A stretch of 64,000 nt of DNA from Pseudomonas hormoni. Its GTDB lineage: Bacteria; Pseudomonadota; Gammaproteobacteria; Pseudomonadales; Pseudomonadaceae. Below are positions 1 through 64,000 of this stretch, piece after piece. The notes beneath the pieces are model-generated. The model was not told where the DNA came from, ran no database searches, and saw nothing but the letters and a program-made list of their open reading frames with translations. Position 1 is the first letter of the stretch, and every line of letters starts with the position of its first letter. A program made the translations under genes and the position numbers. The stretch lies in NCBI RefSeq assembly GCF_018502625.1, contig NZ_CP075566.1:5149001-5213000 (forward strand), read 5' to 3'.

Positions 1-1021
1 TCGGGTCAGCCACTTTATCTTTGTTCTGCGCGCCGGTCGGCGAACGGCTTTGCAGACGGTCGCGGGCGTATTCGATGGCGTTCTGGTAAGAGCGCTCGCC
101 AGAGGCCAGGCCCTGGATGCCGACGCCCAGACGTTCGTAGTTCATCATGGTGAACATCGCCGCCAGACCTTTGTTCGGCTCGCCGATCAGATAGCCCACG
201 GCTTCGTCGAAGTTCATCACGCAGGTCGCGGACGCCTGAATGCCCATCTTGTGTTCGATCGAACCGCAGGTCGCCGGGTTGCGCGCGCCCAGGCTGCCAT
301 CGGCATTGACCATGAACTTCGGCACCAGGAACAGCGAAATGCCTTTCGGCCCCGCTGGCGCGTCCGGCAGTTTCGCCAGCACCAGGTGGATGATGTTCTC
401 GGTCAGGTCGTGTTCGCCGCCGGTGATGAAAATCTTGGTGCCGCTGACTTTATAGGAACCGTCGGCCTGAGGTTCGGCCTTGGTGCGGATGATCCCCAGG
501 TCTGTGCCGGCGTGCGGCTCGGTCAGGCACATCGAACCGGCCCAGACGCCGGCATACATGTTCGGCAGGTACGCCGCTTTCAGTTCTTCGCTGGCGTGGG
601 CGTTGATCGACAGACAGGCGCCGGCGGTCAGCATCGGGTACAGACCGAACGACAGGCTCGCGGAGTTGACCATTTCTTCGACCTGAGCCGAAACCGCCTT
701 GGGCATGCCCATGCCGCCGTAGGTCGGATCGCCACCGACGCCGACCCATCCGCCTTCGGCATAAGTCTGATAAGCCTGTGTGAAACCTGCCGGCGTGGTG
801 ACAACACCGTCCGCCCAATGGCAACCTTCTTCGTCTGCCGCACGGTTCAGGGGCGCGATGCTTTTGCTGGTGACCTTGCCGGCTTCTTCAAGAATGGCTT
901 CAACGGTTTCCGCATCGACGGTCTCGGCCAGTGCAGGCAACTCGGCCCAGAGCTTGGCGACCTCGAATACTTCATTGAGGACGAAGCGCATATCGCGCAG
1001 GGGCGCTTTGTAGTCAGCCAT
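1..1021 (-). CDS. Acyl-CoA dehydrogenase, large (about 600 aa) type; 3' end beyond the window
   Basis: FAD-dependent oxidation of an acyl-CoA to the trans-2-enoyl-CoA, the first step of beta-oxidation. About 340 N-terminal residues are visible and the gene runs off the left edge, so the C-terminal part with the catalytic Glu is not seen. The start is [11 protein letters not shown], the same opening as the two paralogues at 1273-3069 and 4647-6452. Conserved blocks include MCLTEPHAGTDLG and the flavin/substrate-binding stretch ISLFLVPKF. It lies downstream of the 1273-3069 paralogue on the same strand, separated by a REP pair. This is the position of PA0508 in P. aeruginosa (synteny from memory). 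The chain length acted on cannot be read from sequence. Confidence 0.9.
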   Translation of the reverse strand, partial: MADYKAPLRDMRFVLNEVFEVAKLWAELPALAETVDAETVEAILEEAGKVTSKSIAPLNRAADEEGCHWADGVVTTPAGFTQAYQTYAEGGWVGVGGDPTYGGMGMPKAVSAQVEEMVNSASLSFGLYPMLTAGACLSINAHASEELKAAYLPNMYAGVWAGSMCLTEPHAGTDLGIIRTKAEPQADGSYKVSGTKIFITGGEHDLTENIIHLVLAKLPDAPAGPKGISLFLVPKFMVNADGSLGARNPATCGSIEHKMGIQASATCVMNFDEAVGYLIGEPNKGLAAMFTMMNYERLGVGIQGLASGERSYQNAIEYARDRLQSRSPTGAQNKDKVADP

Positions 1022-1171
1022 GGCAAACCTCGCAGGATCTTTACAGGTGATTCGTAGGAAGAAAGTTTTCGTTGGGTCCGAGTGTAACCCAACAACTTTT
1101 GAGACACATAGGGTCAGGCCATGACCGTTTTGTAATTTTTAGTCATTGAATTTTATGCCTGCGAAAACGCA

Positions 1172-1254
1172 TTCGCGGGCAAGCCTCGCTCCTACAGGGT
1201 TTGCGCCATTTTAAATTTAGCGCATGACCTGTAGGAGCAAGGCTTGCCCGCGAA
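1172..1254. repeat. REP inverted pair, class A
   Basis: Two facing arms with the core GTAGGAGCRAGGCTTG ending in CCCGCGAA, separated by about 29 bp, lie between two acyl-CoA dehydrogenase genes. The same class recurs at 15.5, 18.6 and 21.3 kb. Confidence 0.9.
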
Positions 1255-1272
1255 GCTTTGCAAACGTAACCG

Positions 1273-3069
1273 TTACAGCGCAAACAACTCCGCCGGCAAC
1301 TTCATCAGGCATTCGCTGCCCGCTTCGATGGCCGCGCGATGAGCGGCAGTGCGCGGCAGCAAGCGCTTGAAGTAAAACTCGCTGGTCGCCAGTTTGCCCC
1401 GGCAGTAATCGGCATCGCCGCTGCCCGCATCCAGTTGTGACTGAGCCACCAGTGCCATGCGCAGCCACAAATAGCCAAGGATGATGTAACCGCTGTACAT
1501 CAGGTAGTCCACCGACGCGGCGCCCACTTCGTCCGGATTCTTCATTGCGGCCATGCCGACCTGGGTGGTCAACTCGCCCCACTGCTGATTCAACCCATTG
1601 AGTTGCGCCACATAACTGGCGAGTTGCGGATGCCCGGCGTTCGCCGCGCAAAACTTGTGAACGATTTTGGTAAAGCCCCGCAGCAGTTTGCCCTGACTGC
1701 CGAGCACTTTGCGCCCCAGCAAATCCAGCGCCTGAATGCCGTTGGTGCCTTCGTAGATCGGTGCAATCCGGCAATCGCGAACCAGTTGCTCCATGCCCCA
1801 TTCACGAATGAACCCGTGACCGCCAAACACTTGCATGCCGAGGTTGGTCACTTCCAGCCCGGTGTCGGTCATGAAGGCTTTGCAGATCGGCGTCAGGAAG
1901 GCCAACAGGTCTTCGGCGTCCTGCCGCGTGGTTTCATCCGGGCTCAGGTGCGCAACGTCCAGCAATTGCGCGGTGAAGTACGTCAACGCGCGATTGCCTT
2001 CGTTGAAGGCTTTCATGGTCAGCAACATCCGGCGCACATCGGGGTGAACGATGATCGGGTCGGCGACTTTTTCCGGCGCTTTCGGGCCGGTCAGCGAGCG
2101 CATCTGCAAACGGTCGTTGGCGTACTTGATTGCGCCCTGGAAGCTCGCTTCGCCCAGACACAAACCCTGCATCCCCGTGCCGAGGCGCGCATGGTTCATC
2201 ATGGTGAACATGCAGTTCAGGCCCTTGTTCGGTTCACCGATCAGGAAGCCCCTGGCCTCGTCGAAGTTCAGCACGCAGGTGGCCGAAGCCTTGATGCCCA
2301 TCTTGTGCTCGATCGAGCCGCAGGAAACGCCGTTGCGCTCGCCCGCTCCACCGTCGGCATCCGGCAGGAATTTGGGAACGATAAACAGCGAAATGCCCCG
2401 GGTTCCTGCAGGCGCATCAGGCAGTTTCGCCAGCACGAGGTGAATGATGTTGTCGCTCATGTCGTGTTCGCCGGCGGAGATGAAGATCTTGCTGCCGGAG
2501 ATCGCGTAACTGCCGTCCGCCGCAGGCACGGCGCGGGTCTTGATGATGCCCAGATCAGTGCCGCAATGAGCTTCGGTCAGGCACATGGTGCCGGTCCACT
2601 GACCCGCGGTGAGTTTGCTCAGGTAGGTGTTTTTCTGTTCGTCGGTGCCATGGGCATGAATGGCCGACATAGCACCGTGGGTCAGACCGGGGTACATGCC
2701 CCAGGAAGTGTTGCTGGACGCGACCATCTCGCTGATGACCAGCCCCAGAGAAATCGGTAAGCCTTGACCGCCGTAAGCGGGATCAGCCGCCAGACCATGC
2801 CAGCCACCTTCCACGTATTGTGCAAAGGCTTGCTTGAAGCCTGCAGGCGTTGTCACCACGCCATTGTCGAAATGGCAGCCTTCTTCGTCGCCGCTGCGAT
2901 TGAGCGGTGCCAGCACGTTCTCGCAGAATTTCGCACCTTCTTCGAGGATCGCATTGACCATGTCCGGGCTGGCCTCGGTGGCACCCAGCGCCGCGTAGTT
3001 GCGGTGAAAATCGAAGACGTGGTCGATCAGAAAGCGCATGTCGCGCAGGGGAGCTTTGTACTCGGGCAT
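1273..3069 (-). CDS. Acyl-CoA dehydrogenase, large (598 aa) type
   Basis: FAD-dependent acyl-CoA dehydrogenase of the roughly 600-residue family that carries an extra C-terminal domain. The start chosen is MPEYKAPLRDM at 3069, with GGAG eight bases upstream; an ATG two codons earlier at 3075 lies too close to that GGAG. Visible blocks are MCLTEAHCGTDLG near residue 160, ISLFIVPKF, and [13 protein letters not shown] near residue 440. The Glu of YEGT corresponds to the catalytic base of the family. The diguanylate cyclase gene lies 90 bp upstream on the same strand, so the two may share a transcript. It corresponds in order to PA0507. Substrate chain length is unknown. Confidence 0.93.
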   Translation of the reverse strand: MPEYKAPLRDMRFLIDHVFDFHRNYAALGATEASPDMVNAILEEGAKFCENVLAPLNRSGDEEGCHFDNGVVTTPAGFKQAFAQYVEGGWHGLAADPAYGGQGLPISLGLVISEMVASSNTSWGMYPGLTHGAMSAIHAHGTDEQKNTYLSKLTAGQWTGTMCLTEAHCGTDLGIIKTRAVPAADGSYAISGSKIFISAGEHDMSDNIIHLVLAKLPDAPAGTRGISLFIVPKFLPDADGGAGERNGVSCGSIEHKMGIKASATCVLNFDEARGFLIGEPNKGLNCMFTMMNHARLGTGMQGLCLGEASFQGAIKYANDRLQMRSLTGPKAPEKVADPIIVHPDVRRMLLTMKAFNEGNRALTYFTAQLLDVAHLSPDETTRQDAEDLLAFLTPICKAFMTDTGLEVTNLGMQVFGGHGFIREWGMEQLVRDCRIAPIYEGTNGIQALDLLGRKVLGSQGKLLRGFTKIVHKFCAANAGHPQLASYVAQLNGLNQQWGELTTQVGMAAMKNPDEVGAASVDYLMYSGYIILGYLWLRMALVAQSQLDAGSGDADYCRGKLATSEFYFKRLLPRTAAHRAAIEAGSECLMKLPAELFAL

Positions 3070-3159
3070 GGTCATTTCTCCGGCAGCAGATTCCTTAAAC
3101 CTACTGCCGCCGACCACGCCTCACAATCACAGTCCAGACGCTGAATGCGCCATCATCAC

Positions 3160-4482
3160 TCAACCCGCAGCCGCCTCGCGCACCGCACCACGACGGTTCT
3201 GACCGTAAGCCACCACACAGTTTCGCCCGGCACCTTTGGCAGCGTAGAGCGCCTCATCGGCAGACTTGAGCACTTTTTCAGGGTTACGTTGATCCACGCG
3301 TTCGGCGACGCCGATGCTGACGGTGACCGACACACTCGAAGCCGCGGAACCGGAACGACGCTGACGACCCTGCTGATCGTCCTGAGGACGATTGTCCTGG
3401 TTACGCAGTTGAATATTGTAGGTCGCAATGGATTCACGGATCACTTCCAGGTGGGGCATGCACTCCTCGAGCGTCTTGCCCGCAAACACCAGTGCAAATT
3501 CCTCACCGCCATAGCGATACGCCCTACCGCCACCGCCGATTTTCGACAACTTGCTGGCAACCAGGCGCAGCACCTGATCGCCGACGTCGTGACCGTGGGT
3601 GTCGTTGAATTTCTTGAAGTGGTCGACGTCGCTCATGGCCAATACGTAATTGCGCCCCAGGCGCTGCATGCGTTCGTTCAAGGCACGGCGCCCCGGCAGA
3701 CCGGTAAGCTCATCACGGAAAGCCATTTGATAGGCTTCATGGGCAACCGCCGCGGCGATCATCAACATCACCTGACTGCACATGATGTTAAGGGTAAACG
3801 GCAGGATGAAGGTTTTCGGTAACGCCCAGAACAACCCGAGCAAACCCACCAGTTGTGCGGCGTGCAACGGTCTGGGATTGCGCCAGTATTGCCAGCTCAG
3901 CAGCAGGAACGAGGCGATGAATACCGGGTAAGACAGCTGAATCAGGCTCATCCACGCACCATGCAGGGCGGGCCAGCGGATTTCCGACAGCCACATCAGC
4001 AACGCCTGTGGGTAACTTTGCTCCAGCCCCAACGCCACACTGCCGACGGCCAGCAACACCGCGAAGCGCGCGACCATGTCCTGGAACAAATGGGTGCGTT
4101 CCTGCCACGCCGCGAACACACCAAACAGCAGCGGAAGCAGCAAACAGCACAGGTGAAAAACCACAGCGGCGTCTTCGCGCACCTTACCGTTGTCGCGGTA
4201 ATAGTCGGTCTGGGTGTCGAGCAGGTAGTAAGCGATGTACACCGTGACCATCAGAAACAGCTCGCGCTGACGTCGGTAAACCGCGCAGTAAGCGCCACCG
4301 AGCAACAAAACGAGGGTGGGCAACACGTTGAACAGCGACGTGAAGAAGACGTTCAGATCCTTGACGTAGGCAGCCGCCAGCCCCGCAATCAAAAGCAGAA
4401 GTGACGGTAGGAAATGACTGAAACGTACAGCGGAAGAACGCGGCAAGGGTAAAAGCTCCGACCCGGCAAACTGAGATGGCAT
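3160..4482 (-). CDS. Membrane-bound GGDEF diguanylate cyclase
   Basis: Predicted to make cyclic di-GMP from two GTP at the inner membrane. The 440-residue protein has an N-terminal membrane region of about six or seven segments (residues 24-245) and then a GGDEF domain (about 250-425) with the signature GGEEF at residues 325-329 and the metal/GTP motif SDVDHFKKFND near 284-294. The usual product-inhibition motif RxxD five residues before GGEEF is absent (GGGR is there instead). A polar insert rich in Gln, Arg and Asp occupies residues 360-383 within the catalytic domain. No EAL domain or known sensor domain is seen. It is flanked on both sides by acyl-CoA dehydrogenase genes on the same strand. 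Confidence 0.9.
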   Translation of the reverse strand: MPSQFAGSELLPLPRSSAVRFSHFLPSLLLLIAGLAAAYVKDLNVFFTSLFNVLPTLVLLLGGAYCAVYRRQRELFLMVTVYIAYYLLDTQTDYYRDNGKVREDAAVVFHLCCLLLPLLFGVFAAWQERTHLFQDMVARFAVLLAVGSVALGLEQSYPQALLMWLSEIRWPALHGAWMSLIQLSYPVFIASFLLLSWQYWRNPRPLHAAQLVGLLGLFWALPKTFILPFTLNIMCSQVMLMIAAAVAHEAYQMAFRDELTGLPGRRALNERMQRLGRNYVLAMSDVDHFKKFNDTHGHDVGDQVLRLVASKLSKIGGGGRAYRYGGEEFALVFAGKTLEECMPHLEVIRESIATYNIQLRNQDNRPQDDQQGRQRRSGSAASSVSVTVSIGVAERVDQRNPEKVLKSADEALYAAKGAGRNCVVAYGQNRRGAVREAAAG

Positions 4483-4590
4483 TGTGCCTGCTCATCGAGC
4501 GGCATGTCACATAGCCATCCTCTTTAACGGCAGCAAAGTCGTTCTTCTTAGCGTTTTAGTCAGGAATATTTACGCGCGTAAATCGCGCAC

Positions 4591-4626
4591 AAAAAAGCCG
4601 CTGCTCCCAAAGGAAACAGCGGCTTT
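4591..4626 (-). terminator. Rho-independent terminator after the 4647-6452 gene
   Basis: A 10-bp stem (AAAGCCGCTG pairing with CAGCGGCTTT) with a 13-nt loop is followed by a T run when read on the minus strand. It lies 21 bp beyond the stop codon of the acyl-CoA dehydrogenase and separates it from the diguanylate cyclase gene. Confidence 0.88.
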
Positions 4627-4646
4627 CTGAAGCGACCGCTCGGGAC

Positions 4647-6452
4647 TTAGTAGCCCAGTGCGAAGTCTTCTTCTTTCATGTCCATCAGGTTGTTGGCACC
4701 CGACAGCATGGTTGCAACGTGAGTGCGGGTACGCGGCAGGATGCGCTGGAAGTAGAAGCGCGCTGTCTGCAGCTTGGCGGTGTAGAACGCCGTTTCGGTG
4801 GTGCCGGCCGCCAGTTTCTCGGCCGCCAGACGTGCCATGTCAGCCCAGAAGTAGGCCAGGCAGGCGTAACCGGAGTACATCAGGTAGTCCACGGAGGCCG
4901 CGCCAACTTCTTCGCGATCTTTCATGGCCGCCATACCGACCTTCATGGTCAGCTCGCCCCACTCTTTGTTCAGTGCAGCCAGCGGTGCGACGAATTCCTG
5001 AACGGCTTCGTTGCCTTCGTTGGTCTGGCAGAACTTGTGGACGATCTTGGTGAAGCCTTTCAGGGCCTCGCCTTGGGTCATCAGCACTTTACGGCCCAGC
5101 AGGTCGAGCGCCTGGATACCGGTGGTGCCTTCGTACAGCATCGAAATGCGGCTGTCGCGAACGTTCTGCTCCATGCCCCACTCGGCGATGAAGCCGTGGC
5201 CACCGTAGATTTGCACGCCGTGGTTGGCGGATTCGAAACCGACTTCAGTCATGAAGGCTTTGGCGATTGGCGTCATGAATGCCAGCAGCGCGTCGGCTTT
5301 CTTCTTCTCTTCTTCGTCCACGCCGTACTTGACGATGTCGACTTGCTTGGCGGTGAAGTAAACCATCGCGCGGTTGCCTTCGGCGAACGCCTTCATGGTC
5401 AACAGCATGCGACGTACATCAGGGTGCACGATGATCGGGTCAGCGGCTTTTTCCGGCGCTTTCGGGCCAGTCAGGGAGCGCATTTGCAGACGATCACGAG
5501 CGTATTTCAGGCCGCCCTGGAAGCCGATCTCGGCGTGGGCCAGACCTTGCAGCGCGGTGCCCAGACGTGCGGTGTTCATGAAGGTGAACATGCAGTTCAG
5601 GCCTTTGTTCGCAGGGCCGATCAGGAAACCGGTGGCCGCGTCGAAGTTCATCACGCAGGTGGCGTTACCATGGATGCCCATTTTGTGTTCCAGGGAACCA
5701 CAGGACACGGCGTTACGTGCACCGATCGAACCGTCTTCGTTCGGCAGGAACTTCGGAACGATGAACAGCGAGATGCCTTTGGTGCCAGCCGGTGCATCCG
5801 GCAGGCGGGCCAGCACGATGTGGACGATGTTGTCGGCCATGTCGTGTTCACCGGCCGAGATGAAGATCTTGGTGCCGGAGACTTTATAGGAACCGTCGGC
5901 CTGAGGTTCGGCCTTGGTGCGCAACATGCCCAGGTCAGTGCCGCAGTGCGGTTCGGTCAGGCACATGGTGCCGGTCCATTCGCCGGACACCAGCTTGGTC
6001 AGGTAAGCCTCTTGCTGCTCAGGCGTGCCGTGCTCGGAGATGGTGTTCATCGCGCCATGCGACAGGCCTGGGTACATGCCCCACGACCAGTTGGCTTCGC
6101 CGACCATTTCGCTGACAGCCAGACCCAGAGACTCTGGCAGGCCTTGGCCGCCGTGCTCTACGTCGTGGGCCAGGCTCGGCCAGCCGCCTTCGACGAATTG
6201 TTTGTAGGCTTCTTTGAAGCCAGTCGGGGTTTTAACGCCGGACTCGCTCCAGGTGCAGCCTTCGGTGTCACCCACGCGGTTCAGCGGAGCCAGCACCTGC
6301 TCACAAAACTTGGCGCCTTCTTCGAGAATGGCGTCAACCATGTCCGGAGTTGCGTCTGCACAAGCCGGAAGGCTCTGATAGTGCGCTTCGTAGCCGAGCA
6401 GTTCGTCACGAACGAAGCGAATATCACGCAAGGGGGCCTTGTAGTCAGGCAT
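4647..6452 (-). CDS. Acyl-CoA dehydrogenase, large (601 aa) type, PA0506-like
   Basis: Third member of the paralogous set, starting [11 protein letters not shown] and ending in an acidic tail (KEEDFALGY). Blocks seen are [23 protein letters not shown] and [13 protein letters not shown], whose Glu is the expected catalytic base. It is closely similar over its whole length to the gene at 1273-3069. It has its own terminator, and an upstream region with two adjacent PsrA-like inverted repeats. This agrees with recalled work placing the P. aeruginosa orthologue PA0506 under the fatty-acid-responsive repressor PsrA. A role in long-chain fatty acid beta-oxidation is likely; substrate range is not shown by sequence. 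Confidence 0.93.
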
Positions 6453-6512
6453 AGCGATAAACCTCTGCTGATGTAACCGGGAATGAACGACCGTGGTGAT
6501 TTGTTGTAACGG

Positions 6513-6540
6513 TCAAACAGTTGTTTGAAACATACGTTTA
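6513..6540 (-). promoter_or_regulatory. Tandem PsrA-type operators upstream of the acyl-CoA dehydrogenase gene
   Basis: CAAAC-AGTT-GTTTG at 6514-6527 matches the published PsrA consensus (G/C)AAAC-N2-4-GTTT(G/C) exactly. Sharing its last base, GAAAC-ATAC-GTTTA follows at 6527-6540 and matches except for the final base. They lie 62-88 bp upstream of the start codon at 6452. Repression relieved by long-chain acyl-CoA or fatty acid is inferred. Confidence 0.7.
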
Positions 6541-6679
6541 CGCCCAAATCTTGTCAAGCGTCGATCTTTTGCCGTTCGTCATGGCTCGACGCAAATCCCG
6601 GACGCACGGCAACACTGCGCCGTTGCCCAGGCAACACGCCGTATAACAAAGTTTAGTTTGGAGAGAAGGACTTACGCAC

Positions 6680-6706
6680 AAAAACGCCGCGAGAAATCGC
6701 GGCGTT
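6680..6706 (-). terminator. Rho-independent terminator after the small rod-like gene
   Basis: A perfect 10-bp stem (AACGCCGCGA with TCGCGGCGTT) and a four-base loop are followed by T residues on the minus strand, 23 bp past the stop codon at 6730. Confidence 0.85.
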
Positions 6707-6729
6707 GGAAGTACTGATTCAGCGGAGGA

Positions 6730-7026
6730 TCAGGCGAAGGTATCGATCAACGTGCCGAGCATTTCATCGGAAGCCTTGGCGACTGCTACGCCCGCCGCGA
6801 CCTGAAACTTGCCCTGCGCCATCTCGACCATGTTGCTGGCCAGGTCCGACTGCTGACTGCGATCGACCGAACGCAGGCGATCGACCTGAACCTCGGAAGA
6901 CTGACTGGTCACCGAGCGCTCGATTGTATTGTTGGCGATCTGCCCGGAAGCCTGATCGACACGGTTCTGCCCTGTCTGAATAGTGCTCAGACCGGCATAA
7001 AAAGCGGTACTTCCTGAGATTTCCAT
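6730..7026 (-). CDS. 98-residue protein resembling fused ends of a flagellar rod/hook protein
   Basis: The start is ATG at 7026 (MEISGSTAFYAGLS). Residues 5-36 (AGLSTIQTGQNRVDQASGQI then ANN) resemble the N-terminal rod motif of FlgB/FlgC/FlgE/FlgG. Residues 60-98 (SDLASNMVEMAQGKF, then a helix ending in SDEMLGTLIDTFA) resemble the C-terminal helix of those proteins, which typically reads NxVxEMVxMIxAQRxYxAN...DEML. The middle of a normal rod protein is missing and only about 25 polar residues join the two ends. There is no signal peptide, which fits flagellar export substrates. It sits 120 bp downstream of bioD on the same strand and has its own terminator. The P. aeruginosa gene in this position (PA0505) is only a hypothetical protein as far as I recall. 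A flagellar role is inference. Confidence 0.75.
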   Translation of the reverse strand: MEISGSTAFYAGLSTIQTGQNRVDQASGQIANNTIERSVTSQSSEVQVDRLRSVDRSQQSDLASNMVEMAQGKFQVAAGVAVAKASDEMLGTLIDTFA

Positions 7027-7146
7027 GGGAGAACTCGTCCTACAAAGGATCAACAGCGGGCATTGAAACAGACGCACGCGCAAAACACCCGACAAAAACA
7101 CTAATGGCACAGTGCCTTGTCATAGGTAAAACCATCGCTTGAATGG

Positions 7147-7827
7147 TCAGTCCAGCAAATCCAGCTGAAGGTGTTCCGCCACCGCCTCTGCTGTCACCAG
7201 CTTGAGTTTCGGCACTCGCCCCAGACACGGCGCGGGGATCCGCTCGGCAAGCGTGGCAAGGTTTTCTTCAAGGCGCGCCGTCTTGGCATCGATGATATTG
7301 GCTACCCAACCCGCCAGCTGCAAACCGTCCTGCGCAATCGCCTCGGCTGTCAGCAACGCATGGTTAATGCAACCCAGCCGCACGCCGACCACCAGAATCA
7401 CCGGAAGATCCAGCGCCATGGCCAGGTCCGACAGGTTGTCCTGATCCGCCAACGGCACGCGCCAGCCACCGGCGCCTTCGATCAGGGTGAAATCCGCCTG
7501 CATCTCCAGAATCTGCTGCATCGGTGCCAACAAGGATTGCACCGTCAACGCCACGCCAGCCTCCCGCGCCGCCAGATGCGGTGCGATTGCAGGTTCGAAC
7601 GCCACCGGATTGACCTGTGCATACGTCAGCGGCAACGAACATTCCGCCAGCAACGCCAACGCATCGGCGTTGCGCAAACCCTTGGGCGTCACGTCGCAAC
7701 CCGAAGCAACCGGTTTCCCCGCCGCCGTACTCAGGCCCGCCGACCGCGCGGCATGCAACAAACCCGCAGCCACAGTGGTCTTGCCGACATCGGTGTCAGT
7801 ACCGGTGATGAAATACGCTGCGCTCAT
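7147..7827 (-). CDS. bioD: Dethiobiotin synthetase
   Basis: ATP-dependent carboxylation and ring closure of 7,8-diaminopelargonate to dethiobiotin in the cytoplasm. The P-loop GTDTDVGKT is at residues 8-16, and [10 protein letters not shown] carries the second conserved motif. The ATG at 7827 overlaps the bioC stop by four bases (ATGA), and the resulting 226-residue length is the family norm. It is the last gene of bioBFHCD, so translation is probably coupled to bioC. An upstream in-frame extension exists but reads through bioC and has no family match. Confidence 0.96.
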
Positions 7828-8648
7828 AAGGGTTTCTCCATAACGGCATACACCACTTGATAAGTCGCCGGCAGGCCTTCGGCCTGACGAAACTGTTCGT
7901 AAGCCTCGACCAGGCCGAGAATCCGCGCCCTGCCGGTCAAACCGCCCGGCCGTCCGGGATTCAGGTTGTGCGCACCCAGCGCCTTGAGTTCGTGAGTCAG
8001 GCTGCGCACATCCGGGTAATGCAGCACGTGAGGACGGGTTTGCAGACTCGCGACCTTCAAACCGCTGGCCGCGCACAGCTGTTGATAAACCCCGAACTCG
8101 CGGAAGCGGTTGACGTGCACCATGCCATCCACTTGCCTCCAACTGTCACGCAGCTCAAACAGCGTGCCCACGCACAGACTAGCAAATGCAAACTTTCCGC
8201 TAGGTTTCAGCACACGATGGGCTTCACTGAGCACCGAAGCGAAGTCCGCGCACCACTGCACCGCCAGGCTGGAGAAGATCAGATCACAGGTCGAATCCTG
8301 CAAGGGCAGTCGTTCCGCATCTCCGGCGATGAAGTGCGTGGCCCCACCCAACGGGCGCGCGTGATTGAGCATGCCTTCGGCAATATCCAGCGCCACGCCG
8401 TGACCGGCAGGAAAACGTTCACCCAGCACGCGACTGAAATGCCCGGTGCCACAGCCCAGGTCCAGCCAGCGACCCGGCACGAAATCACCCGGCAAATGGC
8501 TTAACAACTGGCTGCCGACATCACGCTGCAATTCGGCGACGCTGTCATAGCTGGCCGCCGCACGGGAAAAGGACGCGGCCACCTGGCGCTTGTCCGGCAA
8601 GCCGCCGGGCTGCTTTGGAAGGGGAAGCGGAAGGGATAAATCAGTCAT
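7824..8648 (-). CDS. bioC: Malonyl-[acyl carrier protein] O-methyltransferase
   Basis: SAM-dependent methylation of malonyl-ACP, which disguises the primer so that the fatty acid synthesis machinery can build the pimeloyl chain. The SAM-binding motif LDLGCGTG is at residues 62-69, preceded by the BioC-typical [13 protein letters not shown] at 23-35. The start chosen is [11 protein letters not shown] at 8648, which overlaps the end of bioH by 8 bp as bioH does with bioF; an ATG at 8660 is possible. The length is 274 residues. It is the fourth gene of the operon and is transcribed together with bioH and bioD. Confidence 0.94.
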
Positions 8649-9372
8649 CACCGGACTCATGCAAAAAGGCCTGGATCGCCCCCGCCACACCGTGAGGGTC
8701 TTCCAGAAGAAACGCGTGGCTGGCCTGTTCAATCAGGCCGATTTCAACGTCCGGCAGCAACGCCAGCAAATCCCCCGCCGCTTCGGCCGGCACCAGCCCG
8801 TCGAGACCGGCGAACAAATGCAGCTGCGGGCCGCGGAATGCTTGCAATGCCTGACGGGTATCCAGTTGCGCAAGCAGCTCCAGGCCGTTCATCAATACCG
8901 AAGCAGAGGTGTGGGGCGCGCCACCGAGCAATAACCGTGACAATCCGCGCGGGTCTGCGGCGCCTTGAGCGCAGAGCAGCGAAAAGCGCTTCAGCGTCAT
9001 CCGTGGATCGGCGCTGCATCCGGCCAGAAACGCGTCGAAGGTCTCGCCGGGCATCGCGTTTGGCCATTGCTCATGGCCGACAAACGAAGGATTGCTCGCC
9101 AGGGTCAACAAGCCACAACAACGATCGCCGCGTCGGGCCGCCAACTCGGAAGCGAGCATCCCGCCAAGGGACCAGCCGCCGAGCCAGGCGTCTTGCGGGA
9201 TCGTCGAATCCAGTTCATCAAGCCATTCTTCAAGGTCGCTGGATTCCAGCTCCGGCAGCGGCTCGATCTCAACGCGCAGGTGTTCGTCCAGCCCTTGCAA
9301 CGCAGCTGCCAATGGCTCCAGAGGTGAAATCCCGAGCCCCCAGCCAGGTAGCAGAATCAGACGATCACGCAT
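8641..9372 (-). CDS. bioH: Pimeloyl-ACP methyl ester carboxylesterase
   Basis: Alpha/beta hydrolase that removes the methyl ester from pimeloyl-ACP methyl ester and so ends chain growth. The start [14 protein letters not shown] at 9372 is chosen by alignment with the family and overlaps the bioF stop by 8 bp. The nucleophile elbow GWSLGG puts the catalytic Ser at residue 68, and a C-terminal His ([12 protein letters not shown]) fits the triad. It is 243 residues long. Its place inside the bio operon, rather than elsewhere as in E. coli, is usual in Pseudomonas. Confidence 0.92.
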
Positions 9373-10543
9373 GGCTTGGCTCCGGTCCCAGTTGTGCAAA
9401 ACAATCGGCCAGTCCATTTAACAATAGCTGTACCTGCGCCTCGCTGTGCGCAGCGGTCAGGGTCACACGCAGTCGGGCGCTGCCGGCGGGCACGGTCGGT
9501 GGGCGGATCGCGGTCACCATCAATCCGCGTTCGCGCAGCATTTGCGACAGCCGCACCGCACGCCCGGCATCGCCGATCATGATCGGCTGGATCGGCGTGA
9601 AGCTGTCCATCAGCTCCAGGCCGATCTGCTCGGCACCTTGCCGGAACTGGCGAATCAGGATGTTCAGATGTTCACGACGCCAGTGCTCGCTACGCAACAA
9701 CTCCAGGCTTTTCAGCGTCGCGCAGGCCAGCGCGGGCGGTTGGCTGGTGGTGTAAATGTACGGCCGAGCGAACTGGATCAAACTCTCGATCAGTTCTTCG
9801 CTGCCGGCAACAAAGGCGCCAGCAGTGCCGAAAGCTTTACCGAGGGTGCCCACCAGCACCGGCACGTCTTCCTGGCTCAGGCCGAAATGCTCGACGATTC
9901 CGCCACCGTTGGCGCCCAGCGGACCAAAACCGTGGGCGTCATCGACCATCAGCCATGCGCCTTTGGCCTTCGCTTCCCGGGCCAGCGCTGGCAGGTCGGC
10001 GATGTCGCCATCCATGCTGAACACGCCGTCGGTGACCACCAGCGTATTGCCGGTGGCCTTCTCGAGACGATTGGCCAGACTCGCCGCGTCGTTGTGCAGA
10101 TAACGATTGAAACGCGCACCGGACAACAGGCCGGCATCGAGCAACGAGGCGTGATTGAGGCGGTCTTCGAGCACCGTATCGCCCTGCCCCACCAACGCGG
10201 TCACCGCGCCAAGGTTGGCCATGTAGCCGGTGGTAAACAGCAGTGCACGCGGGCGGCCAGTCAAGTCAGCCAACGCTTCTTCCAGCTCATGATGTGGCGT
10301 GCTGTGGCCAATGACCAAATGCGAAGCCCCGCCACCGACTCCCCAACGGGACGCGCCGGCGCGCCAGGCTTCGATCACTTGCGGGTGATTGGCGAGGCCC
10401 AGGTAGTCGTTGTTGCAGAACGCCAGCAACGGCTGGCCATCGACCACAACTTCCGGGCCTTGAGGGCTTTCGAGCAATGGGCGTTGACGGTAGAGATTTT
10501 CGGCACGACGGGCAGCAAGGCGTGCGGCGAGATCGAAAGACAT
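9365..10543 (-). CDS. bioF: 8-amino-7-oxononanoate synthase
   Basis: PLP enzyme joining pimeloyl-ACP and L-alanine to give 8-amino-7-oxononanoate. The start [10 protein letters not shown] at 10543 has GAGG five bases upstream. Glycine-rich block [13 protein letters not shown] is at residues 68-80, [11 protein letters not shown] is at 200-210, and the PLP lysine is expected at 236 in [11 protein letters not shown]. The 392-residue length is normal. It is separated from bioB by a REP pair but lies on the same strand, and it begins a tightly overlapping bioFHCD set. Confidence 0.96.
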
Positions 10544-10576
10544 GCAGGCCTCGCGAGTAGGAAGGAGATAAAGCTT

Positions 10577-10668
10577 CTGTAGGAGCAAAGCTTGCTCGCG
10601 ATGAATGCGCCTCGGTCTGTCTGAATGACCGTGGCGATCCCATCGCGGGCAAGCCTTGCTCCTACAGG
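10577..10668. repeat. REP inverted pair, class A variant
   Basis: Arms with the core GTAGGAGCAAAGCTTGCTCG and a facing CGGGCAAGCCTTGCTCCTAC fill most of the bioB-bioF intergenic space, so this element lies inside the biotin transcript. The two arms differ in the stem, one ending GCTCGCGAT and the other GGGCAAGCC. Confidence 0.88.
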
Positions 10669-10681
10669 GGTTCAGCGGTGA

Positions 10682-11737
10682 TCAAACAGCCGCGTTGTAG
10701 AACATCTCGCTGCTCTTTTGCTCCACCAGCGCCTGCTCGATGGCTGCCTGGTGCACTTCATCCGCATGCTCTTCACGCGCTTCCGGCAGGATCCCCAGGC
10801 GCCCGAACAGTTGCATGTCCTTGTCAGCCTGCGGGTTGGCGGTGGTCAGCAGTTTTTCGCCGTAGAAAATCGAGTTCGCACCGGCGAAGAACGCCAGGGC
10901 CTGCATCTGCTCGTTCATCGCTTCACGGCCGGCGGACAGGCGCACGTGGGATTGCGGCATCAGGATGCGCGCGACGGCGAGCATGCGGATGAAGTCGAAC
11001 GGGTCGATGTCTTCGGCGTTTTCCAGCGGCGTACCGGCGACTTTCACCAGCATGTTGATCGGCACCGATTCCGGGTGCTCCGGCAGGTTGGCCAGCTGGA
11101 TCAGCAGGTTGGCACGGTCATCGAGGGATTCGCCCATGCCGAGGATGCCGCCGGAGCAGATCTTCATTCCCGATTCACGTACGTAGGCCAGGGTTTGCAG
11201 GCGCTCGCTGTAGGTGCGGGTGGTAATGATGCTGCCGTAGAACTCGGGCGAGGTGTCGAGGTTGTGGTTGTAGTAATCGAGACCGGCCTGGGCCAGGGCT
11301 TCGGTCTGGTCCTGGTCGAGGCGACCGAGGGTCATGCAGGTTTCCAGGCCCATGGCTTTCACGCCCTTGACCATCTCCAGCACGTACGGCATGTCTTTGG
11401 CCGACGGGTGTTTCCACGCCGCGCCCATGCAGAAACGGGTCGAACCGATGGCCTTGGCGCGGGCAGCCTCTTCGAGGACCTTCTGCACTTCCATCAGTTT
11501 TTCTTTTTCCAGGCCGGTGTTGTAGTGACCGGACTGCGGACAATATTTGCAATCTTCCGGGCAGGCGCCGGTCTTGATCGACAGCAGCGTGGAAACCTGG
11601 ACGCGGTTGGCGTCGAAATGCGCGCGGTGCACGGTCTGCGCCTGGAACAGCAGGTCGTTGAATGGCTGAACGAAGAGTGCTTTGACTTCGGCCAAAGACC
11701 AGTCATGACGCAGGGTTGCAGAGGTGCTGGCGCTCAT
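10682..11737 (-). CDS. bioB: Biotin synthase
   Basis: Radical-SAM enzyme that inserts sulfur into dethiobiotin to form biotin. The [4Fe-4S] triad CPEDCKYC puts Cys at 59, 63 and 66, and the conserved Arg/Asn motifs of the barrel follow. The start [13 protein letters not shown] at 11737 has AAGGAAA six bases upstream, and the length is 351 residues. It is the first gene of bioBFHCD. The strong promoter and BirA operator just upstream indicate biotin-dependent repression by BirA-biotinyl-AMP. Confidence 0.97.
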
Positions 11738-11810
11738 GGGTGTTTCCTTGATTATGCTTGGCAAGCGACTGGGGAATGGAATACCCACAGACGCGACACG
11801 GATGTTCGGC

Positions 11811-11839
11811 ATATTTAAGGAAGAGCGATGCGCTGTCAA
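11811..11839 (-). promoter_or_regulatory. Sigma-70 promoter of the bioB operon
   Basis: On the minus strand TTGACA (11839-11834) is followed after 16 bases by TAAATA (11817-11812), or after 17 by AAATAT. This puts the transcription start some 70 bases upstream of bioB. The -35 hexamer is inside the BirA operator, and the -10 overlaps the ribosome binding region of comF on the other strand. Confidence 0.72.
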
Positions 11840-12568
11840 CCACGATACAAAGGACCGGTTTACATCTGGTTAAAAAACAAACAACCCTGTCTGCTTTGCG
11901 GCGAGATGGCGGATGAAGCTACGCCGATCTGCATGGCGTGTGAATCCGACCTGCCCTGGCTCGGCGATCACTGCAGGACCTGCGCCCTGCCTTTGCCCGC
12001 GGCGGGAATGACCTGCGGCCAATGTTTGAAGGCGCCGCCCTCCTTCGAACACGTGATCGCCCCGTGGACCTACAGCTTTCCGGTCGACAGCCTGATCACC
12101 CGTTTCAAACACAGCGTGAAGTGGCCGTTTGGCAACCTGCTTGCCGAACTTCTCGCCCAGTCCCTGCAACATCGCTTCAATGAAGCGTTGGAACGGCCCG
12201 ACGCGCTGGTCCCGGTTCCGCTGGCCACCAAGCGTCTGCGGCAGCGGGGGTTCAACCAGGCCGCGATGCTGGCCCGCTGGTTGAGCGCGAGCCTGGATAT
12301 CCCCTGCGACGAACAGTTACTCAAGAGGATTCAGGACACCAGCGCGCAACAAGACCTGAAGGCCGAGGCCCGCAAAAAGAACCTGCGTAACGCATTTGCC
12401 CTGATGCCCGATGCAGCGATCAAGGGTCGGCACCTGGCGCTGGTCGACGACGTGCTGACCACCGGCGCCACCGCCCAGGCCCTGGCTCGCCTGTTGATGG
12501 ATGCCGGCGCCTCGCGGGTCGATGTCTATTGCCTGGCGCGCACACCCAAACCCGGCGACATCGCCTGA
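11828..12568 (+). CDS. comF: ComF family phosphoribosyltransferase-like protein
   Basis: This family is linked to DNA uptake in competent bacteria and resembles amidophosphoribosyltransferases. The 246-residue protein has four cysteine pairs near the N-terminus (C21/C24, C35/C38, C49/C52, C63/C66), suggesting zinc binding. The PRPP-binding motif [11 protein letters not shown] is in the last quarter. The ATG at 11828 is supported by AAGGAAG five bases upstream. It is divergent from bioB with only 90 bp between start codons, and its first codons lie within the BirA operator. It matches the position of PA0489. Its biochemical activity is unproven in Pseudomonas. Confidence 0.88.
11833..11865. 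promoter_or_regulatory. BirA operator
   Basis: On the minus strand ATGTAAACC-N15-GGTTGACAG compares with the bacterial BirA consensus TTGTAAACC-N14/15-GGTTTACAA at 15 of 18 arm positions. It overlaps the bioB -35 element, a standard repression geometry. It also covers codons 2-13 of comF. The consensus is from published comparative work on BirA; binding here is inferred. Confidence 0.78.
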
Positions 12569-12586
12569 CTTGCGCCAGGCACAAAA

Positions 12587-12680
12587 CCTGTGGGAGCGAG
12601 CCTGCTCGCGATGGCGGTTTATCAGCCACATCAATGTTGAACTTGATGACCTCATCGCGAGCAGGCTCGCTCCCACAGGG
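12587..12680. repeat. REP inverted pair, class B
   Basis: Facing arms with the core GTGGGAGCGAGCCTGCTCG lie between comF and modE. The class recurs at 31.4, 52.4 and 57.8 kb. Confidence 0.9.
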
Positions 12681-12755
12681 ATTTCCACATGACTTGACTC
12701 CCGCAGCCCAAGCCGCCAACGTCCTCACCATCGTCACAGCCCAAAGCGCCTTGCC

Positions 12756-13520
12756 ATGTCCTTGCCCACGTTGTTGTCCCAGCACATTGTCCGTCGCCCG
12801 CAGCGCATCGCGTTGCTGCAACACATCGCCGAGCAGGGCTCGATCACCCGCGCCGCGAAAAGCGCGGGCCTGAGTTACAAAGCCGCGTGGGACGCCATCG
12901 ACGAGTTGAACAACCTGGCGCAGAAACCGCTGGTGGAGCGCAGTGTCGGCGGCAAGGGCGGTGGCGGTGCGAAGCTGTCCAGCGAAGGCGAACGCGTATT
13001 GCGCCTGTATCAAAAGCTGCAAACGCTGCAGGCCCAGGTGCTGGAAGCCGCCGAGGACGCCAGCGACCTCGACCTGCTCGGCCGCCTGATGCTCAGAACC
13101 AGCGCGCGCAATCAATTGCACGGCAAGGTCGTGGCGATTGAAGCTCAGGGGCGCAACGACCTGATTCGTCTTGAACTGGCCGGAGGCCTGGCCCTTGATG
13201 CGCAGATCACCCACGACAGCACCGTGCGCCTGGAGCTGGAGCCCGGCACTGAAGTCGTCGCCCTGATCAAGGCCGGTTGGCTCGACCTGCTGGCCATCGA
13301 AGACACTGCAACATCAGGACACAATGACCTGACCGGCATCATCGAAGAAATCCTCGACGCCGAAGACGGCCCCAGTGAAGTGCGCATCGGCCTGCCCAAT
13401 GGCCAGACGCTATGCGCTCTGGCCGAGCCGCTGCACTTGCGAACCCTCGGCCTCGTCACCGACAAACCGGTACGGGTGCAATTTGCCCCCTCCAACGTGC
13501 TGCTCGGTACACCACTCTGA
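12756..13520 (+). CDS. modE: ModE-type molybdate-responsive transcriptional regulator
   Basis: DNA-binding regulator that senses molybdate. The N-terminal winged-helix domain (about residues 12-105) has the recognition stretch GSITRAAKSAGLSYKAAWDA. It is followed by two molybdate-binding Mop/TOBE modules; the first begins SARNQLHGKV near 111 and the second begins GHNDLTGII near 188. The 254-residue length fits full-length ModE. Start at ATG 12756 (MSLPTLLSQHIV); the ribosome site is weak. No modABC transport genes lie nearby, so its targets are elsewhere. It agrees with PA0487 by position. Confidence 0.9.
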   Translation: MSLPTLLSQHIVRRPQRIALLQHIAEQGSITRAAKSAGLSYKAAWDAIDELNNLAQKPLVERSVGGKGGGGAKLSSEGERVLRLYQKLQTLQAQVLEAAEDASDLDLLGRLMLRTSARNQLHGKVVAIEAQGRNDLIRLELAGGLALDAQITHDSTVRLELEPGTEVVALIKAGWLDLLAIEDTATSGHNDLTGIIEEILDAEDGPSEVRIGLPNGQTLCALAEPLHLRTLGLVTDKPVRVQFAPSNVLLGTPL

Positions 13521-13578
13521 AACACAAGCGTCATTAACGCTCTTTAAGGTGACTGCAAAAACCCGCAGGGAGCCTGAT

Positions 13579-15480
13579 GTGAGCCTATTAGAAGACAACC
13601 AGAACACCGACCTCGAGAACATGGTCGGCCTCAGCCGTCGTGGCTTCATCAGCGCGGGCGCCCTGTGCGGTGCAGCCATGTTCCTCGGCGGCAACCTGCT
13701 GAGCCGCAGCGTGCTCGCGGCCAGTGTCAGCGCAGGCACCAGCAAACTGCTGGGTTTTGACAGCATCCCCGCCGCCACCAGCGACGCCATTACCCTGCCG
13801 CCGGGCTACAAGTCTTCGGTGCTGATCAGTTGGGGCCAGCCGTTGCAGAAGAACGGTCCGGCGTTCGACCCGAGCGGTAACGGCACTGCCGAGCATCAGG
13901 AAATCCAGTTCGGCGACAACAATGACGGCATGAGCCTGTTCGAATTTCCGGGTGAGAAAGACCGGGCATTGATGGCGATCAACAACGAATACACCAACTA
14001 CCGCTACCTCTACCCGCACGGCGGCATGCCGCAATCGAAAGAAGAAGTGCGCAAGGCGCTGGCCTGCGAAGGCGTGTCGGTGATCGAAGTGCAGCGTAAG
14101 AATGGCCAATGGCAATTCGTTCAGGGTTCGCGCTACAACCGACGCATTCACGGTAACGCGCCGATCACCCTCAGCGGTCCCGCTGCCGGCCACGACCTGT
14201 TGAAAACCAGCGCCGACCCACACGGCAAGAACGTACTCGGCACCTTCCAGAACTGCGCCAACGGCAAGACGCCGTGGGGCACCTATCTGACCTGCGAAGA
14301 GAACTTCACCGACTGTTTCGGCAGCAGCAATGCCGAGCAGAAATTCGACGCCGCGCAGAAACGCTACGGCGCGGTGGCGACCAGTAAAGAAATCAACTGG
14401 CATCAACACGACGAGCGTTTCGACCTGGCGAAAAACCCCAACGAACTCAACCGTCACGGCTGGGTGGTGGAAATCGATCCGTTCGATCCGCAGTCGACAC
14501 CCGTCAAGCGCACCGCACTGGGCCGTTTCAAACATGAAAACGCGGCCCTGGCCGAAACCCATGACGGCCACGCCGTGGTGTACATGGGCGACGACGAGCG
14601 CGGCGAGTTCATCTACAAGTTCGTCAGCCGCGACAAGATCAACCACAAAAACCCGAAGGCCAATCGCGACCTGCTGGATCACGGCACCTTGTACGTGGCG
14701 CGCTTCGACGCGGGTGACGGCAATGCCGATCACCCGAGAGGTCAGGGCGAGTGGATCGAATTGACCCACGGCAAAAACGGCATCGACGCCAGCAGCGGTT
14801 TCGCCAATCAGGCCGAAGTGCTGATTCACGCGCGCCTCGCGGCCACCGTGGTGAAAGCCACGCGCATGGACCGTCCGGAGTGGATCGTCGTCAGCCCCAA
14901 GGATGGCCAGGTCTATTGCACGCTGACCAACAACGCCAAGCGCGGTGAAGACGGTCAACCGGTGGGTGGGCCGAATCCGCGTGAGAAGAACGTGTACGGG
15001 CAGATTCTGCGCTGGCGCACGGACCGCGATGATCATGGTTCGAAAAGCTTTGCCTGGGATCTGTTTGTGGTCGCCGGCAACCCGGGTGTCCACGTGGGTA
15101 CGCCGAAGGGCGGTTCGTCGAACATCACGCCGCAAAACATGTTCAACAGCCCGGATGGCCTGGGTTTCGACAAGGCCGGACGCTTGTGGATCCTGACCGA
15201 TGGCGACTCGAGCAATGCCGGTGATTTTGCCGGCATGGGCAATAACCAGATGCTCTGCGCCGACCCGGTCACCGGGGAGATCCGCCGCTTCATGGTCGGG
15301 CCGATTGGCTGCGAAGTGACGGGGATCAGCTTCTCGCCGGATCAGAAGACGCTGTTTGTCGGGATTCAGCATCCGGGGGAAAACGGTGGGTCGACGTTCC
15401 CTGAGCATTTGCCGAACGGCAAGCCGCGGTCTTCGGTGATGGCGATTTCCCGTGAGGATGGCGGGATCGTCGGCGCCTGA
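13579..15480 (+). CDS. phoX: PhoX family (DUF839) phosphatase, Tat-exported
   Basis: Predicted periplasmic phosphomonoesterase of the PhoX type, which uses Ca and Fe rather than Zn. The GTG at 13579 is chosen because GGGAG lies seven bases upstream and it gives MSLLEDNQN followed by a Tat signal (LSRRGF with Arg at 20-21, then a hydrophobic stretch ending at ASVSAG). The long in-frame extension upstream runs into modE and is not used. The family motif GTYLTCEENFTDCF is present near residue 235. The length is 633 residues. No convincing Pho box was found in the short gap after modE. Some members of DUF839 have no tested activity, so substrate is provisional. Confidence 0.85.
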   Translation: MSLLEDNQNTDLENMVGLSRRGFISAGALCGAAMFLGGNLLSRSVLAASVSAGTSKLLGFDSIPAATSDAITLPPGYKSSVLISWGQPLQKNGPAFDPSGNGTAEHQEIQFGDNNDGMSLFEFPGEKDRALMAINNEYTNYRYLYPHGGMPQSKEEVRKALACEGVSVIEVQRKNGQWQFVQGSRYNRRIHGNAPITLSGPAAGHDLLKTSADPHGKNVLGTFQNCANGKTPWGTYLTCEENFTDCFGSSNAEQKFDAAQKRYGAVATSKEINWHQHDERFDLAKNPNELNRHGWVVEIDPFDPQSTPVKRTALGRFKHENAALAETHDGHAVVYMGDDERGEFIYKFVSRDKINHKNPKANRDLLDHGTLYVARFDAGDGNADHPRGQGEWIELTHGKNGIDASSGFANQAEVLIHARLAATVVKATRMDRPEWIVVSPKDGQVYCTLTNNAKRGEDGQPVGGPNPREKNVYGQILRWRTDRDDHGSKSFAWDLFVVAGNPGVHVGTPKGGSSNITPQNMFNSPDGLGFDKAGRLWILTDGDSSNAGDFAGMGNNQMLCADPVTGEIRRFMVGPIGCEVTGISFSPDQKTLFVGIQHPGENGGSTFPEHLPNGKPRSSVMAISREDGGIVGA

Positions 15481-15490
15481 TAGGGCCCCC

Positions 15491-15572
15491 TTCGCGGGCA
15501 AGCCTCGCTCCTACAGGTTATGCGCAATTCTAGAATTGACGACATCCTGTAGGAGCGAGGCTTGCCCGCGAA
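15491..15572. repeat. REP inverted pair, class A
   Basis: Facing arms containing GTAGGAGCGAGGCTTG and its complement start 11 bp after the PhoX stop codon. The loop holds a small palindrome (TTCTAGAATT). Confidence 0.9.
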
Positions 15573-15678
15573 AGCGTCAGCCCAAACACCACTCATCTAA
15601 AGCCCAACCACTAAAGACAGCCCGTCTGCGCTACCATGCTTGGCCGGACGCGGCAGCCTGCTGCGCGCAGGAGTCAGC

Positions 15679-16653
15679 ATGGCCCACCCGTTTGCAACCC
15701 TCACCCCAGACCTCGTGCTCGATGCCGTCGAAAGCATCGGCTTTCTCAGCGACGCGCGCATTCTGGCGCTCAACAGCTACGAGAACCGCGTCTATCAGGT
15801 CGGCATCGAAGACTCCGAGCCACTGATCGCCAAGTTCTACCGCCCGCAGCGCTGGACCAACGAAGCGATTCTCGAAGAGCACCAATTCACCTTCGAACTC
15901 GCCGAGTGCGACGTACCCGTGGTGGCGCCGATGATTCACAACGGCGCCAGCCTGCACGAACACAACGGTTTCCGTTTCACCCTGTTTCCCCGCCGTGGCG
16001 GACGCGCGCCGGAGCCGGGCAACCTCGATCAGCTGTATCGGCTGGGCCAACTGCTTGGTCGCCTGCACGCCGTCGGCGCGACCAAACCGTTCGAACACCG
16101 TGAAGCCTTGGGCGTGCAGAACTTCGGTCATGCCTCGCTGACGACGCTGCTCGAAGGCAACTTCATCCCCAAAAGCCTGCTGCCGGCCTACGAGTCCGTG
16201 GCCCGCGACCTGCTCAAGCGTGTGGAAGACGTCTACAACGTCACGCCTCACCAGAACATCCGCATGCATGGCGATTGCCACCCCGGCAACATGATGTGCC
16301 GCGACGAAATGTTCCACATCGTCGACCTCGACGACTGCCGCATGGGCCCGGCGGTGCAGGACATCTGGATGATGCTCGCCGGTGACCGTCAGGAATGTCT
16401 GGGGCAGCTGTCGGAATTGATGGACGGCTACAACGAATTTCACGACTTCGACCCGCGGGAACTGGCGCTGATCGAACCGCTGCGCGCGCTGCGCCTGATG
16501 CACTACAGCGCCTGGCTGGCGCGGCGCTGGGACGACCCGGCGTTCCCGCACAGTTTTCCGTGGTTCGGGACCGAGCGGTATTGGGGGGATCAGGTGTTGG
16601 CGTTGCGTGAGCAATTGGCGGCGCTCAACGAAGAGCCCCTAAAACTTTTCTGA
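15679..16653 (+). CDS. srkA: Stress response kinase A (YihE/RdoA family)
   Basis: Cytoplasmic Ser/Thr kinase of the choline-kinase/APH fold; in E. coli it limits stress-induced death and acts in the Cpx envelope response. The catalytic loop HGDCHPGN puts Asp at 199 and Asn at 204, and the metal-binding Asp of IVDLDDCRMGP is at 216. The start MAHPFATLTP at 15679 has AGGAG six bases upstream. The 324-residue length is typical. Unlike E. coli, dsbA does not follow. It corresponds to PA0486 in order. Confidence 0.93.
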   Translation: MAHPFATLTPDLVLDAVESIGFLSDARILALNSYENRVYQVGIEDSEPLIAKFYRPQRWTNEAILEEHQFTFELAECDVPVVAPMIHNGASLHEHNGFRFTLFPRRGGRAPEPGNLDQLYRLGQLLGRLHAVGATKPFEHREALGVQNFGHASLTTLLEGNFIPKSLLPAYESVARDLLKRVEDVYNVTPHQNIRMHGDCHPGNMMCRDEMFHIVDLDDCRMGPAVQDIWMMLAGDRQECLGQLSELMDGYNEFHDFDPRELALIEPLRALRLMHYSAWLARRWDDPAFPHSFPWFGTERYWGDQVLALREQLAALNEEPLKLF

Positions 16654-16666
16654 CACACCGAAAATC

Positions 16667-16759
16667 CCTGTGGGAGCTAGCCTGCTAGCGATGACGGCAA
16701 CACATGCAACATCGATGCAAGCTGATACAGCACCGGCAAGCCGGCCTAGCGCCTACAGG
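16667..16759. repeat. REP pair, class B-prime with one decayed arm
   Basis: The left arm reads GTGGGAGCTAGCCTGCTAG, the class B sequence with a compensated change in the stem. The right arm (CCGGCAAGCCGGCCTAGCG) is degenerate. It lies after srkA. Confidence 0.75.
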
Positions 16760-16858
16760 TCATGTGTTCACAATTGCCCGACGTATTCGGGCGGGACATT
16801 CGTAGACAAATTTCCTTACAATCCCCTCTTTAGTTAGCTGCCTAAGCAAGGATTCTGC

Positions 16859-17746
16859 ATGCAAGCCGCCAACCCGCGTCGCGGGTACATCCTGGGCCTG
16901 AGTGCCTACATCATCTGGGGCCTGTTCCCGATCTACTTCAAAGCCATCGCCAACGTGCCCGCCGTGGAGATCATCATCCACCGCGTGCTCTGGTCTGCGT
17001 TGTTCGGTGCCTTGCTGCTGATGGTGTGGAAGCATCCGGGCTGGTGGCGCGAGCTGCGTGACAACCCGAAACGGCTGGCGATCCTCGCGCTGAGCGGCAC
17101 GCTGATCGCGGCCAACTGGCTGACGTACGTCTGGTCGGTGAACAACGGGCGCATGCTCGAAGCCAGCCTCGGTTACTACATCAACCCGCTGGTGAACGTG
17201 TTGTTGGGGATGTTGATCCTCGGCGAACGGCTGCGGCGCATGCAGTGGATCGCAGTGGGTCTGGCGGCGGTCGGTGTGGCGCAACAGGTGTGGCAGGTCG
17301 GCAGTCTGCCGTGGGTGTCGCTGGTGCTGGCGCTGACGTTTGGCTTCTACGGTTTGATCCGCAAGCAGGCACCGGTCAAAGCCCTGCCCGGCCTGGTGGT
17401 GGAAACCTGGATGCTGGTGCCGATTGCCATGGCCTGGCTGCTATTCAATCAGACGGCCATGAGCGCTCAGCCCGAGTTCTGGACGACTACCGAAGCCTGG
17501 TGGCTGGTTGCCGCCGGGCCGGTAACCCTCGTGCCGCTGGTGTGTTTCAACGCCGCCGCACGGCATTTGCCCTACACCACGCTGGGATTCCTCCAATACC
17601 TGGCACCGACATTGGTGCTGCTGCAAGCCGTGCTGCTGTTTGGCGAACACTTGTCGTCCAGCACACTGGTGGCGTTTATCTTTATCTGGGCCGGGCTGGC
17701 GGTTTACAGCGTCGATGCGTGGATAAGTTTGCGCCGTCGCAGCTGA
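16859..17746 (+). CDS. rarD: EamA family transporter RarD
   Basis: Inner-membrane protein of the drug/metabolite transporter superfamily with about ten membrane segments. It opens MQAANPRRGYILGLSAYIIWGLFPIYFKAI, which is diagnostic of the RarD group (residues 11-30 carry the first segment). The start has AAGGA seven bases upstream. The length is 295 residues. The substrate is not established; the name comes from the chloramphenicol-sensitivity phenotype recorded for the E. coli protein. A strong hairpin follows at 17768. It corresponds to PA0485 by position. Confidence 0.92.
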   Translation: MQAANPRRGYILGLSAYIIWGLFPIYFKAIANVPAVEIIIHRVLWSALFGALLLMVWKHPGWWRELRDNPKRLAILALSGTLIAANWLTYVWSVNNGRMLEASLGYYINPLVNVLLGMLILGERLRRMQWIAVGLAAVGVAQQVWQVGSLPWVSLVLALTFGFYGLIRKQAPVKALPGLVVETWMLVPIAMAWLLFNQTAMSAQPEFWTTTEAWWLVAAGPVTLVPLVCFNAAARHLPYTTLGFLQYLAPTLVLLQAVLLFGEHLSSSTLVAFIFIWAGLAVYSVDAWISLRRRS

Positions 17747-17767
17747 TCAAAAATCGTACGAACCTTT

Positions 17768-17792
17768 GCAGGCCACGTATTTCGTGGCCTGC
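17768..17792 (+). terminator. Hairpin terminator after rarD
   Basis: A perfect 10-bp GC-rich stem (GCAGGCCACG with CGTGGCCTGC) and a 5-nt loop lie 21 bp past the rarD stop. The T tract after it is short (ATCGATCTTT), so termination may be partial. Confidence 0.65.
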
Positions 17793-17809
17793 ATCGATCT
17801 TTCCCAAGG

Positions 17810-17930
17810 TTATCCACAACGTGATCCCCGGCGTATGTGCGCAACTTGTTGAATCTGATGATTTTTTGATCAGTTCTTGAAGAAGCCCGGCCGGCGTGGG
17901 CTGGCGGGCTGTCTCTACAGGTTATCCACA
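17810..17930 (+). repeat. Two perfect DnaA-box sequences in the rarD-gcvR gap
   Basis: TTATCCACA occurs at 17810-17818 and 17922-17930 in the same orientation, 112 bp apart, in DNA with no gene. TTTTTTGATCA lies between them, and a similar TTTTTGATCA is found in the larger array near 55.64 kb. Confidence 0.55.
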
Positions 17931-17961
17931 GGCAGGTGCACGTATAACTTGGATAACCCTG

Positions 17962-18480
17962 TCAGGGTTCGCTGCGCAGGACCAATTCCACCATCAAATC
18001 GTCCGCCAGGGTTTCCAGGCGCGACTGCAACACATCCAGAGACAGGGTCAGCGGCACGGCGAGAATCGCTTCGGCGTGGAACAGCGGCTCGCTGCTCATC
18101 GGCGCCGGACGCACTTCGGTAACCAGTCGTTCCAGATTGACCCCCTGCTCACTCAACAGACGCGTGATGTCGCGCACGATCCCCGGACGGTCGTTGCCCA
18201 CCAATTCCATGGCGATTGGTTTCCAGGTGCAGGATTGCTCGATGCCACTTTCGGCAATCAACACGCGAATGCCATGGGCCGACAACGCCTGCAGGGCATC
18301 GACCAATTCGTCGTAGGCCTCGGCCGGCACGCCCACCCGAAGAATCCCGGCAAATTGCCCGGCCATACGTGACATGCGGCTTTCCAGCCAGTTGCCGCCG
18401 TGCTCGGCAATGCACTGGGCGATGCGCTCGACCTGCCCAGGTTTGTCCGGTGCGAAAACAGTGAGTACGAGGTGGTCCAT
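17962..18480 (-). CDS. gcvR: Glycine cleavage system transcriptional repressor-like ACT protein
   Basis: A 172-residue protein made of two ACT domains (about residues 1-85 and 90-170) and resembling GcvR, which in E. coli binds glycine and restrains GcvA. The start MDHLVLTVFAPDKPG at 18480 has GAGGG seven bases upstream; the hydrophobic peptide encoded further upstream is not part of the family. There is no DNA-binding domain, consistent with action through a partner. Many Pseudomonas homologues are annotated simply as ACT-domain or formyltetrahydrofolate-like regulators, so the symbol is provisional. Confidence 0.8.
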   Translation of the reverse strand: MDHLVLTVFAPDKPGQVERIAQCIAEHGGNWLESRMSRMAGQFAGILRVGVPAEAYDELVDALQALSAHGIRVLIAESGIEQSCTWKPIAMELVGNDRPGIVRDITRLLSEQGVNLERLVTEVRPAPMSSEPLFHAEAILAVPLTLSLDVLQSRLETLADDLMVELVLRSEP

Positions 18481-18552
18481 GGCGCAGCCCTCTTTTGTTA
18501 TAGAAAGAGAAGTATAGGCAAGGGTTATTGCTGCGTTGAATCGGCCGACGCC

Positions 18553-18643
18553 TTCGCGGGCAAGCCTCGCTCCTACAGGTTTTGTGTCGGTCGCCAATTT
18601 TGTGAACGACACAAAACCTGTAGGAGCGAGGCTTGCCCGCGAA
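18553..18643. repeat. REP inverted pair, class A
   Basis: Facing class A arms (GTAGGAGCGAGGCTTG) lie just upstream of gcvR. The loop carries TTTTGTGTCG facing CGACACAAAA, so the whole element can fold into one long hairpin. Confidence 0.9.
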
Positions 18644-19044
18644 TCGGAGCATCGCCAATGAACCTGTCAAACACAAATCGTGTACAACTTCTTATAATTA
18701 ACTGGAACAATCTCATAGTTTTTTGAGAACATCCCCATCCCCGACGTGACTGCAATGCGTCATGGGGTCGCAGAACGACGTAATTAGTCTAATTTTCACA
18801 ACCGCAATTCATCATGTAGTATGCCGCAGCGCGCACTACATGACGTTGGATCGATGTCTGCCACAGGCGCAGTCGCAGCCCTGAAAGCCCTATCAGCAAG
18901 GCCTCAAAGCCGTTGATCGGTTCCATCCCAGCCGCCCGAAATGGCATGTACTGGTGGAAGGGGTTTGTGGTTTAAATAGCCAGAGGCTTCATTGTTAATT
19001 TGAAGAGCTGAAAAGCGAAATAGCTGAGCAGAGTGAGGCAAGCA
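18644..19044 (+). promoter_or_regulatory. 401-bp non-coding leader upstream of glcB
   Basis: No gene is seen. The first half is AT-rich (18680-18800) and holds a 13-bp palindrome AATTAG-T-CTAATT at 18782-18794. CATGTAGT at 18813-18820 is repeated in inverted form as ACTACATG at 18835-18842 around a 14-nt loop. Both could be regulator sites or an RNA hairpin in the glcB leader. No sigma-54 site was recognised. Confidence 0.5.
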
Positions 19045-21222
19045 ATGACTGAACACGTTCAAGTCGGTGGCCTGCAGGTCGCCAAAGTCCTGTTCGACTT
19101 CGTGAACAACGAAGCCATTCCCGGAACCGGCCTCACCGCCGATAAATTCTGGGCCGGTGCCGACAAGGTCATTCACGACCTGGCGCCGAAGAACAAAGCC
19201 CTACTCGCCAAACGCGATGATTTCCAGGCTCGTATCGATGGCTGGCACCAAGCGCGTGCTGGTCAGGCGCACGACGCCGTGGCCTATAAAGCCTTCCTGC
19301 AAGACATCGGTTATCTCCTGCCAGAAGCGGCCGATTTCCAGGCAACGACGCAAAACGTCGATGACGAAATCGCCCGCATGGCCGGCCCGCAGCTCGTGGT
19401 GCCGGTGATGAACGCCCGCTTCGCGCTCAACGCCTCGAACGCCCGCTGGGGCTCGCTGTACGACGCGCTCTACGGCACCGACGCCATCAGCGAAGCTGAC
19501 GGCGCGGAAAAAGGCAAAGGCTACAACAAGGTTCGCGGCGACAAGGTGATTGCCTTCGCCCGCGCCTTCCTCGACGAAGCCGCGCCATTGGCCGCCGGCT
19601 CCCACGTCGATTCCACCGCCTACAAGATCGTTGACGGCAAACTGGTGGTCGCCCTCAAAGGCGGCAGCAACAGCGGCCTGCGCAACGACGCGCAGCTGAT
19701 CGGTTTCCACGGCGATGCAGCGGCACCCACCGCGATCCTGCTGAAAAACAACGGCCTGCATTTCGAAATCCAGGTCGACGCCAGCACCCCGGTCGGCCAG
19801 ACCGACGCTGCCGGCGTCAAAGACATCCTGATGGAAGCCGCGCTGACCACCATCATGGACTGCGAAGACTCCGTCGCTGCCGTCGATGCCGATGACAAAG
19901 TGGTGATCTACCGCAACTGGCTCGGCCTGATGAAGGGCGACCTGTCGGAAGAAGTATCCAAGGGCGGTCAGACTTTTACCCGCACCATGAACGCCGACCG
20001 CACCTACACCGGCGTTGATGGCAAGGAACTGAGCCTGCACGGTCGCTCGCTGCTGTTCGTGCGCAACGTTGGTCACCTGATGACCATCGACGCGATCCTC
20101 GACAAAGACGGCAACGAAGTGCCGGAAGGCATTCTCGATGGTCTGGTGACTTGCCTGGCGGCGATCCACAGCCTCAACGGCAACAGCTCGCGCAAGAACA
20201 GCCGCACCGGTTCGGTCTACATCGTGAAGCCGAAGATGCACGGCCCCGAAGAAGCCGCGTTCACCAACGAACTGTTCGGTCGCATCGAAGACGTGCTGGG
20301 CTTGCCGCGCAACACGCTGAAAGTCGGGATCATGGACGAGGAGCGCCGCACCACGGTCAACCTCAAGGCGTGCATCAAGGCGGCCAGCGAGCGCGTGGTG
20401 TTCATCAACACCGGTTTCCTCGACCGCACGGGCGATGAAATCCACACCTCCATGGAAGCCGGCCCGATGGTGCGCAAGGCGGACATGAAGGCTGAGAAGT
20501 GGATCGGCGCTTACGAGAACTGGAACGTCGATATCGGTTTGAGCACCGGCCTGCAAGGTCGTGCGCAAATCGGAAAAGGCATGTGGGCAATGCCGGACCT
20601 GATGGCAGCGATGCTCGAACAGAAAATCGCTCACCCGCTGGCCGGTGCCAACACGGCTTGGGTGCCATCGCCGACGGCTGCTGCGCTGCACGCGCTGCAC
20701 TACCACAAGGTCGACGTGTTCGCCCGTCAGGCCGAGCTGGCCAAACGTGCCCGCGCTTCCGTGGACGACATCCTGACCATCCCGCTGGCGGTAAACCCGC
20801 AGTGGACCGCGGAACAGATCAAGAACGAACTGGACAACAACGCCCAGGGCATTCTCGGTTACGTGGTGCGCTGGATCGACCAGGGTGTTGGCTGCTCGAA
20901 AGTGCCGGACATCAACGACGTCGGCCTGATGGAAGACCGTGCCACGCTGCGGATTTCCAGCCAGCACATCGCCAACTGGCTGCGCCACGGTATCGTCACC
21001 GAAGAGCAAGTGATGGAAAGCCTCAAGCGCATGGCGCCGGTGGTTGACCGTCAGAACGCCAACGACGCGCTGTACCGTCCGCTGGCACCGAATTTCGACA
21101 GCAACATCGCCTTCCAGGCGGCGGTCGAACTGGTGGTTGAAGGCACCAAACAGCCGAACGGCTACACCGAGCCGGTTCTGCACCGTCGTCGTCGCGAGTT
21201 CAAGGCTGCGAATGGTCTGTAA
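19045..21222 (+). CDS. glcB: Malate synthase G
   Basis: Condenses glyoxylate with acetyl-CoA to malate, allowing growth on acetate, fatty acids or glycolate. The length is 725 residues, the usual isoform G size. The start [19 protein letters not shown] at ATG 19045 has TGAGG upstream; a GTG four codons earlier is less likely. Conserved blocks include [19 protein letters not shown] and [12 protein letters not shown], and the sequence ends [13 protein letters not shown] as in other members. A strong terminator follows. It is placed near the biotin and acyl-CoA dehydrogenase genes as in PA0482. Confidence 0.97.
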
Positions 21223-21242
21223 CTGAGCTATTACGCCGAACA

Positions 21243-21278
21243 AAAAAAGGCCCTGATCGAAAGATCAGGGCCTTTTTT
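21243..21278 (+). terminator. Rho-independent terminator after glcB
   Basis: A 16-bp stem including the flanking A and T runs (core GGCCCTGATC with GATCAGGGCC) and a GAAA loop is symmetrical, so it can act on both strands. Confidence 0.93.
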
Positions 21279-21302
21279 GTTCACTTCAAATCGGCGGTGC
21301 TG

Positions 21303-21389
21303 CCTTCGCGGGCGAGCCTCGCTCCTACAGGATTTTCGTCGCTCGTGAGTAACGCACAACTCTGTAGGAGCGAGGCTTGCCCGCGAAGG
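21303..21389. repeat. REP inverted pair, class A
   Basis: Facing arms with the GTAGGAGCGAGGCTTG core lie between the glcB terminator and the convergent receiver gene. Confidence 0.9.
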
Positions 21390-21419
21390 CGATCTGAAGG
21401 ACAACACATCAGCTAGATG

Positions 21420-21866
21420 TTACGGCTCCATCCCCAGCTCATGCTTGACCAGCGCCAACAGCTTGCCGGTATCGATTGGCTTCAGCAGGAAATCCACCAC
21501 GCTCAAATGCATGGCGGCAATCGCGTCCTTCACGTCGGCATCGCCCGAAACGATGATGATCGGCATGGCTGCCCGAACGGATTCACGGACTTTGCGGATC
21601 AAATCCAGGCCGTCAATGTGTCCCATCCGCAGGTCAGTAATCACCAAGCCGATCGATGGCTTCTCATCCAGCATCTTGAGCGCGGTTTCACCGCTGGCCG
21701 CGGTCATGCAACGAATGCCATCCAGACCCAGGATTTCCGACAGCAGCTCACGCGCATCTTTATCGTCATCGACGATCAGCACCCGTTGCGGCGGCAGGTC
21801 GGGTTCCAGCATGACGGCACTCAGCGCCTCGCGCTCGGCGTCGCTCAAAATATCGTGGTCGGACAT
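21420..21866 (-). CDS. Stand-alone response regulator receiver protein
   Basis: Single-domain receiver of 148 residues. The acidic pocket is VDDD at 32-35, the phospho-acceptor is Asp78 in ITDLRM, with Ser107 in VSGDAD and Lys129 in LLKPID. There is no output domain, so it probably passes phosphate on or binds a partner. The start MSDHDILSD at ATG 21866 is preferred over a GTG at 21902. About 24 residues precede the receiver fold. It is divergent from the cNMP/CBS/DUF294 gene with 260 bp between them. The cognate kinase is not in the window. Confidence 0.88.
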   Translation of the reverse strand: MSDHDILSDAEREALSAVMLEPDLPPQRVLIVDDDKDARELLSEILGLDGIRCMTAASGETALKMLDEKPSIGLVITDLRMGHIDGLDLIRKVRESVRAAMPIIIVSGDADVKDAIAAMHLSVVDFLLKPIDTGKLLALVKHELGMEP

Positions 21867-22090
21867 AACGTTCTCTAAATGTTCAATTTCATTCCCTAGC
21901 ACAGTGGTGAGACATCGCTAAGCAGACCTTGAATGTGCACTTCGTCGGATTTATTTCCTATAGGGGAAAGGATAGATTCTTCCCAAGATTGCGTAAGGTA
22001 TTTCCGAAATTTCATCACCGAAAGGCCCGACCTAGACTTACGTCCAATGGGCACCCAGCGCTCCGGGGCCGACCATGGCTGAGTCATCCG

Positions 22091-22110
22091 ACAACAACAA
22101 TTCAAAAAAA
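22091..22110 (+). promoter_or_regulatory. A-rich candidate Hfq/Crc site before the DUF294 gene
   Basis: AACAACAA (22093-22100) followed by an A run fits the AANAANAA motif bound by Hfq with Crc in Pseudomonas catabolite repression. It lies 11-30 bases before the possible ATG starts at 22121 and 22127. Confidence 0.4.
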
Positions 22111-22126
22111 GACTGCGGTAATGGTT

Positions 22127-24061
22127 ATGAGTAAAGCGGACGCCTTCACACAGGCAGGGAAAACCGCGGTGTTGCAAAACATCCAGGGCACTTTGCAATT
22201 CCTTCAGCGCTTCCCGCCCTTCAATCAAATGGAACACGCTCACCTGGCGTACCTGGTGGAACAATGTCAGCTGCGTTTTTATGCGCCCGGCGAAAGCATC
22301 ATCAAGCCCGCCGATGGCCCGGTTGAACATTTCTACATCGTCAAACAGGGTCGCGTCGTCGGTGAACGCCCCCACACGGCCAAGGGCGGCACCGAAACCA
22401 CCTTCGAAATCACCACCGGCGAGTGCTTCCCCCTTGCCGCGCTACTGGGTGAGCGTGCGACGCGCACCGAACATCTGGCCGCCGAAGACACCTTTTGCCT
22501 ACAGCTGAACAAGCTGGCGTTCATCAAACTGTTCGCACTTTCCAACGCGTTTCGCGACTTTGCCCTACGCGGCGTCAGCAGTTTGCTGGATCAGGTCAAC
22601 CAGCAAGTCCAGCAAAAAGCCGTGGAAACCCTCGGCACTCAGTATTCGCTGAATACGCGCCTTGGCGAATTGGCCATGCGCCATCCGGTGACGTGCAGCC
22701 CCGCAACGCCTTTGCGCGAAGCCGTGACCCTGATGCACGAGCAGCAGGTCGGCAGCATTGTGGTGGTCGATGAACACAAGGCGCCGCTGGGGATTTTCAC
22801 CCTGCGCGACCTGCGTCACGTGGTGGCCGAAGGCACCAACGACTTCAGCGAAGCCATCGAATTGCACATGACCCAGGCGCCGTTTTTCCTGACGCCGGAC
22901 CACAGTGCCTTTGATGCGGCGATTGCCATGACCGAGCGGCATATCGCCCACGTTTGCCTGGTCAAGGATCAGCGCCTGTGCGGCGTGGTCTCGGAGCGTG
23001 ACCTGTTTTCCCTGCAACGGGTCGATCTGGTGCATCTGGCGCGGACCATCCGCAGCGCCCAGCGCGTGGAGAACCTGGTGGCGATGCGCGGCGAAATCGG
23101 CCAACTGGTGGAGCGCATGCTCGCCCATGGCGCGTCTTCGACCCAGATCACCCACATCATCACCCTGCTCAACGACCACACCGTGTGCCGGGTAATCGAA
23201 CTGACCCTCGCCGAGAAAGGCGACCCCGGCGTGCCGTTCAGTTGGCTGTGTTTCGGCAGCGAAGGCCGCCGCGAACAGACGCTGCACACCGATCAGGACA
23301 ACGGCATTCTGTTCGAGGCGCGGGACGCCGCGCATGCCGCCGAGATTCGCGGCAAGTTGCTGCCCATCGCTCAACACATCAACCAGAGCCTGGCGCTGTG
23401 CGGTTTCACCCTGTGCAAGGGCAACATCATGGCTGGCAACCCCGAGCTGTGTTTGTCCCGGGCTGAATGGGCGCGACGTTTTGCGGCGTTTATTCGTGAA
23501 GCGACGCCGGAGAACCTGCTGGGTTCGAGCATCTATTTCGACCTGCGCGTGGTCTGGGGCGACGAGCAAAGCTGCGATCAGTTGCGCCGTGGGATTCTCG
23601 ATCAGGTCGCCGACAACCGGCTGTTCCAGCGGATGATGGCCGAAAACGCCCTGCGCAACCGTCCGCCCGTAGGCCGTTTCCGCGAGTTCGTGCTGGCGCG
23701 CAAGAATGGCGAGAAAGCCACGCTGGACCTGAAAGTCCAGGGTCTGACGCCCTTTGTCGACGGCGCCCGATTGCTCGCACTGGCCCACGGCATCGAGGCC
23801 AACAATACGCTGGAGCGCTTTCGCCAACTGGTCGAAAAAGAGGTCATCGAACGGCTGGACGGTGCGGCGTACGAAGAGGCGTATCACTTCATCCAGCAAA
23901 CCCGCATGCAGCAACATCAGCTACAGACCCGGGAGAACTTGCCCTACTCCAACCGGGTCGATCCCGACAGTCTCAATCATCTGGACCGACGCATCCTGCG
24001 CGAATCCCTGCGCCAGGCCCAACGCCTGCAAAGCAGCCTGACGCTGCGGTATCAGCTATGA
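22127..24061 (+). CDS. cNMP-binding, CBS and DUF294 nucleotidyltransferase-like protein
   Basis: A 644-residue signalling protein. A cyclic-nucleotide-binding fold spans about residues 20-145, two CBS domains about 180-300, and a DUF294 nucleotidyltransferase-like domain follows with GSEGRREQTLHTDQDN at 377-392. That motif keeps the Gly-Ser and paired Asp expected of the GlnD-like fold. A DUF294 C-terminal helical domain completes it. The start is ATG 22127 (MSKADAFTQ) or 22121; neither has a strong ribosome site. The next gene, a DnaQ-like exonuclease, overlaps its stop by 4 bp. The pair is known in P. aeruginosa beside the acetate permease genes (PA3233-PA3232, from memory). Its modification target is unknown. 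Confidence 0.87.
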   Translation: MSKADAFTQAGKTAVLQNIQGTLQFLQRFPPFNQMEHAHLAYLVEQCQLRFYAPGESIIKPADGPVEHFYIVKQGRVVGERPHTAKGGTETTFEITTGECFPLAALLGERATRTEHLAAEDTFCLQLNKLAFIKLFALSNAFRDFALRGVSSLLDQVNQQVQQKAVETLGTQYSLNTRLGELAMRHPVTCSPATPLREAVTLMHEQQVGSIVVVDEHKAPLGIFTLRDLRHVVAEGTNDFSEAIELHMTQAPFFLTPDHSAFDAAIAMTERHIAHVCLVKDQRLCGVVSERDLFSLQRVDLVHLARTIRSAQRVENLVAMRGEIGQLVERMLAHGASSTQITHIITLLNDHTVCRVIELTLAEKGDPGVPFSWLCFGSEGRREQTLHTDQDNGILFEARDAAHAAEIRGKLLPIAQHINQSLALCGFTLCKGNIMAGNPELCLSRAEWARRFAAFIREATPENLLGSSIYFDLRVVWGDEQSCDQLRRGILDQVADNRLFQRMMAENALRNRPPVGRFREFVLARKNGEKATLDLKVQGLTPFVDGARLLALAHGIEANNTLERFRQLVEKEVIERLDGAAYEEAYHFIQQTRMQQHQLQTRENLPYSNRVDPDSLNHLDRRILRESLRQAQRLQSSLTLRYQL

Positions 24062-24765
24062 GCCTGTTTTCGTGGCTGCGCCCGGCAGGCCCGATGTTGA
24101 CCGGGGAATTGCAGCAACGCCTGATAGCCTTGCCGGCGGGTGCCGAACTGAGCGAATGCAGCCTGCGCGAGCAGCGCTGGGTGGTGCTGGACCTGGAAAC
24201 CACCGGGTTGAATATGAACAAGGATCGAGTGCTGTCCATCGGCGCGGTGGTGATTGAGGACGGGGCGATCGACTTCAGCCAGCAGTTCGAACGCACCCTT
24301 CAATGCACGGATATGAAAGTGGCGCCCAGCGTGTTGATTCACGGCTTGGGGCCGAGTGCGATTGCCGCCGGCAGTGATCCGGCGCAGGCCCTGGTCGAGT
24401 TCATGGAGTTTGTGGGTGACAGTCCGGTGCTGGCGTTTCATGCGCCTTTTGATCAGCACATGCTCGGGCGCGCGTTGAAGGATCATCTGGGTTACAAGCT
24501 GCAGCATACGTTTCTTGATGTGGCCGACATCGCCCCGCTGCTGTGCCCTCAGGCGCAGATTCGCGAGGCGGGGCTGGATGAGTGGATCGACTGGTTCAAG
24601 CTCGAAGTGTTCGAGCGCCACAACGCCAGTGCCGATGCGCTGGCGACGGCGGAACTGGCGTTGATCCTGTTCAGCCGCGCGCGGCAACAGCAGATTCATA
24701 GCCCGTTGAATCTGCAGCAGCGGGTGAGTCAGTGGAAACGCAGGCAGCGCTCGCCTTCCTTTTAG
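24058..24765 (+). CDS. DnaQ-like 3'-5' exonuclease (DEDDh)
   Basis: A 235-residue exonuclease resembling the epsilon subunit of DNA polymerase III. Exo I is VLDLETTG with Asp45 and Glu47, Exo II includes VLAFHAPFDQHML, and Exo III is HNASADALATAEL with His and Asp. It begins ATGA, overlapping the stop of the DUF294 protein, so the two are almost certainly translated together. It is a second epsilon-like protein rather than DnaQ itself, which is normally next to rnhA. Its biological substrate is unknown. Confidence 0.88.
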   Translation: MSLFSWLRPAGPMLTGELQQRLIALPAGAELSECSLREQRWVVLDLETTGLNMNKDRVLSIGAVVIEDGAIDFSQQFERTLQCTDMKVAPSVLIHGLGPSAIAAGSDPAQALVEFMEFVGDSPVLAFHAPFDQHMLGRALKDHLGYKLQHTFLDVADIAPLLCPQAQIREAGLDEWIDWFKLEVFERHNASADALATAELALILFSRARQQQIHSPLNLQQRVSQWKRRQRSPSF

Positions 24766-24780
24766 ACCTCACACCTGTCT

Positions 24781-24904
24781 CTGTGGCGAGGGAGCTTGCT
24801 CCCGCTGGGGTGCGAAGCAGCCCCCTGCATTCTCCAGACAAATCGTGTTCGCAGGTTTTGCGACTGCTGCGCAGCCGAGCGGGAGCAAGCTCCCTCGCCA
24901 CAGG
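24781..24904. repeat. REP inverted pair, class C
   Basis: Facing arms contain GTGGCGAGGGAGCTTGCTC. This larger class recurs at 26.5, 35.9, 39.8, 42.3, 49.3, 51.3 and 61.9 kb. Confidence 0.9.
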
Positions 24905-24986
24905 TATGTGTTTACCGTTGAACCGCACCGCTCAAATCCACCTGACCAGTGGCCAATTGCTTACCTCCCCCGCCTCTGCCACAATC

Positions 24987-25005
24987 GCGAACAATTCTCG
25001 TTAGT
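24987..25005 (+). promoter_or_regulatory. Weak candidate Fur box upstream of the ECF sigma gene
   Basis: GCGAACAATTCTCGTTAGT matches the 19-bp Fur consensus at about 10 positions and is 27 bp before the sigma factor start. Iron-starvation sigma genes are usually Fur-controlled, which motivated the search; the match alone is weak. Confidence 0.35.
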
Positions 25006-25031
25006 TAACACTTCCCAATCGGTGATGCTGC

Positions 25032-25550
25032 GTGTCGTCAGTCCAAAGCCCCCACAGTGAGCTCGTCGGTGCGTTATATCGCGACCACCGCAGCTGGCTA
25101 TTGGCCTGGCTTCGACGCAATGTCGCCTGTCCGCAACGGGCCGAAGACCTGAGTCAGGACACCTTCGTGCGGTTGCTGGGCCGTGATCAATTGAACGAAC
25201 CGCGCGAACCGCGGGCGTTTCTGGTGGCGATCGCCAAGGGCCTGCTGTTCGACTATTTCCGCCGCGCCGCGCTGGAACAGGCTTACCTCACTGAACTGAT
25301 GCTGATTCCCGAAGGCGAACAACCGTCGGTGGAGGAACAGCAACTGATCCTCGAAGATCTGAAAAACATCGATCGCCTGCTCGGCAAACTCTCCAGCAAA
25401 GCCCGGGCAGCGTTTCTCTACAACCGTCTCGACGGCCTCGGCCACGCCGAAATCGCCCAGCGCCTGGGCGTGTCGGTGCCGCGAGTGCGTCAATACCTGG
25501 CTCAGGGCATTCGTCAGTGCTACATCGCGCTGTACGGTGAGCCGGTATGA
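25032..25550 (+). CDS. fiuI: Iron-starvation ECF sigma factor (FecI family), FiuI-like
   Basis: A 172-residue ECF sigma factor. Region 2 lies in the first half (YRDHRSWLLAWLRRN, AEDLSQDTFVRLLG), and region 4 with the helix-turn-helix GLGHAEIAQRLGVSVPRVRQYL is near the C-terminus. The GTG at 25032 gives MSSVQSPHSELVG; no better ATG exists in frame. Its stop overlaps the anti-sigma start by 4 bp, and a TonB receptor follows, the cell-surface-signalling layout. Order near glcB matches fiuI (PA0472) of the ferrichrome system, so the symbol is inferred from synteny and receptor type. Confidence 0.85.
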   Translation: MSSVQSPHSELVGALYRDHRSWLLAWLRRNVACPQRAEDLSQDTFVRLLGRDQLNEPREPRAFLVAIAKGLLFDYFRRAALEQAYLTELMLIPEGEQPSVEEQQLILEDLKNIDRLLGKLSSKARAAFLYNRLDGLGHAEIAQRLGVSVPRVRQYLAQGIRQCYIALYGEPV

Positions 25551-26518
25551 GCCCGGTCAGTTCCAAACCGGTCTCGGCACAGGTGCTGGACGCGGCGATT
25601 GCCTGGCAATTGTCGCTGGACTCCGGCAACCCGGTGGAGCGCGAGGAGTTCGCCAAATGGCACGCCGCCCACGAAGAGCACGCCCGCGCCTGGCGCCAGT
25701 TGGGCATGCTCGATCAGCGTTTCAGCGTGGCCAGCGGCCCGGCCCGCACCGCGTTGCTGCAATCGCGTGAAAGCATTCGCCGACGGGTGCGCAAGCTGGG
25801 CAGTGGCGTGGCGAGCATCGTCGCGGTGATTGGTCTGGCGCTATTCGCCGGTGAACGTTATCTGCCGGTCGACTATTGGCTGGCCGATCAGCGCACCGCC
25901 ACCGGCGAGCAACGCACCTTGCGCCTGAGCGACGGCACCGTGATCAACCTCAATACCCACAGTGCCGTAGACGTGCGCTTTGATGAGAAGCAGCGCCGGG
26001 TGATTCTTCAGGACGGGGAAATCCTCGTCGAAACCGGCCACGGCGATGCCCGGCCGTTTATCGTCGAAACCCGCGAAGGCAGCATGCGCGCACTGGGCAC
26101 GCGGTTCCTGGTCAAACGCGAAGAAGAAGGCACGCGCCTGAGCGTGCTGCAGTCCGCCGTGGCTGCCCATCCGGAGTCGAGCCCGGAAGAACAGATTCTG
26201 CGCGAAGGCCAGCAAGTGCTGATGCGCAACAATGGACTGGGCCCGATCATCGCGCTCAACCTCGGCGCCGATGCCTGGACCCGCGGCATGCTGGTGGTGG
26301 ACAACGCGCGCCTGGAGGATCTGGTCCATGAACTCGGGCGCTATCGTCGCGGGCATCTGGGCGTTGCGCCAGAGGTTGCCGACCTGCGGATCACCGGCAG
26401 TTTCCCGTTGCATGACACCGATCTGGCGTTGAGCGCCCTGTTGCCGACGTTGCCGGTGCAGATCGAGCAGCACACGCAATGGTGGGTGACGGTGGCGAAG
26501 GCGGATGCCAAGCCCTGA
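25547..26518 (+). CDS. fiuR: FecR-family anti-sigma regulator, FiuR-like
   Basis: Inner-membrane regulator that holds the ECF sigma factor until the receptor signals. An N-terminal DUF4880 segment (ALDAAIAWQLSLDSGNP...EFAKWHAAHEEHARAW) binds the sigma factor. One membrane helix lies near residues 89-107 (GVASIVAVIGLALFAG), followed by a periplasmic FecR domain (about 125-220) and a C-terminal STN-like region. It is 323 residues long. It begins ATGA at the sigma stop, so the two are coupled. Confidence 0.87.
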   Translation: MSPVSSKPVSAQVLDAAIAWQLSLDSGNPVEREEFAKWHAAHEEHARAWRQLGMLDQRFSVASGPARTALLQSRESIRRRVRKLGSGVASIVAVIGLALFAGERYLPVDYWLADQRTATGEQRTLRLSDGTVINLNTHSAVDVRFDEKQRRVILQDGEILVETGHGDARPFIVETREGSMRALGTRFLVKREEEGTRLSVLQSAVAAHPESSPEEQILREGQQVLMRNNGLGPIIALNLGADAWTRGMLVVDNARLEDLVHELGRYRRGHLGVAPEVADLRITGSFPLHDTDLALSALLPTLPVQIEQHTQWWVTVAKADAKP

Positions 26519-26529
26519 GGCAGGCCATT

Positions 26530-26649
26530 TGTGGCGAGGGAGCTTGCTCCCGTTGGGTCGCGGAGCGTCCCCAGCTGTTTTAAGAAAACGCATTCGTTGG
26601 TTTTGGGCCTGCTTCGCAGGCCAGCGGGAGCAAGCTCCCTCGCCACAGG
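26530..26649. repeat. REP inverted pair, class C
   Basis: Class C arms lie between the anti-sigma gene and the receptor gene, that is, within a regulatory unit, where they could alter mRNA stability or act as a partial terminator. Confidence 0.9.
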
Positions 26650-26785
26650 GTTTGGCGTATGCCTCAAGGCTGATGCGCACCGATTCACTAATTGAATCGA
26701 AATTATTTTCATCCAGCCCTATCACTTTTGGTTTTTCGTTCGGCACCTAGGCAATTGAGAAGTATTCCCTTTCAGGAGCCGCCGT

Positions 26786-29221
26786 ATGTCCCGTTCGCTA
26801 GACACCTTGTTGCGCCCCAGTTTGCTGGCGGTCGCCATTGCCCTTTGCACTCCTCTGGCCAGCAGCCAACTGATCGCTGCGGAACAGGCGTCCAGCGTTC
26901 GCGCCTACAACCTGCCGGCCGCTCCTTTGGCCAGCACCTTGAACCAGATCGCCAGCCAGTCTGGCCTAGCGTTGTCGCTGAATCCGGCACTGGCAGCGGG
27001 CAAAACCTCCGCCCCGGTCAACGGTCAGTACGATGCCGTCGGCGCCCTGCGCGCGGCCTTGAATGGCACCGGTCTGCAACTGGAACAGAGCAGCACCGGC
27101 ACCTACAGCCTTGTGGCCGTGCCTGAAGGCGTGATGGCTTTGCCGGAAACCGCCATCATCGGCGTGGAAAACACGGAAAGCGCGTGGGGCCCGGTGGAAG
27201 GTTACCTGGCCAAGCGTACCGCCGCCGGGACCAAGACCGACACCGCGTTGGTTGAGGCGCCGCGTTCGATCTCTGTGGCGAGCCGTGAGCAGATGCAAGA
27301 CCGTGCGGTACAGAACCTGGATGACGCCGTACGTTACATGCCCGGTGTCGTTGCCAGCAGCTACGGCAGCGACAGTCGCGCCGAATGGCTGAAGGTTCGC
27401 GGTTTTGAACCTACCCAGTTCCTCGATGGGTTGCCGCTACCAAAGGGCACCTACACCATGCCGAAGATGGAAACCTGGGATCTTGAGCGCGTGGCTTTAC
27501 TGCGTGGCCCTGCGTCCTCAGTCTACGGCCAGACGCCGCCCGGTGGTTTGATCGATATGGTCAGCCGCCGCCCTGAACAAATTGCCAGCAACGAAGTGCA
27601 ATTGCAGGTCGGCAGCTACCAGCGCAAGCAGATCAGCTTCGACAGTACTGGCCCCGTCGATGACGAAGGGCGTTTTTTATACCGTGTCAGCGGCGTGGTG
27701 CGCGATAGCAACACCGCCATCGAACATAACGACGACAAGCGCTACAACATCGCTCCCAGCCTGACCTGGAATATCGATCCCGATACCAAGCTGACTTTCC
27801 TCAGCCAGTTCAATCGCGACGATACCGGCATCACCAGCCAATTCCTGCCACTACAGGGCACCAAGCTCTCATCGCCCGCCGGTGAGGTGAAGTACCACAA
27901 GAACCTCGGCGATCCGAGCTGGGAGTTCTACGACAAGACTTACTACGCCTTGGGTTATGCCTTCGAGCACCGGATGAACGACGTTTGGCAATTCCGTCAA
28001 AACCTTCGCTATACCAAGAGCGATCTGTCGTTCCAAGGCATCACCGCCGGCGGGTTCTTCGGTTCGGTCAGTGATGACGGTACCGTGGCTCGGGGTGCCA
28101 ACGTCGTGAACGAGGACATCAGCCAGTTCGCTGTGGACAACAACTTCCAGGCCGATTTTGACACCGGTGCAATCAAGCACACGCTGTTGCTGGGCCTGGA
28201 CCACCAACGCGTCAATACCAATTACAAATGGCTGTTCGGTAGCGCGCCGACCAGCAACATCATCAACCCGATTTACGGTCAAGACTTCAGTAACGTCAAC
28301 TACACCGCGTTCAATGATTACAACCAGAAGACCCATGACACGGGCCTATACGTTCAGGACCAGATGGCCCTCGACAACTGGCGTCTGACTTTGGGCGGTC
28401 GTCAGGACTGGCTGCATACCGACTCGACCTTCTACAACATGAACGACGCCAAGGACACCCGTGACGATACCGCCTTCACCGGTAACGCGGCCCTCAGTTA
28501 TGTATTCGATTCCGGCTTCACACCTTACATTTCCTATGCCGAGTCCTTTCAAGCCGAAGCCGGTGGAGCCAATGGTGAAGCTTTTCAGCCGGGTACGGGC
28601 AAGCAATATGAAGTGGGTCTCAAGTACCAACCTCCAGGCAGCGATATCCTGTTTACGGCAGCGGCCTACGACCTGACCAGAAAAGACATCGTGCTCAGTG
28701 ACACCTTGGGGGTATCGCGCCCACTAGGGGAAGCAAAAGTACGTGGCTTTGAGCTGGAAGCAACCGGCAACGTCAACGAAAACCTCAAATTGACGGCCGC
28801 GTACACTTACGCCAACACCAAGATGACCAAAGTCACCAGCCCCTTGGACAAAAACCGCCCACTGCCTCTAACCCCGGAAAATCAGGCCTCTGTCTGGGGT
28901 GACTACACATGGCATACGGGTGTTCTGGATGGCTTCGGACTCGGCTTTGGCGTGCGCTACATCGGAGAAACAGACAACATCGCCATTGGCAGCATGGCCT
29001 TCGTGCGTGATGAATCGGACGGACATTCCGACTCTTACACCGTCTATGACGCAGCCGTACATTACGACCTCGGCCGTCTGGACAACGCGCTCAAAGGCGT
29101 CAGCGTCGCCGTCAATGCGAATAACGTGTTCGACAAGGAATACATATCGACTTGTGACGGTTTCTATTGCTACTACGGCGACCGCCGCAACGTGATGGCC
29201 AGTGTCAATTACAAGTGGTAA
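26786..29221 (+). CDS. fiuA: TonB-dependent siderophore receptor with signalling domain, FiuA-like
   Basis: Outer-membrane receptor, 811 residues. A signal peptide covers about residues 1-33 (to SQLIAAEQA). An STN signalling domain follows (YNLPAAPLASTLNQIASQSG, about 40-115), then the plug (EAPRSISVASREQMQDRAVQNLDD, about 155-265) and a 22-strand-type barrel ending in SVNYKW, with a terminal aromatic. AGGAG lies eight bases before the ATG. The STN domain plus adjacent sigma/anti-sigma genes shows transcriptional autoregulation. The receptor is of the FhuA/FoxA/FiuA hydroxamate group; ferrichrome is favoured by synteny with PA0470. A possible FecI-type promoter (CGAAAT-N17-ATCACT) starts at 26698. 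Confidence 0.88.
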   Translation: MSRSLDTLLRPSLLAVAIALCTPLASSQLIAAEQASSVRAYNLPAAPLASTLNQIASQSGLALSLNPALAAGKTSAPVNGQYDAVGALRAALNGTGLQLEQSSTGTYSLVAVPEGVMALPETAIIGVENTESAWGPVEGYLAKRTAAGTKTDTALVEAPRSISVASREQMQDRAVQNLDDAVRYMPGVVASSYGSDSRAEWLKVRGFEPTQFLDGLPLPKGTYTMPKMETWDLERVALLRGPASSVYGQTPPGGLIDMVSRRPEQIASNEVQLQVGSYQRKQISFDSTGPVDDEGRFLYRVSGVVRDSNTAIEHNDDKRYNIAPSLTWNIDPDTKLTFLSQFNRDDTGITSQFLPLQGTKLSSPAGEVKYHKNLGDPSWEFYDKTYYALGYAFEHRMNDVWQFRQNLRYTKSDLSFQGITAGGFFGSVSDDGTVARGANVVNEDISQFAVDNNFQADFDTGAIKHTLLLGLDHQRVNTNYKWLFGSAPTSNIINPIYGQDFSNVNYTAFNDYNQKTHDTGLYVQDQMALDNWRLTLGGRQDWLHTDSTFYNMNDAKDTRDDTAFTGNAALSYVFDSGFTPYISYAESFQAEAGGANGEAFQPGTGKQYEVGLKYQPPGSDILFTAAAYDLTRKDIVLSDTLGVSRPLGEAKVRGFELEATGNVNENLKLTAAYTYANTKMTKVTSPLDKNRPLPLTPENQASVWGDYTWHTGVLDGFGLGFGVRYIGETDNIAIGSMAFVRDESDGHSDSYTVYDAAVHYDLGRLDNALKGVSVAVNANNVFDKEYISTCDGFYCYYGDRRNVMASVNYKW

Positions 29222-29250
29222 CGGTTTGATCTGATACGCGCTGCAACCAG

Positions 29251-29280
29251 GCCGTCCTTCGTGGACGGCTTTGGTATTTC
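29251..29280 (+). terminator. Short hairpin between receptor and PepSY gene
   Basis: The stem is GCCGTCC with GGACGGC, a 5-nt loop and only three T residues following. It looks like a weak terminator or attenuator that would lower expression of the downstream genes relative to the receptor. Confidence 0.55.
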
Positions 29281-29293
29281 TAAAGGCTGAGAA

Positions 29294-30424
29294 ATGAAAA
29301 GCAAAACAATTCGCCGCTGGTCCTTCGTCCACACCTGGACCAGCCTGATTTGCACGGTCTTCCTGCTGATGCTGGCGCTGACCGGCTTGCCGCTGATCTT
29401 CCATCACGAGATCGACCACCTGCTGGGTGATGCCGCCGAGTTGAAGTCCATGCCGGCCGACACCCCGCAGCTGAATTTGCAGCAGTTGGTGCAGGCCGCG
29501 GAAAAACATCGTCCCGGCGAAGTCATGCAGTATTTCGGCTTCGACGAAGACGAACCCAACGCCGCGATCGCGATCATGGCAGCCACTGCCGGCACCGAAC
29601 CGAATTCGTCCCACACCTTCATGCTCGACGCCCGTACCGGCGAAGCGCTGGAGATGCCATCGGCCAATGGCGGCTTCATGATGGTCATGCTGCGCCTGCA
29701 CGTGGACATGTTTGCCGGCCTGCCGGGCAAGCTGTTGCTGGCGTTCATGGGGTTGATGTTTGTCGTGGCGATCGTGTCCGGAACGGTGCTGTACCTGCCG
29801 TTCATGCGCAGGCTGAAATTCGCCACCGTGCGCCAGGACAAATCCACCCGCCTGCGCTGGCTCGACCTGCACAACCTGATCGGTGTGGTCACCCTGACCT
29901 GGGCGCTGGTGGTTGGCGTGACCGGCGTCATCAGTGCTTGCGCCGACCTGCTGATCGCCGCGTGGCGCAACGACAGCCTGAGTGCGATGGTCGCGCCGTA
30001 CCGCGACGCGCCACCCCTGACACAATTGGCGCCAGCCACCCGCCTGCTCGACATCGCCAAGGAAGTCGCGCCCGGCATGCAGCCAGACTTCATCGCCTTC
30101 CCCGGCACGCGGTTTTCCAGCGAACACCATTACGCGGTGTTCATGAAGGGCAGCACACACCTGACCTCGCACTTGCTGACGCCGGTGTTGATCGACGCCA
30201 GTACATTACAAGTCACCGCGGTGGCTGAAAGGCCGTGGTACATGGACGCCATGGGCATGTCGCAACCGCTGCACTTCGGTGATTACGGCGGCATGCCGAT
30301 GAAAATCCTCTGGGCAACGATGGATGTGCTGACCATCATCGTGCTCGGCAGCGGGGTTTACCTGTGGGTGGTGCGGCGCAAGGCAGCCAGACCAGTGCTT
30401 GAACAAGCGGAGGCGCAAGCATGA
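29294..30424 (+). CDS. PepSY-associated inner-membrane protein, candidate ferri-siderophore reductase
   Basis: A 376-residue protein of the PepSY_TM family. Four membrane segments are seen: about 17-38 (SLICTVFLLMLALTGLPLIF), 147-168, 197-217 (GVVTLTWALVVGVTGVISA) and 345-365. PepSY-like periplasmic regions lie between them. His and Trp residues near segment ends (RRWSFVHTW, WLDLHNLIG) could bind haem. Members such as FoxB and PiuB are linked to siderophore iron reduction or uptake. It follows the receptor gene and overlaps the next small gene by 4 bp (ATGA). A role in releasing iron from the imported siderophore is inferred from family and context. Confidence 0.85.
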   Translation: MKSKTIRRWSFVHTWTSLICTVFLLMLALTGLPLIFHHEIDHLLGDAAELKSMPADTPQLNLQQLVQAAEKHRPGEVMQYFGFDEDEPNAAIAIMAATAGTEPNSSHTFMLDARTGEALEMPSANGGFMMVMLRLHVDMFAGLPGKLLLAFMGLMFVVAIVSGTVLYLPFMRRLKFATVRQDKSTRLRWLDLHNLIGVVTLTWALVVGVTGVISACADLLIAAWRNDSLSAMVAPYRDAPPLTQLAPATRLLDIAKEVAPGMQPDFIAFPGTRFSSEHHYAVFMKGSTHLTSHLLTPVLIDASTLQVTAVAERPWYMDAMGMSQPLHFGDYGGMPMKILWATMDVLTIIVLGSGVYLWVVRRKAARPVLEQAEAQA

Positions 30425-30606
30425 GGCCGAGGCAGTCGAATTTCTGGAAGGTCTTCGCCACCCCGACCGTCATCGCCCTGCTCAGCGCCGCGGGTTTGTT
30501 TGCCGCGTTACTGGGGGATGGCGTGTGGGATGCCTTGAGCTGGTTGGGCCTGGGTGTTCCCGCAATCCTCGCCCTGCGCGGGTTGCTCCAGCGCAAAACC
30601 CTGTAG
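30421..30606 (+). CDS. 61-residue membrane protein downstream of the PepSY gene
   Basis: This protein is MRPRQSNFWKVFATPTVIAL and so on, with two hydrophobic stretches at about residues 14-31 and 38-54 and basic ends, so a two-pass inner-membrane protein is likely. ATGA coupling to the PepSY gene argues that it is real. Its TAG stop lies inside the REP element that begins at 30601. No function is known; a partner or stabiliser of the PepSY protein is a guess. Confidence 0.75.
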   Translation: MRPRQSNFWKVFATPTVIALLSAAGLFAALLGDGVWDALSWLGLGVPAILALRGLLQRKTL

Positions 30607-30692
30607 GAGCAAAGCTTGCTCGCGAAGGGGTCAGCGCGGTCTGACGGACTGACCGAGGCGATCCCTTCGCGAGCAAGCTTTGCTCCTACAGG
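30601..30692. repeat. REP inverted pair, class A variant
   Basis: Arms contain GTAGGAGCAAAGCTTGCTCG and its complement. The first arm supplies the stop codon of the 61-residue gene. Confidence 0.9.
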
Positions 30693-30746
30693 CTGTCGGC
30701 CCAACGCGCTATGCTCCCGACACTGTCCACCGACCGAGACGCTGCC

Positions 30747-31376
30747 ATGTCCGCCCCCAGCATGACCCTCTACCACAACCCGTTGTCGCCCTTCGTTCGC
30801 AAAGTCATGGTGCTGCTGCACGAAACCGGTCAGCAAGACCGCGTCGCCCTGCAAAACTGTGTGCTGACCCCGGTCGCCCCGGACCTGCCGCTTATCGACG
30901 ACAACCCGCTGAGCAAAATCCCGGCCCTGCGCCTGGCAGACGGCAACGTCATCCATGACAGCCGGGTGATCCTCGATTACCTCGACCACCAGCACGTCGG
31001 CAATCCGCTGATCCCCCGTGAAGGCTCGGCCCGCTGGCGGCGCCTGACTCTGGCGTCCCTGGCCGACGGGATCATGGACGCCGCGGTGCTGGTTCGTTAT
31101 GAAGTCGCCCTGCGCGCCCCGGAGAAACATTGGGACGAATGGCTCGACGGCCAGCGCGACAAGATTCGCCGCGCCTTGGCGCTGCTGGAAAAAGACGCGA
31201 TTGCCGAGCTGACCAGCCATTTCGATGTGGCGGCGATCAGTGTGGCGTGTGCGCTGGGTTACCTCGACCTGCGCCATCCGGATCTGGAATGGCGCGAGTC
31301 GAATCCGCAGTTGGCCGCGTGGTATTTCGAGGTGAGTCAGCGGCCTTCGATGGTGGCGACGATGCCTAAGGTCTAG
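30747..31376 (+). CDS. Glutathione S-transferase family protein
   Basis: A 209-residue protein with an N-terminal thioredoxin fold (MTLYHNPLSPFVRKVMVLL; the Ser in NPLSPF sits at the usual glutathione-activating position), the cis-Pro motif NPLSKIPAL near 60, and an alpha-helical C-terminal domain. The ATG at 30747 (MSAPSMTLYHN) is used; an internal ATG at 30762 is possible. It has its own promoter space after the REP pair. Substrate is unknown, and conjugation or peroxide detoxification are both possible. Confidence 0.87.
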   Translation: MSAPSMTLYHNPLSPFVRKVMVLLHETGQQDRVALQNCVLTPVAPDLPLIDDNPLSKIPALRLADGNVIHDSRVILDYLDHQHVGNPLIPREGSARWRRLTLASLADGIMDAAVLVRYEVALRAPEKHWDEWLDGQRDKIRRALALLEKDAIAELTSHFDVAAISVACALGYLDLRHPDLEWRESNPQLAAWYFEVSQRPSMVATMPKV

Positions 31377-31399
31377 ATTTTCGCTGGCTGGACCGGCCT

Positions 31400-31493
31400 C
31401 ATCGCGAGCAGGCTCGCTCCCACATTTGATCTATGGTTTTCACATATTTTGTGTTCACAATCGATCCTTTGTGGGAGCGAGCCTGCTCGCGAT
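31400..31493. repeat. REP inverted pair, class B
   Basis: Facing class B arms (GTGGGAGCGAGCCTGCTCG) lie between the convergent GST and creD genes. Nothing else is recognised in this 210-bp gap. Confidence 0.9.
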
Positions 31494-31586
31494 GGCACCA
31501 CACCGGATCTACCGGAAACAACCCGAATATCAGCGTCGCCAACACCTCCCCCTCCCGCTGATCCTCACGCAACCCCAACGTCCGGC

Positions 31587-32957
31587 TCATTCCACCACCC
31601 CGATATCAAATTCCAGCGGCTTGGCTGCTTTCTGCCCGATCCCGTACCAATCCAGTTTGCGGGTCAGCACCATGAACACGCCCAGCAAGCCGAACAGCAG
31701 CAACGAGCCCATCAGCAGCGCGTAATCCTCGGCACTCAACAAGCCATAGAGCAGGCCATACAACGCCGCCAGTCCCGCCGAAAAACTCAAGCCGTGGCGC
31801 ACGCTGCGCAGCACGTGGCAGACATAGAAACCGATCAGCAACACACAACCGCTCGCCGACAACAGATACGCCAGGGCAAAACCGATGTGCTCAGACAACG
31901 ACAGCAACAACAAGTAGAAGAACGCCAGCGCCACGCCCACCAGCGCGTATTGCACTGGGTGCACGGCCAGGCTTTTCAGGACTTCGAAGAGGAAGAAACC
32001 GGCGAAGGTCAGGACGATGAACAGCAATGCGTATTTGATCGCCCGGTCGCTTTTCAGGTACTGGTCTACTGGATCAATGAAGCTCACGCCAAAGCTGCGG
32101 CTGTTGAACGCTTCACAGTCATTGCCGGATACGCAGCTGCTCAGGGCTTCTTGCAGATTGGTGGAGAAAAAGGTTGTCTGCCAATTGGCGGTAAAGCCCT
32201 GATCGGTGACTTCGCGCTGGGCCGGCAGATAGTTGCCGATGAAGCTTGGATGCGGCCAGTTGGCCTCCAGCGAAACCTTGCTCGTCTTGCCCACCGGGAG
32301 GACCTGGAGTTGGCCAGTGCCTTGTAAACGCAGGTCGAAACCGAAAGCCAGTTCTGTGGCTTGCGCGGTGTTCAATGCCGGCAGTGTCACGTGCACGCCC
32401 TCGCCCAACCACCCCACCTGACTGCCTGGAATAAAGTCCAGACGCTGACCATTGAGTTCCAGTTTCAACGCATTCTCGATGCCACGAATGTCGCTGATCC
32501 CGACCGCGAGAAACGGCTGGTCAAATTGGTAATCGGCGAAGTCCTCTTTGATGCCCAACTGCGCCGGGACCGAGAAATGTCCGCTGATGCGGTTGTCGGC
32601 GTGGAACAACCGCGCCTCGTAAATGCCCCGGGCGCGCAGTTCGGTGTCGACCTTCCCTTCCAGCTCGAAATGTTCCGGCAGGAAATACAAACGACCGCGT
32701 TCTTCCCCGACGTCCTGGTAACGCTCGTTGGTTTTTTCGTTGAGTTTCCAGGTGCGCACCACTTTGCGATACGGCACCACCATCAACGGTCCGCTCAGTC
32801 GCTGGCTGTAGCTGGAACTGCGCGCGATGTCTTCGAGCACACCGTCGCGCAGTTGCTGACGGTCCTGGATCACGCCGTTGATCATCAATAGCGGGATCAG
32901 CAACAACAGAATCAGCAGGGCAATGGCCCCGAGTTTTAGGGTCAGATTTCGGTTCAT
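31587..32957 (-). CDS. creD: Inner-membrane protein CreD
   Basis: CreBC-regulated membrane protein affecting envelope integrity and beta-lactam or colicin response. It has 456 residues. An N-terminal anchor (GAIALLILLLLIPLLMINGV, residues 11-30) carries the family signature, followed by a large periplasmic domain (about 35-310) and five or six C-terminal membrane segments. ATG start MNRNLTLKL. It lies 131 bp downstream of creC on the same strand, behind a pair of direct repeats that may bind CreB. PA0465 equivalent. Confidence 0.94.
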   Translation of the reverse strand: MNRNLTLKLGAIALLILLLLIPLLMINGVIQDRQQLRDGVLEDIARSSSYSQRLSGPLMVVPYRKVVRTWKLNEKTNERYQDVGEERGRLYFLPEHFELEGKVDTELRARGIYEARLFHADNRISGHFSVPAQLGIKEDFADYQFDQPFLAVGISDIRGIENALKLELNGQRLDFIPGSQVGWLGEGVHVTLPALNTAQATELAFGFDLRLQGTGQLQVLPVGKTSKVSLEANWPHPSFIGNYLPAQREVTDQGFTANWQTTFFSTNLQEALSSCVSGNDCEAFNSRSFGVSFIDPVDQYLKSDRAIKYALLFIVLTFAGFFLFEVLKSLAVHPVQYALVGVALAFFYLLLLSLSEHIGFALAYLLSASGCVLLIGFYVCHVLRSVRHGLSFSAGLAALYGLLYGLLSAEDYALLMGSLLLFGLLGVFMVLTRKLDWYGIGQKAAKPLEFDIGVVE

Positions 32958-32994
32958 GGGACTCTCCCTGTTTGGATGGGGAGAGTCTGGGATC

Positions 32995-33038
32995 AGAGTG
33001 TGTGGGGTTTATGGAGGGAATATGGAGAGTGTGTGGAG
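32995..33038 (-). promoter_or_regulatory. Pair of 13-bp direct repeats upstream of creD
   Basis: AGAGTGTGTGGGG (32995-33007) and AGAGTGTGTGGAG (33026-33038) are 31 bp apart, about three helical turns, and lie 38-81 bp upstream of creD. The E. coli CreB target is a direct repeat TTCAC-N6-TTCAC; the sequence here differs, so CreB binding is an inference from spacing and location. Confidence 0.45.
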
Positions 33039-33088
33039 ACCGGGTCGGCCCCATCGCCGGCAAGCCGGCGATTGGCCACGACTCGGTC

Positions 33089-34507
33089 CTAAGCCAGGCG
33101 CAACATCACTTCAACCCCGCCCTCGACATTGCCGACGTGCAATGTCCCACCATGCAACTTCACCACTTCCTCAACAAAGTTAAGCCCCAACCCGGTGCTC
33201 TTGCGCCCGCTGTCCGGACGCGGCAAGGAATAGAAGCGCTCACTCAATCGCGGCAACGCGTAGTCGGGAATGGCCTCGGCCTGGTTGAACAGTTTGAATT
33301 CAATCTGCTCCCCGACCTTCGCGGCGCTGAATCGCAATACACCGTTTGCCGGCGTGAAATCCAAGGCATTTTCCAGCAGGTTGCCCAACGCCTGACGCAA
33401 CAGAAACGGCTCGCCAGTGATCGCCAGATCCACTGGAATCGCCTGTTCCACGCGCAACTGTTTGCCTTCAATGCGCGCGGCCTGCGCATTCAGCAACTCA
33501 TCGACCAACCCCGCCAACGGCACGGCCACTCGCTCTTCCAGCCCTTGGCGCTGCTCAACCTGAGCCAGATTCAGCAGACGCTCGATCAATTGCTGCATCC
33601 GCACGCTTTCGCTGTCGATGTTGCTGACGAAACGCTGCTGTTGAGCCAACGGCATCTCACCCTGCAGCAACTCCGCCGCGCCGCGAATCGCCGCCAGCGG
33701 GCTTTTCAGTTCATGGGTCAACGTGTGCACATAACGCTCGACGTAGGCTTTGCCTTCGAGCTGCGTGCGCATCTGCTCCACGGCGGTCGCCAGTTGCTCC
33801 ATTTCGCCGCCGCGATAATGCGGAACCTCGACCCGCCGGCCTTCACTCACGGCTTTCGCATAAGCGGTCAAGCGCCGCAGCGCCGCGCTCAGCCACCACG
33901 ACAGCAGCGCGCCGAACAGCAAACCGAGGCCGATCAGCCCGGCGCCATACGCGAGCAATCGGCGCTCGGTGCGATCGACGTAAGGCTGCAACGAGCTGTT
34001 GGGTTTGGCTACCGTGACCACGCCAATGATCCGGCCGTTATCGCGAATCGGCGCGCCAACGTGCATCACCGAAGAACTGGCATCGTTCGGATCGCTGCGA
34101 CTGGAGCGGGCGCCGTACTCGCCACGCAGGGTCAGCAGAACGTCGTTCCAGCGCGAGTAGTCCTCACCCACCGCCACGCCGCTGGAGTCCAGGACCACGA
34201 TGCCCTTGGCGTCGGTGACGTAGATACGGTGGTTGACCTGATTCTTCGGCAGCCCCCAGATATTGGCTTTTGGCTGCCGCTCGCCATAGGCCCTGAGCAG
34301 TTCCGGCCAGCGGTTCTGGTTGAGCGTGCCGGCCTTGAAGTCGTCGCGCAGGATTTCAGCCATCAGGTTGGCGGTGTCGACCAGGGTTTCTTCAGTGGAC
34401 TGACGCACGCCGGGGCGGATTTCTTCCATCACGGTGCTGAGTACGAAGTAACCCGTCAGGCCGATGAACAGCACATAGACCAGGAAAATCCGGATCCCCA
34501 ATGGCAT
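33089..34507 (-). CDS. creC: Sensor histidine kinase CreC
   Basis: Inner-membrane kinase partner of CreB, 472 residues. One membrane segment is at 6-27, then a periplasmic sensor region (about 30-180), a second segment (about 186-207), HAMP-like sequence, and the phospho-acceptor His265 in THELKSPLAAI. An ATPase domain with TGLGLNFVEEVVKLHGG follows. The ATG at 34507 shares one base with the creB stop (TGATG), so the two are coupled. In E. coli and Pseudomonas this system responds to carbon source and to PBP4 inhibition. Confidence 0.94.
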   Translation of the reverse strand: MPLGIRIFLVYVLFIGLTGYFVLSTVMEEIRPGVRQSTEETLVDTANLMAEILRDDFKAGTLNQNRWPELLRAYGERQPKANIWGLPKNQVNHRIYVTDAKGIVVLDSSGVAVGEDYSRWNDVLLTLRGEYGARSSRSDPNDASSSVMHVGAPIRDNGRIIGVVTVAKPNSSLQPYVDRTERRLLAYGAGLIGLGLLFGALLSWWLSAALRRLTAYAKAVSEGRRVEVPHYRGGEMEQLATAVEQMRTQLEGKAYVERYVHTLTHELKSPLAAIRGAAELLQGEMPLAQQQRFVSNIDSESVRMQQLIERLLNLAQVEQRQGLEERVAVPLAGLVDELLNAQAARIEGKQLRVEQAIPVDLAITGEPFLLRQALGNLLENALDFTPANGVLRFSAAKVGEQIEFKLFNQAEAIPDYALPRLSERFYSLPRPDSGRKSTGLGLNFVEEVVKLHGGTLHVGNVEGGVEVMLRLA

Positions 34508-35187
34508 CAGCTGTGCCCCGGGCTGTAGCTGTAGCCGAGGCCGCGATGGGTCTGGATCGGCTCGGCGTCGGCCTTCACCTGGCGCAATTTGGCGCGCACG
34601 CTCTTGATGTGGCTGTCGATGCTGCGCTCGTACCCGGCATCGGCGGCGACACCCAACGCATCGAGCAATTGCTCGCGGCTGAAGACGCGTTCGGGTTGTT
34701 CGAGCAGGCATTGCAGCAGACGGAATTCGTGGCGCGTCAGGGTCAGCAACTGGCCGCGATAGCTGATCTGCACTCGCTCGCTGTCGATGCGAAACAGTGT
34801 CGATGCAACCTCGGCCACCGCACGCGGCGCCATGCGTTTGAGGATGGCCCGGACCCGCGCGGCCACTTCCCGTGGGCTGAACGGCTTGACCACGTAATCG
34901 TCGGCGCCGATTTCCAGGCCCACGACGCGATCGATTTCCGCATCGCGGGCACTGAGAAAAATCACCGGCACGTCGCTGAAACGCCGCAGTTGCTTGCAGG
35001 TTTCGAAGCCACTGATGTCGGGCAGACCGATGTCGAGAATGATCAGATCCGCTGGCGTCTGCCGCTGAAGCTCCAGCGCGGCGGCGCCGAGGCTCAGCCA
35101 CGTCGTGGTGAACCCTTCGCCCTGCAAGGCGAAAATCAGGGTGTCGGCAATCGCCGCTTCGTCTTCGACAATCAGGATATGAGGCAT
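34507..35187 (-). CDS. creB: Response regulator CreB
   Basis: OmpR-family regulator of 226 residues. The receiver has Glu-Asp at 8-9 and the phospho-acceptor Asp52 in LIILDIGLP. The C-terminal winged helix ends with the typical DGEPI-like RGLGYSYSPGHS. The start MPHILIVEDEAAIAD at 35187 is chosen by family length; the upstream extension has no match. The next gene upstream is a RimK-type protease and may be in the same transcript. PA0463 equivalent. Confidence 0.94.
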   Translation of the reverse strand: MPHILIVEDEAAIADTLIFALQGEGFTTTWLSLGAAALELQRQTPADLIILDIGLPDISGFETCKQLRRFSDVPVIFLSARDAEIDRVVGLEIGADDYVVKPFSPREVAARVRAILKRMAPRAVAEVASTLFRIDSERVQISYRGQLLTLTRHEFRLLQCLLEQPERVFSREQLLDALGVAADAGYERSIDSHIKSVRAKLRQVKADAEPIQTHRGLGYSYSPGHS

Positions 35188-35261
35188 GGCGTCCGAGCCC
35201 GGCAGTTGGGTGGGCGAACGGTGCCCCAAGCCTCACCTCACGTCAATGAGACCACTTGAAA

Positions 35262-35765
35262 TCAGCAGTCGGGTTTGTCAGCGGTGAAACGTCGCGCCGG
35301 GTTCACGGCCGCGCCAAACTCACGCAGGGCTTTGGCACCGATCAGCAGCGGGTAGTTAAAGCTGCTGCGGTCGGTCAGGTTGACCTCAACCGTGCGCTTG
35401 ACGTTGCCCAGGCACAGTTCCAGATCGACCACCGGACGCTTGGTGGGCGCCGCTGCATCTTCATCCTCGTCTTCTTCTGTGCGGGTCTTGATCTTGCTGA
35501 TCCGCGCGACCTTGTGCTCGTAGACCTTGTTGCTCGCATCTTTGGTAGCGAGGCGGAAGCGTACCCACTCATCGCCGTCGCGGGTGAAGGTTTCGATGTC
35601 CTTGGCCGACAGCGACGCGGTCAGGGCGCCGGTGTCCATTTTGGCCTTGAGGACTTCACCGCCGATTTCCGGCAGCGCAATGTATTCGTAGCGCCCGTAC
35701 AGGGTCGGCTCGGCGGCCAGGACCGGCAGGGCCACGAGGGAAAGCAGTGCGAGGAGGGATTTCAC
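35262..35765 (-). CDS. RimK-associated retropepsin-like (putative ATP-dependent zinc) protease
   Basis: A 167-residue exported protein with a signal peptide of about 18 residues (MKSLLALLSLVALPVLAAEP). The aspartic protease motif KMDTGALTASLSA puts Asp at 44, and the flap-distal motif PLLIGAKALREF is near the end; an acidic insert (TEEDEDEDAAA) lies in the middle. This is the PF05618 family, often named ATP-dependent zinc protease although no ATP site is present. The start is GTG at 35765 with AAGGA ten bases upstream. It precedes creB on the same strand by 74 bp, as in PA0462. Confidence 0.85.
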   Translation of the reverse strand: MKSLLALLSLVALPVLAAEPTLYGRYEYIALPEIGGEVLKAKMDTGALTASLSAKDIETFTRDGDEWVRFRLATKDASNKVYEHKVARISKIKTRTEEDEDEDAAAPTKRPVVDLELCLGNVKRTVEVNLTDRSSFNYPLLIGAKALREFGAAVNPARRFTADKPDC

Positions 35766-35853
35766 GTAATGGATGTCCTTTTTGGAAAATAGGAGCGCAG
35801 AGGCCGAATTCTAGACCGCAAATAACAACGATAGTTGGACGGCCATACACCTT

Positions 35854-35988
35854 TGTGGCGAGGGAGCTTGCTCCCGCTGGGCTGCGAAGCAGTCCTAAAA
35901 CCGGTTCATGCGGTGTGCCTGAAAAATCGCAGCGCCTGGTTTTGGGGCCGCTTCGCAGCCCAGCGGGAGCAAGCTCCCTCGCCACAGG
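35854..35988. repeat. REP inverted pair, class C
   Basis: Class C arms lie in the divergent gap between the protease gene and the acyltransferase gene. Confidence 0.9.
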
Positions 35989-36104
35989 GATCTCATCAGG
36001 CTGCAAGCATAACGATGCAAAGGTGAAACATTCGTCACCACCGATTTGGCCTGCGCCGCCAAGCTGCTTATCATGGCGCGCCCAAACGCTTTCAAGAGTT
36101 ATTT

Positions 36105-36992
36105 ATGCGCCGCCTGCTCACCGGCTGTTTCGTTATCCTGCTGCTGTTGCTCAACACCCTGGTCCTGTTCGGACCGCTGATGGTGTTTGCCCTGCTCAAA
36201 CTGATCCTGCCCGGCCGCTGGCGTGATTACGCATCCACGGCGGTGATGTGGATCGCCGAGACCTGGGCCGAGATCGACAAGCTGATCTTCCGTCTGTGCA
36301 TCCCCACACAATGGGACATTCGCGGCGGCGCTGACCTGCGGGTCGACACGTCGTATCTGGTGATCAGCAACCATCAATCCTGGGTCGATATCCCGGCACT
36401 GATCCAGACACTCAACCGGCGCACGCCGTTTTTCAAATTCTTCCTCAAGAAAGAACTGATCTGGGTACCGTTCCTGGGCCTGGCGTGGTGGGCGCTGGAT
36501 TACCCGTTCATGAAGCGCTACACCAAGGCGTTTCTGGCGAAAAACCCGACGCTTGCGGGCAAGGATCTGGAGATCACCAGAGCCGCGTGCGAGCTGTTCA
36601 AGCGCCAGCCGGTAACGGTGGTCAATTATCTGGAAGGCACCCGCTACACCTCGGTGAAAAGCGCTCAGCAACAGTCACCGTTCACCCATCTGCTCAAGCC
36701 CAAGGCTGGTGGTGTCGCGTTTGTACTGGCGGCGATGGGTGAACAGCTGGATGCCATTCTCGATGTGACGGTGGTGTATCCGCAGCAGAAGATTCCGGGG
36801 TTCTGGGATTTGATCAGCGGCAACGTGCCGAGGGTCATCATCGACATCAACACCCGCGAACTCGACCCCGCGCTGTGGCAGGGCGATTACGAGAATGATG
36901 CGGCGTTTCGCGAGACGGTCCAGAACTGGGTCAACCAGCTCTGGATCGAGAAGGACCGGCGCATCGACGCCTTGCGCGCCGAGCGCCGCTGA
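36105..36992 (+). CDS. PlsC-family acyltransferase (YihG-like)
   Basis: A 295-residue membrane acyltransferase. N-terminal membrane segments lie at about 7-36, and the catalytic box NHQSWVD puts His at 90 and Asp at 95. The substrate-binding box YLEGTRYTS is near residue 173. The family transfers acyl groups to lysophospholipids; close relatives are YihG in E. coli and PA0461. The ATG is at 36105. Its stop lies next to the stop of the convergent DUF2780 gene, with one base between them. Preferred acyl donor and acceptor are not shown. Confidence 0.9.
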   Translation: MRRLLTGCFVILLLLLNTLVLFGPLMVFALLKLILPGRWRDYASTAVMWIAETWAEIDKLIFRLCIPTQWDIRGGADLRVDTSYLVISNHQSWVDIPALIQTLNRRTPFFKFFLKKELIWVPFLGLAWWALDYPFMKRYTKAFLAKNPTLAGKDLEITRAACELFKRQPVTVVNYLEGTRYTSVKSAQQQSPFTHLLKPKAGGVAFVLAAMGEQLDAILDVTVVYPQQKIPGFWDLISGNVPRVIIDINTRELDPALWQGDYENDAAFRETVQNWVNQLWIEKDRRIDALRAERR

Positions 36993-36993
36993 A

Positions 36994-37542
36994 TCAGCTG
37001 CCGGCGCCCCAGATTCCGCCCAGGCTCTGCAGCAGCGAACCGCCCACGCCCTGCTGACCGAGATACTGCAGAATCACCGGGGCAAACTGGCCGATCATGC
37101 CGCTGTCCATGCCCAGTGCACTGAACGCGTTGTTCAGGTCCTTGGTGTCCTTGACGTTGCCCAGCGCGTTATCCAGACCGGCGGCCTTGCCATTCGAACC
37201 GAGCAGACCGGCGAGCGCACCCAGCTCACCGCCGCCCGACAGCTTGTCGATGCCCGGTACGCTTTTGGCCAGTTCCGAATAGTCGGTCGAACTCAACTGG
37301 TTCTTCGCCAGCCCCAACATTGCCCCGGTGCCACCGACGGCTTGCTGGGGTGTCACGTTCAATTGGCTGAGCGCACCCAGCAAACCCGCCGTTTCAGAGG
37401 TCGGCGCTGCCGCTGTGGCGGCGTTATCGCCCTTCATGCCGGAAATGGCATTGGCCGCATCGCTCAGGCTGAACTGAGCAAAGACCGGGCTGGCCGCCAG
37501 GGTCATGAGCGATGCCAGTGCAAAACCATGTGAAATCTTCAT
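36994..37542 (-). CDS. DUF2780 exported protein
   Basis: A 182-residue protein with a cleavable signal peptide (MKISHGFALASLMTLAASPVFAQF, cut after about residue 22), followed by a small-residue-rich domain of the DUF2780 (VcgC/VcgE) family, with blocks such as LLGALSQLNVTPQQAVGG and a C-terminal Gly/Leu-rich tail. The start at 37542 has GAGG eight bases upstream. It is convergent with the acyltransferase gene with no space for a separate terminator, so transcripts likely overlap. Function is unknown. Confidence 0.83.
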   Translation of the reverse strand: MKISHGFALASLMTLAASPVFAQFSLSDAANAISGMKGDNAATAAAPTSETAGLLGALSQLNVTPQQAVGGTGAMLGLAKNQLSSTDYSELAKSVPGIDKLSGGGELGALAGLLGSNGKAAGLDNALGNVKDTKDLNNAFSALGMDSGMIGQFAPVILQYLGQQGVGGSLLQSLGGIWGAGS

Positions 37543-37786
37543 CCAGACATCCTCGTGTGCCATGAAAACCGCCTGATAACGGGCGGCGAAAAACTGTCTG
37601 TTGGACTGGCATCCCCGAGGATTGTTCCCAGCCTTTCCAAGGGCGAGCAATAGCTCAATCCCAGCCGGTCAAAACGCAAAACCTGTTCAAAATAATTTCC
37701 CGGTGCTGCATCCAGTCGAGTCCGAGCCACGTATATCAAGCACGGACAGACACTACTGGCCGATTCTCCACAAAAGGATCATCACC

Positions 37787-38377
37787 ATGAAACGCACTTC
37801 GATCAAAACTCCCTTGATTGCCAGCCTGCTGACCCTGGCCCTTGGCGGATTTGCCCTGAACACTGTGCAAGCGAAAGAGAGGGGTCACAACACTGTCATG
37901 GTCGGCGGCCAAAACATGCTGCCGAGCAAGGACATCGTCGATAACGCGGTCAACTCCGCCGACCACACCACGCTGGTAGCCGCCGTGAAAGCGGCGGGCC
38001 TGGTCGACACCCTCAAGGGTAAAGGCCCGTTCACGGTGTTTGCGCCGGTCAACTCGGCGTTTGCCGCCCTCCCCGCTGGCACTGTCGATACGCTGCTGAA
38101 ACCGGAAAACAAGGCAACCCTGAGCAAAATCCTCACGTACCACGTTGTCGCCGGAAAACTCGACATGACGACCCTGGCCGGGAAGATCAAGGCCGGTGGC
38201 GGGAAAACCGAGCTCACCACGGTGGCCGGCGGCAAGCTCTGGGCCATGATGAACGGCCCGCACAACATCACCATCAAGGATGAAAAAGGTGACGTTGCCG
38301 ACATCACCACCTATGACGTGTACCAGTCCAACGGGGTGATTCAGGTCATCGACAAAGTGCTGATGCCCAAGAGCTGA
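37787..38377 (+). CDS. Fasciclin (FAS1) domain exported protein
   Basis: A 196-residue protein. A signal peptide (about residues 1-28, ending NTVQA) is followed by one FAS1 domain (about 50-195), with its H1 motif GPFTVFAPVNSAFAALP and H2 motif YHVVAGKLDM. FAS1 domains mediate adhesion or matrix binding; the bacterial role is usually unknown. ATG 37787 has AAGGA nine bases upstream. A strong terminator follows, so it is a separate transcript from the ECF sigma gene downstream, but co-location suggests it may be part of that regulon. Confidence 0.88.
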   Translation: MKRTSIKTPLIASLLTLALGGFALNTVQAKERGHNTVMVGGQNMLPSKDIVDNAVNSADHTTLVAAVKAAGLVDTLKGKGPFTVFAPVNSAFAALPAGTVDTLLKPENKATLSKILTYHVVAGKLDMTTLAGKIKAGGGKTELTTVAGGKLWAMMNGPHNITIKDEKGDVADITTYDVYQSNGVIQVIDKVLMPKS

Positions 38378-38383
38378 GCCGTG

Positions 38384-38415
38384 CCGCCGCCCGCGCATCG
38401 GGGGCGGCGGTTTTT
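38384..38415 (+). terminator. Rho-independent terminator after the fasciclin gene
   Basis: A perfect 9-bp GC stem (CCGCCGCCC with GGGCGGCGG), a 9-nt loop and a run of five T residues start 7 bp after the stop codon. Confidence 0.9.
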
Positions 38416-38431
38416 CCCGAGGGGTCGGCCA

Positions 38432-39067
38432 GTGAATGGAACAACCGCACACCGTGAACTAACCTCTGGCTGCACCCGCCCCCTCACACAGCCCGCTTCG
38501 ATTGTCTGGAGAACCGTTATATCCATCGCCGACACCGATCAGCTCAGGCAGCTTCTGGCCCAGTGTTCGCTGGGTGACCGCCGCGCTTTCGAGACGCTCT
38601 ACCGCAGTGTCGGACCACGGCTGCACGGTGTCGCCCTGCGATTCATGGGGCGCTCCGACCTGGCTGAAGAGGTCTTGCAGGAAAGTTTCGTGCGCATCTG
38701 GAACAACGCTGCGCGCTATGAGGCTCATCTGTCGGCCCCGCTGACCTGGATGATCAACATCACGCGTCACCAAGCCATCGACCAGTTGCGCAAACACCGC
38801 GACCGGCCGCTGACCGAATTCGAAGAACAGGCCCTGGTGGATGAAAGTCCCTCGGCCCATGAACAATTGAGCAGTGCCCGCGATGCCAGCGACTTGAACC
38901 GCTGCCTGGAAAGCCTTGAAGGCATGCAGCGCCAATCAATTACCGTCGCGTATTTTCAGGGGTTGTCGTGCTCGGAACTGGCGGAACACCTGGCCGCGCC
39001 GCTGGGCTCGGTGAAGTCCTGGATCCGCCGTGGAATGGAGCGCCTGCGCAGGTGCCTTGAATCATGA
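38432..39067 (+). CDS. ECF sigma factor, RskA-partnered type; start uncertain
   Basis: ECF sigma factor with region 2 (GDRRAFETLYRSV, DLAEEVLQESFVRIW) and region 4 (VAYFQGLSCSELAEHL, LGSVKSWIRRGMERL). Its stop overlaps the anti-sigma start by 4 bp. The start is not clear. Reading frame opens at GTG 38432, with GAGGGG eight bases upstream, giving 211 residues, but the first 29 residues look non-coding. A good GGAG lies seven bases before an in-frame ATA at 38519, which would give about 182 residues beginning at SIADTDQLRQ. No ATG, GTG or TTG fits that site. This could be an ATA start, a mutated start or a sequence error. No known sigma name is assigned. Confidence 0.82.
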   Translation: MNGTTAHRELTSGCTRPLTQPASIVWRTVISIADTDQLRQLLAQCSLGDRRAFETLYRSVGPRLHGVALRFMGRSDLAEEVLQESFVRIWNNAARYEAHLSAPLTWMINITRHQAIDQLRKHRDRPLTEFEEQALVDESPSAHEQLSSARDASDLNRCLESLEGMQRQSITVAYFQGLSCSELAEHLAAPLGSVKSWIRRGMERLRRCLES

Positions 39068-39738
39068 ACTATCAAACCCCGCCCCTGCGCCGCGCCCTCG
39101 CCGCCGACTACGCCATCGGCCTGATGCCCCCGGCCGCTCGCCGACGATTTGAACGGTTGCTGCTGGAGGACGCGGCGTTGCGTGCAGAGCTGGCGCAATG
39201 GCAGGAAAGCCTGGCCAGCCTGACTGAAGCCCTGCCCGAACAGCCGGTGCCGGATCGTGTGTGGGAAGGCATCACCGCGCGAATCGAGCCACAGGTTTTG
39301 CATGTGCCTGAGAAACGACCGTTCTGGAACTGGATGCGGCTGACGGCGGCGGTATGTTCGCTGGTGATCGCGGTAACGCTGGGCGTGATTTATAACCGCG
39401 ACAGTGCGCGTTACAGCGCCACGCTGCTGACGGCCGACGCGCAGCCTGCGCTTAAGGTCGAAGCACATGAGGATTATCTGAAGGTCGAACCACTGACGCT
39501 GGCGGCGGTCGATCCGGGACGCAGCCTGGAGTTGTGGGCGATTCCGGCGGATGGCAAACCGATTTCCCTTGGTGTGATTCCGGCGGGTGGCAAGGGACGC
39601 GTAGAACTCAGCGATGCGCAGAAAGCGTTGATCGGCAAGCCGATAGCATTGGCGGTGAGTCTTGAGCCGAAGGGTGGTTCGCCGACCGGGCAACCGACGG
39701 GGCCGGTGTTGTATCAAGGGGCGTTGGCGGTGCTCTAA
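39064..39738 (+). CDS. Membrane anti-sigma factor (RskA/DUF family)
   Basis: A 224-residue protein. Its N-terminal cytoplasmic part (RRALAADYAIGLMPPAARRRFERLL) resembles anti-sigma domains of the RskA group. One membrane segment lies at about 96-115 (LTAAVCSLVIAVTLGVIY), and a periplasmic C-terminal RskA domain carries the family block LELWAIPADGKPISLGVIPAGG. ATGA overlap with the sigma gene indicates coupled translation. It would hold the sigma factor at the membrane until an unknown periplasmic signal. Confidence 0.87.
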   Translation: MNYQTPPLRRALAADYAIGLMPPAARRRFERLLLEDAALRAELAQWQESLASLTEALPEQPVPDRVWEGITARIEPQVLHVPEKRPFWNWMRLTAAVCSLVIAVTLGVIYNRDSARYSATLLTADAQPALKVEAHEDYLKVEPLTLAAVDPGRSLELWAIPADGKPISLGVIPAGGKGRVELSDAQKALIGKPIALAVSLEPKGGSPTGQPTGPVLYQGALAVL

Positions 39739-39761
39739 CTCGCGGCACTGAAGCAAGCTTT

Positions 39762-39896
39762 TGTGGCGAGGGAGCTTGCTCCCGCTCGGCGGCGAAGCTG
39801 TCGTAAATTCAGTCACCTCTTTTTACCTGATACACCGAGTAGGATTGTTTTGGGGCTGCTTCGCAGCCCAGCGGGAGCAAGCTCCCTCGCCACAGG
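39762..39896. repeat. REP inverted pair, class C
   Basis: Class C arms lie between the convergent anti-sigma and fdhA genes. This gap is also the apparent junction between the two P. aeruginosa-like synteny blocks. Confidence 0.9.
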
Positions 39897-39911
39897 GTTT
39901 GTGTTCCTTCC

Positions 39912-39943
39912 AATAAAAACGGCGACCCGAAGGTCGCCGTTTT
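39912..39943 (-). terminator. Rho-independent terminator after fdhA
   Basis: A 9-bp stem (ACGGCGACC with GGTCGCCGT) and a four-base loop are followed by a T run on the minus strand, 16 bp past the fdhA stop. Confidence 0.87.
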
Positions 39944-39958
39944 GTATTGCGTGAAGCC

Positions 39959-41158
39959 TTATGCCGCGCTGAACAGCTTGTGCGGATCGATCACAAACTT
40001 CTTCGGCACGCCCGCATCGAACTCGCCATAGCCTTGCGGTGCCTGATCCAGACTGATCACCTGAACGCCCACCACTTCGGCGATGTTGATGCGATCCCAC
40101 ATGATCGCCTGCATCAGCTGGCGGTTGTACTTCATCACCGGAGTCTGGCCGGTGTGGAAGCTGTGGGACTTGGCCCAGCCCAGACCGAAGCGGATGCTCA
40201 GGCTGCCCATTTTCGCGGCCGCGTCCACGGCACCCGGATCTTCGGTCACGTACAGGCCAGGGATACCGATTTTGCCGGCCACCCGAACCACGCCCATCAG
40301 CGAGTTGAGCACGGTGGCCGGAGCCTCGTGTTTCACGCCGTCATGGCCGTGACCGCGCGCTTCGAAGCCCACGGCGTCGACGGCGCAATCCACTTCCGGT
40401 TCACCCAGCAGCGCAGCGATCTGTTCGTGCAGCGGGGTGTCCAGGGACAGGTCGGCGATTTCGAAACCTTGCGCCTTGGCGTGTGCCAGGCGGACGGTGT
40501 TGACGTCGCCGATGATCACTACCGCCGCGCCCAGCAGGCGAGCGGAAGCGGCAGCCGCCAGACCGACCGGGCCGGCACCTGCGATGTACACGGTGCTGCC
40601 TGGGCCAACGCCGGCCGTCACTGCGCCGTGGTAACCGGTTGGCAGGATGTCGGAGAGGCAGGTCAGGTCGCGGATTTTTTCCATCGCGCGATCGCGATCA
40701 GGCAGTTTCAGCAGGTTGAAGTCGGCGTACGGCACCATCGCGTATTCAGCCTGACCGCCGGTCCAGTCGCCCATGTCGACATAACCGTAAGCGCCGCCCG
40801 GACGCGCCGGGTTAACACTGAGGCAGACGCCGGTGTGCATTTCCTTGCAGGAACGGCAGCGCCCGCAAGCCACGTTGAACGGAACGGACACCAGGTCGCC
40901 GATCTGCAGGTTCTCGACGTCGCTGCCCTTTTCGATCACTTCGCCAGTGATCTCGTGGCCCAGCACCAGACCGGTCTGGGCGGTGGTACGGCCGCGCACC
41001 ATGTGCTGGTCGGAACCACAGATATTGGTGGAAACCACGCGCAGGATGACAGCGTGATTGATCTTCCTGCCACGCGGGTCCTGCATTTTCGGATAGTCGA
41101 TTTTCTGTACTTCGACCTTGCCTGCGCCGAGATACACCACACCACGATTGCCAGACAT
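39959..41158 (-). CDS. fdhA: Glutathione-independent formaldehyde dehydrogenase
   Basis: NAD-linked zinc alcohol-dehydrogenase-family enzyme oxidising formaldehyde to formate, here disposing of formaldehyde made during demethylation of betaine derivatives. It has 399 residues. Catalytic zinc ligands are Cys47 (NICGSD) and His68 (GHE), and structural zinc ligands are Cys98, 101, 104 and 112. The Rossmann motif AGAGPVGLAAAA follows near 195. ATG 41158 has GAGGTG upstream. Last gene of the glyA-soxBDAG-purU-fdhA group. A possible Hfq/Crc A-rich motif (AAAAACAACA) lies 14-23 bases upstream of the start. Confidence 0.95.
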   Translation of the reverse strand: MSGNRGVVYLGAGKVEVQKIDYPKMQDPRGRKINHAVILRVVSTNICGSDQHMVRGRTTAQTGLVLGHEITGEVIEKGSDVENLQIGDLVSVPFNVACGRCRSCKEMHTGVCLSVNPARPGGAYGYVDMGDWTGGQAEYAMVPYADFNLLKLPDRDRAMEKIRDLTCLSDILPTGYHGAVTAGVGPGSTVYIAGAGPVGLAAAASARLLGAAVVIIGDVNTVRLAHAKAQGFEIADLSLDTPLHEQIAALLGEPEVDCAVDAVGFEARGHGHDGVKHEAPATVLNSLMGVVRVAGKIGIPGLYVTEDPGAVDAAAKMGSLSIRFGLGWAKSHSFHTGQTPVMKYNRQLMQAIMWDRINIAEVVGVQVISLDQAPQGYGEFDAGVPKKFVIDPHKLFSAA

Positions 41159-41265
41159 GCTTTCACCTCGCTGTTGTTTTTATGTAGCGGTCGCGTCGCC
41201 ATTGGATCGGCGGCGCGTTGATTGCTCGGGTATAGATGCTGTTTATGTGTTGCTTGTAATGGCGT

Positions 41266-41356
41266 CATCGCTAGCAGGCTAGCTCCCACAGTGATTCGGG
41301 TGAACACAGGATTTGTGAACAACCCAAAACCCTGTGGGAGCTAGCCTGCTAGCGAT
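41266..41356. repeat. REP inverted pair, class B-prime
   Basis: Both arms carry GTGGGAGCTAGCCTGCTAG or its complement. The C-to-T and G-to-A changes are on both sides of each stem, so pairing is kept. It is inside the purU-fdhA gap. Confidence 0.9.
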
Positions 41357-41362
41357 GGCGAC

Positions 41363-42220
41363 CTAAAGAACGACGGTTCTGTTCGCGTTCAAAAACACGC
41401 GTCGCTCGATGTGATATCCAACCGCGCGAGCCAACGTCAGCCCTTCAATATCCCGCCCCTTGGCGATCAAATCTTCCGGGTAATGACTGTGGTCCACCAC
41501 TTCCACGCCCTGAGCGATGATCGGACCTTCATCCAAGTCGTTGTTGATGTAATGCGCCGTTGCGCCCACCAGTTTCACGCCCTTGTTGTAGGCCTGGTGA
41601 TACGGCTTCGCACCCTTGAACCCCGGCAGCAGGGAGTGGTGGATATTGATCGCCTTGCCGTCGAGTTTGCGGCACAGCTCCGGCGACAGAACCTGCATGT
41701 AGCGCGCAAGGATCACCAGTTCGGCACCGGACTCTTCGATCACCTGCAACACCTGACGCTCCTGCGACGGCTTGTCGTTGGGGTCGAGCGGGAAGTGGTA
41801 ATACGGAATCTGGTGCCAGTCGGCCAACGGCTTGAGGTCCGGGTGGTTGGAGATCACGGCGGCGACGTCCATCGACAACTGGCCGATGCGCTGGCGGTAG
41901 AGCAAATCGTTGAGGCAGTGATCGGCCTTGGAGACCATGATCACCACTTTTGGCCGGTAGTTCGGCGCGGTCAGTTCGAAGATCATCCCGAAGGCCTGGC
42001 CACGTTCTTCGAGGCCCGCGCGGAAGGCTTGTTCGTCAAAGCCGTCGGGCTGGCGGAATTCCACGCGAATGAAGAACCGGCCCGAAAGCCGGTCATCGAA
42101 GGAGTGGTGCTCGGTGACGTAGCAGCCCTGCTCGAACAGAAAGCGGGTCACCGCGTCCACGGTGCCGAGGACGCTGGGGCAGTCGGCGGTCAGAATCCAT
42201 GTGTCTGGGGCGCGGCTCAT
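41363..42220 (-). CDS. purU: Formyltetrahydrofolate deformylase
   Basis: Hydrolyses 10-formyl-THF to THF and formate, balancing one-carbon units released by the sarcosine oxidase reaction. It has 285 residues. An N-terminal ACT domain (about 7-85, LTADCPSVLGTVDAVTRFL) is followed by a formyltransferase-like domain with the motif IHHSLLPGFKGAKPYHQAY near 208-226 and the catalytic Asp in NDLDEGPII. ATG 42220. It is the PA5420 (purU2) equivalent, dedicated to this pathway rather than purine synthesis. Confidence 0.94.
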   Translation of the reverse strand: MSRAPDTWILTADCPSVLGTVDAVTRFLFEQGCYVTEHHSFDDRLSGRFFIRVEFRQPDGFDEQAFRAGLEERGQAFGMIFELTAPNYRPKVVIMVSKADHCLNDLLYRQRIGQLSMDVAAVISNHPDLKPLADWHQIPYYHFPLDPNDKPSQERQVLQVIEESGAELVILARYMQVLSPELCRKLDGKAINIHHSLLPGFKGAKPYHQAYNKGVKLVGATAHYINNDLDEGPIIAQGVEVVDHSHYPEDLIAKGRDIEGLTLARAVGYHIERRVFLNANRTVVL

Positions 42221-42263
42221 AGTGCGGTGACTCCTGCTGCTACATCTGTGATCAGAGAGAACT

Positions 42264-42397
42264 CTGTGGCGAGGGAGCTTGCTCCCGCTGGGTTGCGAAG
42301 CGACCCCAAAATCAGCGACCGCATTCCTACAGGAGGAATGCGGATACAGGGTTTGCGACTGCTTCGCAGTCGAGCGGGAGCAAGCTCCCTCGCCACA
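42264..42397. repeat. REP inverted pair, class C
   Basis: Class C arms lie in the soxG-purU gap. The loop holds an additional short inverted repeat (CATTCCTACAGGAGGAATG). Confidence 0.88.
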
Positions 42398-42416
42398 AAA
42401 GCAGTCATGAGCCGAA

Positions 42417-43049
42417 TTACGCCTGGACGCTCAGCCCGTACTCAGCCGCCGCATCCTGCAACCACAACCACCAGTAATCCGAGAAGCTGCGACGAATCAG
42501 CAGTTCCCAGGTGTCTTCGGCCGTGTGGCGGATCACCAGTTGCGACTTGGCGAACACGGTGCCGACAGCCTTGCCCACCGGGAAGCTGTTCGGGTGCACG
42601 TCGTAGCTGGTGGATTTCATCAGCACCTGACGCACGTTCGGGCCGCTCAGTTCGAGGATCTGCTGACCACCGCTGACGTTGACGATCTGGATGTGCAAAT
42701 CGCCCAGCGCTTCACGCAGTTTCTGCTCGGCGGCGAACTCTTCGCCGGTTGGCACGATCAGCAGCCATTCATCCGGCCCCATCCATTGCAGGCTGGTTTC
42801 GCCTTTGACGATGACGGTCAGTGCGCCCGGCAATTCGATGCCCAGGGCCTTGTGCACGCCCGCGGCAAACGCAGCGTCGTGGCCATCGCCACGGAGGGTC
42901 AGGTGGCCGAGGAGTTTTTTCTCACGCACGATCACGCCGGCGTTTTTGCGGCCCTTGCCGACCAGGCTGGCGAGGTCGGCATGATGCAGCGACGACTCGG
43001 CCTTGGCCCCGGTGGTTGGGCGTTGTTGGTAAACATTGGCTGCGGTCAT
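42417..43049 (-). CDS. soxG: Sarcosine oxidase gamma subunit
   Basis: Subunit of the heterotetrameric sarcosine oxidase, which oxidatively demethylates sarcosine to glycine. It has 210 residues, resembles a GcvT-like domain and carries the family block GPDEWLLIVPTG. ATG 43049 (MTAANVYQQRP) has AGGTG five bases upstream; the N-terminal extension in the longer frame is rejected because it includes REP sequence. It is 145 bp after soxA with a short REP pair between. PA5419 equivalent. Confidence 0.93.
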   Translation of the reverse strand: MTAANVYQQRPTTGAKAESSLHHADLASLVGKGRKNAGVIVREKKLLGHLTLRGDGHDAAFAAGVHKALGIELPGALTVIVKGETSLQWMGPDEWLLIVPTGEEFAAEQKLREALGDLHIQIVNVSGGQQILELSGPNVRQVLMKSTSYDVHPNSFPVGKAVGTVFAKSQLVIRHTAEDTWELLIRRSFSDYWWLWLQDAAAEYGLSVQA

Positions 43050-43101
43050 AAAGCACCTGTTCCTGAATTCTGTTGGTTCCTGTGGAGGCTGCACTACCAC
43101 T

Positions 43102-43165
43102 ATCGCTAGCGGGCTAGCTCCCACATTCAACCGCGTTCCCCTGTGGGAGCTAGCCTGCTAGCGAT
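43102..43165. repeat. Short REP inverted pair, class B-prime
   Basis: Arms TAGCGGGCTAGCTCCCACA and GTGGGAGCTAGCCTGCTAG are separated by only 15 bp, one of the tightest pairs in the window, between soxA and soxG. Confidence 0.88.
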
Positions 43166-43194
43166 TGGTAGCCCGCCCACAGTTCTCGAGGCCA

Positions 43195-46100
43195 TTAGAT
43201 GTTCTGGCGATCACCCTTCGGATCGAAGAACACCGAAGAAACGATTTCCGCCTCGATCACGCTGCCATCCGCCAGCGGTGCGAACACCCGCTCGCCGATG
43301 CGCTTCAAACCGCCTTTCACCACGCCCATGGCAAACGAATAGCCCAGGGAGTTGTGCAGGTAGCTGGAGGTGACGTGACCGACCATCGTCATCGGGATCG
43401 TCTGCTTGGTGTTGAACACCAGTTGCGCACCTTCCGGCAGCCATTTGGCCGGATCGATCGGCTTCAGGCCCACCAGCTGTTTGCGCTGATCACGCACACA
43501 GTCTTCGCGGTTCATGCCACGCCAGCCGATCCACGAGAACGGTTTGGTGCGACCGACACACCAGCCCATGTTCAGGTCATCAGGCGTCATCGAGCCGTCA
43601 GTGTCCTGGCCGACGATGATGAAGCCCTTCTCGGCCCGCAGGATGTGCATGGTTTCGGTGCCGTACGGGGTCAGGTTGTATTGCTTGCCGGCCTCGACGA
43701 TTTTCTCGAGCACGCCCATGGCGTAGTCGGCTTGCACGTTGACTTCGTACGACAGCTCACCGGTAAACGAAATCCGGAACACCCGCGCCGGCACACCGCC
43801 GACCAGGCCTTCTTTCCAGGTCATGAACGGGAAGGCTTCGTTGCTCAGGTCGATGTCGGTGACTTCGCTGAGCAGCTTGCGGCTGTTCGGCCCGGACAGG
43901 GTCATGGTTGCCCAGTGATCCGTCACGGAAGTGAAGTACACCTTCAGGTCTGGCCATTCGGTCTGTTGGTAGATTTCCAGCCATTGCAGCACGCGTGCAG
44001 CGCCGCCGGTGGTGGTGGTCATCACGAAATGGTTGTCGGCCAGGCAAGCGGTGACGCCGTCGTCGAAGACCATGCCGTCTTCTTTGCACATCAGGCCGTA
44101 ACGGGCCTTGCCCACGTCGAGCTTGGTCCAGGCGTTGGTGTAGATGCGGTTGAGGAACTCGCGCGCATCCGGGCCCTGGATGTCGATCTTGCCGAGGGTC
44201 GACGCGTCCAGCAGGCCGACGCTGTCGCGCACGGCTTTGCATTCGCGTTTCACCGCGGCATGAATGTCTTCACCGTTTTTCGGGAAGTACCACGGACGCT
44301 TCCACTGACCGACGTCTTCGAACTCGGCGCCGTTTTTCACGTGCCAGTGATGCAGGGCAGTGAAACGGACTGGCTCGAAAATGTGCCCACAGTGACGGCC
44401 GGCCACGGCGCCGAAGGTAACCGGCGTGTAGTTCGGACGGAACATGGTGGTGCCCATCTGCGGGATGGTCACGTTCAGCGAACGGGCGGCGATGGCCAGG
44501 CCGTTGACGTTGCCGAGCTTGCCCTGGTCAGTGCCGAAGCCCAGTGCGGTGTAGCGTTTGACGTGCTCGACCGACTCGAAGCCTTCGCGGGTCGCCAGTT
44601 CGATGGCGGCAGCGGTGACGTCGTTTTGCAGGTCGACGAATTGCTTCGGCGCACGTGCGGTGTTCTTTTCGTGCGGCACCTGGAACAGCGCCAACGTTGG
44701 CTCTTCCAGACGGCTCAGGGCTTTCGGCAAGGTGCCTTCGACCACGCTGAAACCGGCTTCGCTGGCTGCGCGAGCGCCGCCTTCAAAACCATCGGCCAGG
44801 GAATCGCCGAGGCCGTAGACGCCGTTGATGCCACCGACGCACACGCGTTTCTGCGGTGCTTCGCCCGGTACGAAACCAAGGATGTCTTCACGCCAGATCG
44901 GCTTGCCACCCAAGTGCGACGCCAGGTGAACCACCGGGCTGTAACCGCCGGAACTGGCGATCAAATCGCAATCAAGCCACTCGCCAGGACTGGTCACGGC
45001 GTGTGCTTTTACATCGATCGCGGCAACGCGAGCGGCGGTCACGTGCTTGCTGCCACGGGCCTCGATCACGGCGCTGCCGGTCAGGATGCGAATGCCTTTG
45101 GCGCGGGCTTCTTCCACCAGCGCACCACGCGGGTTGCTGCGGGCGTCAGCGATGGCCACCACTTGCAGGCTGGCATCGAGCCAATCCAGCGCAACGCGGT
45201 AGGCGTGATCGTTGTTGGTCGACAGCACCAGTTTCTTGCCCGGTGCCACGCCGTAACGGCGCACGTAAGTCGAGACTGCACCGGCGAGCATGTTGCCCGG
45301 CACGTCGTTGTTGCCATAAACCAGTGGACGCTCGTGAGCGCCGGTCGCCAGGACCACGCGCTTGGCGCGAACCCGGTGGATGCGCTGACGCACCTGGCCA
45401 ATCGGGGCGCGGTCGCCGAGGTGATCGGTCAGGCGCTCGTGAATGGTCAGGAAGTTATGGTCGTGGTAACCGTTGACCGTGGCGCGCGGCAACAGCAGCA
45501 CGTCCGGGGTGTCTTTCAGTTCGGCGATGACACTGGCGACCCACTCGGTAGCCGGTTTGCCGTCGAGGCTTTCGCGGGAATCGAGCAGGCTGCCGCCGAA
45601 CTCTTCCTGCTCATCGGCGAGGATCACGCGGGCACCGCTGCGCGCAGCGGCCAAGGCAGCGGCCAGGCCAGCAGGGCCACCGCCGACGATCAGCACGTCG
45701 CAGTGCTGGTTCATGTAGTCGTAGGTGTCCGGATCGTTCTCGGTCGGCGAACGGCCTAAACCTGCGGCCTTACGAATGTACTTCTCGTACGTCATCCAGA
45801 ACGATTGCGGGTACATGAAGGTTTTGTAGTAGAAGCCCGGCGGCATCAGCTTGCCGCCGACCTTGCCGAGAATCCCCATCATGTCGTTGTTCACGCTCGG
45901 CCAGCCGTTGGTGCTGGTGGCGACCAGGCCTTGGTACAGCGCTTGTTGCGTGGCGCGTACGTTCGGGATTTGCGTGGCTTCGGTGGCGCCGATCTGCAGC
46001 ACGGCGTTCGGCTCTTCGGCACCGGCAGCGAAGATGCCGCGCGGACGGGAATACTTGAAGCTGCGGCCGATGATGTCGACACCGTTGGCCAGCAGGGCAG

Positions 46101-46212
46101 CGGCCAGGGAGTCGCCTTCAAAGCCTTTGTAGACCTGACCGTTGAAGGTGAAGCTCAGCACTTTGTTGCGGTCGATCCGTCCGCCGTTGGACAGGCGATT
46201 GATCTGGCTCAT
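43195..46212 (-). CDS. soxA: Sarcosine oxidase alpha subunit
   Basis: Large subunit (1005 residues) of the heterotetrameric sarcosine oxidase. An N-terminal 2Fe-2S-like fold region (about 20-110) lacks obvious cluster cysteines. An NAD-binding FAD-type Rossmann domain begins near 169 (VLIVGGGPAGLAAALAAA). The C-terminal half is a GcvT-like folate domain (about 600-1000) that passes the methyl group to THF as 5,10-methylene-THF. It starts ATGA overlapping the soxD stop by 4 bp. PA5418 equivalent. Confidence 0.96.
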   Translation of the reverse strand: MSQINRLSNGGRIDRNKVLSFTFNGQVYKGFEGDSLAAALLANGVDIIGRSFKYSRPRGIFAAGAEEPNAVLQIGATEATQIPNVRATQQALYQGLVATSTNGWPSVNNDMMGILGKVGGKLMPPGFYYKTFMYPQSFWMTYEKYIRKAAGLGRSPTENDPDTYDYMNQHCDVLIVGGGPAGLAAALAAARSGARVILADEQEEFGGSLLDSRESLDGKPATEWVASVIAELKDTPDVLLLPRATVNGYHDHNFLTIHERLTDHLGDRAPIGQVRQRIHRVRAKRVVLATGAHERPLVYGNNDVPGNMLAGAVSTYVRRYGVAPGKKLVLSTNNDHAYRVALDWLDASLQVVAIADARSNPRGALVEEARAKGIRILTGSAVIEARGSKHVTAARVAAIDVKAHAVTSPGEWLDCDLIASSGGYSPVVHLASHLGGKPIWREDILGFVPGEAPQKRVCVGGINGVYGLGDSLADGFEGGARAASEAGFSVVEGTLPKALSRLEEPTLALFQVPHEKNTARAPKQFVDLQNDVTAAAIELATREGFESVEHVKRYTALGFGTDQGKLGNVNGLAIAARSLNVTIPQMGTTMFRPNYTPVTFGAVAGRHCGHIFEPVRFTALHHWHVKNGAEFEDVGQWKRPWYFPKNGEDIHAAVKRECKAVRDSVGLLDASTLGKIDIQGPDAREFLNRIYTNAWTKLDVGKARYGLMCKEDGMVFDDGVTACLADNHFVMTTTTGGAARVLQWLEIYQQTEWPDLKVYFTSVTDHWATMTLSGPNSRKLLSEVTDIDLSNEAFPFMTWKEGLVGGVPARVFRISFTGELSYEVNVQADYAMGVLEKIVEAGKQYNLTPYGTETMHILRAEKGFIIVGQDTDGSMTPDDLNMGWCVGRTKPFSWIGWRGMNREDCVRDQRKQLVGLKPIDPAKWLPEGAQLVFNTKQTIPMTMVGHVTSSYLHNSLGYSFAMGVVKGGLKRIGERVFAPLADGSVIEAEIVSSVFFDPKGDRQNI

Positions 46213-46538
46213 ACCTTCTCTCCCAGAGCCGTGGTGGCCGCTTTCGGGCTATCGGTCTTGTCGGTGAATTGTGGCTTGGTGCCGATCTTGTAGGTCTCGA
46301 GAATCTCGTAGGTCACGGTGTCGCGGGTGGCGTTGAAGTACTGACGGCAACCGGCGGCGTGAATCCACAGTTCGTGGTGCAAACCGCGAGGGTTATCGCG
46401 GAAGAACATGTAGTCGCCCCACTCCTCGTCGGTGCAGGTGTTCGGATCCAGTGGACGCGGGATGTGCGCCTGGCCGGATGCGTGGAATTCCTCTTCGGAG
46501 CGCAGCTCGCCGCAGTGAGGACAGAAGATATGCAACAT
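46209..46538 (-). CDS. soxD: Sarcosine oxidase delta subunit
   Basis: Small zinc-binding subunit, 109 residues. Zinc ligands are expected at Cys6, Cys9, His60 and Cys64 (FCPHCG and IHAAGC), the known pattern of SoxD. It has the block DEEWGDYMFFRDNPRG typical of the family. It begins 14 bp after the soxB stop and overlaps soxA by 4 bp. The C-terminal about 20 residues (TDKTDSPKAATTALGEKV) are variable. Confidence 0.95.
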   Translation of the reverse strand: MLHIFCPHCGELRSEEEFHASGQAHIPRPLDPNTCTDEEWGDYMFFRDNPRGLHHELWIHAAGCRQYFNATRDTVTYEILETYKIGTKPQFTDKTDSPKAATTALGEKV

Positions 46539-46552
46539 GGGGATTTCTCCTG

Positions 46553-47803
46553 TTAGTGGGCAACCGCAGCAGCGCCGTGTTCGTCGATCAACGCACCGTT
46601 GTGGAAACGGTCGATGGAGAAAGGTGCGGCCAATGGGTGCATTTCACCCTTGGCCAGGCTCGCGGCAAACACGTTGCCCGAGCCAGGTGTTGCCTTGAAG
46701 CCACCGGTGCCCCAACCGCAGTTGAAGAACATGTTCGGGACCGGGGTTTTCGAAATGATCGGGCACGCATCCGGCGTGGTGTCGACGATGCCGCCCCACT
46801 GACGGTTCATGCGGACGCGAGACAGCACCGGGAACATCTCGACGATGGCCTGGATGGTGTGTTCGATCACCGGGTACGAACCACGCTGGCCGTAGCCGTT
46901 GTAGCCGTCGATACCGGCGCCGATCACCAGGTCGCCCTTGTCGGACTGGCTGATGTAGCCGTGCACGGCGTTGGACATGATCACGCTGTCGATAATCGGT
47001 TTGATCGGCTCGGACACCAGCGCTTGCAGCGGGTGGGATTCGATCGGCAGACGGAAACCGGCCAGCTTGGCCATGTGCCCGGAGTTACCGGCAGTGACCA
47101 CACCGACGCGCTTGGCGCCGATGAAGCCCTTGTTGGTTTCAACACCGATGCACACACCGTTTTCCTTGCGGAAACCGATCACTTCGGTCTGCTGGATCAG
47201 GTCCACGCCGAGTGCGTCAGCGGCACGGGCAAAGCCCCACGCCACGGCATCGTGACGGGCTACGCCGCCGCGACGCTGGACGGTTGCGCCCATCACCGGA
47301 TAGCGCGTGTTCTTCGAGCAGTCGAGGTACGGAATCTCGTCGGCCACTTGTTTGGCATCGAGCAGTTCACCGTCCACGCCGTTGAGGCGGTTGGCGCTGA
47401 CCCGACGCTCGGAATCACGAATGTCTTGCAGGGTGTGGCACAGGTTGTAGACGCCGCGCTGGGAGAACATCACGTTGTAGTTCAGGTCCTGGGAAAGACC
47501 TTCCCACAATTTCATCGCGTGTTCGTACAGGTGCGCCGACTCGTCCCACAGGTAGTTGGAGCGGACAATGGTGGTGTTGCGCGCGGTGTTACCGCCGCCC
47601 AGCCAGCCTTTCTCGACCACGGCCACGTTGGTGATGCCGTGTTCCTTGGCCAGGTAGTAAGCCGTGGCGAGACCATGCCCGCCACCGCCGACGATGACCA
47701 CGTCATAGACCTTTTTAGGGGTCGGCGTGCGCCACATTTTCTGCCAGTTTTCGTGATGGCTGAGGGAGTGTTTGAAGAGGCCGAAGCCCGAGTAGCGTTG
47801 CAT
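46553..47803 (-). CDS. soxB: Sarcosine oxidase beta subunit
   Basis: FAD/FMN-bearing catalytic subunit, 416 residues. The FAD motif [17 protein letters not shown] is near residues 35-51, and the covalent flavin site region and sarcosine pocket are in the C-terminal half ([16 protein letters not shown]). The start [13 protein letters not shown] at 47803 has GGAG nine bases upstream; an ATG two codons earlier sits only three bases from the same GGAG. It is 23 bp after glyA. PA5416 equivalent. Confidence 0.96.
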
Positions 47804-47826
47804 AGTCATTTACTCCAAAACCGCGC

Positions 47827-49080
<1,254 letters not shown>

Positions 49081-49251
49081 CGCGTCTCTCCCAGCGGCGG
49101 CGGTGCGCCATTCGTCTCGGTGAGGCACGTACCTGTCGGCAGTGCCCTTTGATGCGATGGTATGACCGGCGCAGACAGGCCAAATGCCTACGGACGCCAC
49201 GCAAAGGTGCGTTTACGACATGGACTGCAAAGGATGGCTGGCAAAGGCCTT

Positions 49252-49386
49252 TGTGGCGAGGGAGCTTGCTCCCGCTCGGCTGCGAAGCAGTCGTAAAACC
49301 GACAAACTCGATCTGACTGCAGAACCGCATGTTCTGGGTTTGGGGCTGCTGCGCAGCCCAGCGGGAGCAAGCTCCCTCGCCACAGG
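49252..49386. repeat. REP inverted pair, class C
   Basis: Class C arms lie between the glyA promoter region and the end of the traX-like gene. Confidence 0.9.
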
Positions 49387-49392
49387 ACGGGT

Positions 49393-50103
49393 TCAGGCCA
49401 GGAGTTGGCGTAGGGCCAGCAATGCGAGGAAGTGCGCGGGATAGAGCGCATACGCCCAACGCCGCATCGGCGGCGGCTTGAAACGGCTGGCATGTCGCAA
49501 CAAGAACAACCCGAGCAATGGCGCGATCAGACAAGTGGCAATCCCGAACAAGGCGGCGCTGCTGCCAAATCGGGCCGAGGCATACAACACATGCCATTGA
49601 TTGGCAGCCATGCAAACCAATCCCGGAAACAGGCTGAAATACCAGGGCCGCCTGATCACCAGCAGCATCGCCAGAGGCAGCAGAACACCAAAGAAACCGA
49701 ACATCAGGCGTTCCGAGAACAGTGCTCCCAGCATCACAGCGCCGACCGCGAGCAGGCGCGATGGCAGTGTTTCATCCTGCCAGCCACGCGCGACCAATAG
49801 CCCAAGCACCAGCGTAGGCAACACATTCAGGGTGTCGGGATCAGGGATGAATATCCTGTAAGGGATTTCGCTGATGGCACTGAACAGAATCAACCAGCCC
49901 AAATACCGCCACTGATGTGTGACTTCCCGTGCCCGCGAAACATTCGCCGCCATCGCCAGACAAAACCACGGAAACGCCAACCGGCCGGGAGCATAAAGAA
50001 TATCGACGGAGTAACCGACATATCGCAGGTGATCGAGCACCATGCTCAGGAGCGCCAGCCACTTCAGCAGATCCAGTGCCCCATCCCGTTGCGTCATGTG
50101 CAT
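49393..50103 (-). CDS. TraX family membrane protein
   Basis: A 236-residue polytopic protein with seven or eight hydrophobic segments, opening MHMTQRDGALDLLKWLALLSMVLDHLRYVG (the TraX family signature GALDLLKWLALLSMVLDHLR is at residues 8-27). TraX of the F plasmid N-acetylates pilin, but chromosomal homologues have no shown role. Starts at 50103 or 50097 are both possible. It lies inside the betaine cluster, as does PA5414. Its linkage to glycine metabolism is positional only. Confidence 0.85.
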   Translation of the reverse strand: MHMTQRDGALDLLKWLALLSMVLDHLRYVGYSVDILYAPGRLAFPWFCLAMAANVSRAREVTHQWRYLGWLILFSAISEIPYRIFIPDPDTLNVLPTLVLGLLVARGWQDETLPSRLLAVGAVMLGALFSERLMFGFFGVLLPLAMLLVIRRPWYFSLFPGLVCMAANQWHVLYASARFGSSAALFGIATCLIAPLLGLFLLRHASRFKPPPMRRWAYALYPAHFLALLALRQLLA

Positions 50104-50236
50104 AATTGCCCGTCGTCTTTGTATTGTTCTGTCAGACGCATCCCGTGTGCTCCCCGGATGATCTTCGGTAAAGTGCGCACCATCATTGACCACGAAACGC
50201 TTCACCATAAGCGTCCCGACCACGGAAAGCAGGGCC

Positions 50237-51277
50237 ATGACCGATAAGAGCCAACAATTCGCCAGCGACAACTATTCCGGTATCTGCCCTGAAGCCTGGG
50301 CGGCGATGGAACAGGCCAACCACGGTCACCAGCGCGCTTACGGCGACGATGAATGGACCGCCCGCGCGTCCGATCAATTCCGCAAATTGTTCGAAACCGA
50401 CTGCGAAGTGTTCTTCGCCTTCAACGGCACTGCGGCCAACTCATTGGCCCTGTCGTCGCTGTGCCAGAGTTACCACAGCGTGATCTGCTCGGAAACCGCC
50501 CACGTCGAAACCGACGAATGCGGCGCGCCGGAGTTCTTTTCCAACGGCTCCAAACTGCTGGTCGCCCGCACCGAAAACGGCAAGCTGACCCCGGAATCGA
50601 TCCGCGAAGTGGCCCTCAAGCGCCAGGACATCCACTACCCGAAACCGCGCGTCGTGACCCTGACCCAGGCCACCGAAGTCGGCAGCATCTACACCCCGGA
50701 AGAAATCCGCGCCATCAGTGTCACCTGCAAAGAACTGGGCCTGAACCTGCACATGGACGGCGCGCGGTTCTCCAACGCCTGCGCATTTCTTGGCTGCTCG
50801 CCAGCGGACCTGACCTGGAAGGCCGGGGTCGATGTCTTGTGCTTCGGCGGCACGAAAAACGGCATGGCCGTGGGTGAAGCGATTCTGTTCTTCAACCACA
50901 AACTGGCCGAAGACTTCGACTACCGCTGCAAACAGGCCGGTCAGCTGGCGTCCAAGATGCGCTTCCTCTCGGCACCGTGGGTCGGGATTCTGGAAAACGA
51001 CGCCTGGCTCAAGTACGCCCGCCATGCCAACCACTGCGCGCAGTTGCTGGCTGAACTGGTCAGTGACATTCAGGGCGTTGAACTGATGTTCCCGGTGCAG
51101 GCCAACGGCGTGTTCCTGCAACTCTCGGAACCGGCCATCGCTGCGCTGACCGCCAAGGGCTGGCGCTTCTATACCTTCATCGGCAACGGCGGCGCACGCT
51201 TCATGTGCTCGTGGGATACCGAGGAAGAACGCGTTCGTGAATTGGCGGCGGATATTCGGGAAGTCATGTCCCGCTAA
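50237..51277 (+). CDS. ltaE: Low-specificity L-threonine aldolase
   Basis: PLP enzyme interconverting threonine (or allo-threonine, beta-hydroxy amino acids) and glycine plus aldehyde. It has 346 residues. The PLP lysine is in VLCFGGTKNGM near residue 207, HMDGARFSNA carries the Asp that contacts the cofactor, and the N-terminal block FASDNYSGICPEAW is typical. ATG 50237 (MTDKSQQFASDNY) has AGGG upstream. Divergent from the traX-like gene by 133 bp. Named ltaA in P. aeruginosa (PA5413). It links glycine from betaine to threonine pools. Confidence 0.94.
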   Translation: MTDKSQQFASDNYSGICPEAWAAMEQANHGHQRAYGDDEWTARASDQFRKLFETDCEVFFAFNGTAANSLALSSLCQSYHSVICSETAHVETDECGAPEFFSNGSKLLVARTENGKLTPESIREVALKRQDIHYPKPRVVTLTQATEVGSIYTPEEIRAISVTCKELGLNLHMDGARFSNACAFLGCSPADLTWKAGVDVLCFGGTKNGMAVGEAILFFNHKLAEDFDYRCKQAGQLASKMRFLSAPWVGILENDAWLKYARHANHCAQLLAELVSDIQGVELMFPVQANGVFLQLSEPAIAALTAKGWRFYTFIGNGGARFMCSWDTEEERVRELAADIREVMSR

Positions 51278-51297
51278 GCAGCAAGCCCCGCTCCCCT

Positions 51298-51432
51298 CTG
51301 TGGCGAGGGAGCTTGCTCCCGCTCGGCGGCGAAGCCGTCGCAAACCTGCCAACGCGGTCTGCCTGACAGACCGCGTCCTCAGTATTTGGGTCTGCTTCGC
51401 AGCCCAGCGGGAGCAAGCTTCCTCGCCACAGC
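51298..51432. repeat. REP inverted pair, class C
   Basis: Class C arms lie between ltaE and the short-chain dehydrogenase gene; the right arm has one change (GCTTCCTCGCC) in the stem. Confidence 0.88.
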
Positions 51433-51515
51433 GACCGCGTACACCTGAAGACTTCGTCTACATTGACTGGCGAGCCGTTCCACTCGCTCAGACAATAACA
51501 ATCAGGAGCGCACGC

Positions 51516-52340
51516 ATGTCCTTACAAGGCAAAACCCTGTTCATTACCGGCGCCAGTCGCGGGATTGGTCGTGAGATCGCGCTGCGGGCGGCGCGGGATG
51601 GGGCCAACATTGTGATTGCGGCCAAAAGTGCCGAGCCGCATCCCAAACTGCCGGGCACGATTTTCAGCGTCGCGAAGGAAGTTGAAGCCGCGGGAGGCCA
51701 AGCGCTGGCCTTGCAGGTGGATGTGCGCGATGAAGTCGCGGTGCGTGAAGCGCTCGCCCAGGCCAACGAACATTTCGGCGGTATTGATGCGCTGATCAAC
51801 AACGCCGGCGCAATCAAGCTGACCGGCGTTCAGCACATCGAGCTCAAGCGCTTTGACCTGATGCACCAGATCAACACCCGCGCCGTGCTGCTGTGCAGTC
51901 AGGCCGCCCTGCCCTATTTGAAAAAGAGCAGCGGCCATATCCTCAATCTGTCACCGCCACTCAACCTGGCCACCAAATGGTTCGCCCAATACAGCCCGTA
52001 CACCGTGACAAAATACGGCATGAGCATGCTCACGTTGGGCATGAGCGAGGAATTCAAGAACTACGGCATCAGCGTCAATTCACTGTGGCCGCAGACCATG
52101 ATCGCCACCGCGGCCATCGAGTTTCAGCTGGGTTCTCGCGAGTCCTTCAAACATGCGCGCACACCGGCGATCATGGCGGACGCCGCCCATGTGATTCTGG
52201 ACAGCAGCGGTCGCAGCATTACGGGTCGGTTGCTTATTGATGAGGAAATACTTCGGGAGCATGGCGTGACCGAATTCGATCATTACCGCTTTGAGCCCCA
52301 CACCAACGACAAGCTGATGCCAGACCTATTCGTCGACTGA
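51516..52340 (+). CDS. Short-chain dehydrogenase/reductase (HSDL2-like)
   Basis: A 274-residue NAD(P)-dependent SDR. The cofactor motif TGASRGIG is near residues 11-18, NNAG near 93-96, and the catalytic Tyr and Lys are in YTVTK near 163-167, with Ser in LNLSPPLN. The C-terminal block EFDHYRFEPHTNDKLMPDLFVD is typical of the HSDL2 subgroup, although the SCP2 domain of the eukaryotic protein is absent. ATG 51516 has AGGAG seven bases upstream. Substrate is unknown; its position in the betaine cluster may be incidental. Confidence 0.87.
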   Translation: MSLQGKTLFITGASRGIGREIALRAARDGANIVIAAKSAEPHPKLPGTIFSVAKEVEAAGGQALALQVDVRDEVAVREALAQANEHFGGIDALINNAGAIKLTGVQHIELKRFDLMHQINTRAVLLCSQAALPYLKKSSGHILNLSPPLNLATKWFAQYSPYTVTKYGMSMLTLGMSEEFKNYGISVNSLWPQTMIATAAIEFQLGSRESFKHARTPAIMADAAHVILDSSGRSITGRLLIDEEILREHGVTEFDHYRFEPHTNDKLMPDLFVD

Positions 52341-52350
52341 AAAAACACCG

Positions 52351-52432
52351 TACCTGCTCGCGATGAGGCCGGAACATTCAACATTGATATTGACTGATCC
52401 ACCGCTATCGCGAGCAGGCTCGCTCCCACAGG
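52351..52432. repeat. REP pair, class B, left arm truncated
   Basis: The right arm is a complete class B arm. The left arm begins in mid-sequence (CCTGCTCGCGAT) with its first 12 or so bases replaced. It lies between two convergent genes. Confidence 0.8.
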
Positions 52433-52433
52433 T

Positions 52434-53534
52434 TTAGAACTCAATCCGCACATCACCCTTCGGCACGCTGCAGCACGAAAGAATGTATCCCTCGGCTTCG
52501 TCTTCTTCGGTGATCCCGCCGTTGTGGTCCATCTCGACCTCGCCACCCAGCTTCATCACCTTGCACGTCCCGCAGATCCCCATCCCGCAGGCCTTTGGAA
52601 TCAACAGACCCAGCTTGGCAGCAGCGGCGTGGACCGTTTCCCCCGGTGCAACGCGAATGCTCTTGCCGGACGCGGTGAACTCCACTTGATGCAGATCCGC
52701 CACGTCGATGTCCGGTGCATCTGCGGCAATTTCGGCTTGCTCCACCGCATCGGCGCGGGCTTCCGGGGGCGTGGCGCCGAAGGACTCCTCGTGATACCGC
52801 TTCATGTCGAAACCGGCGGCTTCGAGCATGCGCTTGACCGCGTTCATGTACGGCGTCGGGCCGCAGCAGAACACTTCGCGCTCAAGGAAGTCCGGCGCCA
52901 TCAGCTCCAGCATCTTGTGGTTCAGGTAGCCGCGATAACCGGCCCACGGTTCACCCAGACCATGCTTCTCGCAGATCAGGTGCAGGCTGAAGTTGTCGAT
53001 CCGCGACGCCATGTGTTCCAGCTCGCGGTGGTAAATGATGTCCTTGGGCGAACGGGCGCTGTGGATAAACACCATGTCGACGTTGCCGTTGGTGTCGTAG
53101 AACCAGCGCGTCATCGACATCACCGGCGTGATGCCGACACCACCGCTGAGGTACAGCACTTTCGGCGCGGTGAAGTCCATGGCGTTGAACAGCCCGACCG
53201 GCCCGTGCACCGCCAGTTCCTGACCTTCGTGCAGGGTGTCGTGCAGCCAGTTGGAAACCTTGCCGCCCGGCACGCGCTTGATCGTTACCGAAAAGCTGTA
53301 CGGCACCGACGGCGAGCTGGAAATGGTGTAGGAGCGCATGATCGGCACGCCTTCGATTTCCAGCTCCAGGGTGACGAACTGCCCCGGTTTGAAGAAGAAC
53401 AGGATCGGCTGGTCGGCCATAAAGCAGAAGGTGCGCACATCCCAGGTTTCCTGGATGACTTTGACGCAACGGACGATGTGTCGGCCATTGGCCCAGGTCT
53501 GGGTAGTTACCGGATTCAGGAAGCTGTTGGACAT
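52434..53534 (-). CDS. gbcB: Glycine betaine monooxygenase reductase subunit
   Basis: Passes electrons from NAD(P)H through FAD and a 2Fe-2S cluster to the GbcA oxygenase. It has 366 residues. An FAD-binding ferredoxin-reductase domain (about 18-120, RSYTISSSP) and an NAD domain (about 122-235, YLSGGVGITPVMSM and FCCGPTPYM) are followed by a C-terminal plant-type ferredoxin domain with Cys316, 321, 324 and 354. ATG 53534 has GGAG six bases upstream; a GTG four codons earlier is less likely. Divergent from gbcA. PA5411 equivalent. Confidence 0.95.
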   Translation of the reverse strand: MSNSFLNPVTTQTWANGRHIVRCVKVIQETWDVRTFCFMADQPILFFFKPGQFVTLELEIEGVPIMRSYTISSSPSVPYSFSVTIKRVPGGKVSNWLHDTLHEGQELAVHGPVGLFNAMDFTAPKVLYLSGGVGITPVMSMTRWFYDTNGNVDMVFIHSARSPKDIIYHRELEHMASRIDNFSLHLICEKHGLGEPWAGYRGYLNHKMLELMAPDFLEREVFCCGPTPYMNAVKRMLEAAGFDMKRYHEESFGATPPEARADAVEQAEIAADAPDIDVADLHQVEFTASGKSIRVAPGETVHAAAAKLGLLIPKACGMGICGTCKVMKLGGEVEMDHNGGITEEDEAEGYILSCCSVPKGDVRIEF

Positions 53535-53608
53535 GCTGTTCTCCACCGCCGATGGTCGGCCTTATGTTGGCGATTCTGCGTATAGCGCGAACCACCCATT
53601 TACCTATC

Positions 53609-53634
53609 TGCGACATTCACATACTTATCGCGAC
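53609..53634. promoter_or_regulatory. Direct repeat in the gbcA-gbcB divergent promoter region
   Basis: GCGAC at 53610-53614 and 53630-53634 are exactly 20 bp apart, in TGCGAC and TCGCGAC contexts. AraC-family activators such as GbdR bind direct repeats at about this spacing, and GbdR controls gbcA and gbcB in P. aeruginosa. The GbdR consensus was not checked, so this is a candidate only. The rest of the 281-bp gap shows no gene. Confidence 0.35.
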
Positions 53635-53815
53635 CAGCCCCCAACTACCGAGGGTTGCGCGTCGGGAACAGATTGGGCCATGTCGCCCATGGATAAGGTT
53701 CTGGGCAGCGCCGGCCCCACACTCGCCCCATACCAAGACACATTCTTTACACCTTGCGTAGCAACCCTGATCAGCCACTTTCGCGGCCACGCAGATGGCC
53801 TTGAGGAAACACACG

Positions 53816-55111
53816 ATGGACGTCACCGCAAAAATCAGCCTGGGCGATCCGCTGGAACCCGCACGCAAGGCCACCGCGCAGATGCTGCAAGAGCGCGAGC
53901 GTACTTTCTCGCTGCCGCAGCCGTTTTACTCTGACGAGCGGCTGTTTGATATCGACATGCAGGAGATCTTCCAGAAAGAGTGGTTGATCGCCGGCATGGC
54001 CTGCGAAATCCCGACCAAGGGCAACTACCTGACCCTGCAAGTCGGCAAGAACCCGATCATCGTCATTCGCGGTGCCGAAGGCGTGATTCACGCGTTCCAC
54101 AACGTCTGCCGTCACCGCGGTTCGCGGCTGTGCACCAGCGAAAAAGGCAAGGTCGCCAAGCTGGTCTGCCACTACCACCAATGGACATACGAGCTGGACG
54201 GTCGCCTGCTATTCGCCGGCACCGAAATGGGCGCCGACTTCGACATGAAGCAGTACGGCCTCAAGCCAGTGAACGTGAAGACCGCCGGTGGCTACATCTT
54301 CATCAGCCTGTCGGAGAACCCGCCGGCCATTGATGACTTCCTGTCGACGCTGAACCATTACATGGAACCGTACGACATGGAGAACACCAAGGTGGCGATT
54401 ACCACCACCTTGGTGGAGAAAGCCAACTGGAAGCTGGTGCTGGAAAACAACCGCGAGTGCTACCACTGCAACGCGTCGCACCCTGAATTGCTGAAAACCC
54501 TGCTGGAATGGGACGACGTCACCGACCCGCGCGCCGATCAGGCCTTCAAGGATCACGTCGCCGCGTCCGCCGCTGCCTGGGAAGCCGAGAAGATCCCTTA
54601 CGCCCACGCCAGCTTCGGCCTGCGTAACCGCATCGTGCGCATGCCACTGCTCAAGGGCACCGTGTCGATGACCCTGGACGGCAAACAGGGCTGCGCCAAA
54701 CTCATGGGCCGCATCAAGAACCCGGACCTGGGATCGATGCGCATCCTCCACCTGCCGCACTCGTGGAACCACTGCATGGGCGACCACATCATCGTCTTCA
54801 CGGTGTGGCCGATCAGCGCGCAGGAAACCATGGTCACCACCAAGTGGATCGTCCACAAGGACGCCGTCGAAGGCGTGGACTACGACGTGGAGCGCATGCG
54901 CCAGGTCTGGGACGCCACCAACGACCAGGACCGTCGCCTGGCCGAAGAGAACCAGCGTGGGATCAACTCCACTGCGTATCAGCCTGGGCCTTACTCGAAG
55001 ACTTATGAGTTTGGTGTGGTGAACTTTGTGGACTGGTACAGCGAGCGTCTGTTGAACAACCTGGGGGCTGAGCCGGCTCCGTATCTGAAAGGCGTTCCTG
55101 TCCAGGGCTAA
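53816..55111 (+). CDS. gbcA: Glycine betaine monooxygenase, Rieske oxygenase subunit
   Basis: Converts glycine betaine to dimethylglycine and formaldehyde. It has 431 residues. The Rieske 2Fe-2S ligands are Cys98/His100 (NVCRHRG) and Cys118/His121 (VCHYHQW). The mononuclear iron site includes His217 and His222 in ECYHCNASH. ATG 53816 (MDVTAKISLGDP) has GAGGA eight bases upstream; the extension before it is not conserved. Divergent from its reductase gene gbcB. PA5410 equivalent. Expression is expected to depend on GbdR. Confidence 0.96.
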   Translation: MDVTAKISLGDPLEPARKATAQMLQERERTFSLPQPFYSDERLFDIDMQEIFQKEWLIAGMACEIPTKGNYLTLQVGKNPIIVIRGAEGVIHAFHNVCRHRGSRLCTSEKGKVAKLVCHYHQWTYELDGRLLFAGTEMGADFDMKQYGLKPVNVKTAGGYIFISLSENPPAIDDFLSTLNHYMEPYDMENTKVAITTTLVEKANWKLVLENNRECYHCNASHPELLKTLLEWDDVTDPRADQAFKDHVAASAAAWEAEKIPYAHASFGLRNRIVRMPLLKGTVSMTLDGKQGCAKLMGRIKNPDLGSMRILHLPHSWNHCMGDHIIVFTVWPISAQETMVTTKWIVHKDAVEGVDYDVERMRQVWDATNDQDRRLAEENQRGINSTAYQPGPYSKTYEFGVVNFVDWYSERLLNNLGAEPAPYLKGVPVQG

Positions 55112-55130
55112 CAGCAAAAGCTTCGCGGGC

Positions 55131-55214
55131 AAGCCTTGCTCCTACAGGGGATCGGTGGTGTTCACACATGTTGTGAACGACATCAATCAATGTGGGAGCG
55201 AGCCTGCTCGCGAT
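55131..55214. repeat. Chimeric REP pair, class A arm facing class B arm
   Basis: The left arm is class A (TCGCGGGCAAGCCTTGCTCC) and the right arm is class B (GTGGGAGCGAGCCTGCTCG), joined by a loop with TTCACACATGTTGTGAA. It is downstream of gbcA and may terminate that transcript. Confidence 0.85.
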
Positions 55215-55898
55215 AGCGCCATCCTCCGCGACACATCCCCTTCTGACTCCCCGCAACCTTAGAACTGTACGAAATATGATCTATTGCGTTCAGCGCTATG
55301 CCGTGCGTGGCTTCCAGCCTTCAGCAAACAAGTTATCCACACCTCCACCCACAGCTAATGGGGACAAGTGTGTGACAACCCATAACTTTCTCCACAGAAA
55401 CCGAAGAAAATCCGTGACTTATCCAGAAGCAGGGTTTTGAACAGCAATTGGTTGTTTTTTGACCTGACACCTGAAAGCAACGCAATACGTGGCCTGTAGC
55501 GGATGGCGAACACCTTATCCACAGAAGCGCCAACAGACTTTGGGGGCAACTTCTGCGCCGCTGTGGAAAACTGCCGTAAACCGCGATAAATCAGGGTTTG
55601 CGCGAGGTTAACCCCTCCAAATCGTCGAATTGTTCACTTTTTGATCACGCAGCGGAAAGCCCCGGTTTATACGGCCTGTAGCGGACAGCGAACATCTTAT
55701 CCACAGAAGCGCCAACAGAGATTGGGGGCAAGTATTGCCGCCCGCTTAAACTTATCCTCGGGAAAAAGCCCGTAAAAACCGTAAGTTAGGCTGGTTGTTT
55801 TTTGTACGAAGGCTTGCAGGGCTTGATTTTCATGGCGTGCAGCGAGGGGCGAACATGTTATCCACAGAAGCGCTAACAGGGATTGTGGGTAACCGTCA
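55215..55898. repeat. Non-coding array of DnaA-box-centred repeats
   Basis: This 684-bp stretch has no convincing gene. TTATCCACA, the perfect DnaA box, occurs at 55333, 55515, 55697 and 55858, all in the same orientation. A related TTTTCCACA is on the minus strand at 55562-55570, and a one-mismatch TTATCCAGA is at 55419. The boxes at 55515, 55697 and 55858 are each embedded in a diverged repeat of about 60 bp with the common parts GGCCTGTAGCGGA, GCGAACA, TTATCCACAGAAGCGC and CAACAGA..TTGGGGGCAA. The repeat period is 182 and 161 bp. Between copies are AT-rich tracts (GGTTGTTTTTTG near 55451 and 55793). The last copy ends about 10 bp from the protease stop codon. Function is not known; DnaA binding, titration or reactivation is inference. 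Confidence 0.7.
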
Positions 55899-57065
55899 TC
55901 AAACCCTGTTGAAACAGGACAGGCCTGAGGCGATGTCCAGATTCAGTTCATAGTCATTGAAAGCCCCCCACCCGAGCAGGATCGAAGGCACGTACTGCCC
56001 GAGTAGCAGGGACGGCGGAATCGTATAGTCCGGGTAGTATTTATAGGTGATCGACCGGATGCGCCCGGACAGGCTCAACTCGCCCCTGTAAGTCCGGTGG
56101 CTCGGCGTGACGGTGACGTTGTCGGGTGAATGGCCGGGCGAGGACGAGGTCAGGTAATCCACATTGCCGGTGTCGACAATCGCCAGCGTCGCCCGACGAT
56201 CCAGTCGCGCGGCAATGGTCAGTCTTTGATTGATGTCCATACGCACGTAGGTGATGGGCGAATCACATCGTGTGGGCGGTGCAGCGTTAATCTCCAGGGT
56301 CTTGTTCGTGACCTTCAAACGCCCTGACTTACCGATCAGATCAAGCCCCAACAAGTTATCCCGGTCACTGACAAACACCAGGACATTCCTGAATTCGCTT
56401 GTGCCTATCTTCAGGGATTCCAGGATTCCCAGTTGGGCTGCCAGGTCTCGCTCACCGTAAAACGTGCTGTAGCCATAATGGGAGTCGGTTAATAACCTGA
56501 TGCCCATCAGCTTCGCGGTTTCAGTGTTGACCCGTGTTTGAGGGGCTCCCGTGTCAAGAATGAACCGCGCCGAAACCCCATTGGCCGCTTTGACATCGAT
56601 GTAGGGCAGCGCTTCGTCGGTCACGTGGCCGTCACCGGGGTAAGGATGGATCGGCAGTACTTCGTGGTGCTTGGTCCGGGTCACCGAGAAATCGGCGACC
56701 GTGCGCAAGGTGGCGATCGATTCGCTGCCGAACATGGAAAACATCAGTTTGAGCTCAGGGTCGTTCGCGATGGCCCCGGCATGACGGCGCTTGATCGCCA
56801 GGTAGTAATCGGGAAGCTGGTTGGCGGCTTTGGCCTCGAACATTCTGGCGAGAACGGAGACTGAACATTGCAGGTTTTTTTCAGCATCGCGCACGTCGTC
56901 GCACCGCTGCTTCATCTGCGCCAGGGAAGCGCTCCGCCCCTGTCCGGACTCGATCCATGTGTAGAAATCCGGCGCTGCGTTATCAGCCGTCGAATTCTTG
57001 GATACAACCAGAAAAACCGTCAGGGCACAGATCAGACATGTCTCACGCCGACTGACCGCGTTCAT
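55899..57065 (-). CDS. Exported two-lobed retropepsin-like aspartic protease
   Basis: A 388-residue protein with an N-terminal signal-like segment (residues 10-27, TCLICALTVFLVVSKNSTA), a helical region with two Cys (about 30-125), and then two retropepsin-like lobes. Lobe 1 has RFILDTGAPQTRVN with Asp171 and the closing motif LLGLDLIGKSGRLKV near 238-252. Lobe 2 has LAIVDTGNVDYLTSS with Asp298 and closing ILLGWGAFNDYELNLDI near 362-378. Both lobes thus keep the D-T-G and the hydrophobic-Gly motifs, as expected for a single-chain pseudo-dimer. ATG 57065 is used. It has less typical codon use and no homologue in the P. aeruginosa betaine locus, so it may be accessory. No substrate can be suggested. 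Confidence 0.75.
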   Translation of the reverse strand: MNAVSRRETCLICALTVFLVVSKNSTADNAAPDFYTWIESGQGRSASLAQMKQRCDDVRDAEKNLQCSVSVLARMFEAKAANQLPDYYLAIKRRHAGAIANDPELKLMFSMFGSESIATLRTVADFSVTRTKHHEVLPIHPYPGDGHVTDEALPYIDVKAANGVSARFILDTGAPQTRVNTETAKLMGIRLLTDSHYGYSTFYGERDLAAQLGILESLKIGTSEFRNVLVFVSDRDNLLGLDLIGKSGRLKVTNKTLEINAAPPTRCDSPITYVRMDINQRLTIAARLDRRATLAIVDTGNVDYLTSSSPGHSPDNVTVTPSHRTYRGELSLSGRIRSITYKYYPDYTIPPSLLLGQYVPSILLGWGAFNDYELNLDIASGLSCFNRV

Positions 57066-57144
57066 GATCAACCCGTGCCTGAAAACGCATTGTTTGAATT
57101 AGCGCTGCTGCCAGTTCGGACAGCTCATAGAGAAATGTAGCTCA

Positions 57145-57711
57145 CTAGGGCCACTGCATGAGGTAGGCGTCACCGGTCACTCGAATCATCGGGTGAGGGG
57201 TGATCTGGCAGGAATCGACGATTCGAAAGCCATGGCGTTCGTAGAACCGACGGGCGCCGGTGTTGACGGCGTAGTCGATCAGGCTCAACCCCTTGAGGCC
57301 CAACTGGTTCGCGCGCTCGTGAGCGTGCGCGAGGAACTGTTTGCCGAGGCCCTGATTTCGCCAGCCTTCGTGCAGAGCCAGGCTGGAGATGTAGAGCGTG
57401 TCGGGGATTTCCATGTCGGCATACGGCGCCAGCACCGGGTCGGTGGTGGGCTCGGCCAGGGGATCGTGACGCATTGTGTAGCTGTGCATCATGCCGATGA
57501 CCTGCCCGTCCACTTCGGCAATCAGGCAGTTCTGCCAGGAGAAATCCACATCGTCGCGGGCATAACGACTGGCGCCGACGTCCAGCAGATCCTGGCCGGG
57601 CTCTGCCAGTTGGCTCCAGATGTAATCAGCAGCCCCCTCTGACGAAATCTGGAACAGACGAGCAATCTCCCGCGCATCCGCGCGCACTGCCGAACGAAAT
57701 TCAACGGTCAT
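57145..57711 (-). CDS. GNAT family N-acetyltransferase
   Basis: A 188-residue GNAT enzyme. The acetyl-CoA-binding motif A is SSLALHEGWRNQGLGKQFL near 124-142, and motif B near the C-terminus is DYAVNTGARRFYERHGF. ATG 57711 (MTVEFRSAVRAD) has AAGGA five bases upstream. The acceptor is unknown. It lies between the protease gene and the etf genes, all on the minus strand, with a REP pair upstream. Confidence 0.88.
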   Translation of the reverse strand: MTVEFRSAVRADAREIARLFQISSEGAADYIWSQLAEPGQDLLDVGASRYARDDVDFSWQNCLIAEVDGQVIGMMHSYTMRHDPLAEPTTDPVLAPYADMEIPDTLYISSLALHEGWRNQGLGKQFLAHAHERANQLGLKGLSLIDYAVNTGARRFYERHGFRIVDSCQITPHPMIRVTGDAYLMQWP

Positions 57712-57721
57712 TGTTTTTCCT

Positions 57722-57811
57722 TGTGGGAGCGAGCCTGCTCGCGATTGCGTTGAGTCAGCCGCCGATAATGTCGACTGACCCAACGCTATCGCGAGCAGGC
57801 TCGCTCCCACA
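57722..57811. repeat. REP inverted pair, class B
   Basis: Facing class B arms lie between etfB and the GNAT gene and probably mark the end of the dgc-etf transcript. Confidence 0.9.
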
Positions 57812-57834
57812 TTTTGATTTGTGGTGGTTGTGTG

Positions 57835-58605
57835 TCAGCGAACCACGCCTTCTTCGATCAGCAACTTGAGAATCGCCTCGGCACCCGCTTGCGCAGTTAC
57901 GCCTTTGAGCACCTGCCCGCCGCCGCCACTGGCCTTGGCCGTCGCGGCTTTCATCCGGTCTGCGCCGCTTTTCGCCTTGATCACTTTCAAGCGTTTCGGC
58001 CGCGGTTTGGCGGGTTGCAACGTGGCGACCGCCAGCAGTTCATCGTCGATCACTTCGACTTCATCCGCCTGCAACACTCCGCGCCGGGCCGGGCCGTAGG
58101 CGCTCTGCCGAGACTTCGGCGCGGCGTTATCCACCGTCGCGAGAAACGGCAGCCGTACCTTCAAACGACGACGCTGACCACGGGGCAAGGCCTGCAGCAC
58201 CAGCGCCGAACTGCCATCGATGGACTCCACCTGAGCCAGCCCGACCACCAGCGGCCAGCCGAGGCTTTCCGCCAGCAGAAACGGCAGCATGCCCGAGCCT
58301 TCGCCGGTTTCTGCCTGGCTGCCGGTCAACACGACTTGCGCACCGGCATCGCGCAGATAGGCGGTCAACGCCGGCAAGGCATCGGCGCCCTGGGGTTGTT
58401 CCAGCACATGCAATTGCTCCAGGCCCATGCCCAGATAAGCGCGTAATGCCGGTTCCGCGACGTCGCCGGCATGCAGCACTTGCAGGTTATTCCCAGCCAG
58501 TTGCAGACCCAGTTCCACGGCCCGCGCATCCTGCTCCGCGCGACGTGGCCGGCCGGAAGTCGGGTGGGCGCCGATGGACACCAGGCTGATGATTTTCGTG
58601 CTCAT
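57835..58605 (-). CDS. etfB: Electron transfer flavoprotein beta subunit, dimethylglycine-pathway copy
   Basis: A 256-residue ETF beta-type protein with the N-terminal block MSTKIISLVSIGAHPTSGRP, the AMP/FAD-loop region GSQAETGEGSGMLPFLLAESLG near residues 94-115, and VVGLAQVES. It is diverged from the housekeeping EtfB. Last gene of dgcA-dgcB-etfA-etfB, 15 bp after etfA. It probably receives electrons from dimethylglycine oxidation. PA5401 equivalent. A separate general etfBA pair is expected elsewhere. Confidence 0.9.
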   Translation of the reverse strand: MSTKIISLVSIGAHPTSGRPRRAEQDARAVELGLQLAGNNLQVLHAGDVAEPALRAYLGMGLEQLHVLEQPQGADALPALTAYLRDAGAQVVLTGSQAETGEGSGMLPFLLAESLGWPLVVGLAQVESIDGSSALVLQALPRGQRRRLKVRLPFLATVDNAAPKSRQSAYGPARRGVLQADEVEVIDDELLAVATLQPAKPRPKRLKVIKAKSGADRMKAATAKASGGGGQVLKGVTAQAGAEAILKLLIEEGVVR

Positions 58606-58620
58606 AACCCTTTCCTTCCC

Positions 58621-59841
58621 TTAAGCCGCATCGCGCTTGGCTTCGTTGCGGTATTCCTCTACCGCCGCGATCAAGGCTTGAAGAATCTCGGCGCTCTCGC
58701 CGATCACCGACAGGTCGGCCCGTTTGATCATGTCGCAGCCAGGGTCGAGGTTGATCGCCACTACCTTGTCGCAGGCACCGATGCCTTGCAGGTGCTGGAT
58801 CGCCCCGGAAATCCCCACCGCCACGTAAACCCGCGCGGTGACCCAGGTGCCGGACGCGCCGACCTGACGGTCACGCGCCATGAAGCCGTCGTCCACTGCC
58901 ACCCGGGACGCGCCTTCGGTGGCGCCGAGCGCTTCGGCAGTCCTGTGGAAAAGTCCCCAGTCCTTGACCCCGTTGCCGCCGGAGAAGATGAACTCGGCCT
59001 CGGCCATCGGAATCGCCGCCGGATCCACCGCCACTGCACCCAAATCCTCGATGCGCGACAAGCTTCGTGCGACAGCTGTGGATAACTCCACCGGCAAGGC
59101 TTCATGACGGGTTTCGCTGACCGGTTCGGCGCATTCGACGGCGGCGAGGATCAAGCGTGCCACCGGGCGTGCAAGGTCTTGCAAACCGGCACCGGCGCGG
59201 CCGATGCACTCCTGACCCTTGACCTGCCAGACCCGCGTGGCCGGGCGCTCGCCCAGTGCAGCGGCAAAGCGTCGACCGAGTTCGCCGCCACCGCTGCGGC
59301 TGTCCGGCAGCAGCCAGTGACGCGGGCTGAACTGGTTATCCACAGCCCGCAGGCCCTGGACCCGTTGTTCCGGTGCATAACCGCTGAATTCGTCGCCTTC
59401 GAGTACCAGCAAGCGATCAACGCCAGCGGTAGCGAAGGCATTTTCCTTGTGCTCGCCGAAGACCACGGCCAATACCGCGCCGTCCTTGCCGGCCAATTGA
59501 TGCGCCAGGCCGAGCAAGTCGCGGTCGTGACTGCTCAAACGGCCGCCAACCATGTCCGGCACCACGCTGATGTAAAACGCAGGTGCAGGTACTTGATGCA
59601 GCGGCAATTGCACTTCAACGGCAGCCGAGCGTTTGGTCGCCCCGCCCTGCTGAGCCCCACTGCGGTCGATCCGTTTGATGCCGTTCGGGCCAATGAAACC
59701 TATGCCATGGGGATTCTTGCGAATGACGCCGTTAGGCCCCATCCAGCTGTGTTGTGCCGGCTGCATGGCCGCATGCAGCGGGTGCAGGCGGTTACGGGCA
59801 ATCCATTCGGCGCGGGGGTCGCGGCGGATAATGTCGCTCAT
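58621..59841 (-). CDS. etfA: Electron transfer flavoprotein alpha subunit with N-terminal extension
   Basis: A 406-residue ETF alpha-type protein, about 90 residues longer at its N-terminus than housekeeping EtfA. The extension holds two GPNG-x-x-R repeats (MGPNGVIRKN and IGPNGIKRID, near residues 34-59). The C-terminal FAD-binding domain contains FSGGNGVKDWGLF, VGASGTWVTARVYVAVGISG and CDKVVAINLDPGCDMIKRAD. Its ATG shares one base with the dgcB stop (TGATG). PA5400 equivalent. The extension may be a docking element for DgcB; that is inference. Confidence 0.91.
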   Translation of the reverse strand: MSDIIRRDPRAEWIARNRLHPLHAAMQPAQHSWMGPNGVIRKNPHGIGFIGPNGIKRIDRSGAQQGGATKRSAAVEVQLPLHQVPAPAFYISVVPDMVGGRLSSHDRDLLGLAHQLAGKDGAVLAVVFGEHKENAFATAGVDRLLVLEGDEFSGYAPEQRVQGLRAVDNQFSPRHWLLPDSRSGGGELGRRFAAALGERPATRVWQVKGQECIGRAGAGLQDLARPVARLILAAVECAEPVSETRHEALPVELSTAVARSLSRIEDLGAVAVDPAAIPMAEAEFIFSGGNGVKDWGLFHRTAEALGATEGASRVAVDDGFMARDRQVGASGTWVTARVYVAVGISGAIQHLQGIGACDKVVAINLDPGCDMIKRADLSVIGESAEILQALIAAVEEYRNEAKRDAA

Positions 59842-61790
59842 CAGTGGGCCTCCGCAGGTTCACGTTGGGCCGGTGTGGTCGGTTTGCTAGGGGCTGCGTC
59901 TTCGAGCAACGCGTCCGCCACCAGTTCGGCGATGTCCTTGATCAGCGGACGCGGTTCGACCACGCCCTCGAGCATCGCGGTGCACTGTGGGCAACCCACG
60001 GCCACCAGTTCGGCGCCGGTTTCGCGGATGTCTTCCATGCGCATGTCAGGGATCCGCTGCTTGCCCGGAATGTCGGTGATTGGCGCACCGCCACCGCCGC
60101 CGCAGCAGCGCGAGCGGAAACCGGAGCGTTGCATCTCTTTCACTTCAATCCCGAGGGCGCGCAGCACTTCACGCGGTGCCTCGTATTCGCCGTTGTAGCG
60201 GCCGAGGTAGCACGGGTCGTGATAGGTCACGCTGCTGCCTTTGTGCTGGCCGAGGTTCAGGGCACCAGCGCCGATGATTTCGGCCATGTAGGTGCTGTGG
60301 TGCTGCACGAGGTAGTTGCCGTCGAAGGCGCCGTACTCGTTTTTCAGCACGTGGAAGCTGTGCGGGTCGCAGGTGACGATGCGGTTGAAGCTGTACTTGG
60401 CCAGGGTCTGGATATTGCGTTTAGCCAAGAGCTGGAAGGTGGCTTCGTCGCCCAGACGGCGGGCCACGTCACCGCTGTCACGCTCTTCAAGACCGAGCAC
60501 GGCGAAGTCGACCTTGGCCGCTTTCAGCACTTTGACGAAAGCGCGCAAGGTGCGTTGATTGCGCATGTCGAAAGCACCGTCGCCAACCCAGAACAGCACG
60601 TCGATGGATTTCTTCTCGCTCATCAGATTGAGGTTCAGGTCCGCTGCCCAGTTCATCCGCCCGCCCGGGGCGAAGCCGCCCGGGTTGTCGGTGGCGATCA
60701 GGTTTTCGAGGACTTCGGCACCCTTGTTCGGGGTCGCGCCTTTTTCCAGGGTCAGGTGACGGCGCATGTCGACGATGGCATCGACGTGCTCGATCATCAT
60801 CGGGCATTCCTCGACGCAGGCACGGCAAGTGGTGCAGGACCACAAGGTTTCGGCGTCCACCAGACCGTTGACGATCGGTTGATGCGGATTACCCGCGTGT
60901 TCGCCGATGGCTTTGCCGGGATAGGGACTGCCAGCAAACTTGGCGTCGGTGCCACCGGCGAGGCCGACCACCATGTCTTGAATCAGTTTTTTCGGGTTCA
61001 GTGGCTGGCCGGCGGCGAATGCCGGGCAGGCTGCTTCACATTTACCGCACTGCACGCAGGCGTCGAAACCGAGCAGTTGGTTCCAGGTGAAATCCTTGGG
61101 TTTTTCCACGCCCAGCGGTGCGCTTGGATCGTTGAGGTCCAGCGGTTTCAAACCGGTGGAACGACCACCGCCAAAACGCTCGGCGCGGCGGTGCCAGGCC
61201 AGGTGCAGCGCACCGGCGAAGGCGTGCTTCATCGGGCCGCCCCAGGTCATGCCGAAGAACAATTCCGAGACGCCCCACAGCACACCGATCCCGAGGATCA
61301 CGGCCAGGATCCAGCCACCGAAGTTTTCCGGCAGAATGCCGGCTACCGGCAGGGTCACCAGGAAGAACGACGCCGAAAACGCCAGCAAGCTTTTCGGCAA
61401 ACGCATCCACGGGCCTTTGGACAAACGGGCTGGTGGGTTGCGTCGACGCAGGTACACAAAGATCGCACCGACGAACATCACCGCCGTCATCAGCAACAGC
61501 GCGTAACCGAGGAAGCGGTTATGCAGGCCGAAACCGTGCACCAGAATCGCCAGCACCGCCGACGCCACCGCACCACCGGCCGTAGCGACGTGGGTGTTGG
61601 CGATGTATTTGTCCCGCGCGACGACGTGGTGCAAGTCGACCATGTAGCGCTTGGGCATGGCGAACAGGCCGCCGATCAGGTCGACTTTCGAAGCCCGGCC
61701 CCGGCGCCACATAGCCACCCGCCGCAACGCGCCCAGAACCGCAAGGCCCAAGGCAGCGAACAACAGGATTGGAAGAAGGGTGTTCAACAT
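59841..61790 (-). CDS. dgcB: Dimethylglycine catabolism iron-sulfur membrane protein
   Basis: A 649-residue protein of the HdrD/GlpC-like type. About five membrane segments lie in residues 4-180. Two [4Fe-4S] ferredoxin motifs follow (Cys245, 248, 251, 255 and Cys319, 322, 325, 329), and then two CCG domains, with SRCCGGGGGAP and VGCPQCTAML near the C-terminus. It probably passes electrons from DgcA and the ETF to the quinone pool. ATG 61790 has GGGAG eight bases upstream. PA5399 equivalent. Confidence 0.93.
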   Translation of the reverse strand: MLNTLLPILLFAALGLAVLGALRRVAMWRRGRASKVDLIGGLFAMPKRYMVDLHHVVARDKYIANTHVATAGGAVASAVLAILVHGFGLHNRFLGYALLLMTAVMFVGAIFVYLRRRNPPARLSKGPWMRLPKSLLAFSASFFLVTLPVAGILPENFGGWILAVILGIGVLWGVSELFFGMTWGGPMKHAFAGALHLAWHRRAERFGGGRSTGLKPLDLNDPSAPLGVEKPKDFTWNQLLGFDACVQCGKCEAACPAFAAGQPLNPKKLIQDMVVGLAGGTDAKFAGSPYPGKAIGEHAGNPHQPIVNGLVDAETLWSCTTCRACVEECPMMIEHVDAIVDMRRHLTLEKGATPNKGAEVLENLIATDNPGGFAPGGRMNWAADLNLNLMSEKKSIDVLFWVGDGAFDMRNQRTLRAFVKVLKAAKVDFAVLGLEERDSGDVARRLGDEATFQLLAKRNIQTLAKYSFNRIVTCDPHSFHVLKNEYGAFDGNYLVQHHSTYMAEIIGAGALNLGQHKGSSVTYHDPCYLGRYNGEYEAPREVLRALGIEVKEMQRSGFRSRCCGGGGGAPITDIPGKQRIPDMRMEDIRETGAELVAVGCPQCTAMLEGVVEPRPLIKDIAELVADALLEDAAPSKPTTPAQREPAEAH

Positions 61791-61849
61791 AGGTGTTGCT
61801 CCCAAAGACCGCAGGGTCGTGTGCGTGCCGGTAAGAGCGACGCACTACT

Positions 61850-61983
61850 TGTGGTGAGGGAGCTTGCTCCCGCTGGAGCGCGAAGCGCTCCCATAACAGC
61901 CGCCGGTATCTATCTGATACACCTCGACTGCCGGTTTTGGGGCTGCTTCGCAGCCCAGCGGGAGCAAGCTCCCTCGCCACAGG
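61850..61983. repeat. REP inverted pair, class C
   Basis: Class C arms lie in the dgcA-dgcB gap; the left arm has one stem change (GTGGTGAGGG). It is therefore inside the operon. Confidence 0.88.
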
Positions 61984-61999
61984 TGATGGTGGTTATCCT

Positions 62000-64000
62000 T
62001 TAGAAATCCTTACAGAGTCGCAGCGCGTCGTAGATGGCCGCGTGGGTGTTGCGCTGCGCCACGCAGTCGCCGATGCGGAACAGCAAGTAGCCGTCGCCCG
62101 CCTGACTCAACGAAGGTTGTGGCTTGATCGCGAACAAGGCTTCGATGTCCATCTGGCCTTTGTTGCGCGAGCCTTCCTTCATGGCGTAGTAGATTTCTTC
62201 GTCCGGACGCACGCCGTTTTCAACGACGACCTGGTCCACCACCCGCTCCTCTTTGGCGCCGGTGTATTCGTTTTCCAGCACCGCCACCAGCTTGTCGCCT
62301 TCGCGATAGACCTTCTCCAGCATCATGTCCCCGGTCATGATCACTTCTTTCGGGTACATGCTGCGGTAGTAAGTCGGGAACGAGGTGCCGCCAATCGCCA
62401 CGCCCGGCTTGATGTCGTCGGTGACGATCTCGACCTGGCTGCCCTTGTCGGCGAGGAAGTCGGCAGTCGACATCCCGGTGAATTCGCAAATGGTGTCGTA
62501 GACCAGTACGTTCTTGCCCGGCGCAACTTTGCCGTCAAGGATGTCCCAGCTGCTGACTACCAGGCCTTCAGCCGCGCCCCAGTGTTCGTTTTGCTCAAGG
62601 AACGGATGACCGCCGACGGCAAGCACCACCACGTCCGGACGCAGGTCGAGAATGGTCGCCGCATCGGCTGCCACGCCCAGGCGCAGGTCGACTTTCAGAC
62701 GCGCCAGCTCCAGTTGGAACCAACGGGTGATACCGGCGATCTGGTCCCGTTGCGGGGCTTTCGAAGCGGTAGTGATCTGCCCGCCGATGAATTCTTTCTT
62801 CTCGAACAGGGTCACGTCGTGGCCACGTTCGGCGGACACGCGAGCCGCTTCCATCCCGGCAGGACCGGCACCGACCACCACGACTTTGCGTTTCACACCG
62901 GTCGATTTCTCGATGATGTGCGGCACACCCATGTATTCACGGGAAGTCGCGGCGTTCTGGATGCACAACACGTCCAGGCCCTGATACTGACGGTCAATGC
63001 AGTAGTTGGCACCGACGCATTGTTTGATCTGGTCAACCTGGCCCATTTTGATCTTGGCGATCAAGTGCGGGTCGGCGATGTGGGCGCGGGTCATGCCGAC
63101 CATGTCCACGTAGCCGCCTTCCAGAATACGGGTTGCCTGGTTCGGGTCCTTGATGTTCTGCGCATGCAGCACCGGCGCCTTCACCACTTCCTTGATACCG
63201 GCGGCCAGGTGCAGGAACGGCTCCGGTGGATAACTCATGTTCGGGATAACGTTGGCCAGGGTGTTGTGGGTGTCGCAACCCGAGCCCACGACGCCGATGA
63301 AGTCGATCATGCCGGTGTCGTCGTAATACTTGGCGATCTGCTTCATGTCCTCGTGGGACAAGCCGTCCGGGTGGAATTCATCACCGCACAGGCGGATGCC
63401 GACGCAGAAATCCGGGCCGACTTCGGCCCGCACAGCCTTGATCACTTCCAGGCCGAAACGCATACGGTTTTCGAAGCTGCCGCCCCATTCGTCGGTACGT
63501 TTGTTGACTCGCGGGCTCCAGAACTGGTCGATCATGTGCTGGTGCACGGCGGACAGTTCGACGCCGTCCAGGCCACCGGCCTTGGCGCGTGCTGCAGCGC
63601 TGGCGTAGTTGCCGATCACGCGCCAGATTTCTTCCGGCTCGATGGTTTTGCAGGTCGCACGGTGCACCGGTTCACGGATGCCCGACGGCGACAGCAGGGT
63701 CGGCCAGTGCTCGCCGTCCCAACGGGAACGACGGCCCATGTGGGTAATCTGGATCATGATCTTGGCGCCATGCTTGTGCATGGCATCGGCCAGGTTCTGG
63801 AAGTGCGGAATGATCCGGTCATCGGCCAGGTTGACCGACTTCCACCAGCCTTGCGGGCTGTCGATGGCCACGCTGGAGGAACCGCCGCAAATCGCCAGGC
63901 CGATCCCGCCCTTGGCTTTCTCTTCGTAATACTTGACGTACCGGTCGGTGGTCATGCCGCCGTCGGTCGCGTAGACCTCGGCGTGCGCGGTGCTGAGCAC
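62000..64000 (-). CDS. dgcA: Dimethylglycine demethylase/oxidase subunit; 5' end beyond the window
   Basis: Old-yellow-enzyme/TMADH-type flavoprotein converting dimethylglycine to sarcosine and formaldehyde. Visible are 666 residues of about 686; the first 20 or so lie past the right edge. A TIM barrel with FMN (to about visible residue 330) is followed by an FAD/NAD domain (KVVVVGAGPAGMEAARVSA near 372-390). The Fe-S motif, which in TMADH is C-x2-C-x2-C-x12-C, reads C328-x2-A331-x2-C334-x11-C346 in visible numbering, so one ligand cysteine is missing. PA5398 equivalent; expected to be activated by GbdR. Confidence 0.94.
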   Translation of the reverse strand: MLSTAHAEVYATDGGMTTDRYVKYYEEKAKGGIGLAICGGSSSVAIDSPQGWWKSVNLADDRIIPHFQNLADAMHKHGAKIMIQITHMGRRSRWDGEHWPTLLSPSGIREPVHRATCKTIEPEEIWRVIGNYASAAARAKAGGLDGVELSAVHQHMIDQFWSPRVNKRTDEWGGSFENRMRFGLEVIKAVRAEVGPDFCVGIRLCGDEFHPDGLSHEDMKQIAKYYDDTGMIDFIGVVGSGCDTHNTLANVIPNMSYPPEPFLHLAAGIKEVVKAPVLHAQNIKDPNQATRILEGGYVDMVGMTRAHIADPHLIAKIKMGQVDQIKQCVGANYCIDRQYQGLDVLCIQNAATSREYMGVPHIIEKSTGVKRKVVVVGAGPAGMEAARVSAERGHDVTLFEKKEFIGGQITTASKAPQRDQIAGITRWFQLELARLKVDLRLGVAADAATILDLRPDVVVLAVGGHPFLEQNEHWGAAEGLVVSSWDILDGKVAPGKNVLVYDTICEFTGMSTADFLADKGSQVEIVTDDIKPGVAIGGTSFPTYYRSMYPKEVIMTGDMMLEKVYREGDKLVAVLENEYTGAKEERVVDQVVVENGVRPDEEIYYAMKEGSRNKGQMDIEALFAIKPQPSLSQAGDGYLLFRIGDCVAQRNTHAAIYDALRLCKDF

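Follow-up and report, generated by a model that had tools for sequence, protein, structure and literature searches.

The intergenic stretch downstream of gbcA in Pseudomonas hormoni carries four tandem copies of a composite DnaA-box unit, each with the box layout of the Escherichia coli DARS cores, and the copies are set apart by whole turns of the DNA helix. It seems to us reasonably likely that this array is a DARS-type locus with several cores that regulates DnaA, assembling it and probably promoting the release of its ADP. An E. coli DARS-like layout, combined with copies kept on the same face of the helix, makes the array probably a replication-timing switch. An earlier note on this DNA had offered a datA- or DARS-like locus as one of several options; that option is supported here and can be sharpened, as the unit itself has the layout of a DARS core. 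The window analysed, the whole stretch of 64,000 nucleotides (positions 5149001-5213000), belongs to a single-contig genome of 6.48 Mb. Five-digit coordinates below refer to the window, seven-digit ones to the P. hormoni chromosome unless E. coli is named.

The array and its composite units

The exact 9-mer TTATCCACA occurs four times on the plus strand of the array, with spacings of 182, 182 and 161 bp (Table 1), so that the four same-direction boxes in 534 bp described in the earlier note are indeed present. The window as a whole contains 9 exact copies, against 0.10 on average and never more than 1 in 100 dinucleotide shuffles. A direct repeat of 111 nt is found in three copies in the window (spacings of 182 and 161 bp), and a 34-nt version of it is found in four copies that take in the first box. 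The tandem repeat with periods of 182 and 161 bp noted earlier therefore stands, whereas the statement that three of the boxes lie inside it does not, as all four belong to it. Additional near-consensus boxes had also been mentioned, and they can be located: TTCTCCACA at 55388, and TTTTCCACA and TTACCCACA on the minus strand at 55562 and 55884. A T-rich tract is conserved some 50-66 bp before boxes 2-4. Searches of the window against Rfam (at gathering thresholds) and for tRNAs gave no matches.

Each of the strong boxes heads a composite unit, in which a weak DnaA-like box follows at +12 in the same direction and another at +26 in the opposite direction. With these companion boxes the element reaches 55892, that is, 26 bp beyond the end assigned to it before. 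The companion boxes, the helical spacing ladder, the sister elements and the genome-wide gradient of the box, all described below, had been overlooked in the earlier note.

Table 1. Positions, in the window, of the array, its constituent boxes and the two flanking genes.
Feature	Position	Strand	Remarks
gbcA (glycine betaine monooxygenase), conserved left neighbour	53795..55111	+	NCBIfam NF058607, 805.6 bits
Whole array, four DARS-like units	55333..55892	+	Non-coding, between convergent genes
Unit 1 strong box TTATCCACA	55333..55341	+	Exact match; DARS box III position
Unit 1 box II position CCACCCACA	55345..55353	+	3 mismatches to TTWTNCACA; 3 bp after strong box
Unit 1 box I position TTGTCCCCA	55359..55367	-	2 mismatches
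Unit 2 strong box TTATCCACA	55515..55523	+	Exact match
Unit 2 box II position GCGCCAACA	55527..55535	+	5 mismatches; letters kept across species
Unit 2 box I position TTGCCCCCA	55541..55549	-	3 mismatches
Unit 2 extra consensus box TTTTCCACA, +47	55562..55570	-	Best-scoring offset for unit 2 in 70 arrays
Unit 3 strong box TTATCCACA	55697..55705	+	Exact match
Unit 3 box II position GCGCCAACA	55709..55717	+	5 mismatches
Unit 3 box I position TTGCCCCCA	55723..55731	-	3 mismatches
Unit 4 strong box TTATCCACA	55858..55866	+	Exact match
Unit 4 box II position GCGCTAACA	55870..55878	+	5 mismatches
Unit 4 box I TTACCCACA	55884..55892	-	1 mismatch
Aspartyl-protease-like ORF, right neighbour	55899..57071	-	gag-asp_proteas, PF13975

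Box III is perfect in all four units of the window, box I carries one to three mismatches and box II three to five (Table 1). When all 188 offsets were ranked in 70 four-box arrays, the one at +26 on the opposite strand came 1st, 2nd, 1st and 1st in units 1-4, and the one at +12 came 3rd, 32nd, 27th and 7th. Box II is therefore clearly box-like in unit 1 only and, to a lesser degree, in unit 4. The letters at the box II position are highly conserved all the same in units 1-3 of these 70 arrays, with 1.76-1.88 bits, against 1.22 bits in unit 4. The companion boxes of the central units are weak. As to the strong box, TTATCCACA is listed as the high-affinity box of P. putida in the available part of PMC4285127. 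According to the excerpts of PMC11317965, E. coli DnaA prefers pairs of boxes 2-3 bp apart, and the gap from the strong box to the box II position in the array, 3 bp, is as in these preferred pairs.

Helical phasing of the box spacings

In 80 distinct arrays, none of the 228 distances between adjacent boxes departs by more than 3 bp from a ladder that rises by about 10.5 bp per step (150, 161, 172, 182 and 193 bp), the finder having accepted anything from 120 to 199 bp and some 30 of the arrays having come from a pattern that itself required two spacings of 164-194 bp. The only classes found were 149-151, 158-161, 171-173, 181-183 and 192-193 bp. Three spacings of 331-332 bp with a degenerate box in between were counted apart, arrays with fewer than three boxes (such as L037, with two boxes 160 bp apart) were excluded, and the additional boxes that L086 and L116 have at 55-56 bp were left uncounted.

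Changes of spacing were reconstructed with unit costs on a 540-bp gbcA tree of 54 arrays, 16 of the 70 four-box arrays being omitted because their flank held no usable piece of gbcA. Of the 34 inferred changes, 21 were of 1-3 bp and the other 13 of 10-12 bp; not one fell between 4 and 9 bp. In the spacer between gbcA and the array, which served as the control, 7 of the 15 changes of up to 12 bp were of 4-9 bp (Fisher p = 7.5e-5). With every spacing on the ladder and intermediate changes missing from the array and present in the control, the helical phase appears to be under selection.

Occurrence of the unit and the array in other genomes

The unit was written as the pattern TTATCCACA-N9-ACAG-N4-TGNGNRNAA. 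Because this pattern was derived from the units of P. hormoni itself, its count in the 6.48-Mb genome is descriptive, and it is the other genomes that serve as the test. The genome contains 7 exact matches (four in the array and those at 6475711, 6475913 and 4886570), the reversed-pattern control gave 0, and allowing one mismatch added a single further match at 6351056. Among 298 genomes of the same genus, 274 have at least one exact unit (control 0) and 24 have none. With one mismatch allowed, the pattern is present in 57 of 79 genomes of the family and in 15 of 19 genera (control 0). Among 368 further genomes of the class, 13 gave exact matches. Box II is perfect in 8 of these 13, and in 12 neither box I nor box II has more than one mismatch, so that they look, to judge by their sequence, like canonical DARS cores, as in TTATCCACA-AAG-TTATCCACA-GGAAT-TGTGGATAA. 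Near-perfect three-box DARS cores of this kind are scattered among genomes of the class (for example L205, L206, L207 and L209).

Three boxes at spacings of 164-194 bp were found in 161 of the 298 genomes of the genus and are absent, as an exact pattern, from the other 137. In an order-wide sample the same pattern was detected in 5 of 8 genomes of the genus and in 0 of 285 others (control 0). Given this figure of 137 and the 24 genomes without any exact unit, the array is not universal in the genus. A BLAST search of the 603-bp array against its own genome returned the array itself and two pieces at chance level (E values of 0.52 and 0.98), and the conserved part of the array is the TTATCCACA core. 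A widely scattered repeat family whose core is not conserved between copies, which had been considered before, is not supported by either result.

Chromosomal setting

The array lies between convergent genes, and the flanks, previously described as a catabolic and a protease gene, proved to be gbcA on the plus strand and an aspartyl-protease-like ORF on the minus strand. The closest named relatives of gbcA, among the matches listed, are from Pseudomonas mandelii and other Pseudomonas strains, and the neighbouring ORFs could be named GbcA, GbcB, aspartyl protease-like, ETF beta and ETF alpha. In the best 80 gbcA loci of at least 597 relatives, an array with two or more boxes in register accompanies the gene at 48. 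Both ETF genes are found at 47 of these 48 loci, the protease ORF at 10 and a GNAT ORF at 24. None of the 32 remaining loci among the best 80 holds an ETF gene, and for this reason they are read as a second gbcAB copy located elsewhere and not as losses of the array. As it is found at so few of the array loci, the aspartyl-protease-like ORF is unlikely to be a functional partner of the array. A promoter role was considered as well and is improbable, given that the genes on its two sides are convergent and that most loci have something else in place of the right neighbour.

The absence of dnaA from the surroundings, remarked on earlier, is confirmed: dnaA is at 5709323, 505 kb from the array. 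A four-box cluster directly upstream of dnaA (5708968-5709240) is expected to be oriC, and the array, at such a distance from the dnaA region, does not qualify as the origin. Among 42 single-contig genomes, 39 have the array on the upstream side of dnaA and in the same orientation, at 457-1115 kb (median 531 kb, with one of the 42 at -1115 kb), and in the other 3 it lies inverted on the other replichore, at +522 to +711 kb. These 42 derive from 61 of the 161 array-bearing genomes, namely those with the array on contig C1; 4 of the 61 were set aside because dnaA was on a different contig, which left 57, of which 42 were single-contig. Genome sizes were rounded to 0.1 Mb, and distances measured across the contig end carry an error of up to 50 kb. 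The conserved distance between the array and dnaA could partly be plain synteny. The genome also encodes Hda (TIGR03420, 291.2 bits against a cut-off of 194.8), so that ADP-DnaA is expected to arise and to need recharging.

Comparison with DARS1, DARS2 and datA

DARS, datA and the titration of DnaA are known in E. coli. Box scans of the respective regions of E. coli MG1655 placed the boxes of DARS1 at 813107 (+), 813121 (-) and 813133 (-), and those of DARS2 at 2969135 (+), 2969149 (-) and 2969161 (-). Both cores have offsets of 0, +14 and +26 and orientations → ← ←, and the Pseudomonas unit, read on the other strand, is identical in these respects; the labels I, II and III on the E. coli boxes are our reading of the arrangement in the available parts of PMC10380432 and PMC8682772. 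The DARS1 core has the sequence TAATACACA-TGG-TTATCCACA-GGAAT-AGTGGATAA and the DARS2 core TTCTTCACA-ACT-CTATCCACA-GAAAA-GGTGAATAA, to be compared with TTATCCACA-GGC-AGTTCCACA-GGCAT-TGTGGGTAA in element C of P. hormoni. The E. coli cores and the units of the array have CACAG at box II in common, both are non-coding, and a conserved relative distance from oriC, as stated for DARS1 and DARS2 in the excerpts of PMC4585315, is a further likeness. The hallmark of DARS, according to the available part of PMC10380432, is a head-to-head pair of boxes I and II, without which ADP does not dissociate; box III has a stimulating effect. In the array, boxes I and II stand head to head and box III lies beside box II at a fixed spacing, the site at +12 being box-like mainly in unit 1. 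Chromosomal position lies outside this mechanistic definition of DARS.

The differences are also clear. DARS1 and DARS2 have one core each, whereas the Pseudomonas array has four in tandem. Its strong box occupies position III, while box II equals or exceeds box III in quality in the E. coli cores, and its units 2-4, unlike DARS1 and DARS2, have a weak box II. The neighbouring genes differ too, neither the array nor elements B, C and D being found at the neighbours of DARS1 (uvrB promoter region) or DARS2 (mutH promoter). DARS2 has IHF and Fis sites, and no IHF layout was recognised in the array by its consensus. In a scan of 311 linkers, the IHF consensus was matched exactly 3 times against 1.2 in mononucleotide shuffles, 61 times against 29.3 with one mismatch and 612 times against 304.6 with two, an excess of about 2-fold over these shuffles, and this consensus scan yielded no convincing IHF site. 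In DARS2 itself, moving the IHF sites away from the core left partial activity at 5 bp and moderate activity at 10 bp, and moving them toward the core by 5 or 10 bp left only partial activity in both cases, which indicates, as far as the excerpts of PMC4245941 go, that phase matters in DARS2, and distance too.

The likeness to datA is of another kind. A scan of the E. coli datA region found two consensus boxes in the same direction, 162 bp apart, at 4392744 and 4392906. Like the array, datA is non-coding and has consensus boxes on one strand at a distance of about 160 bp. Their relative distances from oriC are similar as well: datA, at 94.7 min (PMC10380432, available part), is about 10% of the genome away, and the array 7.8%. 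On the other hand, the scan of the datA region revealed no three-box core at 0, +14 and +26 with two of datA's consensus boxes, and the single IHF site of datA, which is surrounded by its essential boxes, has no convincing counterpart in the array by the consensus scan.

Genome-wide distribution of the box

In Bacillus subtilis and Streptomyces, clusters of DnaA boxes outside oriC and away from dnaA are thought to titrate DnaA; neither a DARS core geometry nor a helical ladder is known to us from these clusters. The P. hormoni array shows the features of a titration cluster, with several high-affinity boxes packed into a short piece of non-coding DNA in the origin-side part of the chromosome. 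TTATCCACA occurs 144 times in the genome against 19 for its reversed control, so the chance frequency of about one per 130 kb assumed previously does not apply here. Its density is 27.8 per 100 kb within 2% of the replichore from oriC and 3.1-4.0 at 2-30%, and falls further out to 1.85, 0.74 and finally 0.19 in the terminal quarter. Uniform placement of the 144 boxes is rejected (KS p = 3e-28), as is that of the 107 left after removal of the array and of 50 kb on either side of oriC (KS p = 4e-17), the sites being treated as independent in both tests. When a 380-kb sample near oriC was compared with one of 400 kb near the terminus, no other 9-mer was as strongly biased toward the origin (43 copies against 0). 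Its orientation along the fork shows essentially no strand bias (78 of 144). Given the excess and the strong origin-proximal gradient, the array sits on an enriched background of boxes. The proposed count of clusters across the genome singles it out all the same, the array and oriC being the sole two places with four boxes within 600 bp.

An excess of DnaA boxes near oriC is also reported for E. coli and Salmonella, and in E. coli it has been linked to titration (PMC12371093, available part). The density peak described there arises from consensus and degenerate motifs; P. hormoni differs in that the perfect 9-mer is absent from 400 kb around the terminus and in that it has a phased array.

Alternative explanations

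The distribution of the box suits pure titration, in which the array and the origin-proximal boxes would soak up DnaA after initiation and leave its nucleotide unchanged, the array being the densest knot of a genome-wide sink. The excess of 144 boxes over 19, the fall in density from 27.8 to 0.19 per 100 kb, the first rank among origin-biased 9-mers in the two samples and the link drawn for E. coli in the excerpts of PMC12371093 all speak for it. A sink, however, requires neither fixed partners at +12 and +26, which are exact at only 7 of the 144 boxes, nor a helical phase maintained over 150-193 bp, and we regard pure titration as unlikely. Still less probable is a datA-like locus, at which DnaA on two strong boxes, joined by DNA bending, would hydrolyse ATP and switch initiation off. 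The 162 bp between the datA boxes come close to the 161 rung of the ladder, the relative distances from oriC are comparable (about 10% and 7.8%), and the T-rich tract before boxes 2-4 is conserved; yet the local head-to-head core is a DARS signature, and the linkers offer no convincing IHF site by the consensus scan.

An architectural protein could account for the fixed phasing and position too, and the array might then be a set of sites for a protein other than DnaA or for chromosome structure (a loop anchor or a centromere-like element), its likeness to DnaA boxes being incidental. Its invariant part is, however, a perfect DnaA 9-mer, the same as in the oriC of this genome, which makes such a reading very improbable. 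Tandem boxes recall iteron origins at first sight, and a relic of a plasmid had been suggested earlier; to this reading, together with a relic of a second origin and a mobile repeat family, we give hardly any credence. Both ETF genes are present at 47 of the 48 array-bearing loci in the best 80 of at least 597 gbcA relatives, BLAST found no further copy of the array in the genome, and the exact three-box pattern recurs in 161 of 298 genomes of the genus. The locus thus keeps its place across many species, and no Rep, as would be expected beside the iterons of a plasmid origin, was found among the flanking ORFs that could be named, so that a plasmid origin is not supported.

Proposed mechanism and its significance

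If the array is a DARS-type locus with several cores, each core would consist of the high-affinity box TTATCCACA together with two box-like sites of low quality. Such a core could bind DnaA as a same-direction pair across the 3-bp gap together with one DnaA head to head, and this arrangement would, as in E. coli, drive ADP out of DnaA. Four such cores, 150-193 bp apart in whole helical turns, would place the DnaA complexes in register, and these would probably join into one higher-order looped complex. The looped complex could then recharge the ADP-DnaA made through Hda to ATP-DnaA and in this way help to set the time and the dose of initiation. It is from the papers on the DARS mechanism, the preference of DnaA for box pairs, the listing of the P. 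putida box and the presence of Hda that we infer a multi-core DARS, at which DnaA would occupy the array, the cores would cooperate and nucleotide exchange, and with it the reactivation of DnaA, would take place. A bolder proposal, which we put forward tentatively, concerns Pseudomonas in general: multi-core phased DARS arrays might hold head-to-head DnaA complexes in register as one looped machine, whose cooperative exchange would give a steeper trigger than the single-core sites of E. coli, and the circuit would be completed by one sister element at -823 kb and another at +766 kb, whose two cores, 202 bp apart, fit the ladder.

The locus described here is a defined, deletable element, and phased assembly predicts that inserts of 5 bp break it and inserts of 10 bp do not. 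The strict ladder, shared by many species, is evidence of an uncommon kind that selection acts on how a replication-control complex is assembled in three dimensions. Literature searches, covering titles and the beginnings of abstracts among the matches listed, found neither a description of a four-core, helically phased DARS-like array nor a DARS or datA locus in Pseudomonas. DARS-like sequences are mentioned for many proteobacterial species (PMC10380432), and conservation of the DARS2 core is stated for relatives of E. coli among the gammaproteobacteria (PMC4245941); on these statements, taken from the available parts of the two papers, single DARS-like sites in Pseudomonas may already be listed in earlier work.

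Related elements and other boxes

A second DARS-like locus of the P. hormoni genome, at 6475711-6475947, has two units 202 bp apart. It is situated at +766 kb, beyond dnaA as seen from the array, and the ORFs on either side of it are convergent, one of them having no Pfam match. Single DARS-like elements, both intergenic, are found at 4886570-4886604 and 6351056-6351090. The former, with 2 mismatches in box II and 1 in box I, has fewer in these two boxes together than any other of the eight elements of P. hormoni; the latter, with 3 and 4, is weak. The genes adjoining elements B, C and D are UPF0029, Hist_deacetyl/HI0933-like and short-chain dehydrogenase genes. Pair B is spaced at 201-202 bp, on the ladder, in 18 of the 20 genomes read and is off it in G057 (187 bp) and G043 (136 bp); the pair in G136 and G168, with a mismatch in one member, is spaced at about 364-365 bp and does not fit the ladder either.

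In a sister genus (g3), a DARS-like pair 113 bp apart, roughly half a turn out of step with the ladder of Pseudomonas, was seen in 6 of 7 genomes (G390, G418, G465, G987, G997 and G1011, but not G1004). In genus g395 (G956, G999 and G1006), 4-6 DARS-like elements lie within about 0.5-1.1 kb when one mismatch is allowed. Closer to the origin of P. hormoni, three copies of TTATCCACA are found in 214 bp at 5691147-5691360, about 18 kb from dnaA. Elsewhere in the window, at 17810-17844, a TTATCCACA is accompanied by a sequence resembling box I at +26, with 2 mismatches, and by a box II that is weak, with 3; another box follows at 17922. Exact copies of TTATCCACA also occur in the coding sequences of gbcB and ETF alpha, at 53060-53068 and 59077-59344, respectively, and in the best 80 of at least 597 gbcA relatives the copy in gbcB is kept at 40 of the 48 array loci and at 27 of the 32 loci of the second gbcAB copy.
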